From an uncultured Burkholderiales bacterium (lineage in GTDB: Bacteria; Pseudomonadota; Gammaproteobacteria; Burkholderiales; Burkholderiaceae_C): DNA of 64,000 nucleotides. The notes below the pieces were generated by a model. That model had not been told where the DNA came from, did no database searches, and saw only the letters and a list, made by a program, of their open reading frames with translations. The stretch is taken from the NCBI GenBank assembly GCA_903822825.1, contig CAIJQQ010000040.1, positions 17,627 through 81,626 on the forward strand. The letters are read 5' to 3'. The position numbers and the translations under genes are program-made. Positions 1 to 64,000 of the stretch are shown here, piece after piece; position 1 is the stretch's first letter; every line of letters starts with the position of its first letter.

Positions 1-90
1 GAGCACACGGTGCGATTTTTGCACCCCGAGGGCTGGAACTACTTCGACACTTTGCGCAAAAAAATGCACTGGAATGAAAGGGGCCATTGA
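1..90 (+). CDS. nadK: NAD kinase, C-terminal end (truncated by window edge)
   Basis: Frame 1 reads EHTVRFLHPEGWNYFDTLRKKMHWNERGH*, typical NadK C-terminus, directly upstream of recN. Confidence 0.8.
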   Translation, partial: EHTVRFLHPEGWNYFDTLRKKMHWNERGH

Positions 91-93
91 GCT

Positions 94-1788
94 GTGGCTC
101 TCAAACACATCACTCTGCGAGACTTTGTCATCGTGCACGAACTGAGCCTGGACCTGCGCAGCGGGTTCAGCGCGCTCACAGGTGAAACCGGCGCTGGGAA
201 GTCTATCCTGATCGACGCATTGCAGCTGGCGCTGGGCTCGCGCGCCGAAGCCAGTGTCGTGCGCGAAGGCGCCAGCCGTTGCGAAATCTGTGCCGAGTTT
301 GAAGCCTCGCCTGCCACGGTGACTTGGCTTGAAGTCGCGGGCTTTGTCAACGAAGACGCTCTCCTGCTGCGCCGAACAGTCGACAGCAGCGGCAAAAGCC
401 GTGGCTGGATCAATGGCAGCCCCGCCACCGCCACGCAACTTCGCGAATTGGGCGAGTTGCTGCTGGACATCCACGGTCAACACGCCTGGCAGAGTCTGAC
501 CCGACCGGACGCGGTTCGTGGTTTGTTGGATGCCTATGCAGGCGCCGACACCCGGCCCGTCAAAGCCGCATGGCAAGCATGGCGTCACGCTCAAGACGCC
601 CTGCTCGTTGCTCGCCAAGCCCAAAGCACACTGGCCAACGAGCGAGAGCGCATGGCTTGGCAAATTGGCGAACTGGACAAGCTCCAGCCGCGCAGCAACG
701 AATGGGCTGAACTCAACCAGCAGCACAGCCGCCTGTCCAATGCCCAGTCACTGATTGAAGCCGCGCAACAGGCTGCATCGAGCCTGGAAGGCGAAGACGA
801 GGGGGGCGCTCTGGCGTTGTTGGCGCGTGCGACCCAAAGCCTGCAAGACCTGGCGGCAGTGGAACCTGAATTTCAGAGCCTGGCCGAGGTGTTGGCGTCA
901 GCCCAAGCCCAGGCCGAAGACGCCGCGCACAGCCTGCACGGCTACCTGCGCAAAACCGACCTCGACCCCGAAGGCCTGGCCCGGCTGGACGAGCGGCTGG
1001 GCTTGTGGATTTCATTGGCCCGGCGCTACAAGCGCCCGCCTGAAGAACTGCCTGCCGTGTTGGACCAGTGGCGGCTTGAGATGGCGAAGCTCGACGCCGC
1101 GAGCGACCTGCAAGGCCTGGAGACAGCCGAGCAAGCCGCGCACACGGCTTACAAACAGGCCGCGCAAAAACTGTCCCAGCAACGACTCAAAGCGGTCAAA
1201 CCCCTGGGCGAAGCCGTCACCAGCGCCATGCAGCTGCTGGGCATGCAAGGTGGCCGCTTTGAGGTCAGCCTGCAAAAAAGCGAAGCACCGGCGCAGCACG
1301 GGCTCGAAGACATCGGCTTTCTGGTGGCAGGTCATGCGGGCAGCACGCCAAGGCCTGTGGGCAAGGTGGCCTCGGGCGGCGAGCTCTCGCGCATTGCCCT
1401 TGCCATTGCCGTCACCACCAGCGAGCTGGGCGAAGCCGGCACCCTGATCTTTGACGAAGTGGACTCCGGTGTGGGCGGCGCTGTCGCCGAAACGGTGGGT
1501 CGCCTGATGAAGCAACTCGGCCACCACCGCCAAGTGCTGGCGGTCACGCACCTGCCCCAGGTTGCAGCTTGTGCCGACCACCACTTGGTGGTGAGCAAGC
1601 GCCTGATGGCGGGCCAGGTGCAAAGCGGCGTAGCCGCCATCTCGGGCGAAGAACGCGTGAGCGAAATCGCCCGCATGCTGGGCGGTGAAAAACTCTCAGC
1701 CACCACCCTGGCCCATGCCCGCGAAATGCTCGCCCCCAACACGACCGATCAATCCCCTCCCCCCCCGCGCAAAGCGGCGCAACGCTGA
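94..1788 (+). CDS. recN: DNA repair protein RecN
   Basis: Walker A GETGAGKSILIDAL, VASGGELSRIALAIA signature, IFDEVDSGVGG Walker B; GTG start. Confidence 0.95.
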   Translation: MALKHITLRDFVIVHELSLDLRSGFSALTGETGAGKSILIDALQLALGSRAEASVVREGASRCEICAEFEASPATVTWLEVAGFVNEDALLLRRTVDSSGKSRGWINGSPATATQLRELGELLLDIHGQHAWQSLTRPDAVRGLLDAYAGADTRPVKAAWQAWRHAQDALLVARQAQSTLANERERMAWQIGELDKLQPRSNEWAELNQQHSRLSNAQSLIEAAQQAASSLEGEDEGGALALLARATQSLQDLAAVEPEFQSLAEVLASAQAQAEDAAHSLHGYLRKTDLDPEGLARLDERLGLWISLARRYKRPPEELPAVLDQWRLEMAKLDAASDLQGLETAEQAAHTAYKQAAQKLSQQRLKAVKPLGEAVTSAMQLLGMQGGRFEVSLQKSEAPAQHGLEDIGFLVAGHAGSTPRPVGKVASGGELSRIALAIAVTTSELGEAGTLIFDEVDSGVGGAVAETVGRLMKQLGHHRQVLAVTHLPQVAACADHHLVVSKRLMAGQVQSGVAAISGEERVSEIARMLGGEKLSATTLAHAREMLAPNTTDQSPPPPRKAAQR

Positions 1789-1791
1789 ACC

Positions 1792-2649
1792 ATGGACATC
1801 ATCCTCATCACCGGCATGTCCGGCTCTGGCAAATCGGTGGCCCTGCATGCCCTCGAAGACGCCGGATACTACTGCGTCGACAACCTGCCGCCCGAGTTGC
1901 TGATCTCTTTCGTACAACTCGAAGAGCAGCAAAAAGAAACACGCCTGGCCATCGCCATCGATGTGCGCAGCGCCGCGTCTTTGCACCTGATGCCCGAGCA
2001 GCTCAACGCCTTGCGGGACATGGGCATGTCGGTCAAGTCGATTTTTCTGGACGCCACCTCGGACACCTTGCTCAGGCGCTACTCAGAGTCCAGGCGCAAA
2101 CACCCGCTGTCGGGCGAGTCCAAACCGCAAAGCGAAAAACTGCTGATCGAAACCATCCAGTTCGAGCGGGAGCTGCTGTCCAACTTGCGTGAGCGCGCCC
2201 ATGTGATCGACACCAGCTTGCTGCGCTCGGCCCAGCTGCAGACCTACGTCAAGAGCATGGTCGGGACCCCCTCTTCGCAGCTGACCCTGGTGTTTGAATC
2301 GTTTGCGTTCAAGCGTGGCATCCCCACCGATGCCGACTATGTGTTCGACGTGCGCATGCTGCCCAACCCACACTACGAAAGTGCGCTCAAGCCCCTCACC
2401 GGCCGCGACGCCCCGGTGCAAGACTACCTGCGCCAATCGGCCGAGGTCGAGCGCATGCAAAAGCAGATTCAGGACTTTTTGCTGCAATGGATCCCACTGA
2501 TCGAAAAAGACCACCGCAGCTACCTCACGGTGGCCATTGGCTGCACTGGAGGGCAGCACCGCTCGGTGTTTCTGGTGGAGCAACTGGCCGAGGCCTTCAA
2601 GGCCCGCTGGCTGACGCTCAAGCGCCACCGCGAACTGGACGCGCTTTAA
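1792..2649 (+). CDS. rapZ: RNase adapter protein RapZ (YvcJ family)
   Basis: [38 protein letters not shown]-terminus; [12 protein letters not shown] motif. Confidence 0.95.
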
Positions 2650-2675
2650 GCCACCAACTCACCGTGAGCTGCCAT

Positions 2676-3854
2676 TCACGGGCCTGCATAAAGCCACGAG
2701 ACGTCCATGACACGCGCGCCGAGCAAGCGCATGGCCGCGTTGCGGCCCCAAGCCACAGGCCCCTGGGCATGAAAAATTTCACCATTGCGGATCGCCCTGG
2801 CCTGTACGCGGGCATTGCGCTGCCAGCGCACCTGCGCATAGCGCTGCAAACGTTCGGGCACACTGCCTGATCCGACCCAAGCCTGGGCCAAGGCATTCGC
2901 ATCTTCGATCGCCATGCCCGCGCCTTGCGCCAAGTAAGGCCGCAGCGGATGCGCTGCATCGCCCAGCAATGCCACGTGCGCATTCGCCATCTGGGCCGGG
3001 CTGCTCAGCGGCTCACGGTCATGCAAAGCCCACAAACGCCAGCCATGCATCGCCTCCAGCCTTTCACGCAACTCAGCCGCCACTGGCCCCAATGCTTGAA
3101 ACAAACTGGCGGGCTGTGCCATGGCATCCCAGATGTGCGCTTGGGCAGGCAAGCTGCCGTGGACGATGGCGACCAAGTTGAGCGCGCGCCCAGCCTGCAC
3201 CGGGTAATGCACCACATGCACACGTGGCCCCATCCAGACAGTGACCTGATTGGTTCTCAGGTGTGCGGGCAACGCCTCTTGTGGGACCAGCGCGCGGTAG
3301 GCCAAATGCCCTGAAAACCGTGGCGCGTCGTGCAAGCCCAGTTCAGACCGGGTTCGGCTCCACAAGCCATCTGCACCCACCAGCAGACGCGCCTGCCAGG
3401 ACCTGCCCTGATCGGACCTTACTGCCACAACATCACCTTGAGTCGTCATGCTCGACCAGCCCTGACCCGGTTGCAAGTCCACCCCCTGGCGCAAAGCAGC
3501 AGCCAACAAAAGCGCATGAAGGTCAGCACGGTGGATGCAGGCGTAAGGGGCACCATACAAGCGCTCAGATCGTTCACCCAAGGGCAAAGTGCCCAGAACA
3601 TGGCCCGTGCGCACATCGCGGGCTTGCAGCTGCGTTGGCATGACGGCCACTTGCGCCAACTCGGACGCCAACCCCCATCCATGCAAAATGCGGGTCGCGT
3701 TGGGCCCGATCTGGACGCCAGCGCCCACCTCGCTCAAATGGTCCGATCGCTCCATCACACGGACCGAGGCGCCTTTCAACGCCAGCGCCAAGCCCGCAGA
3801 AAGGCCTCCAATGCCGCCGCCCGCCACCAGGATGTCCGATGCCTGAAAAGTCAT
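2676..3854 (-). CDS. FAD-dependent monooxygenase (salicylate/3-hydroxybenzoate hydroxylase-like)
   Basis: GGGIGGLSAGLALALKGASVRVMER Rossmann motif and ALLGDAAHPLRPYLAQGAGMAIEDA motif. Confidence 0.85.
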   Translation of the reverse strand: MTFQASDILVAGGGIGGLSAGLALALKGASVRVMERSDHLSEVGAGVQIGPNATRILHGWGLASELAQVAVMPTQLQARDVRTGHVLGTLPLGERSERLYGAPYACIHRADLHALLLAAALRQGVDLQPGQGWSSMTTQGDVVAVRSDQGRSWQARLLVGADGLWSRTRSELGLHDAPRFSGHLAYRALVPQEALPAHLRTNQVTVWMGPRVHVVHYPVQAGRALNLVAIVHGSLPAQAHIWDAMAQPASLFQALGPVAAELRERLEAMHGWRLWALHDREPLSSPAQMANAHVALLGDAAHPLRPYLAQGAGMAIEDANALAQAWVGSGSVPERLQRYAQVRWQRNARVQARAIRNGEIFHAQGPVAWGRNAAMRLLGARVMDVSWLYAGP

Positions 3855-4028
3855 ACGCCCATTGTGCCCTCAAGGTGGATCGGATCTAAAAATTGGACAA
3901 TAGAGGGTATGAAGAAGATCGAGTTCTTTGAACTTTCAATCACCGTAGCATTTTGCGCAGAATGAAAACCATCGGCGACTTGGATCGCCACTCGATGGAT
4001 GTTGGCCCACCACACCACTGACAACACC

Positions 4029-4358
4029 ATGACCCGTCGCCCCATTGTCTCAGTCATCGAAATCCACCCATTGGCCCCTGAGCAACCAAAGACAGGTGAG
4101 CCCTGCAATGGCTGTGGTGTGTGTTGTTTGATGTTTCCCTGCCCCTTGGGCATCGTCCTCTCACGCAAGCGCATGGGGCGCTGCAACGCCCTGCGCTGGA
4201 GCGACACAGAGCGCCGCTATCTGTGCGGCGCCATGAGTGAGCCGCGCAAGGTCCTGCCATTCGGCCTGCGTTGGTTGAGCCCGGTGCTGGCCCGCTTGGC
4301 GCGCCGCTGGATTGCCAGCGGCATCGGCTGCGATACAACATCGCGCATCGTTGATTGA
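4029..4358 (+). CDS. Small cysteine-cluster protein (YkgJ-like metal-binding)
   Basis: GEPCNGCGVCCLMFPCPLGI cysteine pattern; ORF 3999..4358 with ATG at 4029. Confidence 0.6.
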   Translation: MTRRPIVSVIEIHPLAPEQPKTGEPCNGCGVCCLMFPCPLGIVLSRKRMGRCNALRWSDTERRYLCGAMSEPRKVLPFGLRWLSPVLARLARRWIASGIGCDTTSRIVD

Positions 4359-4475
4359 AATCTGACGAGCCTCCCCCCAGCAAGTCACTCCCGGAAAAAA
4401 GGCCTTGCAGGTGTTTACCCACAAGTCCATCTGTTCACCAGCAACCGCCATGCAAGTCAGCTGCGCGTATTGTCC

Positions 4476-5471
4476 TCAACGTCCGTTCAAGGGATAGGCC
4501 GGGTCGTTGAAACCTGGCGTCGAAGGATGCCCCGGTGCCACCAAACTGTTGACGAGCGCTTCGTCTTCTTCCGTGATCACCACATCCAGCGCAGCGGCAT
4601 AGTCTTGCCATTGCGCCAGCGTGCGCGGGCCGGCAATGACCGCACTGGTATGGCGGTTGGCCAAGACCCAGGCCGTCGCAAAGTGGGCCAGCGACACCCC
4701 TTTGCGCTCGCAATGCTGGCGCAGGGTCTGTGCAATTTGCAGTGACTCTGCGCGGAACTCGGTTTCCATGATGCGTTTGTCGCCGCGGGCCGCGCGGCTG
4801 CCCTCCGAGGGGGCCTGGCCGGGTGCGTATTTGCCGGTCAGCACCCCGCGTGCGATCGGGCTGTAAGGCACCACACCCATGCCGTAATGGCCACAGGCTT
4901 CCAGAATCTCCACCTCGGGCATTCGGTTGAGCAAGTTGTAATAGGGCTGGCAGACCACAGGGCCAGGCATGTTCAGTTGCCGGGCCATGTGGACCATCTC
5001 TGCGATGCGCCAGCCCCGGACGTTGGAGACGCCCCAATAGCGGATCTTGCCGTCGCGCAGCAAAGCCTCGATGGCCCGCAAAGGCTCTTCTAGGTTCATG
5101 CCGTTGTAGTCGCGATGGAGGTAATAAATGTCCAGGTGATCGGTGGCCAGACGGCTCAAACTGCCCTCACAGGCCCGCATGACCCAGCTGCGTGAATAAT
5201 GGGTTTCATTGGGCAAGGACGACATGGCATTGCCCAGTTTGCTGGCCAAGACCCAGCGCTGGCGTTGCCCTTTGAGGATTTGGCCCACCATCTCTTCGGA
5301 TTTGCCCAGCGTGTAAACGTCGGCCGTATCGATGAAGTTGCAGCCCTGCTCCTGCGCATCGGCCACGATGGATCGCGCGTCCTCGAGGGGCGTTTGGTCA
5401 CCAAACATCATGGTGCCCAGGCACAGGCGGGAAACTTTCAAGGGGCTTTTGCCCAAGGTGCTCAGCTGCAT
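4476..5471 (-). CDS. Aldo/keto reductase
   Basis: MQLSTLGKSPLKVSRLCLGTMMFGDQT, FIDTADVYTLGKSEEMVG. Confidence 0.9.
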   Translation of the reverse strand: MQLSTLGKSPLKVSRLCLGTMMFGDQTPLEDARSIVADAQEQGCNFIDTADVYTLGKSEEMVGQILKGQRQRWVLASKLGNAMSSLPNETHYSRSWVMRACEGSLSRLATDHLDIYYLHRDYNGMNLEEPLRAIEALLRDGKIRYWGVSNVRGWRIAEMVHMARQLNMPGPVVCQPYYNLLNRMPEVEILEACGHYGMGVVPYSPIARGVLTGKYAPGQAPSEGSRAARGDKRIMETEFRAESLQIAQTLRQHCERKGVSLAHFATAWVLANRHTSAVIAGPRTLAQWQDYAAALDVVITEEDEALVNSLVAPGHPSTPGFNDPAYPLNGR

Positions 5472-5800
5472 GGGGATCCTTCACATCCAAGTTCGATGCG
5501 CATAGGCTAACCCCCAAGGCCAAAGCCAAGCTGTCACCTTTGTGGAGATCACAAAAACACCGGGGTTTTTCAGCGCAGGGGCTTGGGATGTGAACAAGCG
5601 CCAGAGTTTCGCCTGTACAGATGAACTGACGAATACCGCGTTTTCAAAGGTCCCCCGCAATTGCTTTAGGGGACTTGCATTGCAAAACGAAGTGATAGGA
5701 TTAATTTTCGATCCAGACCAACAGCGCAGCCGTTGTTATGGAGTTGTCACAAGAACCATGGACGGCATGACCTGCTTTGTGCATGAATGAAAGAACAAGA

Positions 5801-6958
5801 ATGAAAGAATTTGACATCGTGGTGCATGGCGCCACCGGATTTACCGGTCGCTTGGTGATCGAGTATCTACTGAAACAACCATCCGGCCTGCGCTGGGCCA
5901 TGGGCGGACGAAGTGCCAGCAAACTGGCTGCTGTGCGGGACGAAGTGGGCGCACCCGCTGACACGCCTTTGGTGGTGATCGACAGCGAGGACGCGGCCAG
6001 CCTGCAGGCCTTGATGGCCCGCACCCGCTTGGTCTTGACCACGGTGGGGCCTTACCAGTTGTACGGCGGCGGCCTGGTCAAAGCCTGCGCCGAAGCCGGC
6101 GTGGATTACGTGGACCTGTGCGGCGAGCCGGCCTGGATGCGCCAGATGATCGACGCGCACCATGCCGCAGCGCAAGCCAGCGGGGCGCGGATTGTGTTCT
6201 CGTGCGGTTTTGATTCCATTCCCTTTGATCTGGGCGTGTTGATGCTGCAGGGCGAGATGCAACAGCGTTTTGGCACGCCCGCTTCGCGCGTACGGGGCCG
6301 TGTGCGCAAGATGAAAGGTACTTTTTCGGGCGGCACGGCGGCCAGCTTCAGGGCCACCATGGCGGCCGCGGCCAGCCAGCCCGGTGTGCTGGACTTGCTG
6401 AAAAACCCTTTCTCTTTGACACCGGGCTTTACCGGCCCCAAGCAGCCGACCGCGCACAAACCGATGGTCGATGAGGTGCTGGACATGTGGGTGGCCCCCT
6501 TTGTGATGGCGACCATCAACACCCGCAATGTGCACCGGTCCAACTTTTTGCTCAAGCAGGCCTGGGGGGCAGACTTCGTCTATGACGAAATGGTCATCAC
6601 CGGCCCAGGCGACAAAGGCCAGGCCGTGGCCGAGGCGATTGCTGCGGATAAAAGCATGAGCGGCGCGGATGTCCTGCAACCGGGCGAAGGCCCTTCGCGG
6701 GCAGAGCGCGATGCCGGCTCCTACGATCTTTTGTTCATCGGCCATAACCCTGCGGGCCAGACCTGCAGGGTGAGCGTGCAAGGCGACCGCGACCCCGGCT
6801 ACGGCAGCACCTCCAAAATGATCAGCGAAGCGGCCATCTGCCTGCTCCAAGACGCCAGCCAAACACCTGGCGGCATCTGGACTCCAGCCTCCAGCATGGG
6901 GCAAAAACTGATCGATCGATTGCAAGCTCATGCAGGCTTGACGTTTCGCGTGGAATAA
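5801..6958 (+). CDS. Saccharopine dehydrogenase NADP-binding family (trans-acting enoyl reductase-like) protein
   Basis: MKEFDIVVHGATGFTGRLVIEYLL; CGFDSIPFDLGVLML; ATG at 5801. Confidence 0.8.
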   Translation: MKEFDIVVHGATGFTGRLVIEYLLKQPSGLRWAMGGRSASKLAAVRDEVGAPADTPLVVIDSEDAASLQALMARTRLVLTTVGPYQLYGGGLVKACAEAGVDYVDLCGEPAWMRQMIDAHHAAAQASGARIVFSCGFDSIPFDLGVLMLQGEMQQRFGTPASRVRGRVRKMKGTFSGGTAASFRATMAAAASQPGVLDLLKNPFSLTPGFTGPKQPTAHKPMVDEVLDMWVAPFVMATINTRNVHRSNFLLKQAWGADFVYDEMVITGPGDKGQAVAEAIAADKSMSGADVLQPGEGPSRAERDAGSYDLLFIGHNPAGQTCRVSVQGDRDPGYGSTSKMISEAAICLLQDASQTPGGIWTPASSMGQKLIDRLQAHAGLTFRVE

Positions 6959-6967
6959 GGATTTCCC

Positions 6968-7723
6968 ATGTCCAAAGTGTGTCTGGTCATTGGTGCTGGT
7001 GATGCCACGGGGGGTGCGGTGGCCCGCCGTTTTGCGCGAGAAGGCTACACCGTGTGCGTTACGCGCCGCAGCTTGGACAAACTCGAACCCCTGCTGGCGC
7101 AGATTCGCCAAGCGGGCGGTGTGGCCCACGGCTTTGGCTCGGACGCCCGCAAAGAAGAAGACGTGGTCACGTTGGTCGAACACATCGAGTCGGTCCTTGG
7201 GCCGATCGAAGTGATGGTGTTCAACATCGGCGCCAACTCGCCCAACAGCATCCTGACCGAGACCGCGCGGCGCTATACCAAAATGTGGGAGATGGCCTGT
7301 TTGGCGGGCTTTCTCACCGGTCGGGAAGTGGCCAAGCGCATGGTGACGCGGCAGCAGACGTCGACCGACGTGCAAGGAGTGCAGCCTAAAGGCACCATCA
7401 TTTTCACAGGTGCCACTGCTTCCTTGCGGGGCAGCGCGCACTTTGCAGGTTTTTCTGGCGGCAAGATGGCTCTGCGTGCTCTGGCGCAGAGCATGGCCCG
7501 CGAACTGGGCCCCATGGGCATTCATGTGGCACACACCATCATCGACGGCGCAATCGATACCGAGTTCATCCGCACGCAATTTCCACAGCGCTATGCACTC
7601 AAGGATGAAGGCGGCATTTTGAACCCCGACCACATTGCCGACGCCTACTGGATGCTCCACCAGCAACCACGCGATGCCTGGACGCATGAACTCGATTTGC
7701 GCCCCTACATGGAAAAGTTTTGA
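6968..7723 (+). CDS. SDR family oxidoreductase
   Basis: VIGAGDATGGAVARRFAREGYTVCVTRR; ends ...DLRPYMEKF. Confidence 0.85.
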   Translation: MSKVCLVIGAGDATGGAVARRFAREGYTVCVTRRSLDKLEPLLAQIRQAGGVAHGFGSDARKEEDVVTLVEHIESVLGPIEVMVFNIGANSPNSILTETARRYTKMWEMACLAGFLTGREVAKRMVTRQQTSTDVQGVQPKGTIIFTGATASLRGSAHFAGFSGGKMALRALAQSMARELGPMGIHVAHTIIDGAIDTEFIRTQFPQRYALKDEGGILNPDHIADAYWMLHQQPRDAWTHELDLRPYMEKF

Positions 7724-7740
7724 CAACGCAGGAGACACAC

Positions 7741-8330
7741 ATGAAAACCTTTGACTTTTACTTTGACTTTGGCAGTTTGGCCGCCTACTTGGCCCATACC
7801 CAGTTGCCCAAGATGTGCAGTGAAACCGGGGCTTCAGCCAACTTGCTGCCCATGCTGCTGGGGGGGTGTTTCAGGCCACGGGCAATTCCTCGCCCATGAC
7901 CGTGCCCGCCAAGGGACGGTATGTCTTTGTGGACTTCAAGCGCTTTGCCGATGGGTATGGCGTGCCCTTGAACATGAACCCCCACTTCCCCATCATCACG
8001 ACCACGCTGATGCGCATGGTGACCGCTTTGCAAATGCACAAGTACCCGCGCATGCAGACTTTCATGGATGCGGTGTTCCAAGCCATTTGGGTGGATGCAC
8101 TCAATTTGAACGACCCGGTCACCGTGTCGCAGGTCTTGACCTCCGCCGGATTTGACGCAGCGGCATTGCTGGCCATGGCGAATGAGCAGGCCACCAAAGA
8201 CCAACTCAAGGCCGTGACGATGAAGGCCGTGGAGCGCGGCGTGTTTGGTGCCCCGACCTTTTTTGTGGGCGAAGAAATGTTCTGGGGACAAGACCGCATC
8301 GAGCAAGTCAAGGCCGCACTGAAGGCTTGA
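7741..8330 (+). pseudogene. 2-hydroxychromene-2-carboxylate isomerase/DsbA-like gene interrupted by a frameshift in a G run
   Basis: ATG at 7741 gives MKTFDFYFDFGSLAAYLAHTQLPKMCSETGASANLLPMLLGG, then shifts; frame 3 continues VFQATGNSSPMTVPAKGRYVFVDFKRFAD... to 8330. Adding one G to the 7-G run at 7860-7866 restores one ORF. Confidence 0.85.
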
Positions 8331-8426
8331 GTCGTTTTAACGAGCATCGACATGAGGCGCTGGATGACGGCGCTGTAGGTGATGAACGCGAACACATGCA
8401 TCACCCCACTTCCAGCACCCCAAGCA

Positions 8427-8458
8427 AAACGGCCCGGAGATCACTCTCCGGGCCGTTT
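8427..8458. terminator. Bidirectional rho-independent-like terminator
   Basis: Perfect 14-bp stem aaacggcccggaga/tctccgggccgttt with 4-nt loop tcac, between + and - genes. Confidence 0.85.
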
Positions 8459-8480
8459 CTGTGACTCAACGAGCAAGTAC

Positions 8481-11072
8481 TCAGGCAGTCACACCCTTGG
8501 CCGTCTCCACGTACTCTTCAATCTGATTGAAGTTCAGGTACTTGTAGATTTCAGCGCCGTCGGCATTCACCACGCCCATGGCCGCATGGTATTCGGCCAC
8601 GGTGGGGAACTTGCCCATCTTCGATGTGATGGCGGCCAACTCGGCAGAAGCCAAGTACACGTTGGTGTTCTTGCCCAAACGGTTGGGGAAGTTACGCGTA
8701 GATGTAGACACCACGGTCGCTCCTTCGCGCACTTGCGCTTGGTTACCCATGCACAAAGAGCAGCCTGGCATTTCTGTACGCGCACCGGCGGTGCCGAACG
8801 CAGCGTAATGGCCTTCTTTGATGAGCTCACTCTCATCCATCTTCGTTGGAGGCGCGACCCACAACTTGACGGGGATGTCACGCTGGCCGCCCAGCAACTT
8901 GGCCGCTGCACGGAAGTGACCGATGTTGGTCATGCAAGAACCGATGAAGGCTTCGTCGATGTGGGTGCCAGACACATCAGACAAGAACTTCGCGTCATCG
9001 GGGTCGTTCGGGCAGCACACGATGGGTTCCTTGATGTCGGCCAAGTCGATGTCGATGATGTGTGCGTACTCGGCATCTTTGTCGGCTTCGAGCAAGCTGG
9101 GCGCAGCCAACCATTGCTCCACTTTTTCAATGCGGCGTGCCAATGTGCGTGCGTCAGCATAGCCGTCGGCAATCATGTTCTTCATCAAAACGACGTTGGA
9201 CTTGAGGTATTCCTCGACGGGCTCCTTGTTGAGCTTGATCGAGCAACCGGCGGCAGAACGCTCGGCAGACGCGTCAGACAATTCAAACGCTTGCTCGACC
9301 TTGAGGTTGGGCAAGCCTTCGATTTCCAAAATACGGCCAGAGAATTCATTGATTTTGCCGGCCTTGGCCACGGTCAACAAACCTTGCTTGATGGCGTACA
9401 AAGGAATGGCGTGCACCAAATCGCGCAATGTAACGCCAGGTTGCATTTCGCCTTTGAAGCGCACCAGGATGGACTCGGGCATGTCCAAAGGCATCACGCC
9501 AGTCGCCGCACCGAAAGCCACCAAGCCAGAACCAGCGGGGAAGCTGATACCGATAGGGAAACGTGTGTGTGAGTCACCACCCGTGCCGACGGTGTCAGGC
9601 AACAACAAACGGTTGAGCCAGCTGTGGATCACACCGTCTCCGGGGCGCAGGGAAACACCGCCTCGGTTGCTGATGAACGCTGGCAATTCGCGGTGCGTCT
9701 TCACATCCACCGCCTTGGGGTAGGCCGCTGTGTGGCAGAACGATTGCATGACCATGTCGGCCGAGAAGCCGAGGCATGCCAGGTCTTTCAACTCGTCGCG
9801 TGTCATCGGGCCCGTGGTGTCTTGTGAACCCACGGTGGTCATCTTGGGTTCGCAATAAGTGCCGGGGCGAACGCCTTGGCCTTCTGGCAAACCCACCGCA
9901 CGACCGACCATCTTTTGCGCCAGCGTGAAGCCCGCTTGGGTGGTGATGGGTGCTGTAGGCAAGCGGAACACGGTGGATGCGGGCAAACCCAAGAACTCGC
10001 GGGCCTTGGCGGTCAGGCTGCGGCCGATGATCAAGTTGATGCGGCCACCAGCGCGCACTTCGTCAAACAGCACATCGCTTTTGAGTTGGAAAGTGGTGAT
10101 GGTTTCACCGTTCTTCACGATCTTGCCTTCGTAGGGCAACACGTCCACCACATCGCCCATGTTCAGGGCAGTCACGTCGACTTCGATCGGCAAAGCGCCA
10201 GAGTCTTCTTGGGTGTTAAAGAAAATGGGGGCAATCTTGCCGCCCAAAGTCACGCCACCGAAACGCTTGTTGGGCACAAACGGAATGTCTTCACCAAAGC
10301 CCCAGATGATGCTGTTGGTCGCCGACTTGCGTGAGGAGCCTGTGCCGACCACGTCGCCAACATAAGACACCAAATGGCCTTTTTTCTTCAGTTCTTCGAT
10401 CATGGCCATGGGGCCACGCTTGCCGTCTTCTTCGGGTTTAAATGGTGCACCTTCTCGGGTGTTTTTGAGCATCGCCAAGTAATGCAAGGGGATGTCGGGA
10501 CGGCTCCAAGCGTCAGGCGCTGGAGACAAGTCGTCGGTATTGGTTTCGCCAGGCACCTTGAACACGGTGATGGTGATTTTTTTCTCGACTTCAGGACGGA
10601 CCGTGAACCATTCGGCATCGGCCCAGCTTTGCATGACTTCTTTGGCTTTGGCGTTGCCAGCCTTGGCTTTTTCTGCGACGTCGTTGAAAAAGTCGAACAT
10701 CAACAAGGTCTTTTTAAGGGCTTCAGCGGCCACACCAGCCACTTCAGGGTCATCAAGCAACTCGATCAGGGGGTGCACGTTGTAGCCGCCCACCATGGTG
10801 CCCAGCAACTCCGTGGCTTTGGACTTGGAGATCAAACCCACTTTGATTTCGCCGTGCGCCACAGCCGCCAAAAAAGAGGCTTTGACCTTGGCTGCATCGT
10901 CCACGCCTGGTGGCACGCGGTGTGTGAGCAGGTCCATGAGGAATGCGTCCTCGCCTGCAGGCGGGTTCTTGATCAGCTCGATCAACGCGGCGACTTGCTT
11001 GGCGTCCAGCGGCAGGGCTGGGATGCCAAGAGCCGCGCGTTCGGCGGTGTGTTCACGGTAGGCTTGCAACAT
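8481..11072 (-). CDS. acnB: Aconitate hydratase B
   Basis: [38 protein letters not shown]...; [16 protein letters not shown]; full-length. Confidence 0.97.
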
Positions 11073-11105
11073 CGTTTTTTCTCCTGTCAAACAAAATCTG
11101 AGGTG

Positions 11106-11558
11106 TTATCGCCCCATGCCTGTCGTGTCGAACAACTTGGGCGGGGGATTGGTTTTCAAGCTCTGGGCGTAGGCCAGTTGTTCGGGGTGGGCGCATTCGT
11201 CTGCCATTCGACGCCCTTTTTTCTGATCCATCAGCATCGACTTGTTGGCCAACTGCAGCCAGACCGCACCAGCTTTGGCGTCTTCCAATCGGATCGCCCC
11301 GGTACTGGTGACCACGGGCCGCATGCGGTAGCGAAAGCCTTTGCCTTGCAAATGAAAGTACCCCGGATGCGCCGCATCGGACTCCAATCGGATGCTGGTG
11401 CCCAGCTCACAGGCCAGTTGGCCTTGGTGAACACGCTGGGCAATGGCCAGCTCTTCGGCAGTCAATGCATCGTGAGGCATAACGAATTGGGCGGGGGCCT
11501 GTGCTGGGGCAAGCGTCGAACACAGGATCCACAAAACCAAGACAGTTGCTTTGAGCAT
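11106..11558 (-). CDS. Hypothetical protein with putative signal peptide
   Basis: MLKATVLVLWILCSTLAPAQAPAQ hydrophobic N-terminus; no family recognised. Confidence 0.5.
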   Translation of the reverse strand: MLKATVLVLWILCSTLAPAQAPAQFVMPHDALTAEELAIAQRVHQGQLACELGTSIRLESDAAHPGYFHLQGKGFRYRMRPVVTSTGAIRLEDAKAGAVWLQLANKSMLMDQKKGRRMADECAHPEQLAYAQSLKTNPPPKLFDTTGMGR

Positions 11559-11587
11559 AAGAGGCCTCAAGATGAGAGAGACCATCA

Positions 11588-12605
11588 TCATGAACCCTGC
11601 ACAGCCGCTTGACCAGCTGCAGCAAAAAAGAACTGAATGGCTGAAGGCAAAGTGCGACCGGTCTGATGCGCCCTCTCGAGCAACTGCCAGAAGAATCGGT
11701 AGCTGGCCCGGTCATGCAACTGCCCGGCGTGGCTGATCGGGGCCCAATCGGCCGCAATGGCGGCCAAAACGATTTCGCTGGCCTGATCGATCTGGGCTTC
11801 GTTCGGGGCCATGGCCTCCAAGATCGGGCGAATCTGGTCGGGATGGATGCTCCACATGCGGGTGTAACCCAGCTCGCGTGAGGCTCTGAGGGGCAGCCAT
11901 GCGCATCAATTCGGTGTTTTTGAACTCGGTGACCACGCAATGCGAAGGCACCTTGCCGTGGGCGTGGCAGGCGCTGGCAATGCCAAGCTTGGCGCGCAGC
12001 ACCAGCGGGTGAGTGAACTGCCCCTCGATGCCCATGCCGTCTGCAGGAATGGCGCCACCGTGCGCTGACACAAAGTCCATCAGACCAAAGCTGATCGACT
12101 GCACACGCGGGTGGGCGGCAATGTCAAAAGCGCGGTGCACGGCAGCGGGCGACTCGATCAGCACATGCAGTGGCAGATCAGTGGCACCGGCTTGTAGCAA
12201 GGCCGCTTGAGCGCGATCCACATCGGTCACGCTTTCGACCTTGGGCACCATGATGTGCGACAAACATTGACCTGCACGGCCTGCAATGAGCGCCATGTCG
12301 GCCTCAAAGCTGGGGTGGTCTACGGGGTGGACGCGCACGGCCACGCGGGCGTTGGGTCTGGCTGTGGTCGCGGTCAGCGCCAATTCGGTGACCAGTGCAG
12401 CGTGTTCGGTCTCGCCACCGACGGGTGCGCCGTCTTCGCAGTCGAGGGTGACGTCAAAGACGCAGGCACCGAACTCCTGCATCAATTCAGCTTGCAACTG
12501 CAAGCTTTTGCGCATCCTCGCTTCGACCCCGCTGTAATGGTCGCACACCGGCAGCTGAACGCGACCGGCTTGCGCTCCCAACAGGACGTCGCGAGGATGG
12601 CTCAC
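11588..12605 (-). pseudogene. HpcH/HpaI aldolase / CitE-like (citrate lyase beta-like) gene with an apparent 1-nt frameshift
   Basis: N-terminal frame VEARMRKSLQLQAEL...FDVTLDCEDGAP...FKNTELMRMAA; C-terminal frame LRASRELGYTRMWSIHPDQIRPILEAMAPNEAQIDQASEIV...; frames join at the GGGG run at 11890-11893. Confidence 0.8.
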
Positions 12606-12625
12606 TGAGTGTCTCTGAAAAGCAA

Positions 12626-13612
12626 TCAGATCAAGTGGGCCACGCCCGCTTGCTCGTCGGTCAGCTCCTTGAGGGTCTTGTCGATGCACCCCTGGCTGAA
12701 CGCGTCGATGTCCAGCCCTTCAACGACTTTGTACTCGCCGTTTTCGCAGGTGACGGGGAAACCAAACATGACGTCTTTGGGGATGCCGTACCAGCCTTGC
12801 GATGGGATGCCCATGGTGACCCACTTGCCCTTGGTGCCCAGGGCCCAATCGCGCATGTGGTCAATGGCTGCATTGGCGGCCGATGCGGCTGAAGACAATC
12901 CACGGGCTTCGATGATGGCTGCGCCGCGCTTGCCCACGGTGGGCAGAAACACGTTGGCGTTCCATTCCTGGTCGTTGATCATGGCCTTGACAGACTCGCC
13001 TTGGATGGTGGCAAACCGATAGTCGGCGTACATGGTGGGCGAGTGGTTGCCCCAGACGCACAATTTTTCGATGTCTGCGACGGCTTTGCCAGTCTTGGCG
13101 GCGATTTGCGAAGCAGCGCGATTGTGGTCCAGGCGCAGCATGGCGGTGAAGTTGCCGGGTTTGAGGTCTGGTGCAGACTTCATGGCAATGAAAGCATTGG
13201 TGTTGGCGGGGTTGCCCACAACCAGCACTTTGACGTCGCGAGAGGCCACAGCGTTGAGGGCCTTGCCCTGTGCAGTGAAGATCGCACCGTTGATGGCGAG
13301 CAACTCAGCGCGCTCCATGCCGGGGCCGCGTGGACGCGAGCCGACGAGCAATGCGTAGTCAACGTCTTTGAATGCGGTCATCGGATCGCCATGGGCCTGC
13401 ATTCCAACCAGCAAGGGGAAAGCGCAGTCTTCAAGTTCCATCATCACGCCCTTGAGCGCTTTTTGCGGGCCTTCAACCGGCACTTCCAGCAATTGCAGGA
13501 TAACGGGCTGGTCTTTGCCCAGCATTTCGCCCGAAGCGATGCGAAACAACAGTGCGTAACCAATTTGACCTGCTGCGCCAGTAACGGCAACGCGGACGGG
13601 CTTTTTGCTCAT
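12626..13612 (-). CDS. mdh: Malate dehydrogenase
   Basis: [43 protein letters not shown]. Confidence 0.97.
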
Positions 13613-13690
13613 TGAAAACTCCAGAAGTGATAGATGGAAACAACCTCCTAGTGTACCTGCGAAAACCCTCGATCGTCAATTCGTCTTATG

Positions 13691-13702
13691 TCTTATATAA
13701 GA
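13691..13702. promoter_or_regulatory. Candidate operator: perfect palindrome TCTTATATAAGA between mdh and the divergent GntR gene
   Basis: 12-nt perfect dyad, preceded by direct repeat GTCTTATGTCTTAT, in the divergent intergenic region. Confidence 0.45.
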
Positions 13703-13753
13703 TATGATTACGCTCCTGAAACGACCCTGACCTGCGGGGTCTCATAAGCCCTC

Positions 13754-14536
13754 ATGAACAACTTAAACGCCATGCCAGACACCCCGTCAGGCGCCGAAAA
13801 TTTGGCCGCAACGCCCGCTTTCAGCCCTTTGTACCAACAGATCAAAGGGCTGATCCTTCAGAGCCTTCAATCGGGCGAGTGGAAACCGGGCGAATCCATA
13901 CCCAGCGAGATTGAGCTGGCCAGCCGCTTCAGGGTCAGTCAAGGCACTGTGCGCAAAGCCATCGACGAACTCGCCAGCGGCAACCTGCTGGTGCGCCGGC
14001 AAGGCAAGGGCACTTATGTGGCCACCCACGCTGAGCAGCACGTCCAGTACCGTTTCCTGAAACTGGCTCCAGACACAGGCGGCCTCGACAGCGAAGGTCC
14101 GGCCCAACGCGAAATCGTCGACTGCAAGCGCCTTCGAGCCACGGCCGACATTGCCCGCGCCTTGGCCCTGCGTTCGGGCGACCCGGTACTGCAAGTGCGC
14201 CGCGTGCTGTCTTTCGCTGGCGCCCCCACCATCCTGGAAGACCTTTGGTTGCCCGGCAACCCGTTCAAGGGCCTCACGGCCGAACGACTGTCGGTCTACC
14301 ATGGACCCATGTATGCCTTGTTTGAGACCGAGTTTGGTGTGCGCATGGTGCGGGCAGAAGAAAAAATCCGGGCTGTATTGCCCGACGCCACGCAACAAGA
14401 CCTGCTGCGTGTGCCGCTTGGCACCCCTTTGCTCAGCGTAGAGCGGGTGGCTTACACCTACAACGACACCCCCATGGAACTGCGCCGAGGCCTTTACCGA
14501 ACAGAAAATCACCATTACCGCAATGCTTTGAGTTGA
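13754..14536 (+). CDS. GntR family transcriptional regulator (HutC/UTRA type)
   Basis: WKPGESIPSEIELASRFRVSQGTVRKAIDELASGNLLVRRQGKGTYV wHTH; UTRA-like C-terminal domain. Confidence 0.9.
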   Translation: MNNLNAMPDTPSGAENLAATPAFSPLYQQIKGLILQSLQSGEWKPGESIPSEIELASRFRVSQGTVRKAIDELASGNLLVRRQGKGTYVATHAEQHVQYRFLKLAPDTGGLDSEGPAQREIVDCKRLRATADIARALALRSGDPVLQVRRVLSFAGAPTILEDLWLPGNPFKGLTAERLSVYHGPMYALFETEFGVRMVRAEEKIRAVLPDATQQDLLRVPLGTPLLSVERVAYTYNDTPMELRRGLYRTENHHYRNALS

Positions 14537-14656
14537 CGCAACAACACGCCGACTGAGGCTCTTCAAGCCACGCCCATGTCAGTTTGCTGCATTGCAATAG
14601 AATCCAACGGTTTTGAATGAAATGACGACAGCGTCACATCCTGAGAAAGTGCCAAC

Positions 14657-15088
14657 ATGACCGAATTAGCCAGAAAGCGGCCTGAATTCCGCAACATCAA
14701 TGCCCTCAAAGACTTGCCGTCTTACCGCTTGCCGGTCGCAGGTTGGGTGTCGATCCTGCACCGCGTGAGCGGTTTGTTGATGTTCTTCCTGATGCCTTTG
14801 ATCATCTGGTTGTTCGACCATTCGATCACCTCCGAGATCTCATTCGCCAAATTTTCTGCCGCGTTCAACGTCGGCATCGGGTTTGTGCCCGGATGGTTCA
14901 TGAAATTGGTGGTTTTGGCTTTGATCTGGGCTTACCTGCACCACTTCATTGCAGGTCTGCGCCATCTTTTCATGGACGCACGCCACGCCGTGACCAAGGA
15001 GTTCGGCAAGTCCTCAGCCATCGCCACCTTGGTGCTGAGCTTGGGCCTCACGGCGGCTCTCGGCGCCAAGCTTTTCGGTCTCTACTGA
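14657..15088 (+). CDS. sdhC: Succinate dehydrogenase cytochrome b556 subunit
   Basis: LPVAGWVSILHRVSGLLMFFLMPLIIWLF; first gene of the sdh cluster. Confidence 0.9.
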   Translation: MTELARKRPEFRNINALKDLPSYRLPVAGWVSILHRVSGLLMFFLMPLIIWLFDHSITSEISFAKFSAAFNVGIGFVPGWFMKLVVLALIWAYLHHFIAGLRHLFMDARHAVTKEFGKSSAIATLVLSLGLTAALGAKLFGLY

Positions 15089-15110
15089 TTTACCCAAAGG
15101 ATCAAAAACC

Positions 15111-15476
15111 ATGTCCGTCAATTACGGCTCCAAGCGCATCGTCACCGGTGCGGGTTATGGCTTTCGCGACTGGCTCGCCCAGCGCGTGACTGCGGCCCTC
15201 ATGGCCTTGTTCACGGCCATCTTGTTGGTTCAGGTGCTTTTCACTTCCGGCCCCATCGGCTACGAAGAATGGGCTGGTATTTTTGCCGGTCAATGCATGA
15301 AGTTCCTGACCTTCGTGGTCATCATCGCCCTGCTCTACCACGTGTGGGTTGGCATGCGCGACATCTGGATGGACTACGTCAAGCCCGTTGGCCTGCGCCT
15401 GGCTTTGCACGTTTTCACCATCGTCTGGCTGGTCGGCTGCGCTGGCTGGGCTGTTCAGGCCCTGTGGCGCCTGTGA
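15111..15476 (+). CDS. sdhD: Succinate dehydrogenase hydrophobic membrane anchor
   Basis: MSVNYGSKRIVTGAGYGFRDWLAQRVTAALMALFTAILL; YHVWVGMRDIWMDYVK. Confidence 0.9.
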   Translation: MSVNYGSKRIVTGAGYGFRDWLAQRVTAALMALFTAILLVQVLFTSGPIGYEEWAGIFAGQCMKFLTFVVIIALLYHVWVGMRDIWMDYVKPVGLRLALHVFTIVWLVGCAGWAVQALWRL

Positions 15477-15518
15477 TTCGTCTGCAACTGAGCTGATCCC
15501 ACACCCATATTGAAAATC

Positions 15519-17318
15519 ATGAGCTACACCAAAGAAAAAATCTCCAAACGCAAGTTTGATGTCGTGATCATCGGCGCGGGCGGCTCCGGCATGCGTGCCT
15601 CGCTGCAACTGGCACGCGCTGGCCTGAACGTGGCGGTGCTGTCCAAGGTGTTCCCCACCCGGTCACACACGGTGGCCGCGCAAGGGGGCATCGGCGCTTC
15701 CTTGGGCAACATGAACGAAGACAACTGGCATTACCACTTCTACGACACCGTCAAGGGCTCCGACTGGCTCGGCGACCAAGATGCGATCGAGTACATGTGC
15801 CGTGAAGCCCCCAAAGTCGTGTACGACTTGGAACACATGGGCATGCCTTTCGACCGCAACCCAGACGGCACCATTTACCAGCGCCCCTTCGGTGGCCACA
15901 CCGCCAATTACGGCGAAAAAGCCGTAGAGCGCGCTTGCGCTGCCGCTGACCGCACCGGTCATGCCATGCTGCACACCCTGTACCAACAAAACGTGGCCGC
16001 CAAGACCACGTTCTTTGTGGAGTGGATGGCGCTGGACTTGGTCCGCGACGCCGATGGCGACGTGGTCGGCGTGACGGCACTTGAGATGGAAACCGGCGAG
16101 CTGTATGTGCTCGAAGCCAAAACCACCATGCTGGCCACCGGTGGTGCAGGCCGTATATTTGCCGCTTCGACCAACGCGTTCATCAACACCGGAGACGGTT
16201 TGGGCATGGCAGCGCGCGCGGGCATCCCGCTCGAAGACATGGAATTTTGGCAATTCCACCCCACCGGCGTGGCCGGTGCTGGTGTATTGCTGACCGAAGG
16301 CTGCCGCGGCGAAGGCGCGATTTTGCGCAACAGCAATGGCGAACGCTTCATGGAGCGTTATGCCCCCGCCTACAAAGACTTGGCCCCACGCGACTATGTG
16401 TCTCGTTGCATGGACCAAGAGATCAAAGAAGGTCGCGGCTGCGGTCCCAACAAGGACTACATCAACCTCGACATGACCCACTTGGGCGCCGAGACCATCA
16501 TGAAGCGTTTGCCTTCGGTGTTCGAAATTGGCCACAACTTTGCCAACGTCGACATCACCAAAGAGCCGATCCCCGTGATCCCCACCATCCATTACCAAAT
16601 GGGCGGCATCCCCACCAACATCCATGGCCAAGTGGTCACACAAAACGCCAACAATGAAAGCGTGGTGGTCAACGGTTTGTACGCGGTGGGCGAATGCTCT
16701 TGCGTCTCGGTGCACGGCGCCAACCGCCTTGGCACCAACTCTTTGCTCGACTTGTTGGTGTTTGGCCGCGCAGCGGGCAACCACATTGTGGACTTCCACA
16801 GCCAAGTCAAAACCCACAAGCCCCTGCCTGAAAACGCCGCCGATTTGTCGCTGGAGCGCCTGAACCGCCTTGAAACCGTGGCCGACGGCGAATACGCCCA
16901 AGACGTGGCCAACGACATCCGAGATGCCATGCAGCAGCATGCCAGCGTGTTCCGCACGCAAACCATGATGGACGAAGGTGTGACCAAATTGGCTGAACTG
17001 CGTGAGCGAGTGGCCAAGATCGGTCTGAAGGACAAGTCCATGGTGTTCAACACGGCCCGCATTGAAGCCTTGGAAGTCGAAAACCTGATCGAAGCCGCGC
17101 AAGCCACCATCGTGTCAGCCGCTGCCCGCAAAGAGAGTCGAGGCGCCCATACGGTGAACGATTACGGCGACACCCCCGCACACCCCAACGGACGCAATGA
17201 CCAAGATTGGCACAAACACACGCTGTGGCACAAAGAGGGCAACCAGCTGACTTACAAGCCGGTGCAAATGAAGCCATTGACTGTTGACAGCATCCCCCTC
17301 CAGACCCGTACATTCTGA
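15519..17318 (+). CDS. sdhA: Succinate dehydrogenase flavoprotein subunit
   Basis: FDVVIIGAGGSGMRASLQLARAGLNVAVLSKVFPTRSHTVAAQGGIGASLGN. Confidence 0.97.
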   Translation: MSYTKEKISKRKFDVVIIGAGGSGMRASLQLARAGLNVAVLSKVFPTRSHTVAAQGGIGASLGNMNEDNWHYHFYDTVKGSDWLGDQDAIEYMCREAPKVVYDLEHMGMPFDRNPDGTIYQRPFGGHTANYGEKAVERACAAADRTGHAMLHTLYQQNVAAKTTFFVEWMALDLVRDADGDVVGVTALEMETGELYVLEAKTTMLATGGAGRIFAASTNAFINTGDGLGMAARAGIPLEDMEFWQFHPTGVAGAGVLLTEGCRGEGAILRNSNGERFMERYAPAYKDLAPRDYVSRCMDQEIKEGRGCGPNKDYINLDMTHLGAETIMKRLPSVFEIGHNFANVDITKEPIPVIPTIHYQMGGIPTNIHGQVVTQNANNESVVVNGLYAVGECSCVSVHGANRLGTNSLLDLLVFGRAAGNHIVDFHSQVKTHKPLPENAADLSLERLNRLETVADGEYAQDVANDIRDAMQQHASVFRTQTMMDEGVTKLAELRERVAKIGLKDKSMVFNTARIEALEVENLIEAAQATIVSAAARKESRGAHTVNDYGDTPAHPNGRNDQDWHKHTLWHKEGNQLTYKPVQMKPLTVDSIPLQTRTF

Positions 17319-17331
17319 TCAGGCGAACACC

Positions 17332-18036
17332 ATGACAAAACGCACGTTTCAAATCTACCGCTACAACCCTGATGTGGACGCCAAGCCTTACATGCAGACC
17401 ATCGAGGTCGAACTCGACGGCCATGAGCGCATGCTGCTCGATGCGTTGATGAAGCTCAAAGCGGTCGATCCGTCGATTTCATTCCGACGTTCGTGCCGCG
17501 AAGGTGTTTGCGGCTCGGACGCGATGAACATCAACGGCAAAAACGGTCTGGCCTGCTTGACCAACATGAACACCCTCAAAGGCACGATTGTGCTCAAACC
17601 GCTGCCAGGGCTGCCTGTGGTGCGCGATGTGATCGTGGACATGACGCAGTTCTTCAAGCAATACCATTCCATCAAACCTTACCTCGTCAACGACACCCAG
17701 CCGCCCGAGAAAGAGCGCCTGCAGTCGCCCGAAGAGCGCGAAGAGTTGAACGGCTTGTACGAATGCATCTTGTGCGCCAGCTGCTCTACCAGCTGCCCCT
17801 CTTTCTGGTGGAACCCCGACAAATTCGTGGGTCCAGCAGGTCTCTTGCAAGCCTACCGCTTCATTGCTGACAGCCGAGACCAGGACACCGCCGGTCGTCT
17901 GGACAACCTGGAAGACCCTTACCGCCTGTTCCGATGCCACACCATCATGAACTGCGTTGACGTGTGCCCCAAGGGTTTGAACCCCACCAAGGCCATCGGC
18001 AAGATCAAAGAAATGATGGTTCGCCGCGCGGTTTGA
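17332..18036 (+). CDS. sdhB: Succinate dehydrogenase iron-sulfur subunit
   Basis: CREGVCGSDAMNINGKNGLACLTN; CILCASCSTSCPSFWWN; CVDVCPKGLNP; ATG at 17332. Confidence 0.97.
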   Translation: MTKRTFQIYRYNPDVDAKPYMQTIEVELDGHERMLLDALMKLKAVDPSISFRRSCREGVCGSDAMNINGKNGLACLTNMNTLKGTIVLKPLPGLPVVRDVIVDMTQFFKQYHSIKPYLVNDTQPPEKERLQSPEEREELNGLYECILCASCSTSCPSFWWNPDKFVGPAGLLQAYRFIADSRDQDTAGRLDNLEDPYRLFRCHTIMNCVDVCPKGLNPTKAIGKIKEMMVRRAV

Positions 18037-18344
18037 TGACTCAAACAGCACTCCTCGAAGACGCGTCCTTGTTCGACGCTGACCGCCAAGCGCCCTTGAG
18101 CGAACGGTCCCTGAGCAAATTGCGCTGGCGCTGCCGCCGCGGTTTGCTCGAGAATGATTTGTTCATCAAACGTTTCTTCGATCGGTATGATTCCAGTTTG
18201 ACTGTTGGTCAGGCCAGGGGCATGTATGTGCTGATGGACCTGTCTGACAACGATTTATTGGACTTGCTGCTGCGCCGAAAGCAATTGCAACCGGAGATCA
18301 GCACCGAAGAGGTGCGTGAAGTCCTGGACCTTTTAATAAGCTGA
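18036..18344 (+). CDS. sdhE: Succinate dehydrogenase assembly factor SdhE
   Basis: [30 protein letters not shown] overlaps the sdhB stop. Confidence 0.85.
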
Positions 18345-18385
18345 CCCCCAATGGGTCAAGTACGGATTTATTGAGGAAACCCACC

Positions 18386-19684
18386 ATGAAACTCGCCGAT
18401 AACAAAGCCACCCTGTCGTTCTCCAACGGCAGCCCCAGCATCGACATGCCTGTGTACGAGGGCAGCATCGGCCCTGACGTGATCGACATCCGCAAGCTGT
18501 ACGCACAAAGCGGCATGTTCACTTACGATCCGGGTTTCCTGTCTACGGCGTCGTGCCAGTCGGCCATCACCTACATCGACGGTGACAAGGGTGAGTTGCT
18601 CTACCGCGGCTACCCCATCGAACAACTGGCCAACAAAGCCGACTACCTCGACACTTGCTACTTGCTTTTGAACGGCGAACTGCCCGTTGGCCAGCAAAGC
18701 AAAGACTTCCACAGGCTGGTGAACCAGCACACCATGGTCAACGAGCAGATGCAGTTCTTTCTGCGCGGTTTCCGTCGTGACGCCCACCCCATGGCTGTCT
18801 TGACTGGTCTGATTGGTGCTTTGTCGGCCTTCTACCATGACAGCACCGACATCAACAACCCTGAGCACCGCCACATCGCAGCGATCCGCTTGATTGCCAA
18901 GATGCCCACCCTGGTGTCCATGGCCTACAAATACGGCGTAGGCCAACCCTTCATGTACCCGCAAAACAACCTGAGCTATTCGGGTAATTTTTTGCGCATG
19001 ATGTTTGGGGTTCCCTGCGAAGATTACGTGGTCAACCCCGTGCTTGAGCGCGCCATGGACCGCATCTTCACACTGCACGCAGACCACGAGCAAAACGCAT
19101 CGACATCGACCGTGCGTCTGTGCGGTTCGTCCGGCACCAACCCGTTTGCGGCCATCGCTGCAGGCGTGGCTTGCCTCTGGGGCCCTGCCCACGGCGGCGC
19201 CAACGAAGCTTGCCTGAACATGTTGGAGGACATCCAAAAAATGGGGGGCATCTCCAAGGTCGGTGAATTCATGGAAAAGGTCAAAGACAAGAACTCCGGC
19301 GTCAAGCTGATGGGCTTCGGTCACCGCGTCTACAAAAACTACGACCCACGCGCCAAGTTGATGCAAGAGACTTGCGACGAAGTGCTGAAAGAACTGGGCC
19401 TGGAAAACGACCCGCTGTTCAAACTGGCCAAAGCCTTGGAAAAAATCGCTCTCGAAGACGACTACTTTGTCAGCCGCAAGCTCTACCCCAATGTGGACTT
19501 CTACTCTGGCATCGTGCAACGCGCCATCGGCATTCCAGTGAACTTGTTCACAGGCATTTTTGCCCTGGCCCGCACTGTGGGCTGGATTGCCCAACTGAAC
19601 GAAATGATCAGCGACTCCGAGTACAAAATCGGACGCCCACGTCAGCTTTTCACTGGCTCCCCTCGCCGCAACGTGCAGCGCTGA
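18386..19684 (+). CDS. gltA: Citrate synthase
   Basis: [67 protein letters not shown]. Confidence 0.97.
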
Positions 19685-19706
19685 TCGGTTTTCAACCGAC
19701 CCTGAA

Positions 19707-19730
19707 AGCCCGCCTTGTGCGGGTTTTTTT
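19707..19730 (+). terminator. Rho-independent-like terminator after gltA
   Basis: agcccgc-cttgt-gcgggttttttt. Confidence 0.7.
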
Positions 19731-20962
19731 CATGCGTTACGCGCCATGCGCCGAACACGCCACAGCAGCCACAGAGCAATGCTGAGGTTGAGCGCATTCC
19801 ACAACACGCCGTTGATGAACGCCGCGTGGTAAGAGCCCGTCAGGTCAAACACCTTGCCCGACATCCAGCCACCCAGCGCCATACCCACCAGCGTGGCCAT
19901 GATGATGGCGCCAATGCGCGCACCCACCTCTGCCGCCGGGAAGTGCTCGCGCACGATGATGGCGTAAGACGGCACCAACCCGCCTTGGAACAAACCAAAC
20001 AGGGCCGAGATCACATACAAAGAAACCAAGCCGTCAAACGGCAGGAAGAGCAGCAGCGCCACGCCCTGCAGCACCGAGCCCATCAACAATGTTCGAAGGC
20101 CACCTATTCGGTCGCAAATCACGCCAGAAATCAGGCGACTGACGATGCCGCAGGCGAGCATGAGCGACAGCATTTCTGCGCCGCGCGCCGCGCCAAAACC
20201 CAAGTCTGCACAATAGGCCACGATGTGCACTTGCGGCATGGCCATGGCCACGCAGCAAGCAAGACCGGCCACACACAAGAGCGTTTGCGCCTTGCCCAAT
20301 GACAGGCCAAAGGGCTGCTGCGACTGCAAGGCCTGAGCGCTGCCTGCAACTTGTGCAGCCGTCTGCGGTGGGCGCTGACGCATCAAAAAACTGAGCAGCA
20401 CCATGCCCACGCCGCACACCACGCCCAGTACCATGTAGGTGGTGCGCCAACCGTGCGTCTCCACACCGCGCTGGGCAAGGGCAGGCCAGATGGTGCCTGC
20501 CACGTAGTTGCCGCTGGCGCACACCGCCACCGCAATACCGCGGTGCTTATTCCACCAGAGCGACGTATCCGCCACCAAAGGGCCAAAAGTCGATGAACTG
20601 CCCAACAGGCCCAGCAGCAAGGCATGCGCCGCAGCAAACCACCAAATGTTGGTGGACAAGCCCGCCAGAATGAAGCCCAAGGCTATGAACACACCGCCGA
20701 TCAGCGAGGTGATGTGCACCCCAGCGCGGTCGGCCAAACGCCCCATGAAGATACCCCCCAAGCCAAAGGCCAGCATCATCACCGTGTAAGGCATGGACGC
20801 ATCGGCGCGCGAGACACCGAACTCGGCCTGCACCGCAGGCAGCACCACCGCCACCACATACATGCAACTGCCCCCCAGCGTCATGATGCCCAGGGTGACC
20901 AGCAAACGCCAGGCGGCGTAGCGGGAATCGATGAGGTGTTCCGGGGCGGCTTGAGCTGTCAT
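19730..20962 (-). CDS. MFS transporter
   Basis: Multiple hydrophobic segments; FGLGGIFMGRLADRAG; start likely at MTAQAAPEH near 20962. Confidence 0.85.
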   Translation of the reverse strand: MTAQAAPEHLIDSRYAAWRLLVTLGIMTLGGSCMYVVAVVLPAVQAEFGVSRADASMPYTVMMLAFGLGGIFMGRLADRAGVHITSLIGGVFIALGFILAGLSTNIWWFAAAHALLLGLLGSSSTFGPLVADTSLWWNKHRGIAVAVCASGNYVAGTIWPALAQRGVETHGWRTTYMVLGVVCGVGMVLLSFLMRQRPPQTAAQVAGSAQALQSQQPFGLSLGKAQTLLCVAGLACCVAMAMPQVHIVAYCADLGFGAARGAEMLSLMLACGIVSRLISGVICDRIGGLRTLLMGSVLQGVALLLFLPFDGLVSLYVISALFGLFQGGLVPSYAIIVREHFPAAEVGARIGAIIMATLVGMALGGWMSGKVFDLTGSYHAAFINGVLWNALNLSIALWLLWRVRRMARNA

Positions 20963-21062
20963 GGGTTTCAGGGTAGCAGTCCCACCACAAGCCCACTGGC
21001 AAGTACGGGACAAGTGGCCTGTTTGGAATTATGATTTTGTTGAATTAACTGATAATTTCAAC

Positions 21063-21314
21063 ATGAAATCAATTTTTGTTTTTTCTTTGCTGGCTGCTCT
21101 GAGTACCCTGAGCTGGGCCCAAGAGGCCAGTTGCAACACAGCCGCTGCCGAAAAGAAGCTGGCAGGCGGGGCCAAAAATGCTTTCCTCAAGAAGTGCGAG
21201 AAAGACGCCGCAGCCCAATGCGAAGCGGCTGCCGCTGAACGCAAGCTGGCAGGCGCTGCCAAGAACAGCCACATCAAAAAGTGCATGAAAGAAGCAGTCG
21301 GCGAAGCCAGCTGA
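21063..21314 (+). CDS. PsiF-repeat-like small exported protein
   Basis: Signal peptide MKSIFVFSLLAALSTLSWAQ, then two repeats CNTAAAEKKLAGGAKNAFLKKCEKDA and CEAAAAERKLAGAAKNSHIKKCMKEA. Confidence 0.75.
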   Translation: MKSIFVFSLLAALSTLSWAQEASCNTAAAEKKLAGGAKNAFLKKCEKDAAAQCEAAAAERKLAGAAKNSHIKKCMKEAVGEAS

Positions 21315-21320
21315 AACGCC

Positions 21321-21869
21321 ATGCAGGTTTCAATGCCTGTCCTGGCCCTGGCTGGCTGTGTGCGTTGGTGGCTGGGCTTGCTGCTGGCGGGATGCAGCGC
21401 CGTCAGCACAGGCGTCCAATTGCACGGGCAGGTGATTCGTGTGGCAGATGGGGATACATTGATCGTGCTCGATGAACAGCGCCAGCAGCACACCATTCGG
21501 CTGGCAGGCATCGACGCCCCCGAAAAAAACCAACCCTTTGGCACCGATGCAAGAGACCACTTGGCGCAAACCGTGCTGAACCAGTTCGTGACGGTGGAGT
21601 ACGACAAGCACGACAAATACGGTCGTGTTGTCGGCAAAGTGTTGGCGCGGGGCGTGGATGCCAATCTGACCCAGCTGCAAGCAGGCTGGGCCTGGCATTA
21701 CAGGCAATACCAGCGCGAGCAGTCTGCACAGGACTGGGCACTCTATGGCGAGGCCGAACGACTGGCCCGAGATGCGCAAAAAGGCCTTTGGCAAGGCAAT
21801 ACACCACCTGAGCCACCTTGGGACTACCGCGCCCGCATCAAGACCGAACGCCGCAATTCAGGAAATTAA
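21321..21869 (+). CDS. Thermonuclease (SNase-like) family protein
   Basis: VADGDTLIVLDEQRQQHTIRLAGIDAPEKNQPFG...YGRVVGKVL; lipoprotein-like N-terminus. Confidence 0.9.
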   Translation: MQVSMPVLALAGCVRWWLGLLLAGCSAVSTGVQLHGQVIRVADGDTLIVLDEQRQQHTIRLAGIDAPEKNQPFGTDARDHLAQTVLNQFVTVEYDKHDKYGRVVGKVLARGVDANLTQLQAGWAWHYRQYQREQSAQDWALYGEAERLARDAQKGLWQGNTPPEPPWDYRARIKTERRNSGN

Positions 21870-21890
21870 ATCGGTTTCACGCCGAATGCT

Positions 21891-23159
21891 TCAATTTGGC
21901 CGCACCATGACGCAGCTGCTGGGTTGCCGGGCTTGCTCGGCCTTGAGCTGGCGAATCACTTTGAAGCCGTAGCCCGAACCCTCGACATCGAACTTGACGC
22001 CAGCTGCACCCTGCCGCTCCATGACACCCACGGCCAGCGGCTGCTGGAACTGGTGGTCCTGCGCGCGCATGAAGCCGGTTTGCCCAGCCATGCTGACGCG
22101 GGCGTGTTCGAGTTGTTTGGCCACCGCCCAGGGTTCGGTGGAGCCCGCCTTCTCGATGGCTTGCACATAGGCCTCGACCAAGAGCTGCATGCGCAGGTGC
22201 ACATAGTCCTCGGCCGGTTTGGCAAAGCGCTGTCGGAAGGACTGGTAAAAAGCCTCGCTGGCTTGGCCTGGCACATTGGGCAACCAATCGGCCACCGCGA
22301 TCACACGGCCCACGCCCGCCTCGCCAATGGCGGCTGGCGCGCCCAACGCGTTGCCATAGAAGGTGTAGAACTTGCCGTCGTATCCGGCTTCGCGCGCAGC
22401 CTTGACCAGGAGCGTCAGGTCGTTGCCCCAATTGCCGGTGATGACCGCTTGCGCACCCGAGGCTTTGATCTTGGAGGCATAAGGCAAAAAGTCCTTCACC
22501 CGGCCCATGGGGTGCAACTCCTCACCCAAGATCTTGACATCGGGTCTGAGCGCCTCGAGCTGTCTGCGAGCCTCTCGCAGCACGGCTTGGCCAAAGCTGT
22601 AGTCCTGCCCGATCAGGTAGGCCGATTGGACCTTTTTGTCGTCCTTGAGTACCTGCATCAGCGCCATCATGCGCATGTCGGCATGGGCGTCAAAACGGAA
22701 ATGCCAGAAGCTGCATTTTTCGTTGGTGAGCACCGGGTCGACGGCCGAGTAGTTGAGGAACAGCACCCGTTTGCCCGGCTCACGGTCATTGTGCTTGTTG
22801 ATCGCGTCGATCAGCGCCAGCGCGTTAGACGACGAGTTGCCCTGCAACACGACTTGCGCGCCATCGTCCACCGCTGAGCGCAGGGCAGACAGGGCTTCTT
22901 CGTTCTGCCCCTTGCTGTCGTAGCGCTGCAACTCCAGCAGGCGCGTGCCCAGAGCGGTTTTGACACCTCCACGGGCGTTGACCCGCTCCACCGCCCAAGC
23001 GATGTTGCGCACCACGGCTTCGCCTGTGTTGGCAAAGGGGCCGGACAGGCCCTCGATCAGCGCGAGCCGAATGGGTGCAGAGGTCTGGGGAAAAGCAGGG
23101 AAGATCGCCGCAGCGCAGGCCAAGCCCAACACCGCGCGACGAAGCAAAGTCGTGCGCAT
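21891..23159 (-). CDS. Branched-chain amino-acid-type ABC transporter substrate-binding protein
   Basis: IRLALIEGLSGPFANTGEAVVRNIAWAVERVNARGGV; signal peptide. Confidence 0.85.
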   Translation of the reverse strand: MRTTLLRRAVLGLACAAAIFPAFPQTSAPIRLALIEGLSGPFANTGEAVVRNIAWAVERVNARGGVKTALGTRLLELQRYDSKGQNEEALSALRSAVDDGAQVVLQGNSSSNALALIDAINKHNDREPGKRVLFLNYSAVDPVLTNEKCSFWHFRFDAHADMRMMALMQVLKDDKKVQSAYLIGQDYSFGQAVLREARRQLEALRPDVKILGEELHPMGRVKDFLPYASKIKASGAQAVITGNWGNDLTLLVKAAREAGYDGKFYTFYGNALGAPAAIGEAGVGRVIAVADWLPNVPGQASEAFYQSFRQRFAKPAEDYVHLRMQLLVEAYVQAIEKAGSTEPWAVAKQLEHARVSMAGQTGFMRAQDHQFQQPLAVGVMERQGAAGVKFDVEGSGYGFKVIRQLKAEQARQPSSCVMVRPN

Positions 23160-23175
23160 GAATAAAAAAGAAAAA

Positions 23176-23847
23176 TCAGAATTTCAGCGTCTTGACGCCT
23201 TGCGCCGTGCCCAGCAAGCACACCTGGGCTTTTTGCAGCGCAAACACGCCCACCGTGACCACGCCGGGCCACTGGCTGACGGTGTTTTCAAAAGCCACCG
23301 GGTCGGTGATCTTCAAGCCCTTCACATCCACGATGTGCTGCCCGTTGTCGGTCACGAGCGGCTGGCCGTCTTTGCGGCGCACAGCAGCGCTGCCGCCCAT
23401 CGCCGCAAACTGGCGCATCACGCGGGCGGTGGCCATGGGAATGACTTCGACGGGCAGCGGAAAAGCGCCCAAAGCATCGACCAGCTTGCTCTCGTCGGCG
23501 ATGCAGACAAACTGCTTGGACTGGGCGGCCACGATTTTTTCGCGGGTCAGGGCTGCGCCGCCGCCCTTGACCATGTGGCCCTGGTGGTCGATCTCGTCCG
23601 CACCGTCGATGTAGACCGACAGGGTTTCGACCTCGTTGCTGTCGAACACCGGAATGCCCAAGGCTTTCAGCCGCACTGTAGAGGCTTCGGAACTGGACAC
23701 CGCGCCTTTGATCTGGTCTTTCATCGTGGCCAAAGCGGCGATGAAGTGATTGACCGTGGAGCCGGTGCCCACGCCGACGATTTCGCCAGGGACAACGTAT
23801 TTCAGGGCGGCTTGGCCCACCAGGGCTTTGAGTTCGTCTTGGGTCAT
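23176..23847 (-). CDS. rpiA: Ribose-5-phosphate isomerase A
   Basis: [64 protein letters not shown]. Confidence 0.95.
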
Positions 23848-23938
23848 GGGATCGGGTTTGGGTAAAAAATAATCGCTTGCAGGGTTTGCGACAATCGGAG
23901 CCAATGTCTTCAAAGCCTTTGCAGCCTGGAATTATCCG

Positions 23939-24982
23939 ATGTCCCTGATCCCTTACGCCCTCGCCCGCTCCTTTTTGTTCAAGATGGACCCCGAAGAGGC
24001 CCACGAGCTGACCATCGAGGGCCTGGCCCGCACCCAGAACACACCCCTTGACCGGGTTTACCGTCAACCCTTTGTGCCGCAGCCCATCACGCTGGCGGGT
24101 TTGCAGTTTCCCAACCGCGTGGGCCTGGCCGCAGGCTTGGACAAAAACGCCCGCTGCATCGACGGCTTGGGCGCCATGGGTTTTGGCTTTGTCGAAGTCG
24201 GCACCGTCACGCCCAAGGCGCAACCGGGCAACCCCAAGCCGCGCATGTTCCGCTTGCCTGAGGCGCAGGCCCTGATCAACCGACTGGGTTTCAACAACGA
24301 CGGTCTGGACGCCTTCATTGCCAACGTCAAACGCTCCAAATTCCGCCAGCAAGGCCGCCTGCTCGGCTTGAACATAGGCAAGAACGCCGCCACGCCCATA
24401 GAAAACGCCACCGACGATTACCTGATCGCGCTGTCAGGCGTGTACCCGCATGCCGACTATGTGACGGTGAACATCTCCAGCCCCAACACCAAGAACCTGC
24501 GCGCCCTGCAAAGCGACGAAGCGCTCGACGGCCTGCTGGGCGCCCTGGTGGCGCGGCGTGAAGAGCTGGCCGCAGAGCACGGCCGCCGCGTGCCGATGTT
24601 CCTGAAAATTGCACCTGACCTGGACGAGACACAAGTCGGCGTGATCGCCGCCACCTTGCAAAAGCACGGGATGGACGGCGTCATTGCCACCAACACCACA
24701 CTGGCGCGCGACGCCGTGAGTGGTTTGGCGCACGCTGAAGAAATGGGTGGCCTCTCGGGTGGGCCTGTTCTGGCCAGCAGCAACCGCGTGATCCGCCAGC
24801 TGCGCGCTGCTCTGGGCAAAGACTTCCCCATCATCGGCGTGGGCGGCATCCTGAGCGGACACGACGCGATCGCAAAAATAGAAGCCGGGGCCGACGTGGT
24901 GCAGATCTACACAGGACTGATCTACAAAGGCCCGGCGTTGGTGACCGAGGTGGCGAGTGCGTTGCAGCAGATGAAGCGCTGA
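23939..24982 (+). CDS. pyrD: Dihydroorotate dehydrogenase (quinone)
   Basis: [54 protein letters not shown]. Confidence 0.96.
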
Positions 24983-25024
24983 AGAAGAAAACGGCATGCC
25001 TCACCGGCTCATGCCATTCGCGCA

Positions 25025-25486
25025 TCAGAGTTCCTTCGAATAAATGATGAAACCTGTGTGACTGGCCACCTTGTCGTAAAGGGCTCGGCCAGAAGCATTG
25101 CTGGTCTGCGTCGTCCAATAGACCCGTGAACTGTCCACATCGCGTGCAGCCGTGTAAACGGCCTCAATGAGTTGCTGAGCAATGCGCCGGCCTCTGTGGC
25201 TGGGCGCGGTGAACAAATCCTGCAAATAGCAAACGTCATGCAGTCGGGTTGTACTGCGGTGAAAAAGGTAGTGCACCAAAGCGACCACCCTATGACCATC
25301 CACAGCCACCAAGGCGTGAACCGGCTCATCAGCGCTGAAGAATCGCGCCCAAGTGGCTTCGGTGATGTTCTCTGCCAGTGCTGTCTCGCCTTCCCGACCA
25401 TAAAAGGCGTTGTATCCATCCCAAAGGGGTCGCCATTGGGCATAGTCCTCGCGCTGAATGGGACGGATGATGATGTCCTTGCGCAT
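25025..25486 (-). CDS. GNAT family N-acetyltransferase
   Basis: IIIRPIQREDYAQWRPLWDGYNAFYG; LQDLFTAPSHRGRRIAQQLIEAV. Confidence 0.88.
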   Translation of the reverse strand: MRKDIIIRPIQREDYAQWRPLWDGYNAFYGREGETALAENITEATWARFFSADEPVHALVAVDGHRVVALVHYLFHRSTTRLHDVCYLQDLFTAPSHRGRRIAQQLIEAVYTAARDVDSSRVYWTTQTSNASGRALYDKVASHTGFIIYSKEL

Positions 25487-25492
25487 GATTTC

Positions 25493-26323
25493 TCAGTCCT
25501 TGAAGTACACCAGCTGGTGCGTGCTCGCCAGCAGCTGACCTTCGGGACTCCACAGTTCGCCCGTCTGGTCAAAGTAGCCGTGGCGGTAGTTCAGCGCCTT
25601 GGCCACGCCCAGCACATGATGTGAGCCCACCTGCGCCAGCAAGGCGCTGTCGGCGTGGAAATAGGTGGTGAGTGACACCGTGCCAATCAAGGCGCGGCGA
25701 CGGCGGCGGATGTAGATGCGTGGGAAAAAGCTGTCGCTCAAGGCCGCCAAAGAAGCAAAGTCCAGCGCCCGTTCGGGTTCGTCGCGCATCCACAGGGTGG
25801 AGCGCGAATGGGCTTGCTCCTGCTCGTCAAAAGCTGCGGGGAATGCACCTTCGACAAAGCGCATGTCGTAGCGCTGCGGCCAAGCGGGCATGCCTTTGAC
25901 GGGCATGCGGGGCACCGCCTCAGGCGCAGGCACGTTGGCGGGCATCACGGCCTCCACGTTTGACCAAGTTTCACGGCGCACAGCAAACACAGCTGTGGCG
26001 GTGGCCACCACGCCACTTATGTCATTTTGGGTCTGATGGGCTTCGATGATCCAGTGCTGGGTAGAGCGGTTGGTGCGCACAGGCCGCGCCACAAAGCGGA
26101 TCTCGCCATCGGCCACCGGGGCCGCAAAGTTGACCGTCAGGGCCACCGGCTCGCCCAGGCGCTCGGGGTGCAGCATGGCCGACTGCAGCAACTGTGCAGA
26201 AGTCGTGCCGCCAAAGGGCCCGACCATGTTGGCGTAGGACGGGTGGGTGGAGCCTGTGAATTCGTGGGGCGTGACCTGAAGTGAAGAGGCGCGCAGGTCA
26301 ATGGCTTCGTCGAAAGGGTGCAT
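25493..26323 (-). CDS. Acyl-CoA thioesterase, TesB-like hotdog family
   Basis: HPSYANMVGPFGGTTSAQLLQSAMLHPERLGEPVALTVNFAAPV. Confidence 0.8.
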   Translation of the reverse strand: MHPFDEAIDLRASSLQVTPHEFTGSTHPSYANMVGPFGGTTSAQLLQSAMLHPERLGEPVALTVNFAAPVADGEIRFVARPVRTNRSTQHWIIEAHQTQNDISGVVATATAVFAVRRETWSNVEAVMPANVPAPEAVPRMPVKGMPAWPQRYDMRFVEGAFPAAFDEQEQAHSRSTLWMRDEPERALDFASLAALSDSFFPRIYIRRRRRALIGTVSLTTYFHADSALLAQVGSHHVLGVAKALNYRHGYFDQTGELWSPEGQLLASTHQLVYFKD

Positions 26324-26350
26324 GCGAAAAATGGGGCTGGTGGATCAAGG

Positions 26351-26432
26351 CTTCTTTGCGACGAGGACGTCGCTCCCACACGTTTGACAATGGCCTTGTC
26401 TCTTTGGGAGCCGCGCCCTCGCGGCGATGAAG
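26351..26432. repeat. REP-like inverted pair (unit 26351-26380 inverted, unit 26403-26432 direct)
   Basis: Reverse complement of 26351-26380 is TGTGGGAGCGACGTCCTCGTCGCAAAGAAG; 26403-26432 is TTTGGGAGCCGCGCCCTCGCGGCGATGAAG. Confidence 0.75.
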
Positions 26433-26476
26433 TGCAGCATAGGCGCAGGTCCGAGCCTGTGCTGTCTCACAAGCGA

Positions 26477-27586
26477 TCAGCCCAGCCGGGCGCAGACCTC
26501 GGCGCCAATGGCCATCGAACTCGTCAGGCCCGGTGACTCGATGCCCATCAGGTTCACCAGACCGGGCACGCCATGCTCGGCGGGGCCTTGAATCATGAAG
26601 TCGGCTGCTGCTTCCTGCGGGGCGTTGAGCTTGGGGCGCATGCCCGCATAACCCGGCTGCAAAGCGCCATCGGCCAAACCCGGCCAATATTTACGCACCT
26701 CGGCATAAAAGGCGTCGCCCCGGCGCGGGTCGACTTGCAGGTCAGCGGGATGGTCAACCCATTGCACGTCCGGACCGAACTTCGCTTGCCCACCCAAATC
26801 CAGCGTCAGGTGCACCCCCAAACCCGCTTTTTCGGGCACGGGATAAATCAGTCGGGAGAACGGTGCCTTGCCCGCCAGCGTGAAATAGTTGCCTTTGGCG
26901 TAATGCGCCTGCGGCAGCAGGCTTTTGTCCAGCCCGTCCATGCGCTCGGCCAGCGCCACGGCGCTCAGCCCAGCGGCATTGACCAGCACCTTGCACGCCA
27001 GCTCGGTGCCGTCTTGCGTGATCACAAGTATCGGGTGCGTGGCCGTGCCTTGCCGCAAGCCGATGTGCTGCACGGGCGAGACCAGCGCCAGCAGGCCGCC
27101 TGCGTTTTCCATGTCGCCCTGCAGGGAAAGCATGAGGCCGTGGCTATCGACCACCCCCGTACTGGGCGAGAGCAGCGCAGCCTCGCAAAACAGCGCTGGC
27201 TCCAGCGCTTGGGCCTGGGCAGCTGTGAGTTTTCGCAGGTCATGCACGCCGTTGGCAGCGGCCTTGGCCTTGATGCCGTCCAGCGCCAGCGCTTGCTCAG
27301 GGTTGGTGGCCACGATCAGCTTGCCCAACTGCTTATGCGCCACGCCGCGTTCGGCGCAATAGGCGTAAAGCATTTGCTTACCTTGCACACAAAGCCGCGC
27401 CTTGAGCGAACCGGACGGGTAATAAATGCCCGCATGGATGACCTCGCTGTTGCGCGAGCTGGTGCCCGTGCCGATGGCATTTTCCGATTCGAGTACCAGC
27501 ACCTCGCGGCCCGACAGCGCCAGCGCCCGCCCCACAGCGAGACCGACCACGCCAGCCCCGATCACGACAGCTTCAACTTGTTCCAT
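26477..27586 (-). CDS. FAD-dependent oxidoreductase (L-2-hydroxyglutarate oxidase LhgO-like)
   Basis: [57 protein letters not shown]. Confidence 0.88.
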
Positions 27587-27617
27587 GGGCAGCATTGTGG
27601 CGCAGAGATCGGTGTTC

Positions 27618-27691
27618 TGTAGGAGTGGCGCCCTCGCCGCGATAGAACGCCCGCAGACCCTGAGCATTCGCCCCGAGGGCGGGGCTCCTAC
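27618..27691. repeat. REP-like inverted pair
   Basis: TGTAGGAGTGGCGCCCTCGCCGCGAT ... CGCCCCGAGGGCGGGGCTCCTACA. Confidence 0.75.
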
Positions 27692-27774
27692 AAAAAAAGA
27701 GGTGACACCCGCAAGACAGACACGTGCAGCACACGCAGGCAGACTGCCAGTCATTCAAACAAGGAGACCGTTTC

Positions 27775-28536
27775 ATGTCACTGTTCAATCTCAAAGGCAA
27801 AGTCGCCGTCGTCACTGGTTCCAGCCGAGGCATTGGCCGATCGATTGCGCACCAGTTGGCCCAGCAAGGCGCCAAAGTGGTGGTGTCCAGTCGCAAGCTG
27901 GACGCCTGCGAAGCAGTGGTCAAGGAGATCCAGGCCGCAGGCGGCGAGGCCATGGCGATTGCCGCCAGCATCTCCAGCAAGGAGCAACTGCAAAATCTGA
28001 TCGATCAAACCCGCTCAGCTTGGGGCCCCATCGACATCCTCGTGTGCAACGCGGCCACCAACCCGTATTACGGCCCCACCACGGGCATGAGCGACGAAGT
28101 TTTTGACAAGGTGATGCGCAACAACGTGCTGTCCAACACCTGGCTGTGCACCATGGTCTACCCCGACATGAAGGCCAAGAAGGATGGCGCCATCGTGATC
28201 GTGTCGTCGATTGGCGGCCTGCACGGCTCGGCCATCATCGGGGCTTACAACATCTCCAAGGCGGCCGACATGCAGTTGGCGCGCAACCTGGCCGTGGAAT
28301 GGGGCCCAGACAACATCCGTGTGAACTGCATCGCCCCGGGCCTGATCAAGACCGACTTTGCCAAGGCGCTGCACGAGGACCCGGTGCTGAGTGCCAAGTA
28401 CAACAACGAAACGCCGCTGCGACGCATGGGCGAGCCGGACGACATTGGCGGCGTGGCGGTGTTTTTGGCCAGCCCAGCCGGGCAGTACGTGACGGGTCAG
28501 ACCATCGTGGCCGATGGCGGGATGATGATTCGCTGA
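27775..28536 (+). CDS. SDR family oxidoreductase (FabG-like)
   Basis: VAVVTGSSRGIGRSIAHQLAQQGAKVVVSSRK; YNISKAADMQLARNLAVEWG. Confidence 0.92.
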   Translation: MSLFNLKGKVAVVTGSSRGIGRSIAHQLAQQGAKVVVSSRKLDACEAVVKEIQAAGGEAMAIAASISSKEQLQNLIDQTRSAWGPIDILVCNAATNPYYGPTTGMSDEVFDKVMRNNVLSNTWLCTMVYPDMKAKKDGAIVIVSSIGGLHGSAIIGAYNISKAADMQLARNLAVEWGPDNIRVNCIAPGLIKTDFAKALHEDPVLSAKYNNETPLRRMGEPDDIGGVAVFLASPAGQYVTGQTIVADGGMMIR

Positions 28537-28549
28537 AGCGGCGCTGAAG

Positions 28550-29527
28550 TTAAAGCCTGCCCGGCACATGGTGCTGGGCAGGAGCGGTCAAGGGCGAACT
28601 GCCAGGCGCCATTCGCCGGGGTTGAAGACTGCCGGGTTGTCCACGCACACGCTGTCGGGCAATGGCCGACACGCCTTGCTCGTTGAGCATCCACTGCACG
28701 GGCTCGGCCGACAGCCGCACCGCCAAGCGGGCGGCTTGCTTTTGCACCTCGCAGGCGGGCGACTTGCCCATCAACGCCAGCACCCACGGTGGCATGAGGT
28801 CAAAGGCGCATTTCAATATCAGTGCCATCCATGGCTTGTCGAGCACATCGGTGGGGTAGGCCTGAATGACTTGCAAAATTTCTTGGGCACGCGCATCAAA
28901 ACTGAGCGCTGGAGCGAAGCCCCGCAACTGAGCTTGCGTGCTGGCATGCGTCACAGGCAAATCGACGGCGCCCAACAAATGCCCCACCTGGGTCATCTCT
29001 GAGATGTATCGGTCGCACTCCTGCTGTGAAAGCGGCTGCTTGGCCAAGTGTTGGTAGGCCGCTAAAAACGAACTCACCTCGACCAAGTGCACCCACCGAA
29101 TCAGATCGGGCTCATTGGCCACGTAGGGTTGGCCTTGCTGGTCGGTGCCTCGGATATGGGCGTGGATGGCATTGACACGGCCAATGGCATTCAAGGCCAT
29201 GGCTTGGCTGCCATAGGTGGTGGCCGCAACGAAATACGCAGTGCGCCCCAGTCGCCCTTTGAGCTTGTGGCGAAAGTCAGAGTGGTCCCACACCGCCGCC
29301 AGTGCACGCGGATGCAAGGATTGCACGATGAGAGAGGACAAGCCCCCTACCATCATCGCGGTGAAATGGGCATGCACCCGCCACGCCACGGACTCGGGAC
29401 CGAACAAGCCGAGATCACCCACCGGGTTGGCAAAGTCGTCCAAAGACGCCTCGGAGCCGGTGATGGAACGCACCCGTTCACCGATCGCGTTGAACGCCAA
29501 GGTTTTGAATGCGTGTGCGAGCGACAT
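28550..29527 (-). CDS. Oxygenase MpaB/DUF2236 family protein
   Basis: MSLAHAFKTLAFNAIGERVRSITGSEASLDDFANPVGDLGLFGPESVAWRVHAHFTAMMVGGLSSLIVQSLHPRALAAVWDHS. Confidence 0.75.
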   Translation of the reverse strand: MSLAHAFKTLAFNAIGERVRSITGSEASLDDFANPVGDLGLFGPESVAWRVHAHFTAMMVGGLSSLIVQSLHPRALAAVWDHSDFRHKLKGRLGRTAYFVAATTYGSQAMALNAIGRVNAIHAHIRGTDQQGQPYVANEPDLIRWVHLVEVSSFLAAYQHLAKQPLSQQECDRYISEMTQVGHLLGAVDLPVTHASTQAQLRGFAPALSFDARAQEILQVIQAYPTDVLDKPWMALILKCAFDLMPPWVLALMGKSPACEVQKQAARLAVRLSAEPVQWMLNEQGVSAIARQRVRGQPGSLQPRRMAPGSSPLTAPAQHHVPGRL

Positions 29528-29547
29528 GATTGGCAGACTGCGGGGGC

Positions 29548-29751
29548 TCAGCCCTGCTTGGGCTGAGGCTCTTGGGCTGACGCTGTTGGCAGCTTGGCCG
29601 CATCTGGCATGCTGGCGATCGTCGCTGGCCGGGCATCCGCTGGCGCAAAACTCATTTTTTCGCCATCCCATTGTTGGCCGCACCAGCAAACGCCATCGGC
29701 GTTGATGATGCAGGTTCCGGTGCCACAGCACCTCACGTCATCGGTCATCAC
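29548..29751 (-). CDS. Small cysteine-rich hypothetical protein
   Basis: MTDDVRCCGTGTCIINADGVCWCGQQWDGEKM; located upstream of, and co-directional with, the DUF2236 gene. Confidence 0.5.
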   Translation of the reverse strand: MMTDDVRCCGTGTCIINADGVCWCGQQWDGEKMSFAPADARPATIASMPDAAKLPTASAQEPQPKQG

Positions 29752-29960
29752 AAATCCTTTTGTTTTGTCATTCAGGCCTTGCCAAGGAGAATTTTTGCCG
29801 ATAAACCCTCACAGACACAGCAAACATTTTTTAAATCAACCATTTCAGCCAACAATCTACGCAAACTCTACTCAAATACACAGTTTGGACATGAGGGCTT
29901 TGAATTGAGGGACGATACATGTAAAGCGGCCCCCAAGGGCGCTGCATCACTAGAAAAAAC

Positions 29961-31298
29961 ATGACTCTGCCCACAGCCACCTCCGGCGTTGTTTACTGGT
30001 TCAGAAATGACCTGCGCCTGCACGACAACCCCGCCCTGCAACAAGCCATCGCGCTGGCTGAGAGGCACCACACGTGGCTGCTGCCGGTGTATGTGCACGA
30101 CACCGCACTGCAACTGACCAGCCCTTGGGGCTTTGTGCGCACCAGTGCGCACCGTTTGGCCTGGACCGCGATGGCGGTGGACGATGTGGCGCAGCAGTTG
30201 ACCGCGCTGGGCAGCCAACTGCTGCAAATCACCGGCGACCCCAGTGAGGTTTTGGCCGAACTGATGACGCGCCTGAGCGCCAGCACATTGGTGTGCGAGG
30301 ACATTGTTGCACCCTATGAACAGGCCCACATCCGCATCCTCAAAAAACGCGGACTCAATGTGCAAACGGTTTGGCAATCCACACTGATGGCGCCCGAGCA
30401 ACTGCCCTTTGCGCCGCAGGATGTGCCCGATGCGTTTTCCTCTTTTCGGCGCGCCGTTGAGCGCCAAGCGTTCGCACCGGCCAAACCCTTGCCCGCCATC
30501 ACACGCATGCCTGCGCTGCCGGAGCTCGCATCAGATTCTCTGACAACCCGCCCACCCCATGCCAGCGGCTGCGCCCCTTTGAATGAACCACTGAACGACC
30601 CGCGCTCGGCATTCCCTTGGTCGCAGCCTGCGTTTCATGGTGGTGAACGTGCAGCCCTCGCGCATCTTGCGCACTACTGCAGCCGTGGTTTGCCGCACAG
30701 CTACAAGGCCACGCGCAATGGGCTTTACGGGTCCGACTACTCCACCAAGTGGTCACCATGGTTGGCTACAGGTGCTTTGTCTGCGCGCGAAGCCTGGGCC
30801 GCCATTGAGCGATTTGAGGCGCAACACGGCGCCACGGACAGCACGTACTGGATTGGCTTTGAGCTGCTGTGGCGAGACCACTTCCGCTGGCTGCACCTCA
30901 AGTACGGTGAGCGCATGTATTGGCAACGGGGCTTGTCGGACGCCCCGCTGCAGTCACGCGCCCACAATGCACGCGGCTTTGAGCGCTGGCGCACCGGCCA
31001 AACGGGCCACGCGCTGATTGACGCAGGCATGCGCGAACTCAACGCCACTGGCTACACGTCAAACCGCCTGAGACAAAACTTGGCGAGTTTTTTGATCCAC
31101 GATTTGCGCTGCGATTGGCGTGCGGGTGCTGCTTGGTTTGAATCGCAGCTGATCGACTTTGATGTTTACAACAACCAAGGCAACTGGTTGTACCTCAGTG
31201 GTCGCGGCACCGACCCCAGAGGGTCAAGACGCTTCAATCCCGACAAACAGGTACAGGACTACGACGCCAACGGCGCTTACCGTAAGCTCTGGCTTTGA
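29961..31298 (+). CDS. Cryptochrome/photolyase family protein, DASH-like
   Basis: VVYWFRNDLRLHDNPALQQAI; YTSNRLRQNLASFLIHDLRCDWRAGAAWFESQLIDFDVYNNQGNWLYLSGRGTDPRGSRRFNP. Confidence 0.9.
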   Translation: MTLPTATSGVVYWFRNDLRLHDNPALQQAIALAERHHTWLLPVYVHDTALQLTSPWGFVRTSAHRLAWTAMAVDDVAQQLTALGSQLLQITGDPSEVLAELMTRLSASTLVCEDIVAPYEQAHIRILKKRGLNVQTVWQSTLMAPEQLPFAPQDVPDAFSSFRRAVERQAFAPAKPLPAITRMPALPELASDSLTTRPPHASGCAPLNEPLNDPRSAFPWSQPAFHGGERAALAHLAHYCSRGLPHSYKATRNGLYGSDYSTKWSPWLATGALSAREAWAAIERFEAQHGATDSTYWIGFELLWRDHFRWLHLKYGERMYWQRGLSDAPLQSRAHNARGFERWRTGQTGHALIDAGMRELNATGYTSNRLRQNLASFLIHDLRCDWRAGAAWFESQLIDFDVYNNQGNWLYLSGRGTDPRGSRRFNPDKQVQDYDANGAYRKLWL

Positions 31299-31346
31299 AA
31301 CGCTGGTTTGTCCATCCACCCCCACCTTGCTGGAGCCATTGCAGTC

Positions 31347-32009
31347 ATGCGCATCAACACCACCGCCCTCTTCGCTTTGCTGGTCGGATTTTTAGGAATG
31401 GAATCGGCCATGGCCATTGAAGAACCCCACTACGACGTGATCACCTCCCAAGCACCGTACGAGCTGCGACACTACGCGCCCACCTTGATCGCCCAAACGG
31501 TGGTGAACGGCGACATGGACGCGGCGTCTGGCAAAGGCTTTCGCCTGATTGCCGACTACATCTTTGGCAACAACCTCGCAGCAGACTCACAACAAGCCGC
31601 CAAAATTGCCATGACCGCCCCTGTGACGATGGAGCCCCAATCGTCCAAAATAGCCATGACATCGCCCGTGACCGCCGAGCCGCTTTCAGGCGATACCTCC
31701 ATCACAGGGGCCAACCAATGGCGAATCCACTTTGTGATGCCCAGCCAATACACCCTGGCCAACATCCCCAAGCCCAACAACAGCGCGGTGACTTTGCGCG
31801 AACTGCCACGCAAGTACATGGTCGTGCACCGTTACTCGGGCTTCAACACCGTGGCGCGGGTGCAAGAAAAAACCAACGAGACATTGGCGTGGGCCAAACA
31901 AAAAAACCTCCAGGTCATCGGCGCGCCGCAGCTGTCGCGCTACGACCCGCCATGGACGCTGCCCATGTTCAGGCGCAATGAAATCATGGTGGAAGTGGCT
32001 GCGCCATGA
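31347..32009 (+). CDS. SOUL family heme-binding protein
   Basis: EEPHYDVITSQAPYELRHYAPTLIAQTVV; exported N-terminus. Confidence 0.88.
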   Translation: MRINTTALFALLVGFLGMESAMAIEEPHYDVITSQAPYELRHYAPTLIAQTVVNGDMDAASGKGFRLIADYIFGNNLAADSQQAAKIAMTAPVTMEPQSSKIAMTSPVTAEPLSGDTSITGANQWRIHFVMPSQYTLANIPKPNNSAVTLRELPRKYMVVHRYSGFNTVARVQEKTNETLAWAKQKNLQVIGAPQLSRYDPPWTLPMFRRNEIMVEVAAP

Positions 32010-32071
32010 CCGTCTATGTGCCCACTGCGCCAGAACGTTTTGCGCTTTGACAGAACGGGTACACAAAAGCA

Positions 32072-32095
32072 AAAAGCCCGCATCAGCGGGCTTTT
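32072..32095. terminator. Bidirectional rho-independent-like terminator between SOUL gene and sodB
   Basis: aaaagcccgc-atca-gcgggctttt perfect 10-bp stem. Confidence 0.85.
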
Positions 32096-32115
32096 GGGTT
32101 TGAAGGCTTCTTCGA

Positions 32116-32697
32116 TCAGGCGAAGTTGGCTTCGGCGAAAGACCAGTTCACCAGCTTGTCGAGGAAAGTCTCAACGAACTTGGGGCGCATGTTGCGGTAG
32201 TCGATGTAGTAGGCGTGTTCCCACACGTCCACCGTCAGCAGGGCTTTGTCGGCGGTGGTCAAAGGGGTGCCAGCTGCGCCCATGTTGACGATGTCGACCG
32301 AGCCATCGGCTTTCTTGACCAGCCATGTCCAGCCGGAGCCGAAGTTGCCCACGGCGCTCTTGACGAAGGCTTCTTTGAAAGCGGCGTAGCTGCCGAATTT
32401 GGCGTTGATGGCTGTGGCCAAGGCGCCTGTGGGTTCACCACCGCCATTGGGCTTCATGCAGTTCCAGAAGAAGGTGTGGTTCCAGATCTGGGCCGAGTTG
32501 TTGTATACACCGCCGCTGGATTTTTTGATGATCTCTTCGAGGGACATGCCCTCGAATTCGGTGCCTTTTTGCAGGTTGTTCAGGTTCACGACGTAAGCGT
32601 TGTGGTGCTTGCCGTGGTGGAATTCCAGAGTTTCTTGGCTGTAGTGAGGGGCCAGTGCGTCGATCGCGTAAGGCAGTGCGGGCAGGGTGTGTTCCAT
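32116..32697 (-). CDS. sodB: Superoxide dismutase [Fe]
   Basis: [53 protein letters not shown]. Confidence 0.96.
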
Positions 32698-32797
32698 GGT
32701 GTCCTCTGATGATGGCGTTGAAAAACTTAACCAATGCATTTTAGGGGAGCGCAATGCCCCTTGCGGTTTACGGGGTCACTGAGGCTGTATCGGGGCA

Positions 32798-32871
32798 TTC
32801 GGTCAGGGCGGGGCCGGGGCTCCTCATACTGGGGTACCAGAAATCGTCGCCCCGGCCCCGCCCTGACCGAA
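32798..32871. repeat. 23-bp perfect inverted repeat with 28-nt spacer
   Basis: ttcggtcagggcggggccggggc (32798-32820) / gccccggccccgccctgaccgaa (32849-32871). Confidence 0.9.
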
Positions 32872-32883
32872 CGCTGTGGTAAC

Positions 32884-34254
32884 TCAGTCTTTGACCGTCA
32901 ACGGCACCACGCCGTCAGACAGGGTCGCCTGAACGCTTTGCCCGGGTTGGAACTGCGCCGACAGCGTCAGTGCCTGGCCCATGTCGTCGCTCAGCCAGGC
33001 GTAGCCGCGCTCCAGCACGCGGTGCGGGTCCACCGACGACAGGCGCAGCGCCAAGCGCTCCAGCCGCTCGCTGCGCTGCCGTGTTTGCTGTTCGCGGCTG
33101 AAGTCCAAACGGTCTTGCTGGCGCTCGAGCCGGTGGCGGCTGCTCGTCACTTGGTTTTGAGCAACCGCTTGAAGGCGGTGCGCCAGCCGAGCCAGCCACT
33201 GCTGGTGCTGGCCCAGCAAGGCTTGCGGGCGGCTCAGGCGGGCAGCCACGGCGCTCAGGCGCTGGGTCTGACGCTCTTGCTGGCGGGCCAAACCCACACT
33301 CAAACGCGAGGCCAGGCTGTCCAACTGCTGGGCTTGGCGGTCTTGTTGGCGCAGCAGGCCACGGGCCAGGCGGTGCTCAAGCACCGTCAAGGCCTGCAGG
33401 CCCACACCGCGGTCTGTGGCGGCCATTTCGGCGGCTGCGGTGGGGGTCGGAGCGCGCACATCGGCCACAAAGTCGGCGATGGTGAAGTCGGTCTCGTGCC
33501 CCACGCCGCTGATGACAGGCACCGGGCTGGAAGCGATGACGCGGGCGAGTTGCTCGTCGTTGAAGGCCCAAAGGTCCTCCATCGAGCCGCCGCCGCGCAC
33601 CAACAAGATCACGTCCACCGGGGGGCAAAGGGGGTTGTCCTCGGCCGTGAGGGCATACATCTGCTGCAGGGCCTGCACCAGAGTGGGTACGGCGCCCGCG
33701 CCCTGCACCAGCGCGGGGGACATGACAACCGGAATGTGCGGCACGCGCCGCTGCAAGGCAGTCACCACATCGTGCCAGGCGGCCGCGCCCAGCGACGTGA
33801 CCACGCCAATGGCGCGGGGCTGCGCAGGCAGCTGGCGTTTGTGGGCGGGGTCAAAAAGGCCTTCGCCTTCGAGCTTGGCTTTGAGGCGCAAAAACTGCTC
33901 GAACAAGGCGCCCTGCCCGGCCCGCTCCATCGACTCAACGATCAGTTGCAAATCGCCCCGGGCTTCGTACACGCCCAAGCGGCCACGCACTTCAACCAGT
34001 TCACCATCACGCGGCGAAAAATCCATCAGGCTGGCGGCACGGCGGAACATGGCGCAGCGAATCTGGCCCGAGTCATCTTTGAGCGAGAAATAACAATGCC
34101 CGCTGGCCGCGCGCGAAAAGCCCGAAACCTCGCCCCGCACTGTGACAGGGTTGAAACGTCCGTCCAGCGTATCAGCCACGGCGCGGCACAGCGCCGAGAC
34201 CGTCCAAGCGCGTGGCTTCAAATCGGAATCGGGAGCCATCAAGCCTGATTCCAT
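32884..34254 (-). CDS. xseA: Exodeoxyribonuclease VII large subunit
   Basis: WTVSALCRAVADTLDGRFNPVTVRGEVSGFSRAASGHCYFSLKD; DVILLVRGGGSMEDLWAFND. Confidence 0.95.
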   Translation of the reverse strand: MESGLMAPDSDLKPRAWTVSALCRAVADTLDGRFNPVTVRGEVSGFSRAASGHCYFSLKDDSGQIRCAMFRRAASLMDFSPRDGELVEVRGRLGVYEARGDLQLIVESMERAGQGALFEQFLRLKAKLEGEGLFDPAHKRQLPAQPRAIGVVTSLGAAAWHDVVTALQRRVPHIPVVMSPALVQGAGAVPTLVQALQQMYALTAEDNPLCPPVDVILLVRGGGSMEDLWAFNDEQLARVIASSPVPVISGVGHETDFTIADFVADVRAPTPTAAAEMAATDRGVGLQALTVLEHRLARGLLRQQDRQAQQLDSLASRLSVGLARQQERQTQRLSAVAARLSRPQALLGQHQQWLARLAHRLQAVAQNQVTSSRHRLERQQDRLDFSREQQTRQRSERLERLALRLSSVDPHRVLERGYAWLSDDMGQALTLSAQFQPGQSVQATLSDGVVPLTVKD

Positions 34255-34612
34255 GGGTGTTTCACGGCCATTTGGCCTGTCAAAGCGCGTATTCTCAAAC
34301 CAAGTACTCCACAGAAGCTGGTACACGGGTTGCATGTTTCCCAATGCCAGAACAGGCTTTCGGGTCAACCCCTAAGCCCTTGATTTCAATAGATTTTTTC
34401 AAATTAGGAATCTCATTTCAACGGAAATTTTGAAAACCAAGGAATTGAAAAAATTGAAAAACACAAAGTTCTTCACAAAGTTATCCACATCTTGAGCGGC
34501 TCATCAAGCCCCACCGTGTGCCATGCGAGCGGTGGGGGGATAATGCACTCCCATCTGGGGCGACAAGTCATCATACCCAGCGCAGCTTCCATCCCACCTC
34601 TCGACACCACCC

Positions 34613-35644
34613 ATGCCCCGTCCCCTTCACCAATGGCTGCCCGAGCAATGGCTGGGCCGAGGGCTGGCCGCGCAATGCTTGCGCCCTTTGGCCTGGATCT
34701 ATGGTGCCTTGTTGTGGGCCAGGCGGCTGGCTTACGGCCAAGGCTGGCTGAGCTCGCACCGGGTGCAAGCCACCGTGATCGTGGTCGGCAACGTGGTGGC
34801 GGGCGGCGCGGGCAAGACACCGACCACCATCGCCTTGGTGCACCACCTGCTGCAACGCGGCTGGAAGGTGGGCGTGGTCTCTCGCGGCCACGGCCGGCAG
34901 ACCAGAAACACGCGCCCAGTGCTGGCACAGAGCACCCCGGCCCAGGTGGGCGACGAGCCGCTGCTGATCGCACAAGCCACGGGCGTTCCGGTCTGGGTAG
35001 GCGCTTTGCGCGCTGAAGCGGCGCAACAGTTGCTGCTGGCCCACCCCAGCACGCAAATCGTTGTTTGCGACGACGGCCTGCAACACCTGGCGCTGGCGCG
35101 CGACATCGAAATTTGCGTCATGGACGAACGCGGCGTGGGCAACGGCTGGCTGCAGCCGGCCGGGCCGCTGCGCGAACCTTGGCCGCGCAGCGTGGATTTG
35201 CTGCTGCACACCGGGCCGCCTGCACTGAAGGTTGGAGCACACGGTGACTTCAAGGCACAACGCCAGCTGGCCGCTTGGGCCGTGAGGGCCAACGGCGATC
35301 GGGTGGGCCTGTCCAGCCTGCAAGGCCAAGAGGTGGACGCCTTGGCCGGACTGGCCCGACCCGAAGCCTTTTTTGACATGCTGCGCGACGCGGGCCTGCA
35401 GTTGGCCCGAACCCACGCCCTGCCCGACCACGCAGACTTTGTCGACTGGCCCACCACCGCTTTGGAGCGCCCCCTGCTGTGCACCGAAAAGGACGCGGCC
35501 AAGCTTTGGCAGCGCCAGCCTCAGGCACTGGCCGTACCGCTGCAACTGAACATTGAGACGGGCTTTTGGGCAGCGCTCGACGCCTTGCTGGCCGAGCGCG
35601 CAGGCAGCCCGGTATCATCGGCACATGGACAACAAACTGCTTGA
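34613..35644 (+). CDS. lpxK: Tetraacyldisaccharide 4'-kinase
   Basis: [41 protein letters not shown]. Confidence 0.95.
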
Positions 35645-35831
35645 ATTGCTGGTCTGCCCGGTGACCAAAGGGCCACTCGACTTTGACCGCGAACGCCAGG
35701 AACTGCTCTCTCGCAGCGCCCGCTTGGCCTACCCTGTGCACAACGGCATCCCGATCCTGCTGGAAAACGAAGCCCGCACCCTGAGCGACGAAGAAATCGA
35801 GAAGCTCGCGGCTCTGCGCCCGGCCATTTAA
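35625..35831 (+). CDS. Trm112 family protein (YcaR-like)
   Basis: [51 protein letters not shown]. Confidence 0.93.
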
Positions 35832-35838
35832 AAGAGGC

Positions 35839-36603
35839 TTGGTCTTGGACTTCACCGTCATCATCCCGGCGCGCATGGCTTCGAGCCGATTGCCCGACAA
35901 GCCGCTCGCCGACATTGCCGGTCTGCCCATGGTGGTGCGCGTGGCGCAGCGCGCTGCGCAGTCCCAGGCCCGCAAGGTGGTGGTGGCCGCAGACGATGAG
36001 CGCATCGTGGCGGCCTGTCAGGCCCACGGCGTGGGGGCCATCCTCACGCGCCAGGACCATGTGAGCGGCAGCGACCGACTGGCCGAGGCCTGCCAGTTGC
36101 TGGGGCTGGATGCCGATGCGCTGGTGGTCAATGTGCAAGGCGACGAGCCGCTGATCCCGCCTGAACTGATCAACGACGTGGCCCGTGTGCTGGCCGAGCG
36201 CCCCGAAGCCAGCATGGGAACTGCTGCGCACGCCATCCGCGACCTGAGTGATTTCACCAACCCCAATGTGGTCAAAGTGGTGATGGATGCCCGTCAAATG
36301 GCGCTGTACTTCAGCCGTGCGCCGATCCCGTGGTGGCGCGACGGCCACACGTCCGAAGGCTTCCAGGCCCTGCCCTCGCCCGCACCACTGCGCCACATTG
36401 GCATCTACAGCTACCGCGCCAGCTTTTTGCAGCAGTTCCCGCAACTGCCGCCTGCGCCCATCGAAACGCTCGAATCACTGGAACAACTGCGCGCCCTGTG
36501 GCACGGCCACCGCATCGCGGTGCACGTGACCGGTGCAGCTCCCGGCCTGGGCGTGGACACCCCTGAAGACCTGGCCCGCGTGCGACGCCTGTTGTCTGCG
36601 TGA
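35839..36603 (+). CDS. kdsB: 3-deoxy-manno-octulosonate cytidylyltransferase
   Basis: [50 protein letters not shown]. Confidence 0.95.
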
Positions 36604-36697
36604 TTCCCGGATGCTGCATCTGTAACAAGACGTAAGCCAACTCAGAGGCTTGCGTGATATTCTCGAATCCATCGGTCAGGCGCGCCTGACGAAATAA

Positions 36698-37378
<681 letters not shown>

Positions 37379-37400
37379 CCTGTTTCAGCGCGCTCCAAAG

Positions 37401-37430
37401 AAAAAGCCCAGTCGCTGACTGGGCTTTTTT
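37401..37430. terminator. Bidirectional rho-independent-like terminator
   Basis: aaaaagcccagtc-gct-gactgggctttttt between convergent adk and asparaginase genes. Confidence 0.85.
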
Positions 37431-37440
37431 GTCGAGGTTC

Positions 37441-38406
37441 TCAAGCCATCAAATCCAACATCAAACTCACCCGCGCCTTGAACGCATTGAGGCCCAACGG
37501 GGCCAACTGCAACGCAGCAGGCTGACCCACGATCTGGCCTTCGGCGCAGCGGGTCACCAGGCGCACGACCACGCCATGAGCCTGAGCCTCATTCAATGCG
37601 GTCAGCAAGCTTTGGTGCACAGTGCCGTTGCCCGTGCCTGCAAGCACCAGACCCTTCACCCCCGCAGCCACCAAGGCGTGCACCTGCCGAGCATCGGCAC
37701 CCGCGTGGCTGTGCAGCACGTCGACCCAAGGCCAGTCGGCTGGGGCTTGGGCCAGCGCCTGAGGGGCATGGGCATGCGGCTCGGTCGCTTGGCAAGGCCC
37801 TGACCAGCGCACCTGCCCTTGCTCCACCCAGCCTTGGGGGCCCGCCTCGCCCGAGCTGAAGGCGTCGAGCCGGTAGGGGTGGACTTTTTGCACGTCGCGG
37901 GCGCAGTGGATGCGCCCGGCGCACACGGCCAGCACGCCTTGCGCCTGAGGGTGGCGCGCCACCGTCAGGGCGTCGAGCAGGTTTTGCGGGCCGTCGGGTG
38001 CCAGGGCCGTGGCGGGTCGCATGGCACAGGTCAGCACCACCGGCTTGGCTGAGGGCAGCACCTGTTGCAAAAACCACGCGGTTTCTTCGAGCGTGTCGGT
38101 GCCGTGGGTGACGACGATGCCGCCCACATCGGGCTGCGCCAGCCAGTGCTGACAGCGCTGCGCCAGCGCCTGCCAAGTGGCGTGGCCCATGTCCTTGCTG
38201 TCGAGCTGGGCAACTTGTTCAACCTGCAACCTGTCACCGCCCAGTACCTGATCGACGTCCGGCAGGGCTGCCATGAGCTGCGCCACGCCCAGCTGGGCAG
38301 CGGTGTAGCCCGTGTGGTCAGAAGCACTGGCGGCCGTGCCCGCGATGGTGCCGCCTGTGCCCAAAACGACCCAATTTTTGATTTTTTTTGCCTGAACCAC
38401 TTGCAC
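37441..38406 (-). CDS. Asparaginase
   Basis: [13 protein letters not shown] and [16 protein letters not shown] catalytic motifs. Confidence 0.93.
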
Positions 38407-38417
38407 AATCCAAAAAG

Positions 38418-38462
38418 CTGGTTAAAAATACAGTTACTGGATAAAAAAACATGTTTATCCAG
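38418..38462. promoter_or_regulatory. Candidate LexA-binding region (two adjacent box-like motifs)
   Basis: CTGGTTAAAAATACAG (38418-38433) and CTGGATAAAAAAACATGTTTATCCAG (38437-38462), immediately upstream of lexA. Confidence 0.65.
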
Positions 38463-38481
38463 CACCCGAGAGGAACCCACC

Positions 38482-39153
38482 ATGTCCGACAGCCCCAAAC
38501 TGACACCGCGCCAGCAAGAGATCCTGGAACTGATCCAGAACACCATTGCCACCACCGGTGCGCCCCCCACGCGTGCGGAAATTTCCAACACGCTGGGCTT
38601 CAAATCGGCCAACGCCGCTGAAGAGCACCTCAAGGCGCTGGCCCGCAAAGGCGTGATCGAACTGGTCAGCGGCACCTCTCGCGGCATCCGCCTCAAAGGC
38701 AGCTCGCGCAGCGCACTGCGCAACACCTCCGACCTGTTCAGCCTCGCCTTGCCGGGTCTGGCCCAGCTGAGCCTGCCCTTGATCGGTCGCGTGGCTGCCG
38801 GTTCACCCATTCTCGCGCAGGAACACGTCGACCGGACGTACCACGTCGAAAGCAGCCTGTTCAGCGAGCAACCCGATTATTTGCTGCGCGTGCGCGGCAT
38901 GTCGATGCGTGACGCTGGCATCATGGACGGCGACCTGCTGGCCGTCAAAGCCACCAAGGAAGTGCGCAACGGCCAGATCGTGGTGGCCCGCCTGGGCGAA
39001 GAAGTCACCGTCAAGCGCCTGCGCAAGACCGCCAACCTGATCGAGCTGCTGCCCGAAAACCCCGATTACCAGACCATCGTGGTCAACCCCGAAGAGCCTT
39101 TCGACATCGAAGGCCTGGCCGTGGGCCTGATCCGCAACACGCTCCTGATGTAA
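38482..39153 (+). CDS. lexA: LexA repressor
   Basis: [75 protein letters not shown]. Confidence 0.97.
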
Positions 39154-39275
39154 ACACCCAGCCGCTGGCACCAGGTGGCGGGCGCTGCACCCCTCTTGGG
39201 TCAGCCCTGATGCTCAGCGGCTTTTTCTGTCAATCCTGCCTGTGTCCAACCTCCTGATTTTCTGAAAGGTTTCAC

Positions 39276-39617
39276 ATGGGAATCGCTCTGCTCACCTTCT
39301 CCAGCCTCTTCAAAGGCCTGTCTTCTTTCCAACGCGCTGCGGCCCCGGCACTGCGCCAAGCCAATCGCATCAACGTTTTAAGCAATGGCAAACCCGCCCG
39401 CGCCAGCAGCCCCTTTCACCGCGCTGCCAGCGCATCGGCACTGGCCGTGCGCCCCACACGCCCGGCCGTGAGCACGCCCTTGCGCGTGGTCCGTTTGTCT
39501 GAGGGCGGCGAACGCCCAGGCTCGGCTGGCCGCATGGTGATCTCTGGCCGCATGGCCGATGTCTGCGCTGAACTGGACCGACTGGCCGAGCGCGAAGCGG
39601 CTGCGCTCGGTCACTGA
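39276..39617 (+). CDS. Hypothetical protein
   Basis: 113-aa ORF between lexA and a dehydrogenase gene; no family recognised. Confidence 0.45.
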   Translation: MGIALLTFSSLFKGLSSFQRAAAPALRQANRINVLSNGKPARASSPFHRAASASALAVRPTRPAVSTPLRVVRLSEGGERPGSAGRMVISGRMADVCAELDRLAEREAAALGH

Positions 39618-39718
39618 CCTGCCCGGCCGGGCCAGCGATGGAAGCGGGGCCTGCGCAGCCCCTGCCAACAACACCCCACCCAGCGGAGGCAGGGTCTGCG
39701 TCAAGGCACAATGCAGGG

Positions 39719-40726
39719 ATGAACATTGTGATCCTTGACGACTACCAGGACGTGGTGCGAAAGCTCGACTGCGCAGCCAAGCTCGAAGCCTTTCCGGCCA
39801 AGGTCTACACGAACACGATCAAGGGCTTGGGCCAACTGTCCGTGCGGCTCAAGGATGCCGACATCCTCGTGTTGATCCGAGAGCGGACATCGCTCAACCG
39901 CGCACTTCTTGAAAAACTGCCACGACTCAAACTCATCGCCCAGACGGGCCGCGTCGGCAGCCACGTTGACCTGGCCGCTTGCACGGAACGCGGCATTGCC
40001 GTGGCCGAAGGCGTGGGCTCATCCACCGCCCCGGCCGAGCTGACCTGGGCGCTGATCATGGCCGCTGCTCGCCGTCTGCCCCAATACATTGGCAACCTCA
40101 AGCATGGCGTTTGGCAACAGTCGGGCCTCAAAGCCGGATCGATGCCGACCAATTTTGCGATGGGCGTGGTGCTGCGCGGCAAGACGCTGGGCATTTGGGG
40201 CTACGGCAAGATTGGCCAGCTGGTGGCCGGGTATGGCAAGGCCTTTGGCATGCAGGTGGTGATCTGGGGGAGCGACGAGTCGCGCGTGCGCGCTGCGCGA
40301 GACGGGTTTGAGGCTGCCACCAGCCGCGAAGCGTTTTTTGAGCAATGCGATGTGCTGTCGGTGCACCTGCGCCTGAACGAAGCCACCCAAGGCATCGTCA
40401 AGGCAGACGATCTTTGCCGCATGAAGCCTACAGCGCTGTTCGTGAACACCTCACGCGCCGAGCTGGTGGAGCCCAACGCTTTGATTGGCGCACTCAACCG
40501 AGGCCGACCAGGGCTGGCCGCCATCGACGTTTACGAGTCCGAGCCGATTTTGCAGGGGACAGCCTTGCTGCGCCTGGAAAACTGCATCTGCACACCACAC
40601 ATCGGCTACGTTGAAAAAGACAGCTACGAGTTGTACTTTGGCTCAGCCTTTGACAATGTGGTGAACTTCATCAAGGGCACCCCCACCAACATCGTCAACC
40701 CCGGCGCGCTGCAGGTTCGACGCTGA
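39719..40726 (+). CDS. D-2-hydroxyacid dehydrogenase family protein
   Basis: MNIVILDDYQDVVRKLDC; GKTLGIWGYGKIGQLVAGYGKAFGMQVVIWG. Confidence 0.92.
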   Translation: MNIVILDDYQDVVRKLDCAAKLEAFPAKVYTNTIKGLGQLSVRLKDADILVLIRERTSLNRALLEKLPRLKLIAQTGRVGSHVDLAACTERGIAVAEGVGSSTAPAELTWALIMAAARRLPQYIGNLKHGVWQQSGLKAGSMPTNFAMGVVLRGKTLGIWGYGKIGQLVAGYGKAFGMQVVIWGSDESRVRAARDGFEAATSREAFFEQCDVLSVHLRLNEATQGIVKADDLCRMKPTALFVNTSRAELVEPNALIGALNRGRPGLAAIDVYESEPILQGTALLRLENCICTPHIGYVEKDSYELYFGSAFDNVVNFIKGTPTNIVNPGALQVRR

Positions 40727-41919
40727 TGCAAACCGCGCAGGCGACCGATCCGCTTCGCCTGCCCCGGGTGTTGTGGCCCATGATGTTTGGCAACGCCGTC
40801 ATCGGCATGGGCGTGATGGTGGTGGCCGGCCTGCTCAACGACATCCACGCCGCACTCGAAGTGTCCATCACCACGGCGGGCCAGCTGATTTCGGTTTCGG
40901 CCTTTGTGGTGTGTTTGGGTGCCCCAGTGATTGCCGCATCGGTGGGCCGCTGGGACCGACGTGTCCTGCTGGTCGGCAGCATGGTCTGGTACGCCGTCTT
41001 TCACGCGCTGGCCGCGCTGGCACCTGGTTTTTACAGCCTGCTGGGATGGCGTGTGCTGGCCATGATGGCGGCTGCAGCTTACACCCCCCAAGCTGCCGCC
41101 TGCATCGGCATGCTGGTGCCACCTGCGCAGCGTGGGCGTGCCATCACTTTTGTGTTTTTGGGCTGGTCGATTGCGTCTGTGTTGGGTTCTCCGTTGGGAG
41201 CCTGGATCGGTGGCACCTTTGGTTGGCGCTGGTCCATGGGGCTGCTGTCCTTGCTGTCGTTGGTCTCGGCCGCATGGCTGGCCGCGCGCTTGCCGCGTGG
41301 TTTGGTGCCGCCCGCCTTGTCCGCCGCAGCTTGGCGTCAAACCTTGTCTTCACCCGCACTCATGCTGACGCTCAGCATCACGGTCATGTCGGCCGCAGGG
41401 CAGTTTGTGTTGTTCAGCTACATGGCACCCTATGTGGTGCAGCGTTTTGACACCACGCCCACGCAGTTCAGTTTGATGTTGTTGGCTTATGGGGGCTGCG
41501 GCTTCGTGGGCAACGCCTTGCTGTCGCGGCGCATCGACCACATCGGTGCCGAGCGAGCCGTGGGCATGGCCCTCAGCTCGATGGCGCTGGGCATGGCGCT
41601 GGTCAGCCAGACGCACACCTTCGGCTGGATGGTGGCGGCCATGCTGCCCTGGGGACTGGGTGTTTTTGCATCCAATTCGGCGCAGCAAGCGCGGCTGGTA
41701 GGCATCGCACCCACCCTGGCGTCTGCGTCGGTGGCGCTCAACACCTCGGCCATGTACTTGGGCCAAGCTATTGGCGCCACCTTGGGCGGCTGGCTGATCC
41801 TGCATCAGGGTTTGTCTGTTTTGCCGGGTATAGGCAGTCTGGGCCTCGTGATGGCGTTGGCGATGAGCCTGTGGGCTTCGCACATGGCAGGCAAACACCC
41901 GGTCAAAACGCTGCACTGA
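40726..41919 (+). CDS. MFS transporter
   Basis: 12-TM-like hydrophobic pattern; ATG overlaps the upstream stop. Confidence 0.88.
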   Translation: MQTAQATDPLRLPRVLWPMMFGNAVIGMGVMVVAGLLNDIHAALEVSITTAGQLISVSAFVVCLGAPVIAASVGRWDRRVLLVGSMVWYAVFHALAALAPGFYSLLGWRVLAMMAAAAYTPQAAACIGMLVPPAQRGRAITFVFLGWSIASVLGSPLGAWIGGTFGWRWSMGLLSLLSLVSAAWLAARLPRGLVPPALSAAAWRQTLSSPALMLTLSITVMSAAGQFVLFSYMAPYVVQRFDTTPTQFSLMLLAYGGCGFVGNALLSRRIDHIGAERAVGMALSSMALGMALVSQTHTFGWMVAAMLPWGLGVFASNSAQQARLVGIAPTLASASVALNTSAMYLGQAIGATLGGWLILHQGLSVLPGIGSLGLVMALAMSLWASHMAGKHPVKTLH

Positions 41920-42006
41920 GCACGCCCGCAAACAGGCCATAATCCAAAGGTTACCAACAAGCTACGTTGGATTTTTCTCTGCTTACGTCTTCTTTTCTTC
42001 TTGAAC

Positions 42007-43527
42007 ATGACACTTGCATTCACCAAAGTCGCCGTGATCGGCGCCGGGGCCATGGGCCGTGGCATTGCGCAGATTGCGACCCAAGCGGGCAGCCAAGTCT
42101 GGCTCTACGACGCCCAGCCCGAAGCCACCAGCAAAGCCCGAGATGCGGTATGCCAGCAGTGGGACAAGCTGCTGGAAAAAGGCCGCTTGACGGCCGAGAC
42201 CGTGGCAGGCCACAAATCCCGCCTTCACGAAGCCTCCAGCCTGCAAGACCTGGCCGAATGCGAGCTCGTGGTCGAGGCCATTGTTGAAAAAATCGAGATC
42301 AAGAAAGCCGTTTTCATCGATCTGGAGAAAGTCTTGGCGCCCACCGCCGTTCTGGTGACCAACACCTCTTCTCTGTCGGTCACGGCCATTGCGGCCGCGC
42401 TTGAGCGCCCAGGGCAGTTTGCGGGCTACCACTTCTTCAACCCCGTACCACTCATGAAAGTGGTCGAGGTCATTGCCGGCCTGAAAACAGACCCGACTGT
42501 ATGCCAGCGCCTGACTGCATATGCCCGCCAGATGGGCCACACGCCCGTCAATGCACAGGACACGCCCGGCTTCATCGTCAACCACGCAGGCCGTGGTTAC
42601 GGCACCGAAGCCCTGCGCATCGTGAGCGAGGGCATTGCCGACTTCGCCACCATCGACCGCATCTTGCGCGACCAGATGGGTTTCAAGCTCGGTCCCTTCG
42701 AGTTGTTCGACCTCACCGCGCTGGACGTCTCGCACCACGTGATGGAGTCGATCTATCACCAGTACTACGAAGAGCCCCGTTACCGACCCAACGTGATCAC
42801 GGCACAGCGCTTGGCCGCTGGCGTGGTAGGCAAGAAGGTGGGCGAAGGCTTCTACAAGTATGTGAACGGCGTGGCACAAGTGCCCGCAGACCCTGAAGTG
42901 CCTGTGGTGGACAACATGCCACCCGTGTGGGTGTCCACCCGCGCCGCGCGCCGTTCTGAGCTGCTGCAACTGCTCAAGGACTTGGGGGCCAAAATCGAGA
43001 CTGGCCAGTCGCCATCGCCTGAGGCCCTCACCATCGTGGCGCCATTGGGCTTTGACATCACCACCGTGGCGGTGGTCGAGCGTCTGGACCCGGCCCGCAC
43101 CGTGGGCATCGACATGCTGATCGACGACACGGCCACCAAGCGCCGCGTGCTGGCCACCAACCCAGCCACCCGCAAGGACATGCGCGATGCAGCGCACGCG
43201 CTGTTCGCACGCGACGGCAAGGCCGTGTCGGTGATCAAGGACAGCGGCGGCTTTGTCACTCAACGCGTGGTGGCTACCATCGTGAACATTGCATCGGACA
43301 TTTGCCAACAACAGATCTGCAGTCCTGACGACCTGGAAACCGCCGTGACATTGGGCCTGGCCTACCCCATGGGCCCACTGGCCATGGGCAACCGTTCAGG
43401 GCCAGACAGCATTCTGGAAGTGCTTTTCAACATGCAGACCGTCTACGGTGACCCGAGGTATCGCCCCAGCCCCTGGTTACGCCGCCGCGGTGCGATCGGC
43501 CTGTCCTTGCTTCACACCGAAGAGTGA
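42007..43527 (+). CDS. 3-hydroxyacyl-CoA dehydrogenase (PaaH-like)
   Basis: VAVIGAGAMGRGIAQIATQAGSQVWLYD; AGYHFFNPVPLMKVVEVI; two C-terminal 3HCDH-like regions. Confidence 0.93.
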   Translation: MTLAFTKVAVIGAGAMGRGIAQIATQAGSQVWLYDAQPEATSKARDAVCQQWDKLLEKGRLTAETVAGHKSRLHEASSLQDLAECELVVEAIVEKIEIKKAVFIDLEKVLAPTAVLVTNTSSLSVTAIAAALERPGQFAGYHFFNPVPLMKVVEVIAGLKTDPTVCQRLTAYARQMGHTPVNAQDTPGFIVNHAGRGYGTEALRIVSEGIADFATIDRILRDQMGFKLGPFELFDLTALDVSHHVMESIYHQYYEEPRYRPNVITAQRLAAGVVGKKVGEGFYKYVNGVAQVPADPEVPVVDNMPPVWVSTRAARRSELLQLLKDLGAKIETGQSPSPEALTIVAPLGFDITTVAVVERLDPARTVGIDMLIDDTATKRRVLATNPATRKDMRDAAHALFARDGKAVSVIKDSGGFVTQRVVATIVNIASDICQQQICSPDDLETAVTLGLAYPMGPLAMGNRSGPDSILEVLFNMQTVYGDPRYRPSPWLRRRGAIGLSLLHTEE

Positions 43528-43553
43528 TACGACCAACCGCGAAAGAACCTGAC

Positions 43554-44333
43554 ATGACCGCCCAACTGCTCAGCACCAGCGAGGGTCAGACACTGATCCT
43601 GACCCTCAGCAACCCCGAGTTCCGCAATGCGCTGGGCCCGGAAATGTACGCGGCCGGGGTTGAAGCACTGAGCGTGGCTGAAAGCAACCGCGAAGTGCGC
43701 AGCGTCATCATCACGGGTGCCAACGGCGTCTTCTGCGCCGGAGGCAACCTGCAGCGGTTGCAAAACAACCGGCAGTTGCTGCCCGAACACCAAGCGCAAA
43801 GCATCGAAGGCCTGCACAGCTGGATCGAGGCGATCCGTACTTTTCCCAAACCCGTGATCGCGGCCGTCGAAGGCCCCGCCGCAGGCGCAGGCTTTTCTTT
43901 GGCGCTGGCGTGCGACCTGATCGTGGCGGCCCGCAACAGTGTGTTCGTGATGGCTTACAGCTCCATTGGCCTGTCGCCAGACGGCGGTGGCAGCTGGAGC
44001 TTGTCGCGCGCCATGCCACGGCAGCTGGCCACCGAACTGCTCATGGGCGGCGAGCGCATCGACGCCGAACGCCTGCACACCTTGGGCATCGTCAACCGCC
44101 TGACCGAACCTGGCCAGACGCTCGGCATGGCTGTGGCCTGGGCAGAACAACTCAATGCCCGCGCGCCCAACGCCCTGGCCAGCGTGAAAGAGTTGTTGCT
44201 GGATGCGGAAGGCAGCAGCCTCAATGCACAATTGGCCCATGAGCGCGATCATTTTGTGAAAAACCTCCACCACACGAATGCCGGCATCGGCATCGGTGCC
44301 TTCTTGAACAAGCAAACACCTCGGTACGAATAA
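43554..44333 (+). CDS. Enoyl-CoA hydratase/isomerase family protein
   Basis: ITGANGVFCAGGNLQRL; VEGPAAGAGFSLALACDLIVAARNSVFVMAYSSIGLSPDGG. Confidence 0.93.
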   Translation: MTAQLLSTSEGQTLILTLSNPEFRNALGPEMYAAGVEALSVAESNREVRSVIITGANGVFCAGGNLQRLQNNRQLLPEHQAQSIEGLHSWIEAIRTFPKPVIAAVEGPAAGAGFSLALACDLIVAARNSVFVMAYSSIGLSPDGGGSWSLSRAMPRQLATELLMGGERIDAERLHTLGIVNRLTEPGQTLGMAVAWAEQLNARAPNALASVKELLLDAEGSSLNAQLAHERDHFVKNLHHTNAGIGIGAFLNKQTPRYE

Positions 44334-44390
44334 GCCGCCCGGTCCCCCAGGCGACAAAAATCGGATCACCAGTCACTCAAAAGACAGACC

Positions 44391-45110
44391 ATGGACGAAC
44401 CCATTCTGACAATGGAAGAAAGAGAAGCGATCAACAACGGTCGCTGGTTCTCAACCCTTTCACCTTCACTTCGGCACGACATACTTCGATGCGCTTACGT
44501 CAAACGCTACAAAGACGGCGACATGCTCGCGGCCCGCGGGGATCCGCCAGAGCAGTGGATCGCCTGCGCGAAGGGCGCCGTGCGTGTGAGCTCGACCTCG
44601 GTGTCGGGCAAGCAGATCACGCTCACCTATGTGGAGCCGGGCATCTGGTTTGGCGATGTGTCGATCTTCGACGGGGACCGCCGCACGCACGACTGCTATG
44701 CGCACGGGGACACCACCACTTTGAACGTGGCCAAGGCCGACTTCAAGAAGATCCTGTCACAACACGTCGAATTCTCCGAAGCCATGCTGCGCTTGCATGC
44801 GCGTCGCATTCGGCAGCTTTACGGTTTGGTGGAAGACCTCAACACATTGCCCTTGCGCTCGCGCCTGGCCAAACAGCTCAACCACTTGCTGCGCAGCTAC
44901 GGCGCGCCCAGCCTGTCGGACTCCAAAGCGATCCGCATCAGCCTGCAACTGGCGCAAGAAGAACTGGCCCAGTTGCTGGGGGCATCTCGCCAGCGCGTGA
45001 ACCAGGAACTCAAGCAAATGGAGCGAGATTTGATCATCCGTATAGAGCCGGGGGGGCTGGTGGTGCTGGACCGCGAGGGTCTGCTCAAGATCGTCAACGC
45101 GGACCACTGA
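44391..45110 (+). CDS. Crp/Fnr family transcriptional regulator
   Basis: cNMP-binding-like N-terminus; LQLAQEELAQLLGASRQRVNQELKQMERDLIIRIEPGGLVVLD HTH. Confidence 0.9.
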   Translation: MDEPILTMEEREAINNGRWFSTLSPSLRHDILRCAYVKRYKDGDMLAARGDPPEQWIACAKGAVRVSSTSVSGKQITLTYVEPGIWFGDVSIFDGDRRTHDCYAHGDTTTLNVAKADFKKILSQHVEFSEAMLRLHARRIRQLYGLVEDLNTLPLRSRLAKQLNHLLRSYGAPSLSDSKAIRISLQLAQEELAQLLGASRQRVNQELKQMERDLIIRIEPGGLVVLDREGLLKIVNADH

Positions 45111-45162
45111 CAGCCCGATTCTTTTTTCTTTTCAGCGCGCCCGTCGCGCCCACAGGTGCCCC

Positions 45163-46248
45163 ATGAGTGCTTTTGATCATTTCGTGGGGACCCGCCCGGT
45201 CTCGGGCGCCCACGCGTTCGATGTTTCCGCGCTACAGGCTTGGCTGAGCGCTCGCCTGCCAGGCTTTGCGGGTCCCTTGAGCGTCGAGATGTTCAAAGGT
45301 GGTCAGTCCAACCCCACCTACAAACTCATCACGCCAACCCGCCAGTATGTGATGCGTGCCAAGCCCGGTCCTGTGGCCAAACTGCTGCCTTCGGCGCATG
45401 CCATCGAGCGCGAGTTCGCCGTCATGAAAGGTCTGCACGGCACCGATGTGCCTGTGGCCGAAATGCATGTGCTGTGCGATGACGAATCGGTCATTGGCCG
45501 CGCCTTCTATGTCATGGAGTTTGTGCAAGGGCGCGTGATTTGGGACCAATCTTTGCCCGGCATGACGCCACCTGAGCGCGGCGCGATCTACGACGAGATG
45601 AACCGCGTGATGGCCGCCCTGCACAAGGTCGATTTTGCCAAGCAGGGCTTGGCCAGTTACGGCAAACCGGGCAACTACATCGAGCGCCAGATTGGCCGCT
45701 GGAGCAAGCAGTACGTGGCATCCGCCACCCAATCCATCCCCGAGATGGACAAGCTCATGGAGTGGCTGCCCAAAAATATCCCGGACAGCGCGAAAAGCGA
45801 AACCTTGGTCAGCATCGTGCACGGCGACTACCGCCTGGACAACCTGATGTTTCACGCCACCGAGCCACGCGTGCTGGCGGTGCTGGACTGGGAACTGTCC
45901 ACCCTCGGCCACCCTTTGGCCGACTTCAGCTACCACTGCATGGCGTGGCACATCACACCGGGCACATTCAGAGGCATTTGCGGTCTGGACTTTGCCACCT
46001 TGGGCATCCCGTCCGAGGCCGAATACATCCGCCGCTACTGCGAGCGAACAGGGTTCACCACCCCGCAAGCGCTGGCCAAGGACTGGAACTTTTACCTGGC
46101 CTACAACATGTTCCGCATCTCGGCGATTTTGCAAGGCATTGCCAAGCGCGTCGAAGATGGAACGGCCTCCAGCGACCAAGCCAAAAATTCCGGCGCAGGC
46201 GCCAAACCCATGGCCGAGTTGGCCTGGCAATTCGCCTGCAAATTCTGA
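45163..46248 (+). CDS. APH/phosphotransferase family protein
   Basis: FKGGQSNPTYKLITPTRQYVMRAKP; IVHGDYRLDNLMFHATEPRVLAVLDWELSTLGHPLADFSY. Confidence 0.93.
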   Translation: MSAFDHFVGTRPVSGAHAFDVSALQAWLSARLPGFAGPLSVEMFKGGQSNPTYKLITPTRQYVMRAKPGPVAKLLPSAHAIEREFAVMKGLHGTDVPVAEMHVLCDDESVIGRAFYVMEFVQGRVIWDQSLPGMTPPERGAIYDEMNRVMAALHKVDFAKQGLASYGKPGNYIERQIGRWSKQYVASATQSIPEMDKLMEWLPKNIPDSAKSETLVSIVHGDYRLDNLMFHATEPRVLAVLDWELSTLGHPLADFSYHCMAWHITPGTFRGICGLDFATLGIPSEAEYIRRYCERTGFTTPQALAKDWNFYLAYNMFRISAILQGIAKRVEDGTASSDQAKNSGAGAKPMAELAWQFACKF

Positions 46249-46280
46249 TTTTTCACCCCTGACCCACAAGGAGATACCCC

Positions 46281-47540
<1,260 letters not shown>

Positions 47541-47564
47541 TCGCTGAGCGAGCAACGTAAAAAC

Positions 47565-47600
47565 GGCCTGCTTCACACGCGTGCGGCAGGCCTTTTTTTT
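47565..47600 (+). terminator. Rho-independent-like terminator
   Basis: ggcctgc...gcaggcc followed by T8. Confidence 0.75.
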
Positions 47601-47640
47601 GCAACCATTTCTATTTTGAATCCACAAAAGGCCCGCAGCC

Positions 47641-48333
47641 ATGATCGACCTCTACACTTGGCCCACACCCAACGGCCATAAAATCCACATCATGCTGGAA
47701 GAGTGCAAACTGCCCTACCGGGTGCATGCGGTGAACATCGGCACGGGCGATCAGTTCCAACCCGAGTTCCTCAAAATCAGCCCCAACAACAAGATCCCCG
47801 CCCTGGTGGACTCGGATGGCCCGGACGGCAAACCTATCTCGATCTTCGAGTCGGGTGCGATGCTCATTTACCTGGCGGCCAAAACAGGCAGGTTCATGCC
47901 CAAGAGCGACCGGGCCAAATACGAGGTGCTGCAGTGGCTGATGTTCCAGATGGGCGGCGTCGGTCCCATGTTGGGCCAGGCGCACCACTTTCGGATCTAT
48001 GCGCCCGAGAAAATCGAATACGGCATCAACCGCTACACCAACGAAGCCAAACGCTTGTATGGCGTGATGGACAAGCAGTTACAACACCAGCCTTGGATGG
48101 CGGGCAAAAGCTATTCGATCGCCGACATGGCGATTTTCCCTTGGCTGCGCAGCTGGCAAAACCAGGGCATCGATTGGGCCGATTACCCCCACCTCAAGGC
48201 CTGGTTTGACCGCATCAGCGAGCGCAAAGCCGTGCAAAAAGCTGTTCAAGTGCTGGCCAATGCACGCAAGCCCCTGCTGGACGACAAAGCCAAACAGACC
48301 TTGTTTGGTGCCACGCAATACGAAAAACGTTGA
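47641..48333 (+). CDS. Glutathione S-transferase family protein
   Basis: MIDLYTWPTPNGHKIHIMLEECKLPYRVHAVNIGTGDQFQPEFLKISPNNKIPALVD. Confidence 0.92.
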   Translation: MIDLYTWPTPNGHKIHIMLEECKLPYRVHAVNIGTGDQFQPEFLKISPNNKIPALVDSDGPDGKPISIFESGAMLIYLAAKTGRFMPKSDRAKYEVLQWLMFQMGGVGPMLGQAHHFRIYAPEKIEYGINRYTNEAKRLYGVMDKQLQHQPWMAGKSYSIADMAIFPWLRSWQNQGIDWADYPHLKAWFDRISERKAVQKAVQVLANARKPLLDDKAKQTLFGATQYEKR

Positions 48334-48378
48334 GTTTGAACCGGAAACTTCAAAATCCGGGGTTAGAATACGGCCAGT

Positions 48379-48455
48379 CGGAGCGTAGCGCAGCCTGGTA
48401 GCGCATCTGCTTTGGGAGCAGAGGGTCGCGAGTTCGAATCCCGCCGCTCCGACCA
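48379..48455 (+). tRNA. tRNA-Pro (anticodon TGG)
   Basis: 77-nt cloverleaf cggagcg...cgctccgacca; anticodon loop tttggga; encoded CCA. Confidence 0.95.
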
Positions 48456-48485
48456 TTTCCAAGACCCGCGAGGGCACCTATCATC

Positions 48486-48508
48486 AAAGGCCCTCTGGGG
48501 CCTTTTTT
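48486..48508 (+). terminator. Terminator-like hairpin between the two tRNAs
   Basis: aaaggccc-tctg-gggcctttttt. Confidence 0.6.
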
Positions 48509-48514
48509 GTTTTT

Positions 48515-48591
48515 CTGCCCGTAGCTCAGTTGGATAGAGCAACAGCCTTCTAAGCTGTGGGTCACAGGTTCGATCCCTGTCGGGCAGACCA
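48515..48591 (+). tRNA. tRNA-Arg (anticodon TCT)
   Basis: 77-nt cloverleaf ctgcccg...cgggcagacca; anticodon loop cttctaa; encoded CCA. Confidence 0.95.
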
Positions 48592-48716
48592 AATCCCCCA
48601 AGCCCATCATCCCCACCATCGCCCTCCATGCGGGTTAGCCCTGATGTCAGATGCCATGAAGGCTTGTAAATTACTTCAAACTTCAAATATTGAAGCCTGA
48701 TTTACAAAGGACCGAC

Positions 48717-51050
48717 ATGAAAATCGTGTGCATTGGGGGGGGTCCCTCAGGCCTGTACTTTGCGTTGCTGATGAAAAAGCTCGGCCCCCACCATGACATC
48801 ACGGTGGTCGAGCGCAACAAGCCCTACGACACCTTTGGCTGGGGTGTGGTGTTTTCTGACCAGACGCTGGAGAACATGCGTCAGTGGGACATCGACACCG
48901 CCAACGAGGTGCAGCAGGCCTTCAACCACTGGGACGACATCGAACTGCATTTCAAGGATCGGGTGATCCGCTCGGGTGGTCATGGTTTTGTAGGGATTGG
49001 ACGCAAAAAACTCCTCAACATTCTGCAAGCGCGCTGCGAGCAGTTGGGCGTCAAACTGCTGTTTGAACAAGACGCCACCTCTGACCTCGACTTTCCTGAC
49101 GCCGACTTGGTCATCGCCAGCGATGGCGTGAACTCTCGGGTGCGCAGCCGCTTGCCCGAGGTGTTCAAGCCCGATATCGTGACCCGTCCCAACCGTTTCA
49201 TTTGGCTGGGCACGAACCGTCAATACGACGCCTTCACTTTCCTGTTCGAAAAAACCGAGCACGGCTGGTTTCAGGCCCACGTCTACAAATTCGACAACCA
49301 GACCTCGACCTTCATCGTCGAGTGCCCCGAGCACGTCTGGCTGGCGCACGGCCTGGACCAGGCCGACCAGGATGCGTCCATCGCCTTCTGTGAAAAACTC
49401 TTTGCCAAGAACCTGCAGGGCGAAAAGTTGATGACCAACGCCCGCCACCTGCGCGGCTCGGCCTGGTTGAACTTCCAACGCGTCAAGTGCGCGAAATGGT
49501 CCACGTTCAACGGCAACAGCCATGTGGTGCTGATGGGCGATGCAGTGCACACAGCGCACTTTGCGATTGGCTCGGGCACCAAGCTCGCACTGGAAGACGC
49601 CATCGAGCTGGTGCGCCAGTTCAAAGACCTTGGCGATACAGCACAACACATCCCCGAAGTGCTGCAACACTACCAGGCCGTGCGCGAGATCGACGTGATC
49701 CGCCTGCAAAACGCCGCCTGGAACGCGATGGAATGGTTCGAGGTGTGCGGCGAGCGCTACTGCGACCAGCTCGAGCCCGAGCAGTTCATGTACTCCATGC
49801 TCACCCGCAGCCAGCGCATCAGCCACGAGAATTTACGTCTGCGTGACACGGCCTGGCTGGAAGGCTACGAGGCCTGGTTTGCAGGGCGCACGGCCACGCC
49901 GGGCATTCGCCCGCCGATGTTCACGCCCTATACCCAACGCTCGGTCACGCTCAAAAACCGTGTGGTGGTCTCGCCCATGGCGCAATACATGGCGGTGGAT
50001 GGCCGCGTGGGCGACGACCACCTGGTCCATCTGGGCGCACGCGCCATGGGCGGTGCTGGGCTGGTGATGGTCGAGATGACCGCACCCAGCGCCGACGGTC
50101 GCATCACGCACGGCTGCCCGGGTTTGTGGAATGAGCAGCAGACCGCCGACTTTGCAAGAATAGTGGACTGGGTGCATGCCAAATCTGACGCGAAGATCGG
50201 CCTGCAGATTGGCCACGCCGGGCCCAAAGGCTCGACCTGCCGACCTTGGCAAGGCGCGGGCATGGACCAGCCTGTGCCCGCTGACGATGCGGAAGGCAAC
50301 TGGCCGCTGATCGCCGCGTCGCCCATGCCCTATTTGCCCCATGGCGATGTACCCCGCGCCATGACCCGCGCCGACATGGACCGCGTCACGGCCGACTTCG
50401 TGGCCAGCACCCAGCGCGCTGCCCAAGCTGGTTTTGACTGGCTGGAGTTGCACTGCGCCCACGGCTATCTGTTGTCGAGCTTCATCAGCCCTCTTACAAA
50501 TCAGCGCACAGATGAGTACGGCGGCTCGCTCGCCAACCGCCTGCGTTACCCGCTCGAAGTGTTTGCCGCTGTGCGCGCCGCTTGGCCCAAAGACCTGCCC
50601 ATGTCGGTGCGCATCTCGGCGCACGACTGGGTCGAAGGCGGCATCACGCCCACCGACGCGGTCGAGATCGCCCGCGCCTTCAAGGCTGCAGGCGCCGACA
50701 TGATCGACTGCTCATCGGGTCAGGTCAGTGCGCATCAAAAGCCCACTTACGGCCGCATGTACCAAACCCCCTTTGCCGACCGCATCCGCCAAGAAGCGGG
50801 CATCGCCACCATCTCGGTGGGTGCCATCAGTGAAGCCGACCACGTCAACAGCATCCTGGCCGCTGGCCGCGCTGACCTCTGCGCCGTGGCTCGCCCTCAC
50901 CTGGCCAACCCGGCCTGGACCTTGACCGAAGCGGCGCGCATCGGCTTCAAAGACGTGGCCTGGCCGCGTGCTTACGTATCAGGCAAGCCACAGCTCGAAG
51001 CAGGTTTTGCCCGCGAGCGTGCCATGCAGACCGCGAGCAAGGGGGACTGA
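48717..51050 (+). CDS. Fused FAD monooxygenase / OYE-like reductase (2-aminobenzoyl-CoA monooxygenase/reductase-like; often annotated salicylyl-CoA 5-hydroxylase/oxidoreductase)
   Basis: N-terminal [35 protein letters not shown]-terminal OYE domain [57 protein letters not shown]. Confidence 0.9.
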
Positions 51051-51080
51051 GATGTCGCATAAAAGTGCAGGATCGACGCC

Positions 51081-51160
51081 CTCGTCGCAATCTGCAGGTG
51101 TGGGAGCCGCGCCCTCGCGGCGATTGGGCGTCCATCGCGGCGAGGGCGCCGCTCCTACGG
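51081..51160. repeat. REP-like repeat cluster (two clear units plus a partial one)
   Basis: TGTGGGAGCCGCGCCCTCGCGGCGATTGGG (51099-51128) and inverted TCCATCGCGGCGAGGGCGCCGCTCCTACGG (51131-51160), preceded by a partial cgacgccctcgtcgcaat. Confidence 0.75.
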
Positions 51161-51170
51161 AGGCCAAAGC

Positions 51171-51962
51171 ATGCTGAGCAACCGCCACGCCCTCATCACC
51201 GGAGCCGGTGCAGGCATTGGCGCGGCCATCGCATTGAAGCTCGCGCAAGCGGGTTGCCGCTTGACCCTGTGTGGCCGCTCGCAAGACAAGCTGCAAGCGC
51301 AAGCCGAGGCGCTGCGCGCACAGGTGCCCGATGTGGCGGTGTTGATTGCGCCCATGGATGTGGCCGATGTCCACGCCGTGCAAGCCGCAGTGCAGCAGGC
51401 CCAGGCCCACTTTGGCCCCGTCAACATCTTGGTCAACAACGCGGGCCAGGTGAGCAGCCAGCCCTTTGGCAAGACCGATGCCGCGCTGTGGCAGCAGATG
51501 CTGAACGTCAACCTCACGGGCACATACCACTGCATCCAGGCGGTGTTGCCTGGCATGCTCGAAGCGGCCGCCAGTGGAACCCCCGGGCGCATCGTCAACA
51601 TCGCCAGCACGGCGGGCCTCAAAGGCTACGCCTATGTGAGCGCCTACGTGGCGGCCAAGCACGGTGTGGTGGGCTTGACCAAAGCCTTGGCTCTGGAACT
51701 GGCCCGCAAGGGCGTGACCGTGAACGCCATTTGCCCCGGCTACACCGAGACCGACATCGTGCGCGAAGCGGTTCAAAACATCGTGAGCAAAACAGGCAAG
51801 AGCGAGACCGAAGCTCGCCAAGCGCTGGCCGCCAGCAACCCGCAGCAGCGCTTGGTGCAGCCGCAAGAAGTGGCGCAAAGCGTGTTGTGGCTGTGTGGCG
51901 CGGGCAGCAATGCGATCAACGGCCAAGCCATTGCCATTGATGGCGGGGAGCTGGCTGGATGA
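51171..51962 (+). CDS. SDR family oxidoreductase
   Basis: HALITGAGAGIGAAIALKLAQAGCRLTLCGRS; YVAAKHGVVGLTKALALELARKGVTVNAICPGYTETD. Confidence 0.93.
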   Translation: MLSNRHALITGAGAGIGAAIALKLAQAGCRLTLCGRSQDKLQAQAEALRAQVPDVAVLIAPMDVADVHAVQAAVQQAQAHFGPVNILVNNAGQVSSQPFGKTDAALWQQMLNVNLTGTYHCIQAVLPGMLEAAASGTPGRIVNIASTAGLKGYAYVSAYVAAKHGVVGLTKALALELARKGVTVNAICPGYTETDIVREAVQNIVSKTGKSETEARQALAASNPQQRLVQPQEVAQSVLWLCGAGSNAINGQAIAIDGGELAG

Positions 51963-52447
51963 GCAGCATGACCGACATGGAAGTGCGCGCACATGCTGAC
52001 CACCACGCTTCGCTGCGCCTGTGGTTGCGTCTACTCTCGGCCACCACCCGCATCGAAGACACGATCCGCCAACGCTTGCGCGAGCAGTTTGGCATCACGC
52101 TGCCGCGCTTTGACCTGATGGCGCAACTAGAGCGTGAACCGCAGGGTTTGTCGATGGGCGAGCTGTCGCGCCGCATGATGGTCACGGGTGGCAACGTCAC
52201 AGCCATAGTCGACCAGCTCGAAAGAGAACAACTGGTGCAGCGGCAAATGCAGGCCAGCGACCGCCGCTCGTACACCGTCAGCCTGACCGATGCCGGGCGC
52301 AGCGCTTTCGCGGCCATGGCCCTGGCGCACGAAGGCTGGGTCGTCGAGCTGCTGTCGCCGCTGACTGAGCAAGAACAAACACAGTTGCATCAATTGCTGG
52401 GCACCTTGAAGTCCGGCACCCCTACACACATTAAGGAGACAAAATGA
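51959..52447 (+). CDS. MarR family transcriptional regulator
   Basis: w[77 protein letters not shown]. Confidence 0.92.
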
Positions 52448-53304
52448 CCCAACGCTACCTGCCCGGCCAGCCGCACCAGCTGCCCCGCCACAACCAGCCC
52501 ATGGCGGGTTACCAGCCCGAGCATTTTTTACTGTCCGTCAAAGACGGTGTGGCCACGGTGAGCCTGAACCGCCCCGAGCGCAAGAACCCTCTGTCGTTTG
52601 ATTCGTACGCCGAGCTGCGTGACTTTTTCCGCGCCTTGCCCTACGCACCCGACATCCACGCCGTGGTCATCACGGGCGCCGGCGGCAACTTCTGTTCGGG
52701 TGGCGATGTGCACGAAATCATCGGCCCGCTCACCCAACTCGACATGCCCGGCCTCTTGGCCTTCACCCGCATGACGGGCGACTTGGTCAAGGCCATGCGC
52801 GCCTGTCCGCAGCCCATCGTCGCGGCGATCGACGGCGTGTGTGCGGGCGCAGGCGCGATCCTGGCCATGGCGTCTGACCTGCGTTACGGCACCGAGCGCA
52901 GCAAGACCTATTTCCTGTTCAACAAAGTCGGCTTGGCCGGTTGCGACATGGGTGCCTGTGCGCTCTTGCCGCGCATCATCGGCCAAGGCCGTGCGAGCGA
53001 GCTGCTCTTCACCGGGCGCGGTCTGGGCGCACTGGAGGCCGAGCGTTGGGGTTTTTACAACCGCGTGTGCGAGGCAGACACCGTGCTGGCCGATGCACAG
53101 GCCATCGCCGCCCAGTTGGTGGCCGGCCCCACCTTTGCCAACGGCATCACCAAAAAAATGCTGCAACAAGAGTGGAACATGGGCGTGGACGAAGCCATCG
53201 AAGCCGAAGCCCAGGCCCAAGCCATCTGCATGGCCACCAACGACTTCCACCGGGCGTACCACGCCTTTGTGGCCAAGCAAACGCCCGTTTTTGAAGGGGA
53301 CTGA
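52444..53304 (+). CDS. Enoyl-CoA hydratase family protein
   Basis: [70 protein letters not shown]. Confidence 0.92.
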
Positions 53305-53307
53305 GCC

Positions 53308-54522
53308 ATGTCAGACCACCCAGCCACTCACCCGCCAGAACTCGACTGGCCCTTCTTTGACAACAGCCACCGCGACTTCAAAGTGCGCCTGGACGCCTGG
53401 TGCAACGCGCACCTGGCCCACGCCCATCACGACGAAAGCCGCGACGCGGTGGACGCCGAATGCATCCGCCTGGTGCGCCTGCTGGGCAGCGGCGGTTGGC
53501 TTAAACATGCGGTCTCGGGCACAGCCTATGGCGCAGCGTCAGACGTGATCGACACCCGCCAGCTGTGCCTGCTGCGCGAAACGCTGGCTTTTCACAATGG
53601 CCTCTCGGACTTCGCGTTTGCCATGCAGGGCTTGGGCACAGGTGCCATCAGCCTCATGGGCACAGCCGATCAAAAGCAGCGCTACCTGGCGCGTGTGGCG
53701 TCGGGCCAGGCCTTGAGCGCCTTTGCCTTGAGTGAACCCGATGCAGGCTCGGACGTGGCCGCCATGCAGTGCAGCGCCACGGCCACGGCAGACGGCTATG
53801 TGCTCAACGGCCGTAAGACCTGGATCAGCAACGGCGGCATCGCCGACTTTTATGTGGTGTTTGCCCGCACGGGCGAAGCGCCCGGCGAAGGCTTGGGTGG
53901 CACCCCTGGCCGGGGTTCCAAGGGCATCACAGCTTTCATTGTCGATGCCGACACGCCCGGTCTGTCGATTGAAGAGCGCATCGACGTGGTGGCCCCTCAC
54001 CCGCTGGCCACGCTCAAGTTTGATAACTGCAAGGTCGCTGCCAAGCAACGCATTGGCGAAGCGGGTCAGGGCTTCAAGGTCGCCATGGCCACGCTCGATG
54101 TGTTCCGCACCTCGGTGGCAGCGGCCGCTTTGGGCTTTGGGCGGCGTGCGCTGCACGAGTCCATCAGCTGGGCGCGTTCACGCAAGATGTTTGGCCAAAG
54201 CCTGGGCGACTTTCAGATCACGCAGGTCAAGATCGCGCAAATGGCGACCATGCTTGACGCGGCCACGCTCTTGACGTACCGCGCCGCTTGGCTGCGCGAC
54301 CAAGGTGGGCGCATCACCCGCGAAGCGGCCATGGCCAAGATGACCGCCACCGAAAACGCCCAGCAGATCATTGACATGGCGGTGCAGATGCACGGCGGCA
54401 TGGGCGTCAAAAAAGGCGTGATGGTCGAGTCGCTCTACCGCGAGATCCGTGCGCTGCGCATCTACGAAGGCGCCACCGAAGTGCAGCAGCTGATCATTGG
54501 CAAGGACTTGTTGAAAGCTTGA
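53308..54522 (+). CDS. Acyl-CoA dehydrogenase family protein
   Basis: [70 protein letters not shown]. Confidence 0.95.
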
Positions 54523-54523
54523 C

Positions 54524-56203
54524 ATGAGCGACTGGAACCAACTGCTGCCCAGCAGCCACAGCGACACCTTTGCGCGTGACCGGCTGCCGCCGAAGGACCA
54601 ACTGCCGGTGTTCATGGCGGATCGACCTGAGCTGGACTACCCGGATGTGCTGAACTGCGCGGTGGAACTCGTGGACCGGCACGTGGAGGCAGGCAAAGGC
54701 GATCGCATCGCGCTGCATGGCGTGAGCGATTTCAACAAGGGTGGCGGCGACTTCAGCTGGACGTATGCGCAGTTGCAAGACAAGAGCAACCGCATCGCCC
54801 AGGTGTTGACCCACGACATGGGCCTCGTGCCCGGCAACCGCATTTTGCTGCGCGGCGGCAACAGCCCCATGATGGCGGCTTGTTTGCTGGGTGCGCTCAA
54901 GGCGGGCCTGGTGGCGGTGCCCACCATGCCGCTGCTGCGTGCGGGCGAGTTGGCACAGATCATCGACAAAGCGCAGGTCAGCGCCGCCCTGTGCGACAGC
55001 CTGCTGGCCGACGAACTGCAGCATTGCATGACGCCTGGCCACGCCAGCCACATGGCCAGCTTGCAGCAGCTGGTGCAGTTCCGCAGCGATGCTCCTGATG
55101 GCCTGGAGCAGCGCATGGTGCAGCAAAGTGGCGCGTACACGCCTCACGCCACCAGCCGCGACGACGTGTGCCTGATTGCGTTCACCAGCGGCACCACGGG
55201 CCAACCCAAGGGCACCATGCACTTCCACCGCGATGTGCTGGCCATGTGCGATTTGTTCCCGCGCCACATCCTGCAAATGAACGAGAACGATGTGGTCTGC
55301 GGCACGCCGCCCATCGCCTTCACTTTCGGGCTGGGCGGGCTGCTGGCGTTTCCGCTGCGCTACGGCGCGAGCACCGTGCTGCTCGAAAAGCACACGCCCG
55401 AGACCTTGATGCAGACCATTGCCAAGTACCGCGCCACGCAGTGCTACACCGCGCCCACCCTATACCGCCAGATGGCAACGCTGGCCAAAGGCGTTGACCT
55501 GTCGAGCCTCAAGCACCCTGTCTCAGCAGGCGAGGCCTTGCCCGACGCCACACGCCAGCTGTGGAAGCAGGCCACGGGCATCGAGATGACCGACGGCATT
55601 GGCGGCACCGAAGTGATCCACATCTACATCTCGAGCGCGGGCGCGCAAGTGCGCCCCGGCAGCATTGGCCAAGTGGTGCCCGGCTATGTGGCGCAGATCG
55701 TGGGCGACGACATGCAACCCGTGCCGCCCGGCACCGTGGGGCGGCTCGCGGTGCGCGGCCCCACAGGCTGCAAATACCTGGCCGACCCGCGCCAGCAAGA
55801 CTATGTGAAAGACGGCTGGAACCTGCCCGGCGACACCTTCGTCATGGACGCCGACGGCTACTTCAGCTACCAGGCGCGCAATGACGACATGATCATCTCG
55901 GCGGGCTACAACATCGCAGGCCCCGAGGTGGAAGGCGCTTTGCTGCAACACCCGGCCGTGGCCGAATGCGGCGTGGTCGGCATGCCCGACGAAGACCGCG
56001 GCCACATCGTGCAGGCCTATGTGGTGCTCAAGCCCGGCCACACGGGCGATGCGGCCACAGAAAAAGCCTTGCAAGAGCACGTCAAGCAAACCATCGCCCC
56101 ATTCAAGTACCCGCGCAAGGTGGTCTTTTTGGACGCCTTGCCCCGCACCGAAACCGGCAAACTGCAGCGCTTCAAGCTGCGTCAAATTTCAGTCAACAAA
56201 TAA
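54524..56203 (+). CDS. Aryl-CoA ligase (benzoate-CoA / 2-aminobenzoate-CoA ligase family)
   Basis: IAFTSGTTGQPKGTMHFHRDVLAMCDLFPRHILQMNENDVVCGTPPIAFTFGLGGLLAFPLRYGAS; YNIAGPEVEGALLQHPAVAECGVVG. Confidence 0.9.
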   Translation: MSDWNQLLPSSHSDTFARDRLPPKDQLPVFMADRPELDYPDVLNCAVELVDRHVEAGKGDRIALHGVSDFNKGGGDFSWTYAQLQDKSNRIAQVLTHDMGLVPGNRILLRGGNSPMMAACLLGALKAGLVAVPTMPLLRAGELAQIIDKAQVSAALCDSLLADELQHCMTPGHASHMASLQQLVQFRSDAPDGLEQRMVQQSGAYTPHATSRDDVCLIAFTSGTTGQPKGTMHFHRDVLAMCDLFPRHILQMNENDVVCGTPPIAFTFGLGGLLAFPLRYGASTVLLEKHTPETLMQTIAKYRATQCYTAPTLYRQMATLAKGVDLSSLKHPVSAGEALPDATRQLWKQATGIEMTDGIGGTEVIHIYISSAGAQVRPGSIGQVVPGYVAQIVGDDMQPVPPGTVGRLAVRGPTGCKYLADPRQQDYVKDGWNLPGDTFVMDADGYFSYQARNDDMIISAGYNIAGPEVEGALLQHPAVAECGVVGMPDEDRGHIVQAYVVLKPGHTGDAATEKALQEHVKQTIAPFKYPRKVVFLDALPRTETGKLQRFKLRQISVNK

Positions 56204-56249
56204 CTTTGCGGGACAGATCTTTAGCTCTGTCCCCAACCAAGGAGAAAGC

Positions 56250-56645
56250 ATGTTCAACGTCTTGCAACCCGAAGGCTGGGCACCCGCCAAAGGCTATGCC
56301 AATGGCATCGAAGCGCGTGGCCGCATGGTGTTCGTCGCGGGCATGATCGGCTGGAACGGCCAAGCCCAATTCGAGACCGACGACTTTGTGGCCCAGTGCC
56401 GTCAAGCCCTGCAAAACATCGTCGACACGCTCGCGTGCGCAGGCGCAGGCCCGCAGCACATGGCGCGCATGACTTGGTACGTCAAAGACAAGAAGGAATA
56501 CTTGGCCCGTGGCCGCGAGCTGGGCAAGGTTTATCAGGAAGTCATTGGCAAGAACTACCCGGCCATGACGCTGGTGCAGGTGGCTGATTTGGTGGAGGAC
56601 CGGGCGCTGGTGGAGATTGAGGTGACGGCGGTGGTGCCGGAGTGA
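56250..56645 (+). CDS. RidA family (enamine/imine deaminase) protein
   Basis: GYANGIEARGRMVFVAGMIGWNGQAQFETDDFVAQCRQALQNIVDTLACAGAGPQHMARMTWYV; KNYPAMTLVQVADLVEDRALVEIEVTAVV. Confidence 0.9.
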   Translation: MFNVLQPEGWAPAKGYANGIEARGRMVFVAGMIGWNGQAQFETDDFVAQCRQALQNIVDTLACAGAGPQHMARMTWYVKDKKEYLARGRELGKVYQEVIGKNYPAMTLVQVADLVEDRALVEIEVTAVVPE

Positions 56646-56839
56646 ACGTAAAAGGCCTTGATTAGAAGCTGCAGAATGCCTAGATCGATCGGTGGGTTTA
56701 GGCTGATTGAAGTATTTTGAGCGACTTGGTCTGACCGACCGCCACCTAAAGCAGACCTAATCGACGATGTGGCCTTCAGCCAGATGCTGAAGCAGCGATC
56801 AAATGCTTAGCCAAACTGCGCGAAAAACTACCAGTCCGC

Positions 56840-57496
56840 CTAAGTGTCGTCGCTAAATGCAATAGATTTACCGTTTGACGGGATTGGACGGCGTACCAGG
56901 TTGTGTTGAAAATTTTTCAGATGATCCGCGAGGAACTTGCAATTTCGGTTCGCAGTTTCCTTGAGATTTGCGTTTTGGGTTTGTTTGGAAAGTTGAGACC
57001 AGTAATGGATTCCGTCAGCGATAGCGTGCTCAATGAATGGCACCGGATCCTTCGGGTTCGGAGGGATCTTGATGCAAGGCAAGCCTACGAGCACATAGGT
57101 CTGACGGTCATCGCTATACATCGTTCGCTGCGCGGCCCACAATGCGATTGGGAGTGGAAGCCCTAGAAATTGCTCAAACACTCCTTTGCTTATGCCCTGA
57201 GCTTCCGCACCCATGATTGGCAACAAGCTGCCCAAATATCCCCGGGCACCTGCGTACATGGCACGCTCGCTGAGTTCGTGCCATGACCAGCATGAGTTAT
57301 TAATGAGAAGTGGCGCAGCCAATGGGGAGAATCCATGTGAGACAAAGAACCAGGTTCCATCGTTCATCGATACCCCCATCGAGCCATTGACTCGCTTGAT
57401 TTTTTCGCTGTGAACGATGTACCTCCTCGCCATGTCAATTGCGGCTGGGGGCGGACCACGCCATTCGGTAGCCAACGGATGCGGTATGTGGGTCAT
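56840..57496 (-). CDS. Orphan hypothetical protein with CHAT/caspase-like sequence pattern
   Basis: WFFVSHGFSPLAAPLLINNSCWSWHELSERAMYAGARGYLGSLLPIMGAEAQGISKGVFEQFLGLPLPIALWAAQR; ATG overlaps the upstream gene's TGA. Confidence 0.6.
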   Translation of the reverse strand: MTHIPHPLATEWRGPPPAAIDMARRYIVHSEKIKRVNGSMGVSMNDGTWFFVSHGFSPLAAPLLINNSCWSWHELSERAMYAGARGYLGSLLPIMGAEAQGISKGVFEQFLGLPLPIALWAAQRTMYSDDRQTYVLVGLPCIKIPPNPKDPVPFIEHAIADGIHYWSQLSKQTQNANLKETANRNCKFLADHLKNFQHNLVRRPIPSNGKSIAFSDDT

Positions 57497-58275
57497 CAAG
57501 CCGCCACTGAAAGGGACTGTGGTTCATCCAGAAAGCTGTCGGCCCGCAGCGTGATCACCAAGGTGTCGCGCCATGCGGTGCCTTCGCCCAGCGGCTGGAT
57601 CGGCGTGGTCTCGTGGATCACCCGGTGGTCATTGAGCAAGAGCAATGACCAAGGCTCGTTCAAGGTGAACCGTTGGCCGCGCGGGCTGTCGACGTCAAAG
57701 ACCCGCGTCTCACCACCCTTGATACCGTGGCGCCCAATCAGGAATACCGCCACCCAGTCCACGCCGTCGCGGTGCGCGCCTTCGGGCGTTGGGCGGCCAA
57801 TGCCGTCGGTGGTGTCGATGCGAAACTGGTGTGCTTCGGTGAACCAGGTTGCGCCGCCCTGCGCTTGACTGGCCACAGACCCCAGCCATTGCATCAAAGC
57901 CTGCCAGGCGGGCTGCGCCAGCACTTCGGCCTGCATGGGGTCAAACCAGCGTTGCATGCCGCCGTGCAGCGCGTTGTAAGACACAGGCTGCCAATGCGCC
58001 CGGTGGGGCATGGTCTGGACCCCATCGGCACGCACTTGGAGGCTGGCGTGGCGCCGGCGCCGGTAGCGGCCTCCGTCTTTCAGATACAGGTCAGGCGGCA
58101 ATTCGTTCCAACTTGGCTCCAGCGCCCGCAAGGCAGGCAAAGACACCCCGGCCAAAGCGCAGACACTGTCAGCACCCAACACTGCGAAACCGTGGCGCTC
58201 CAAATCGGTGAGCAGTCGGTCGGCGGATGTCAACGGAGGCGACAAGTCGTGCGGGGGCATGAGGGAACTCTTCAA
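57496..58275 (-). CDS. 2OG-Fe dioxygenase family protein (isoleucine dioxygenase-like family)
   Basis: FRIDTTDGIGRPTPEGAHRDGVDWVAVFLIGRHGIKGGETRVFD...LLLLNDHRVIHETTPIQP; HxD...H pattern. Confidence 0.8.
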   Translation of the reverse strand: MKSSLMPPHDLSPPLTSADRLLTDLERHGFAVLGADSVCALAGVSLPALRALEPSWNELPPDLYLKDGGRYRRRRHASLQVRADGVQTMPHRAHWQPVSYNALHGGMQRWFDPMQAEVLAQPAWQALMQWLGSVASQAQGGATWFTEAHQFRIDTTDGIGRPTPEGAHRDGVDWVAVFLIGRHGIKGGETRVFDVDSPRGQRFTLNEPWSLLLLNDHRVIHETTPIQPLGEGTAWRDTLVITLRADSFLDEPQSLSVAA

Positions 58276-58326
58276 AAAGCAAAGGCGCTAGCATAGCGCC
58301 TTGCCGCCCCGGCGGATGGAGGCAGC

Positions 58327-59346
58327 TCAGGCGTAGCGCTGACTGGCCAGCTTGGCCCCTTCAGCCAGCGCCTTGAGTTTGGCCTCGGCCACAGCGCGGC
58401 TCATGGGGGCCAGGCCGCAGTTGGTGCAGGCAATCAGGCGGTGCTTGGGTACGAACTGCAAGGCGCGGCCAATGGTGTCGGCGATTTCTTCGGGTGTCTC
58501 GATGGCCGGGTTGGCCACGTCGATCACGCCAACCATCACGTCTTTGCCCTCGAGCAACTTCATCATTTCCATCGGCACATGCGAATGCATGCACTCCAGG
58601 CTGACTTGCTGGATGCTGCTTTTAGCCAATGCTGGAAACACCTTTTCGTACTGACGCCACTCTTGACCCAGCGTCTCTTTCCATTTGTTGTTGGCTTCGA
58701 TGCCGTAGCCGTAGCAAATGTGCACAGCGGTGGTGCAGGTCAGGCCGCGTGCGGCCACCTCCAACGCCTTGACGCCCCAATCGGCCGCGTCGTCCATGTA
58801 GACGTTGAAGGCGGGCTCGTCAAACTGGATGATGTCCACACCGTCGGCTTGCAGCGCCAGTGCTTCTTGGTTCAACAACTCGGCAAAGGCCATGGCCATC
58901 TTGACCTTGTCACCATAAAAGCGATCAGCCACCGTGTCCACAATCGTCATGGGGCCAGGCAAGGTGAATTTCAGTTTTTTCTTGGTGTGGGCGCGGGCCA
59001 ATTGGGCTTCAAAGGCGTGCACGCGGCCCTTGAGGCGCAGGGGTGCGATGACCTGAGGCACTTGGGCGTCGTAGCGGTTGTTGCGGATGCCCATAGTGAC
59101 TTTGTTCACGAAGTCGATGCCTTCGACCTGTTCAACAAAACCATGCACAAAGTGCTGACGGGCCTGTTCGCCGTCACCGATCACGTCCAGCCCAGCGTCT
59201 TCTTGCGCCTTGATCCACAGCAGCGTGGCGTCGGCCTTGGCTTGCTGCAGCTCGGGCCCTTGGGTGGTCCACTGGGGCCAGAGTTTTTCGGTTTCGGCCA
59301 ACCAAGCGGGTTTGGGCAAGCTGCCAGCGATCGCGGTGGTGAACAT
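58327..59346 (-). CDS. Single-domain cobalamin-independent methionine synthase (MetE C-terminal domain-like) protein
   Basis: MFTTAIAGSLPKPAWLAETEKLWPQW; DGEQARQHFVHGF; IIQFDEPAFN; VHICYGYG, LECMH, CTNCGLAP Zn-site-like motifs. Confidence 0.88.
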   Translation of the reverse strand: MFTTAIAGSLPKPAWLAETEKLWPQWTTQGPELQQAKADATLLWIKAQEDAGLDVIGDGEQARQHFVHGFVEQVEGIDFVNKVTMGIRNNRYDAQVPQVIAPLRLKGRVHAFEAQLARAHTKKKLKFTLPGPMTIVDTVADRFYGDKVKMAMAFAELLNQEALALQADGVDIIQFDEPAFNVYMDDAADWGVKALEVAARGLTCTTAVHICYGYGIEANNKWKETLGQEWRQYEKVFPALAKSSIQQVSLECMHSHVPMEMMKLLEGKDVMVGVIDVANPAIETPEEIADTIGRALQFVPKHRLIACTNCGLAPMSRAVAEAKLKALAEGAKLASQRYA

Positions 59347-59368
59347 GGTTTGATCCTTTTCAAAAATT

Positions 59369-60382
59369 TCAGGTCGAGGGGGTGAGCGCAAATTCTTGCG
59401 CCAGCAATTCATAAGACCGGCTTTGCGCCACCGGGTCGTGCGTCCAAGTGATGACCACCAGTTCATCGACCTCCAGGCGTGCGGCCAATTGGCGCAGTTT
59501 GCGGCCCACGGTGGCGGCCGAGCCGATCAGTGCCGATTCGCGCAGACGCTCAATTGCAAACTGCTCGGCCGGGCTGTACTCACGTGCGGCTACTTCGGGG
59601 GGCAAGAGCGCGCCGATGCGGCCCAGGTTGCGGTCCATCTTCCAGCGGGCTCGGCTCTCGAACAGGCGCAGGGCCTCTTCGTCGGTGTCTGCTGCCAAGG
59701 CCCACACACACAGAGCAGCACTTGGCTTTTGAAGGCCCGCACTGGGGCGAAAAGTTTCGCGGTAGATCTGCAGCGCTTCATCAGCGCCCTGACCGTCTGT
59801 GATGAAGTAGGCAAACGCATACGGCAAGCCCAGATGCGCGGCCAGTTGCGCGCCATAGTCTGAGCTGCCCAGCATCCACACCGCAGGCGCGGTGTCCGAT
59901 TGCGGGTAGGCATACACGTTGTGGCCAGGGTGACTGGGCGGCAGGTTCTGTCCATTCACCCAGGCTTGCAGCTCCATCACTTGCTGTGGAAAGCGCTCTG
60001 ATGCGTTGCGGTCGGGGTTCAGCAATTGCGCCGTGCGCCCGTCGCTGCCCGGTGCACGGCCCACACCCAGGTCGATGCGCCCAGGTGCCAGCGCATCGAG
60101 CACGCGGAACTGCTCGGCCACCTTGAGGGCAGCGTAATGAGGCAGCATCACCCCCGCACTGCCCAGACGGATGCGCTGGGTGCGGGCGGCGATGGCGGCC
60201 ATCAGCACCTCGGGAGCAGTGCCCACGATGCTGGGGTGGCTGTGGTGCTCGCTCACCCAAAATCGGTGGTACCCCCAAGCTTCGGCTTGTTGGGCCAGCG
60301 CCAACGTTTGCCGAATGGTCTCGTCCTGCCCTCGCCCGGAGGCTGCAGCGGACTGGTCGAGGATGGACAGTTTCAAACTCAT
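59369..60382 (-). CDS. LLM class flavin-dependent oxidoreductase
   Basis: LSILDQSAAASGRGQDETIRQTLALAQQAEAWGYHRFWVSEHHSHPSIVGTAPEVLMAAIAART. Confidence 0.92.
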   Translation of the reverse strand: MSLKLSILDQSAAASGRGQDETIRQTLALAQQAEAWGYHRFWVSEHHSHPSIVGTAPEVLMAAIAARTQRIRLGSAGVMLPHYAALKVAEQFRVLDALAPGRIDLGVGRAPGSDGRTAQLLNPDRNASERFPQQVMELQAWVNGQNLPPSHPGHNVYAYPQSDTAPAVWMLGSSDYGAQLAAHLGLPYAFAYFITDGQGADEALQIYRETFRPSAGLQKPSAALCVWALAADTDEEALRLFESRARWKMDRNLGRIGALLPPEVAAREYSPAEQFAIERLRESALIGSAATVGRKLRQLAARLEVDELVVITWTHDPVAQSRSYELLAQEFALTPST

Positions 60383-62100
60383 TGGGGTTTAGCTTCGGTA
60401 TCCAAGGCAGCCATTTCGGCCTCTTGCAAAGCCCGCCACATGACCTTGCCGCTGCCACTCTTGGGCAAGGCGTCGGCAAATGTCACTACACGAGGAATTT
60501 TGTAAACGGCCATGTTCTCTCGGCACCAGTCGATGATGTCCTGCTCGCTCACTTGCCCTTTGTGGGTGCCACGCAAAACAACGACGGCTTTGACAGACTC
60601 TCCCCTGTAAGCATCGCGCGTGGCGATGATGCAAGCCTCCTGAATCGCAGGGTGGCGGAACATCAAGGCCTCGACTTCGGCTGGCCACACCTTGAAGCCA
60701 CTGGCGTTGATCATCCGTTTCAAGCGGTCGGTCATGAAGAAATAACCTTCTTCATCGACTCGGCCCAAGTCACCAGAGCGGAAGAACGATTTGCCATCGC
60801 GCTCAAAAAACGCTGCAGCCGTGGCGTCAGGCCGCTTCCAATAGCCCTTGAACACCTGTGGGCCACTGATCACGATCTCACCCGATTCGCCCTGTGGCAC
60901 CTCCTCCAGCGTATCGGGGTTGACCACCCGTGCGTCAACGCTCATGAAGGGGATGCCCAAGCATTGCTTTTTGGGGTGGTCAGGGGGGTTGCTGTGGGAA
61001 GGTGCAGCCGTTTCGGTCAGGCCATAACCTTCGGCAAAGCGCAAGCCGAACTGATCAAACAGCCGCTGAGCCACCGCTTCGGGCATGGCCGCGCCGCCGC
61101 CGCCAATGTAGACGAGGCTGGACAGATCGTATTTGTCCATGTGCGGGCTGCCCAGCAAATCGATCACCATGGTCGGGATGTTGGTCCAATGGGTCACCTT
61201 CCATTTGGAAATCAAATGGCCCGCCACATCACGGTCCCAGCGGGGCATGATGACCAGACTCGCCCCCATGAAGATGGTGGTGTGCATCACGCTGACCATT
61301 CCGGTGATGTGGAACATCGGCACCACGCACAGCGCGACGTTTTCGGCCGTGCCGTTGCCCCAGGCGGCACTGGCCATTGCGTTGTGCATGATGGTGCCGT
61401 GCGTGTGCATGCAGCCTTTGGGCAAACCCGTGGTGCCACTGGTGTAGGGCAAGACGGCCAGGTCACTGCTGATGGCTTGTGTTGGGGGCAAGGAGACCGC
61501 TTGCGAGTTGTCCAGCCAGGATTTCCAGCTGTGCACCTGCCCAGAAGACAGTGTGGGCAATTCACGCGCGGTGAGCAACCAAGCGCGCCAACCATCAGGC
61601 AAGTCTTGCGGGCTCACCAGTGCAGGGTCAAAGACATCCGTGAAGGCGGTCACCACCAAATGCGCCAGGCGCTGGTCCGAGGGCAAAGCCTCGCTGGCTT
61701 GCGCCAACTCAGGCGCCAAATCCGAGGTGGTCACCGCCACCTTGGTGTCGGGGTCGCTGATGTAGTGTTTGAGTTCTTCGGCCCGGTTCATCGGGTTGAC
61801 CGGCACCACCACGGCGTCGAGCCTGAGAATAGCGAAATGGGTGATCACCAACTGAGGACAGTTTTGCATGTCAAGCACCACGCGGTCCCCAGCCTGCACG
61901 CCGCATTGCACCAATTGGCAAGCGATTTTTTCCGCCGCTTGCAACACCTCGCTGTAAGACCATGTGCGGCCCATGAAGACCAATGCGTTCTTGTCAGGGA
62001 ACCGTGCTGCACTGATCCACAAATTCATCCACAGGGATGTCGCCGCGTGCTGCAAGCTCGCAGGCAGGCGGGAAGGCCAAAACGCTTCATGGGCACGCAT
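60379..62100 (-). CDS. Long-chain-fatty-acid/AMP-dependent CoA ligase
   Basis: LPYTSGTTGLPKGCMHTHGTIMHNA; GYGLTETAAPSHSNPP; FRSGDLGRVDEEGYFFMTDRLKRMINASGFKVWPAEVE. Confidence 0.93.
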   Translation of the reverse strand: MRAHEAFWPSRLPASLQHAATSLWMNLWISAARFPDKNALVFMGRTWSYSEVLQAAEKIACQLVQCGVQAGDRVVLDMQNCPQLVITHFAILRLDAVVVPVNPMNRAEELKHYISDPDTKVAVTTSDLAPELAQASEALPSDQRLAHLVVTAFTDVFDPALVSPQDLPDGWRAWLLTARELPTLSSGQVHSWKSWLDNSQAVSLPPTQAISSDLAVLPYTSGTTGLPKGCMHTHGTIMHNAMASAAWGNGTAENVALCVVPMFHITGMVSVMHTTIFMGASLVIMPRWDRDVAGHLISKWKVTHWTNIPTMVIDLLGSPHMDKYDLSSLVYIGGGGAAMPEAVAQRLFDQFGLRFAEGYGLTETAAPSHSNPPDHPKKQCLGIPFMSVDARVVNPDTLEEVPQGESGEIVISGPQVFKGYWKRPDATAAAFFERDGKSFFRSGDLGRVDEEGYFFMTDRLKRMINASGFKVWPAEVEALMFRHPAIQEACIIATRDAYRGESVKAVVVLRGTHKGQVSEQDIIDWCRENMAVYKIPRVVTFADALPKSGSGKVMWRALQEAEMAALDTEAKPQ

Positions 62101-62285
62101 GTTTTTGTCTCCTTTTAAGAATGCCACTGCATGTTAATCGTCTGGCGCATGTCAGCGGGCCGTCCCTTTGTCGCAGGCGAGACCTTTGGTGATTTCATTG
62201 ATATTTATAACAAATTCGATGATTTAATAAATATTTAAGATTACTATTTGGCATCTAAAAGGTTTTTGTTACTAAAATACACCCC

Positions 62286-62891
62286 ATGCAAACCCATCCT
62301 ACACCCGATACGCTCGAAGACTACTGTGGCACCACTTATGCAGCCAAGCTGTTGGGGCTGTCCGTGGGCACCATCCAAACTCTGGTCGAGAAAAACGAGT
62401 TGCAAGCCTGGAAAACGCAAGGCGGACACCGCCGCATTTCCATGCCTTCAATCCGAGAATACCAACGCAAGCACAACATGCTGACCACCCCAACAGACGC
62501 GCGCGACAACCGTTTGCGCGTGCTGCTGGTGGAAGACGATCCGGTCACGCGCGAAATGCTGCGCGACTTTTGCAACCGCTGCGTCATGCCGGTGGACTGC
62601 ACCGCCATGTCGTCGGGCTTGGAAGCCTTGATCGACATCGCCAGCATCCAGCCCGATGTACTGATCGCTGACTTGAACATGCCGGGGGTGGATGGTTTCG
62701 AATTGCTGCGCACCTTGCGTAACAACCCGCAGTTCAACAAGATGACCAACTTGGTGGTGTCGGCACTGTCAGCCGAAGAAATCGAGTCACGTGGCGGGTT
62801 GCCTGAAGGCACGATTTTCATGGCCAAACCGGTGAACATGCATTGGTTCAACGGTTTCTTCGCCGCCATGATGGCCGGTAGACAGAATTGA
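62286..62891 (+). CDS. Response regulator with N-terminal excisionase/MerR-like HTH and C-terminal receiver domain
   Basis: TYAAKLLGLSVGTIQTLVEKNELQAWKTQGGHRRISMPSIREY; VLLVEDDPVTREML...DVLIADLNMPGVDGFELLRTLR. Confidence 0.88.
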   Translation: MQTHPTPDTLEDYCGTTYAAKLLGLSVGTIQTLVEKNELQAWKTQGGHRRISMPSIREYQRKHNMLTTPTDARDNRLRVLLVEDDPVTREMLRDFCNRCVMPVDCTAMSSGLEALIDIASIQPDVLIADLNMPGVDGFELLRTLRNNPQFNKMTNLVVSALSAEEIESRGGLPEGTIFMAKPVNMHWFNGFFAAMMAGRQN

Positions 62892-62939
62892 TCCACACAA
62901 GGCAAAGCCCAGACTTCGCCACTTCAAATCACACAAAGA

Positions 62940-62971
62940 AAAAGGGCCAGCAAAACTGCTGGCCCTTTTTT
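62940..62971. terminator. Bidirectional rho-independent-like terminator
   Basis: aaaagggccagca-aaac-tgctggccctttttt between the + regulator gene and the - tRNA. Confidence 0.85.
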
Positions 62972-62975
62972 GTTT

Positions 62976-63052
62976 TGGTCGGCGTGGCGGGATTCGAACT
63001 CGCGACCCCTTGCACCCCATGCAAGTGCGCTACCAGGCTGCGCTACACGCCG
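62976..63052 (-). tRNA. tRNA-Pro (anticodon GGG)
   Basis: Reverse complement cggcgtgtagcgcagcctggtagcgcacttgcatggggtgcaagggg...ccacgccgacca; loop atggggt; encoded CCA. Confidence 0.95.
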
Positions 63053-63081
63053 AAGAGGTTGATTATACCCGCAGTAGGGCA

Positions 63082-63516
63082 TCAAAAAGTCAGCATGGTC
63101 CGGATTTCGAGCAGCTCTTTTCTCAAGTCGCCAGAGGGCACTGACAAACTGCCCATGATGTTCAGAGGCATCGCATCGATTCCGACATCACGGTAAGTTT
63201 CTTGCGCATTGTCTTCCTCCATCACCTCGCCATTGGCACGTGTGATCTGGCGACCAGCTTGTGCCAACTCTTGGAGTTTGTTGCGCGCCCCACTGATGGT
63301 AAAGCCCTGCTCATACAGCAGATCCCGGATGCGCCGAATCATCAACACTTCATGGTGCTGGTAATAGCGCCGATTGCCCCGGCGCTTGACCGGACGCAAC
63401 TGCGTGAACTCTTGCTCCCAGTAACGGAGCACGTGCGTCTTCACGCCACACAGCTCGGCGACTTCACCGATGGTGAAATAGCGCTTGGCGGGGATCGTTG
63501 GAAGAACACTGTCCAT
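63082..63516 (-). CDS. MerR family transcriptional regulator
   Basis: RYFTIGEVAELCGVKTHVLRYWEQEFTQLRPVKRRGNRRYYQHHEVLMIRRIRDLLYEQGFTISGARNKLQ. Confidence 0.93.
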   Translation of the reverse strand: MDSVLPTIPAKRYFTIGEVAELCGVKTHVLRYWEQEFTQLRPVKRRGNRRYYQHHEVLMIRRIRDLLYEQGFTISGARNKLQELAQAGRQITRANGEVMEEDNAQETYRDVGIDAMPLNIMGSLSVPSGDLRKELLEIRTMLTF

Positions 63517-63687
63517 AGGAGAAGGAGCGGGAAGAAATCTGGGAGGGAGGTGGAGCTTACTGCAAGTTGGCTATTTTGGGAAAGTGCCGCTTGCAAAAAA
63601 ACGCGCCCTAGCCCGCGTTTTTGGTTTTAGCGAAGTGGACGTGAATGGGCCTTGACCTCGCGAACCAGTACCGCCGTTGTGTTTAAT

Positions 63688-63954
63688 TTACCGCTTCTTT
63701 TGCCCTGAACAGCTTTGCGAAGTGGTCACCAGCTAAAGGCCCAATTGCTTGGCCAAGCTCCTCGTCTCGGCTGCTTTACAGAAATTGCCATTGTGGGTGA
63801 GCCGTTCAATGGGCTTGGGCGGCTTTCTGTTGAGGTCGAATTGTCAAGTCACCATCGAGGCGGCGCTACCAGATTCTTTGGTCTGTTTGACAAGTTCAAG
63901 CGTTTGCCTTGGGGTCCAGCGCCTGCGGCGCTGAACGCACGGCTCTTGTGGCAT
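63688..63954 (-). pseudogene. Decayed, internally deleted IS3-like transposase remnant
   Basis: Minus-strand frame MPQEPCVQRRRRWTPRQTLELVKQTKESGSAASMVT*QFDLNRKPPKPIERLTHNGNFCKAAETRSLAKQLGL*LVTTSQSCSGQKKR*: OrfA-like N-terminus joined to an OrfB-like segment, with in-frame stops. Confidence 0.7.
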
Positions 63955-64000
63955 TGGTTTCGCAGCAGACACATTGGGTTTTTCGGTTATCGGCAGAAAG

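Follow-up and report, generated by a model that had tools for sequence, protein, structure and literature searches.

In this article, I ask what is encoded by a solitary open reading frame (ORF) of low GC content that lies between core genes and a catabolic operon in 64,000 nucleotides of DNA from an uncultured Burkholderiales bacterium (the whole of this stretch is called the window below), and whether it is a short protease in its own right or what is left of a longer gene. The original prediction, made from the sequence alone, saw in its product a His and a Cys placed as in the CHAT/caspase-fold proteases and left the choice between a diverged or truncated protease, perhaps a remnant of a defence or toxin gene, and a new short family. 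Both the ORF and the peptide quoted from it are present in the window sequence, where the frame occupies 56840-57499 of the minus strand, reading from 57499 to 56843 with the stop codon at 56842-56840, and has 219 codons when counted from a TTG or 218 from an alternative ATG start at 57496-57494. The features discussed here are collected in Table 1.

Table 1. Positions of the features discussed; entries with an L number lie on other contigs, all others in the window.
Feature	Position	Strand	Remark
Truncated CHAT-like gene	56843..57499	-	C-terminal ~195 codons of a ~600-codon gene
H55 codon in 'FFVSHG'	57335..57337	-	Equivalent to L080 H448; conserved in 5/5 family members
C70 codon in 'INNSCWSW'	57290..57292	-	Aligns with L080 C463 and the CHAT catalytic Cys
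Low-GC stretch, ~0.8 kb	56708..57499		Absent from congeners
Intact 2OG-Fe dioxygenase gene (PF10014)	57496..58275	-	Probable deletion edge
RidA-type gene (Ribonuc_L-PSP)	56235..56645	+	Last gene of the catabolic operon; convergent with the fragment
Aromatic acyl-CoA catabolic operon	48690-56645
Caspase-like protein, contig C27 of the same genome	L025:883-2832		649 aa
Caspase-like protein, contig C48 of the same genome	L026:1420-2928		502 aa
Tn3-type transposon, Hylemonella gracilis	L079:7400-10610		TnpA; near-identical terminal inverted repeats
CBASS-type operon, Pseudoxanthomonas sp. PXM01	L082:2990-7830		CD-NTase, E2, 2TM-SAVED, then an undescribed 619-aa CHAT-like gene
WYL regulator gene, Pseudoxanthomonas sp. 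PXM01	L082:1962-2876		Divergent from the operon
Two genes upstream of the intact gene, Ca. Thiodiazotropha	L080:554-2162		DUF4145 gene and a 269-aa protein of no known kind
Phage-type integrase-like gene, Ca. Thiodiazotropha	L080:7283-8647		Assigned by eye
Distant relative, genome G615	L068:136-3129

Composition and direct database matches

The lower GC content that had been remarked on by eye is borne out by both overall composition, with about 0.51 in the ORF versus 0.60-0.66 in most of the adjoining DNA, and third codon positions, where the ORF has 0.57 and the two flanking genes have 0.77 and 0.78. Searched directly, the ORF matches the Pfam CHAT profile (PF12770) over positions 213-282 of 289 with an E-value of 0.0068 and 16.3 bits, which is below the curated cut-off of 24 bits for membership; the Cys segment and the downstream AGAR/GSL region of the domain are present, and the N-terminal strands and the catalytic His are absent. 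Searches of PADLOC, NCBIfam, PHROGs and the PDB with the ORF alone returned no match, no sigma-70-like promoter was found around it, and the predicted structure of the fragment alone is of low confidence (mean pLDDT 40).

The same genome encodes two further caspase-like proteins, on contigs C27 and C48, with YSGHG/YAGHG and DACR motifs and unrelated to the fragment. As a source of the fragment they were rejected, being separate genes whose matches lie in the front and middle parts of the CHAT profile.

Full-length relatives and the missing front

Among 401 genomes of the same bacterial family one clear match came to light, in Hylemonella gracilis (53% identity over residues 24-81), and no second one among 399 genomes from the phylum. 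With the H. gracilis protein as the query, intact relatives were retrieved from Ca. Thiodiazotropha (L080, 598 aa), P. mexicana (L081, 620 aa) and Pseudoxanthomonas sp. PXM01 (L082, 619 aa), a family to which no model in Pfam, NCBIfam or PADLOC is dedicated. The product of the ORF is 44% identical to residues 416-593 of the Thiodiazotropha protein (E 1.5e-47) and stays collinear with it to the natural C-terminus with no frame break, and since the match is to the C-terminal part and runs to the end, the ORF corresponds to the last third of such a gene. The homology is firm from about position 57430 to the natural C-terminus, while codons 1 to ~22 are weakly alignable or read-in. Through these relatives, together with a profile comparison described below (hhalign probability 89%), the CHAT-like signature of the original prediction is not only beyond chance but firm; its suspicion of an N-terminal truncation was right, and the homologs with longer N-terminal domains that it proposed to look for exist. 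The idea of a new short family has to be given up, the intact relatives being three times longer. Judged by these alignments, the ORF is no complete protein but the C-terminal ~195 residues of a rare family of ~600-residue proteins.

The front of the gene was sought in the whole assembly from which the window comes (89.1% complete) with the full-length Thiodiazotropha protein, and only the ORF stretch was found, with no N-terminal part; neither the ORF nor any other part of the assembly has residues ~275-337 of that protein, which hold the SSHAGD segment. None of 35 congeners carries a recognisable relative of the ORF protein, nor was one found among plasmids and phages (by tblastn) or viral contigs (by pattern). 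Two phage matches at E 0.7 were dismissed as noise, and weak matches to residues 93-133, from several genomes of that bacterial family, were set aside as chance similarity to what by eye is an AMP nucleosidase-like protein.

The H. gracilis copy is broken as well, from the other end. Its frame of ~478-484 aa holds only the front part of the gene and ends just past 'NNSCWSWHEL', where it runs into DNA beginning GGGGTCTCC, and an inverted copy of this DNA follows after ~3.2 kb, the two enclosing a gene for a Tn3-type transposase (DUF4158 N-terminus). A Tn3-type transposon has severed the H. gracilis CHAT-like gene from its C-terminal end after codon ~469; the missing part was not found beyond the transposon, and the gene stands alone at its locus.

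The locus and its junction

The genes nearest to the fragment are the RidA gene of the catabolic operon, the 2OG-Fe dioxygenase gene and methionine synthase. DNA conserved among congeners stops at ~56707 on the RidA side and resumes at ~57516, at the end of the dioxygenase gene, whose TGA (57498-57496) overlaps the fragment's ATG by a single base (TGATG). The dioxygenase gene is as long in the window as in the congeners, and because its length is normal and the fragment begins at its stop codon, the breakpoint lies there. When the interval between the fragment and RidA was compared with the retrieved loci, a search for remnants of transposons or genes turned up only the conserved RidA tail.

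The neighbouring operon comprises genes for a bifunctional enzyme of the salicylyl-CoA 5-hydroxylase type, an SDR, a MarR protein, an enoyl-CoA hydratase, an acyl-CoA dehydrogenase, a benzoate-CoA ligase-like protein and RidA, and probably degrades 2-aminobenzoyl-CoA or salicylyl-CoA.

The explanation that I favour, and hold to be very probable, is that a gene encoding a rare CHAT-like cysteine protease ~600 residues long came in by horizontal transfer and has lost its 5' part, the ORF being the pseudogene that is left. In the parent, an N-terminal region of ~270 residues precedes a CHAT domain; there, one strand ends in the His (DVIVFSSHAGD), an insert comes next, and a further strand leads to the Cys (VIFNNSCWSW). 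Roughly the first 400 codons, the His included, would have been removed here by a deletion or rearrangement whose end lies at the dioxygenase stop codon, and the remnant has only the Cys half, cannot form the dyad and most likely does nothing. The frame has stayed open over 219 codons with the most conserved motifs still in place, so either the loss is recent or the fragment is still translated.

The TGATG overlap, which could couple translation of the fragment to that of the dioxygenase gene, is a counterpoint to the pseudogene and, together with the long open frame and its intact motifs, is what a functional small protein would have to offer. Such a protein might be non-catalytic, as a regulator or decoy, or might act with a separate N-terminal partner like a processed caspase, but I consider this improbable in view of the lack of such a partner in the organism's own genome (89% complete in this assembly), the lack of a stand-alone C-terminal piece in any other genome searched, and the ordinary nature of the upstream gene, a 2OG-Fe dioxygenase that congeners possess without the fragment.

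Somewhat less probable again is an assembly error that joined unrelated sequences, so that the organism itself would lack the truncation. The window does come from a single draft assembly of 66 contigs and 89.1% completeness, the junction recurs in no other genome, and the compared congeners have the RidA gene and the dioxygenase gene on separate contigs; yet one congener (G013) has the blocks corresponding to window positions 41134-48591 and 57516-59130 on a single contig, in unchanged order and ~5 kb apart, which indicates that the arrangement on either side of the junction is native on a large scale and makes a chimeric contig unlikely. Between these blocks G013 has branched-chain amino-acid transporter-like genes (by eye) in place of the catabolic operon and the fragment, and this collinearity with differing content marks the locus as a variable spot and lends credence to the order of the contig.

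Which His pairs with the Cys

The family has two invariant His residues close to the end of a strand, H334 in SSHAGD (SSH[AS]GD across the family) and H448 in SHGF, and an invariant Cys, C463, in NNSC (Thiodiazotropha numbering), with C463 lying 129 residues after H334. When the family alignment was compared by hhalign with an alignment of 30 true CHAT domains from the order, the probability was 88-89% and the score 39, with H334 placed on the CHAT His; in the controls, the best of 30 column shuffles scored 24 and the reversed alignment 17 (probability 0.25%). The direct comparison has gaps around the Cys and does not place it cleanly, and the Cys assignment rests on a bridging protein (L068, a 1053-aa frame that matches Pfam CHAT at E 1.7e-4), whose THG and NNSC fall on the CHAT His and Cys, and to whose motifs the family's SSHAG and NNSC are aligned in turn (probabilities 94.5 and 95.7%). 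By these alignments, which are at the level of sequence, the conserved His and Cys of the family correspond to the CHAT dyad in the three intact relatives, and the catalytic Cys probably has its equivalent in C70 of the fragment, whose partner His is lost, as the SSHAGD segment lies in the missing part. An AlphaFold model of the full-length protein, built from 5 sequences, is of low confidence (mean pLDDT 44).

The bridging protein is itself a distant relative, with a similar N-terminal region, a CHAT domain containing the THG and NNSC, and then a repeat-like region.

The original prediction had paired the His and Cys that remain, had called their spacing short and had made the idea depend on their conservation. 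The short spacing from H55 (in SHG) to C70 (in NNSC) is real and both residues are invariant in all five family members, but H55 does not align with the CHAT His, whose counterpart is H334 in the lost part, and the odd spacing is thereby explained. That the ORF might nonetheless be a complete, diverged short caspase-like protease with H55 and C70 as its dyad is the least probable reading of all, for despite the invariance of both residues, fifteen residues cannot accommodate the elements between His and Cys of a CHAT domain, the other invariant His is the one that aligns with the CHAT His, and the intact relatives are far longer. A truncated domain can evidently mimic an active-site pair, the nearest conserved His here not being the CHAT one.

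A probable defence role for the parent

In Pseudoxanthomonas sp. PXM01, genes for a CD-NTase (E 3.8e-100), an E2 protein (2.2e-64) and a 2TM-SAVED protein (2.5e-113) lie directly upstream of the intact gene on the same strand, which suggests that the CHAT-like gene belongs to a CBASS system, and in P. mexicana the C-terminus of a SAVED protein is encoded just upstream of the intact gene. No CBASS genes were seen beside the Thiodiazotropha and Hylemonella copies, and there are none beside the window copy. The Thiodiazotropha gene directly follows the two genes listed in Table 1, which may be defence cargo, and its contig also bears the integrase-like gene. The parent protein matched no PADLOC model.

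The position of an intact gene behind CBASS genes in Pseudoxanthomonas makes the parent probably a defence protein, inferred to work as a protease against phages, and the scattered distribution and contexts fit a mobile defence gene. On the foreign, low-GC origin and on the remnant of a probable defence gene, the original prediction was right. A more specific proposal, which I put forward tentatively and would not bet on, is that the intact family is an undescribed phage-defence protease that sometimes adds one more gene to an E2-type CBASS operon containing 2TM-SAVED. If so, a caspase-like protease would work jointly with the CBASS signal or with the E2 step of CBASS, and a family of defence proteases would add a protease component to CBASS-type immunity; no paper mentioning the CHAT domain and CBASS together was found in a library of open papers, which is weak evidence. 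The feature in the window is a gene remnant and of little weight in itself, and its value is that it led to a rare CHAT-like family with one member on an integrase-bearing contig, one behind a CBASS operon and one further copy broken by a transposon.

Comparison with known systems

The CHAT proteins already known in defence include Csx29 and Borvo (PMC10952713; PMC10028731), and in Csx29 43 residues lie between H615 and C658 (PMC10028731), as against a His-Cys spacing of 129 in the parent family. With the CHAT proteases (PF12770), among them Borvo and the TPR-CHAT protein Csx29 of type III-E CRISPR (Craspase), the window ORF shares the Cys-side half, namely the strand leading to NNSC, AGAR.Y.GSL.P, the C-terminal ALW.AQR and the YV.VGLP strand. 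Further matches in the intact relatives are the strands upstream and a His where CHAT has one, whereas the window ORF has lost the His half. The parent family differs from CHAT in an insert of ~100 residues that parts the His segment from the Cys segment, and its Pfam score stays under the cut-off. Type II CBASS with E2 and 2TM-SAVED adjoins the intact gene in Pseudoxanthomonas but not the window copy. A CHAT-like protease tied to SAVED and to cyclic oligonucleotide signalling has a precedent in the SAVED-CHAT protease of CRISPR-Cas type III-B. There, SAVED and CHAT form one protein, whereas in the parent family SAVED is encoded by a neighbouring gene, and in one lineage only.
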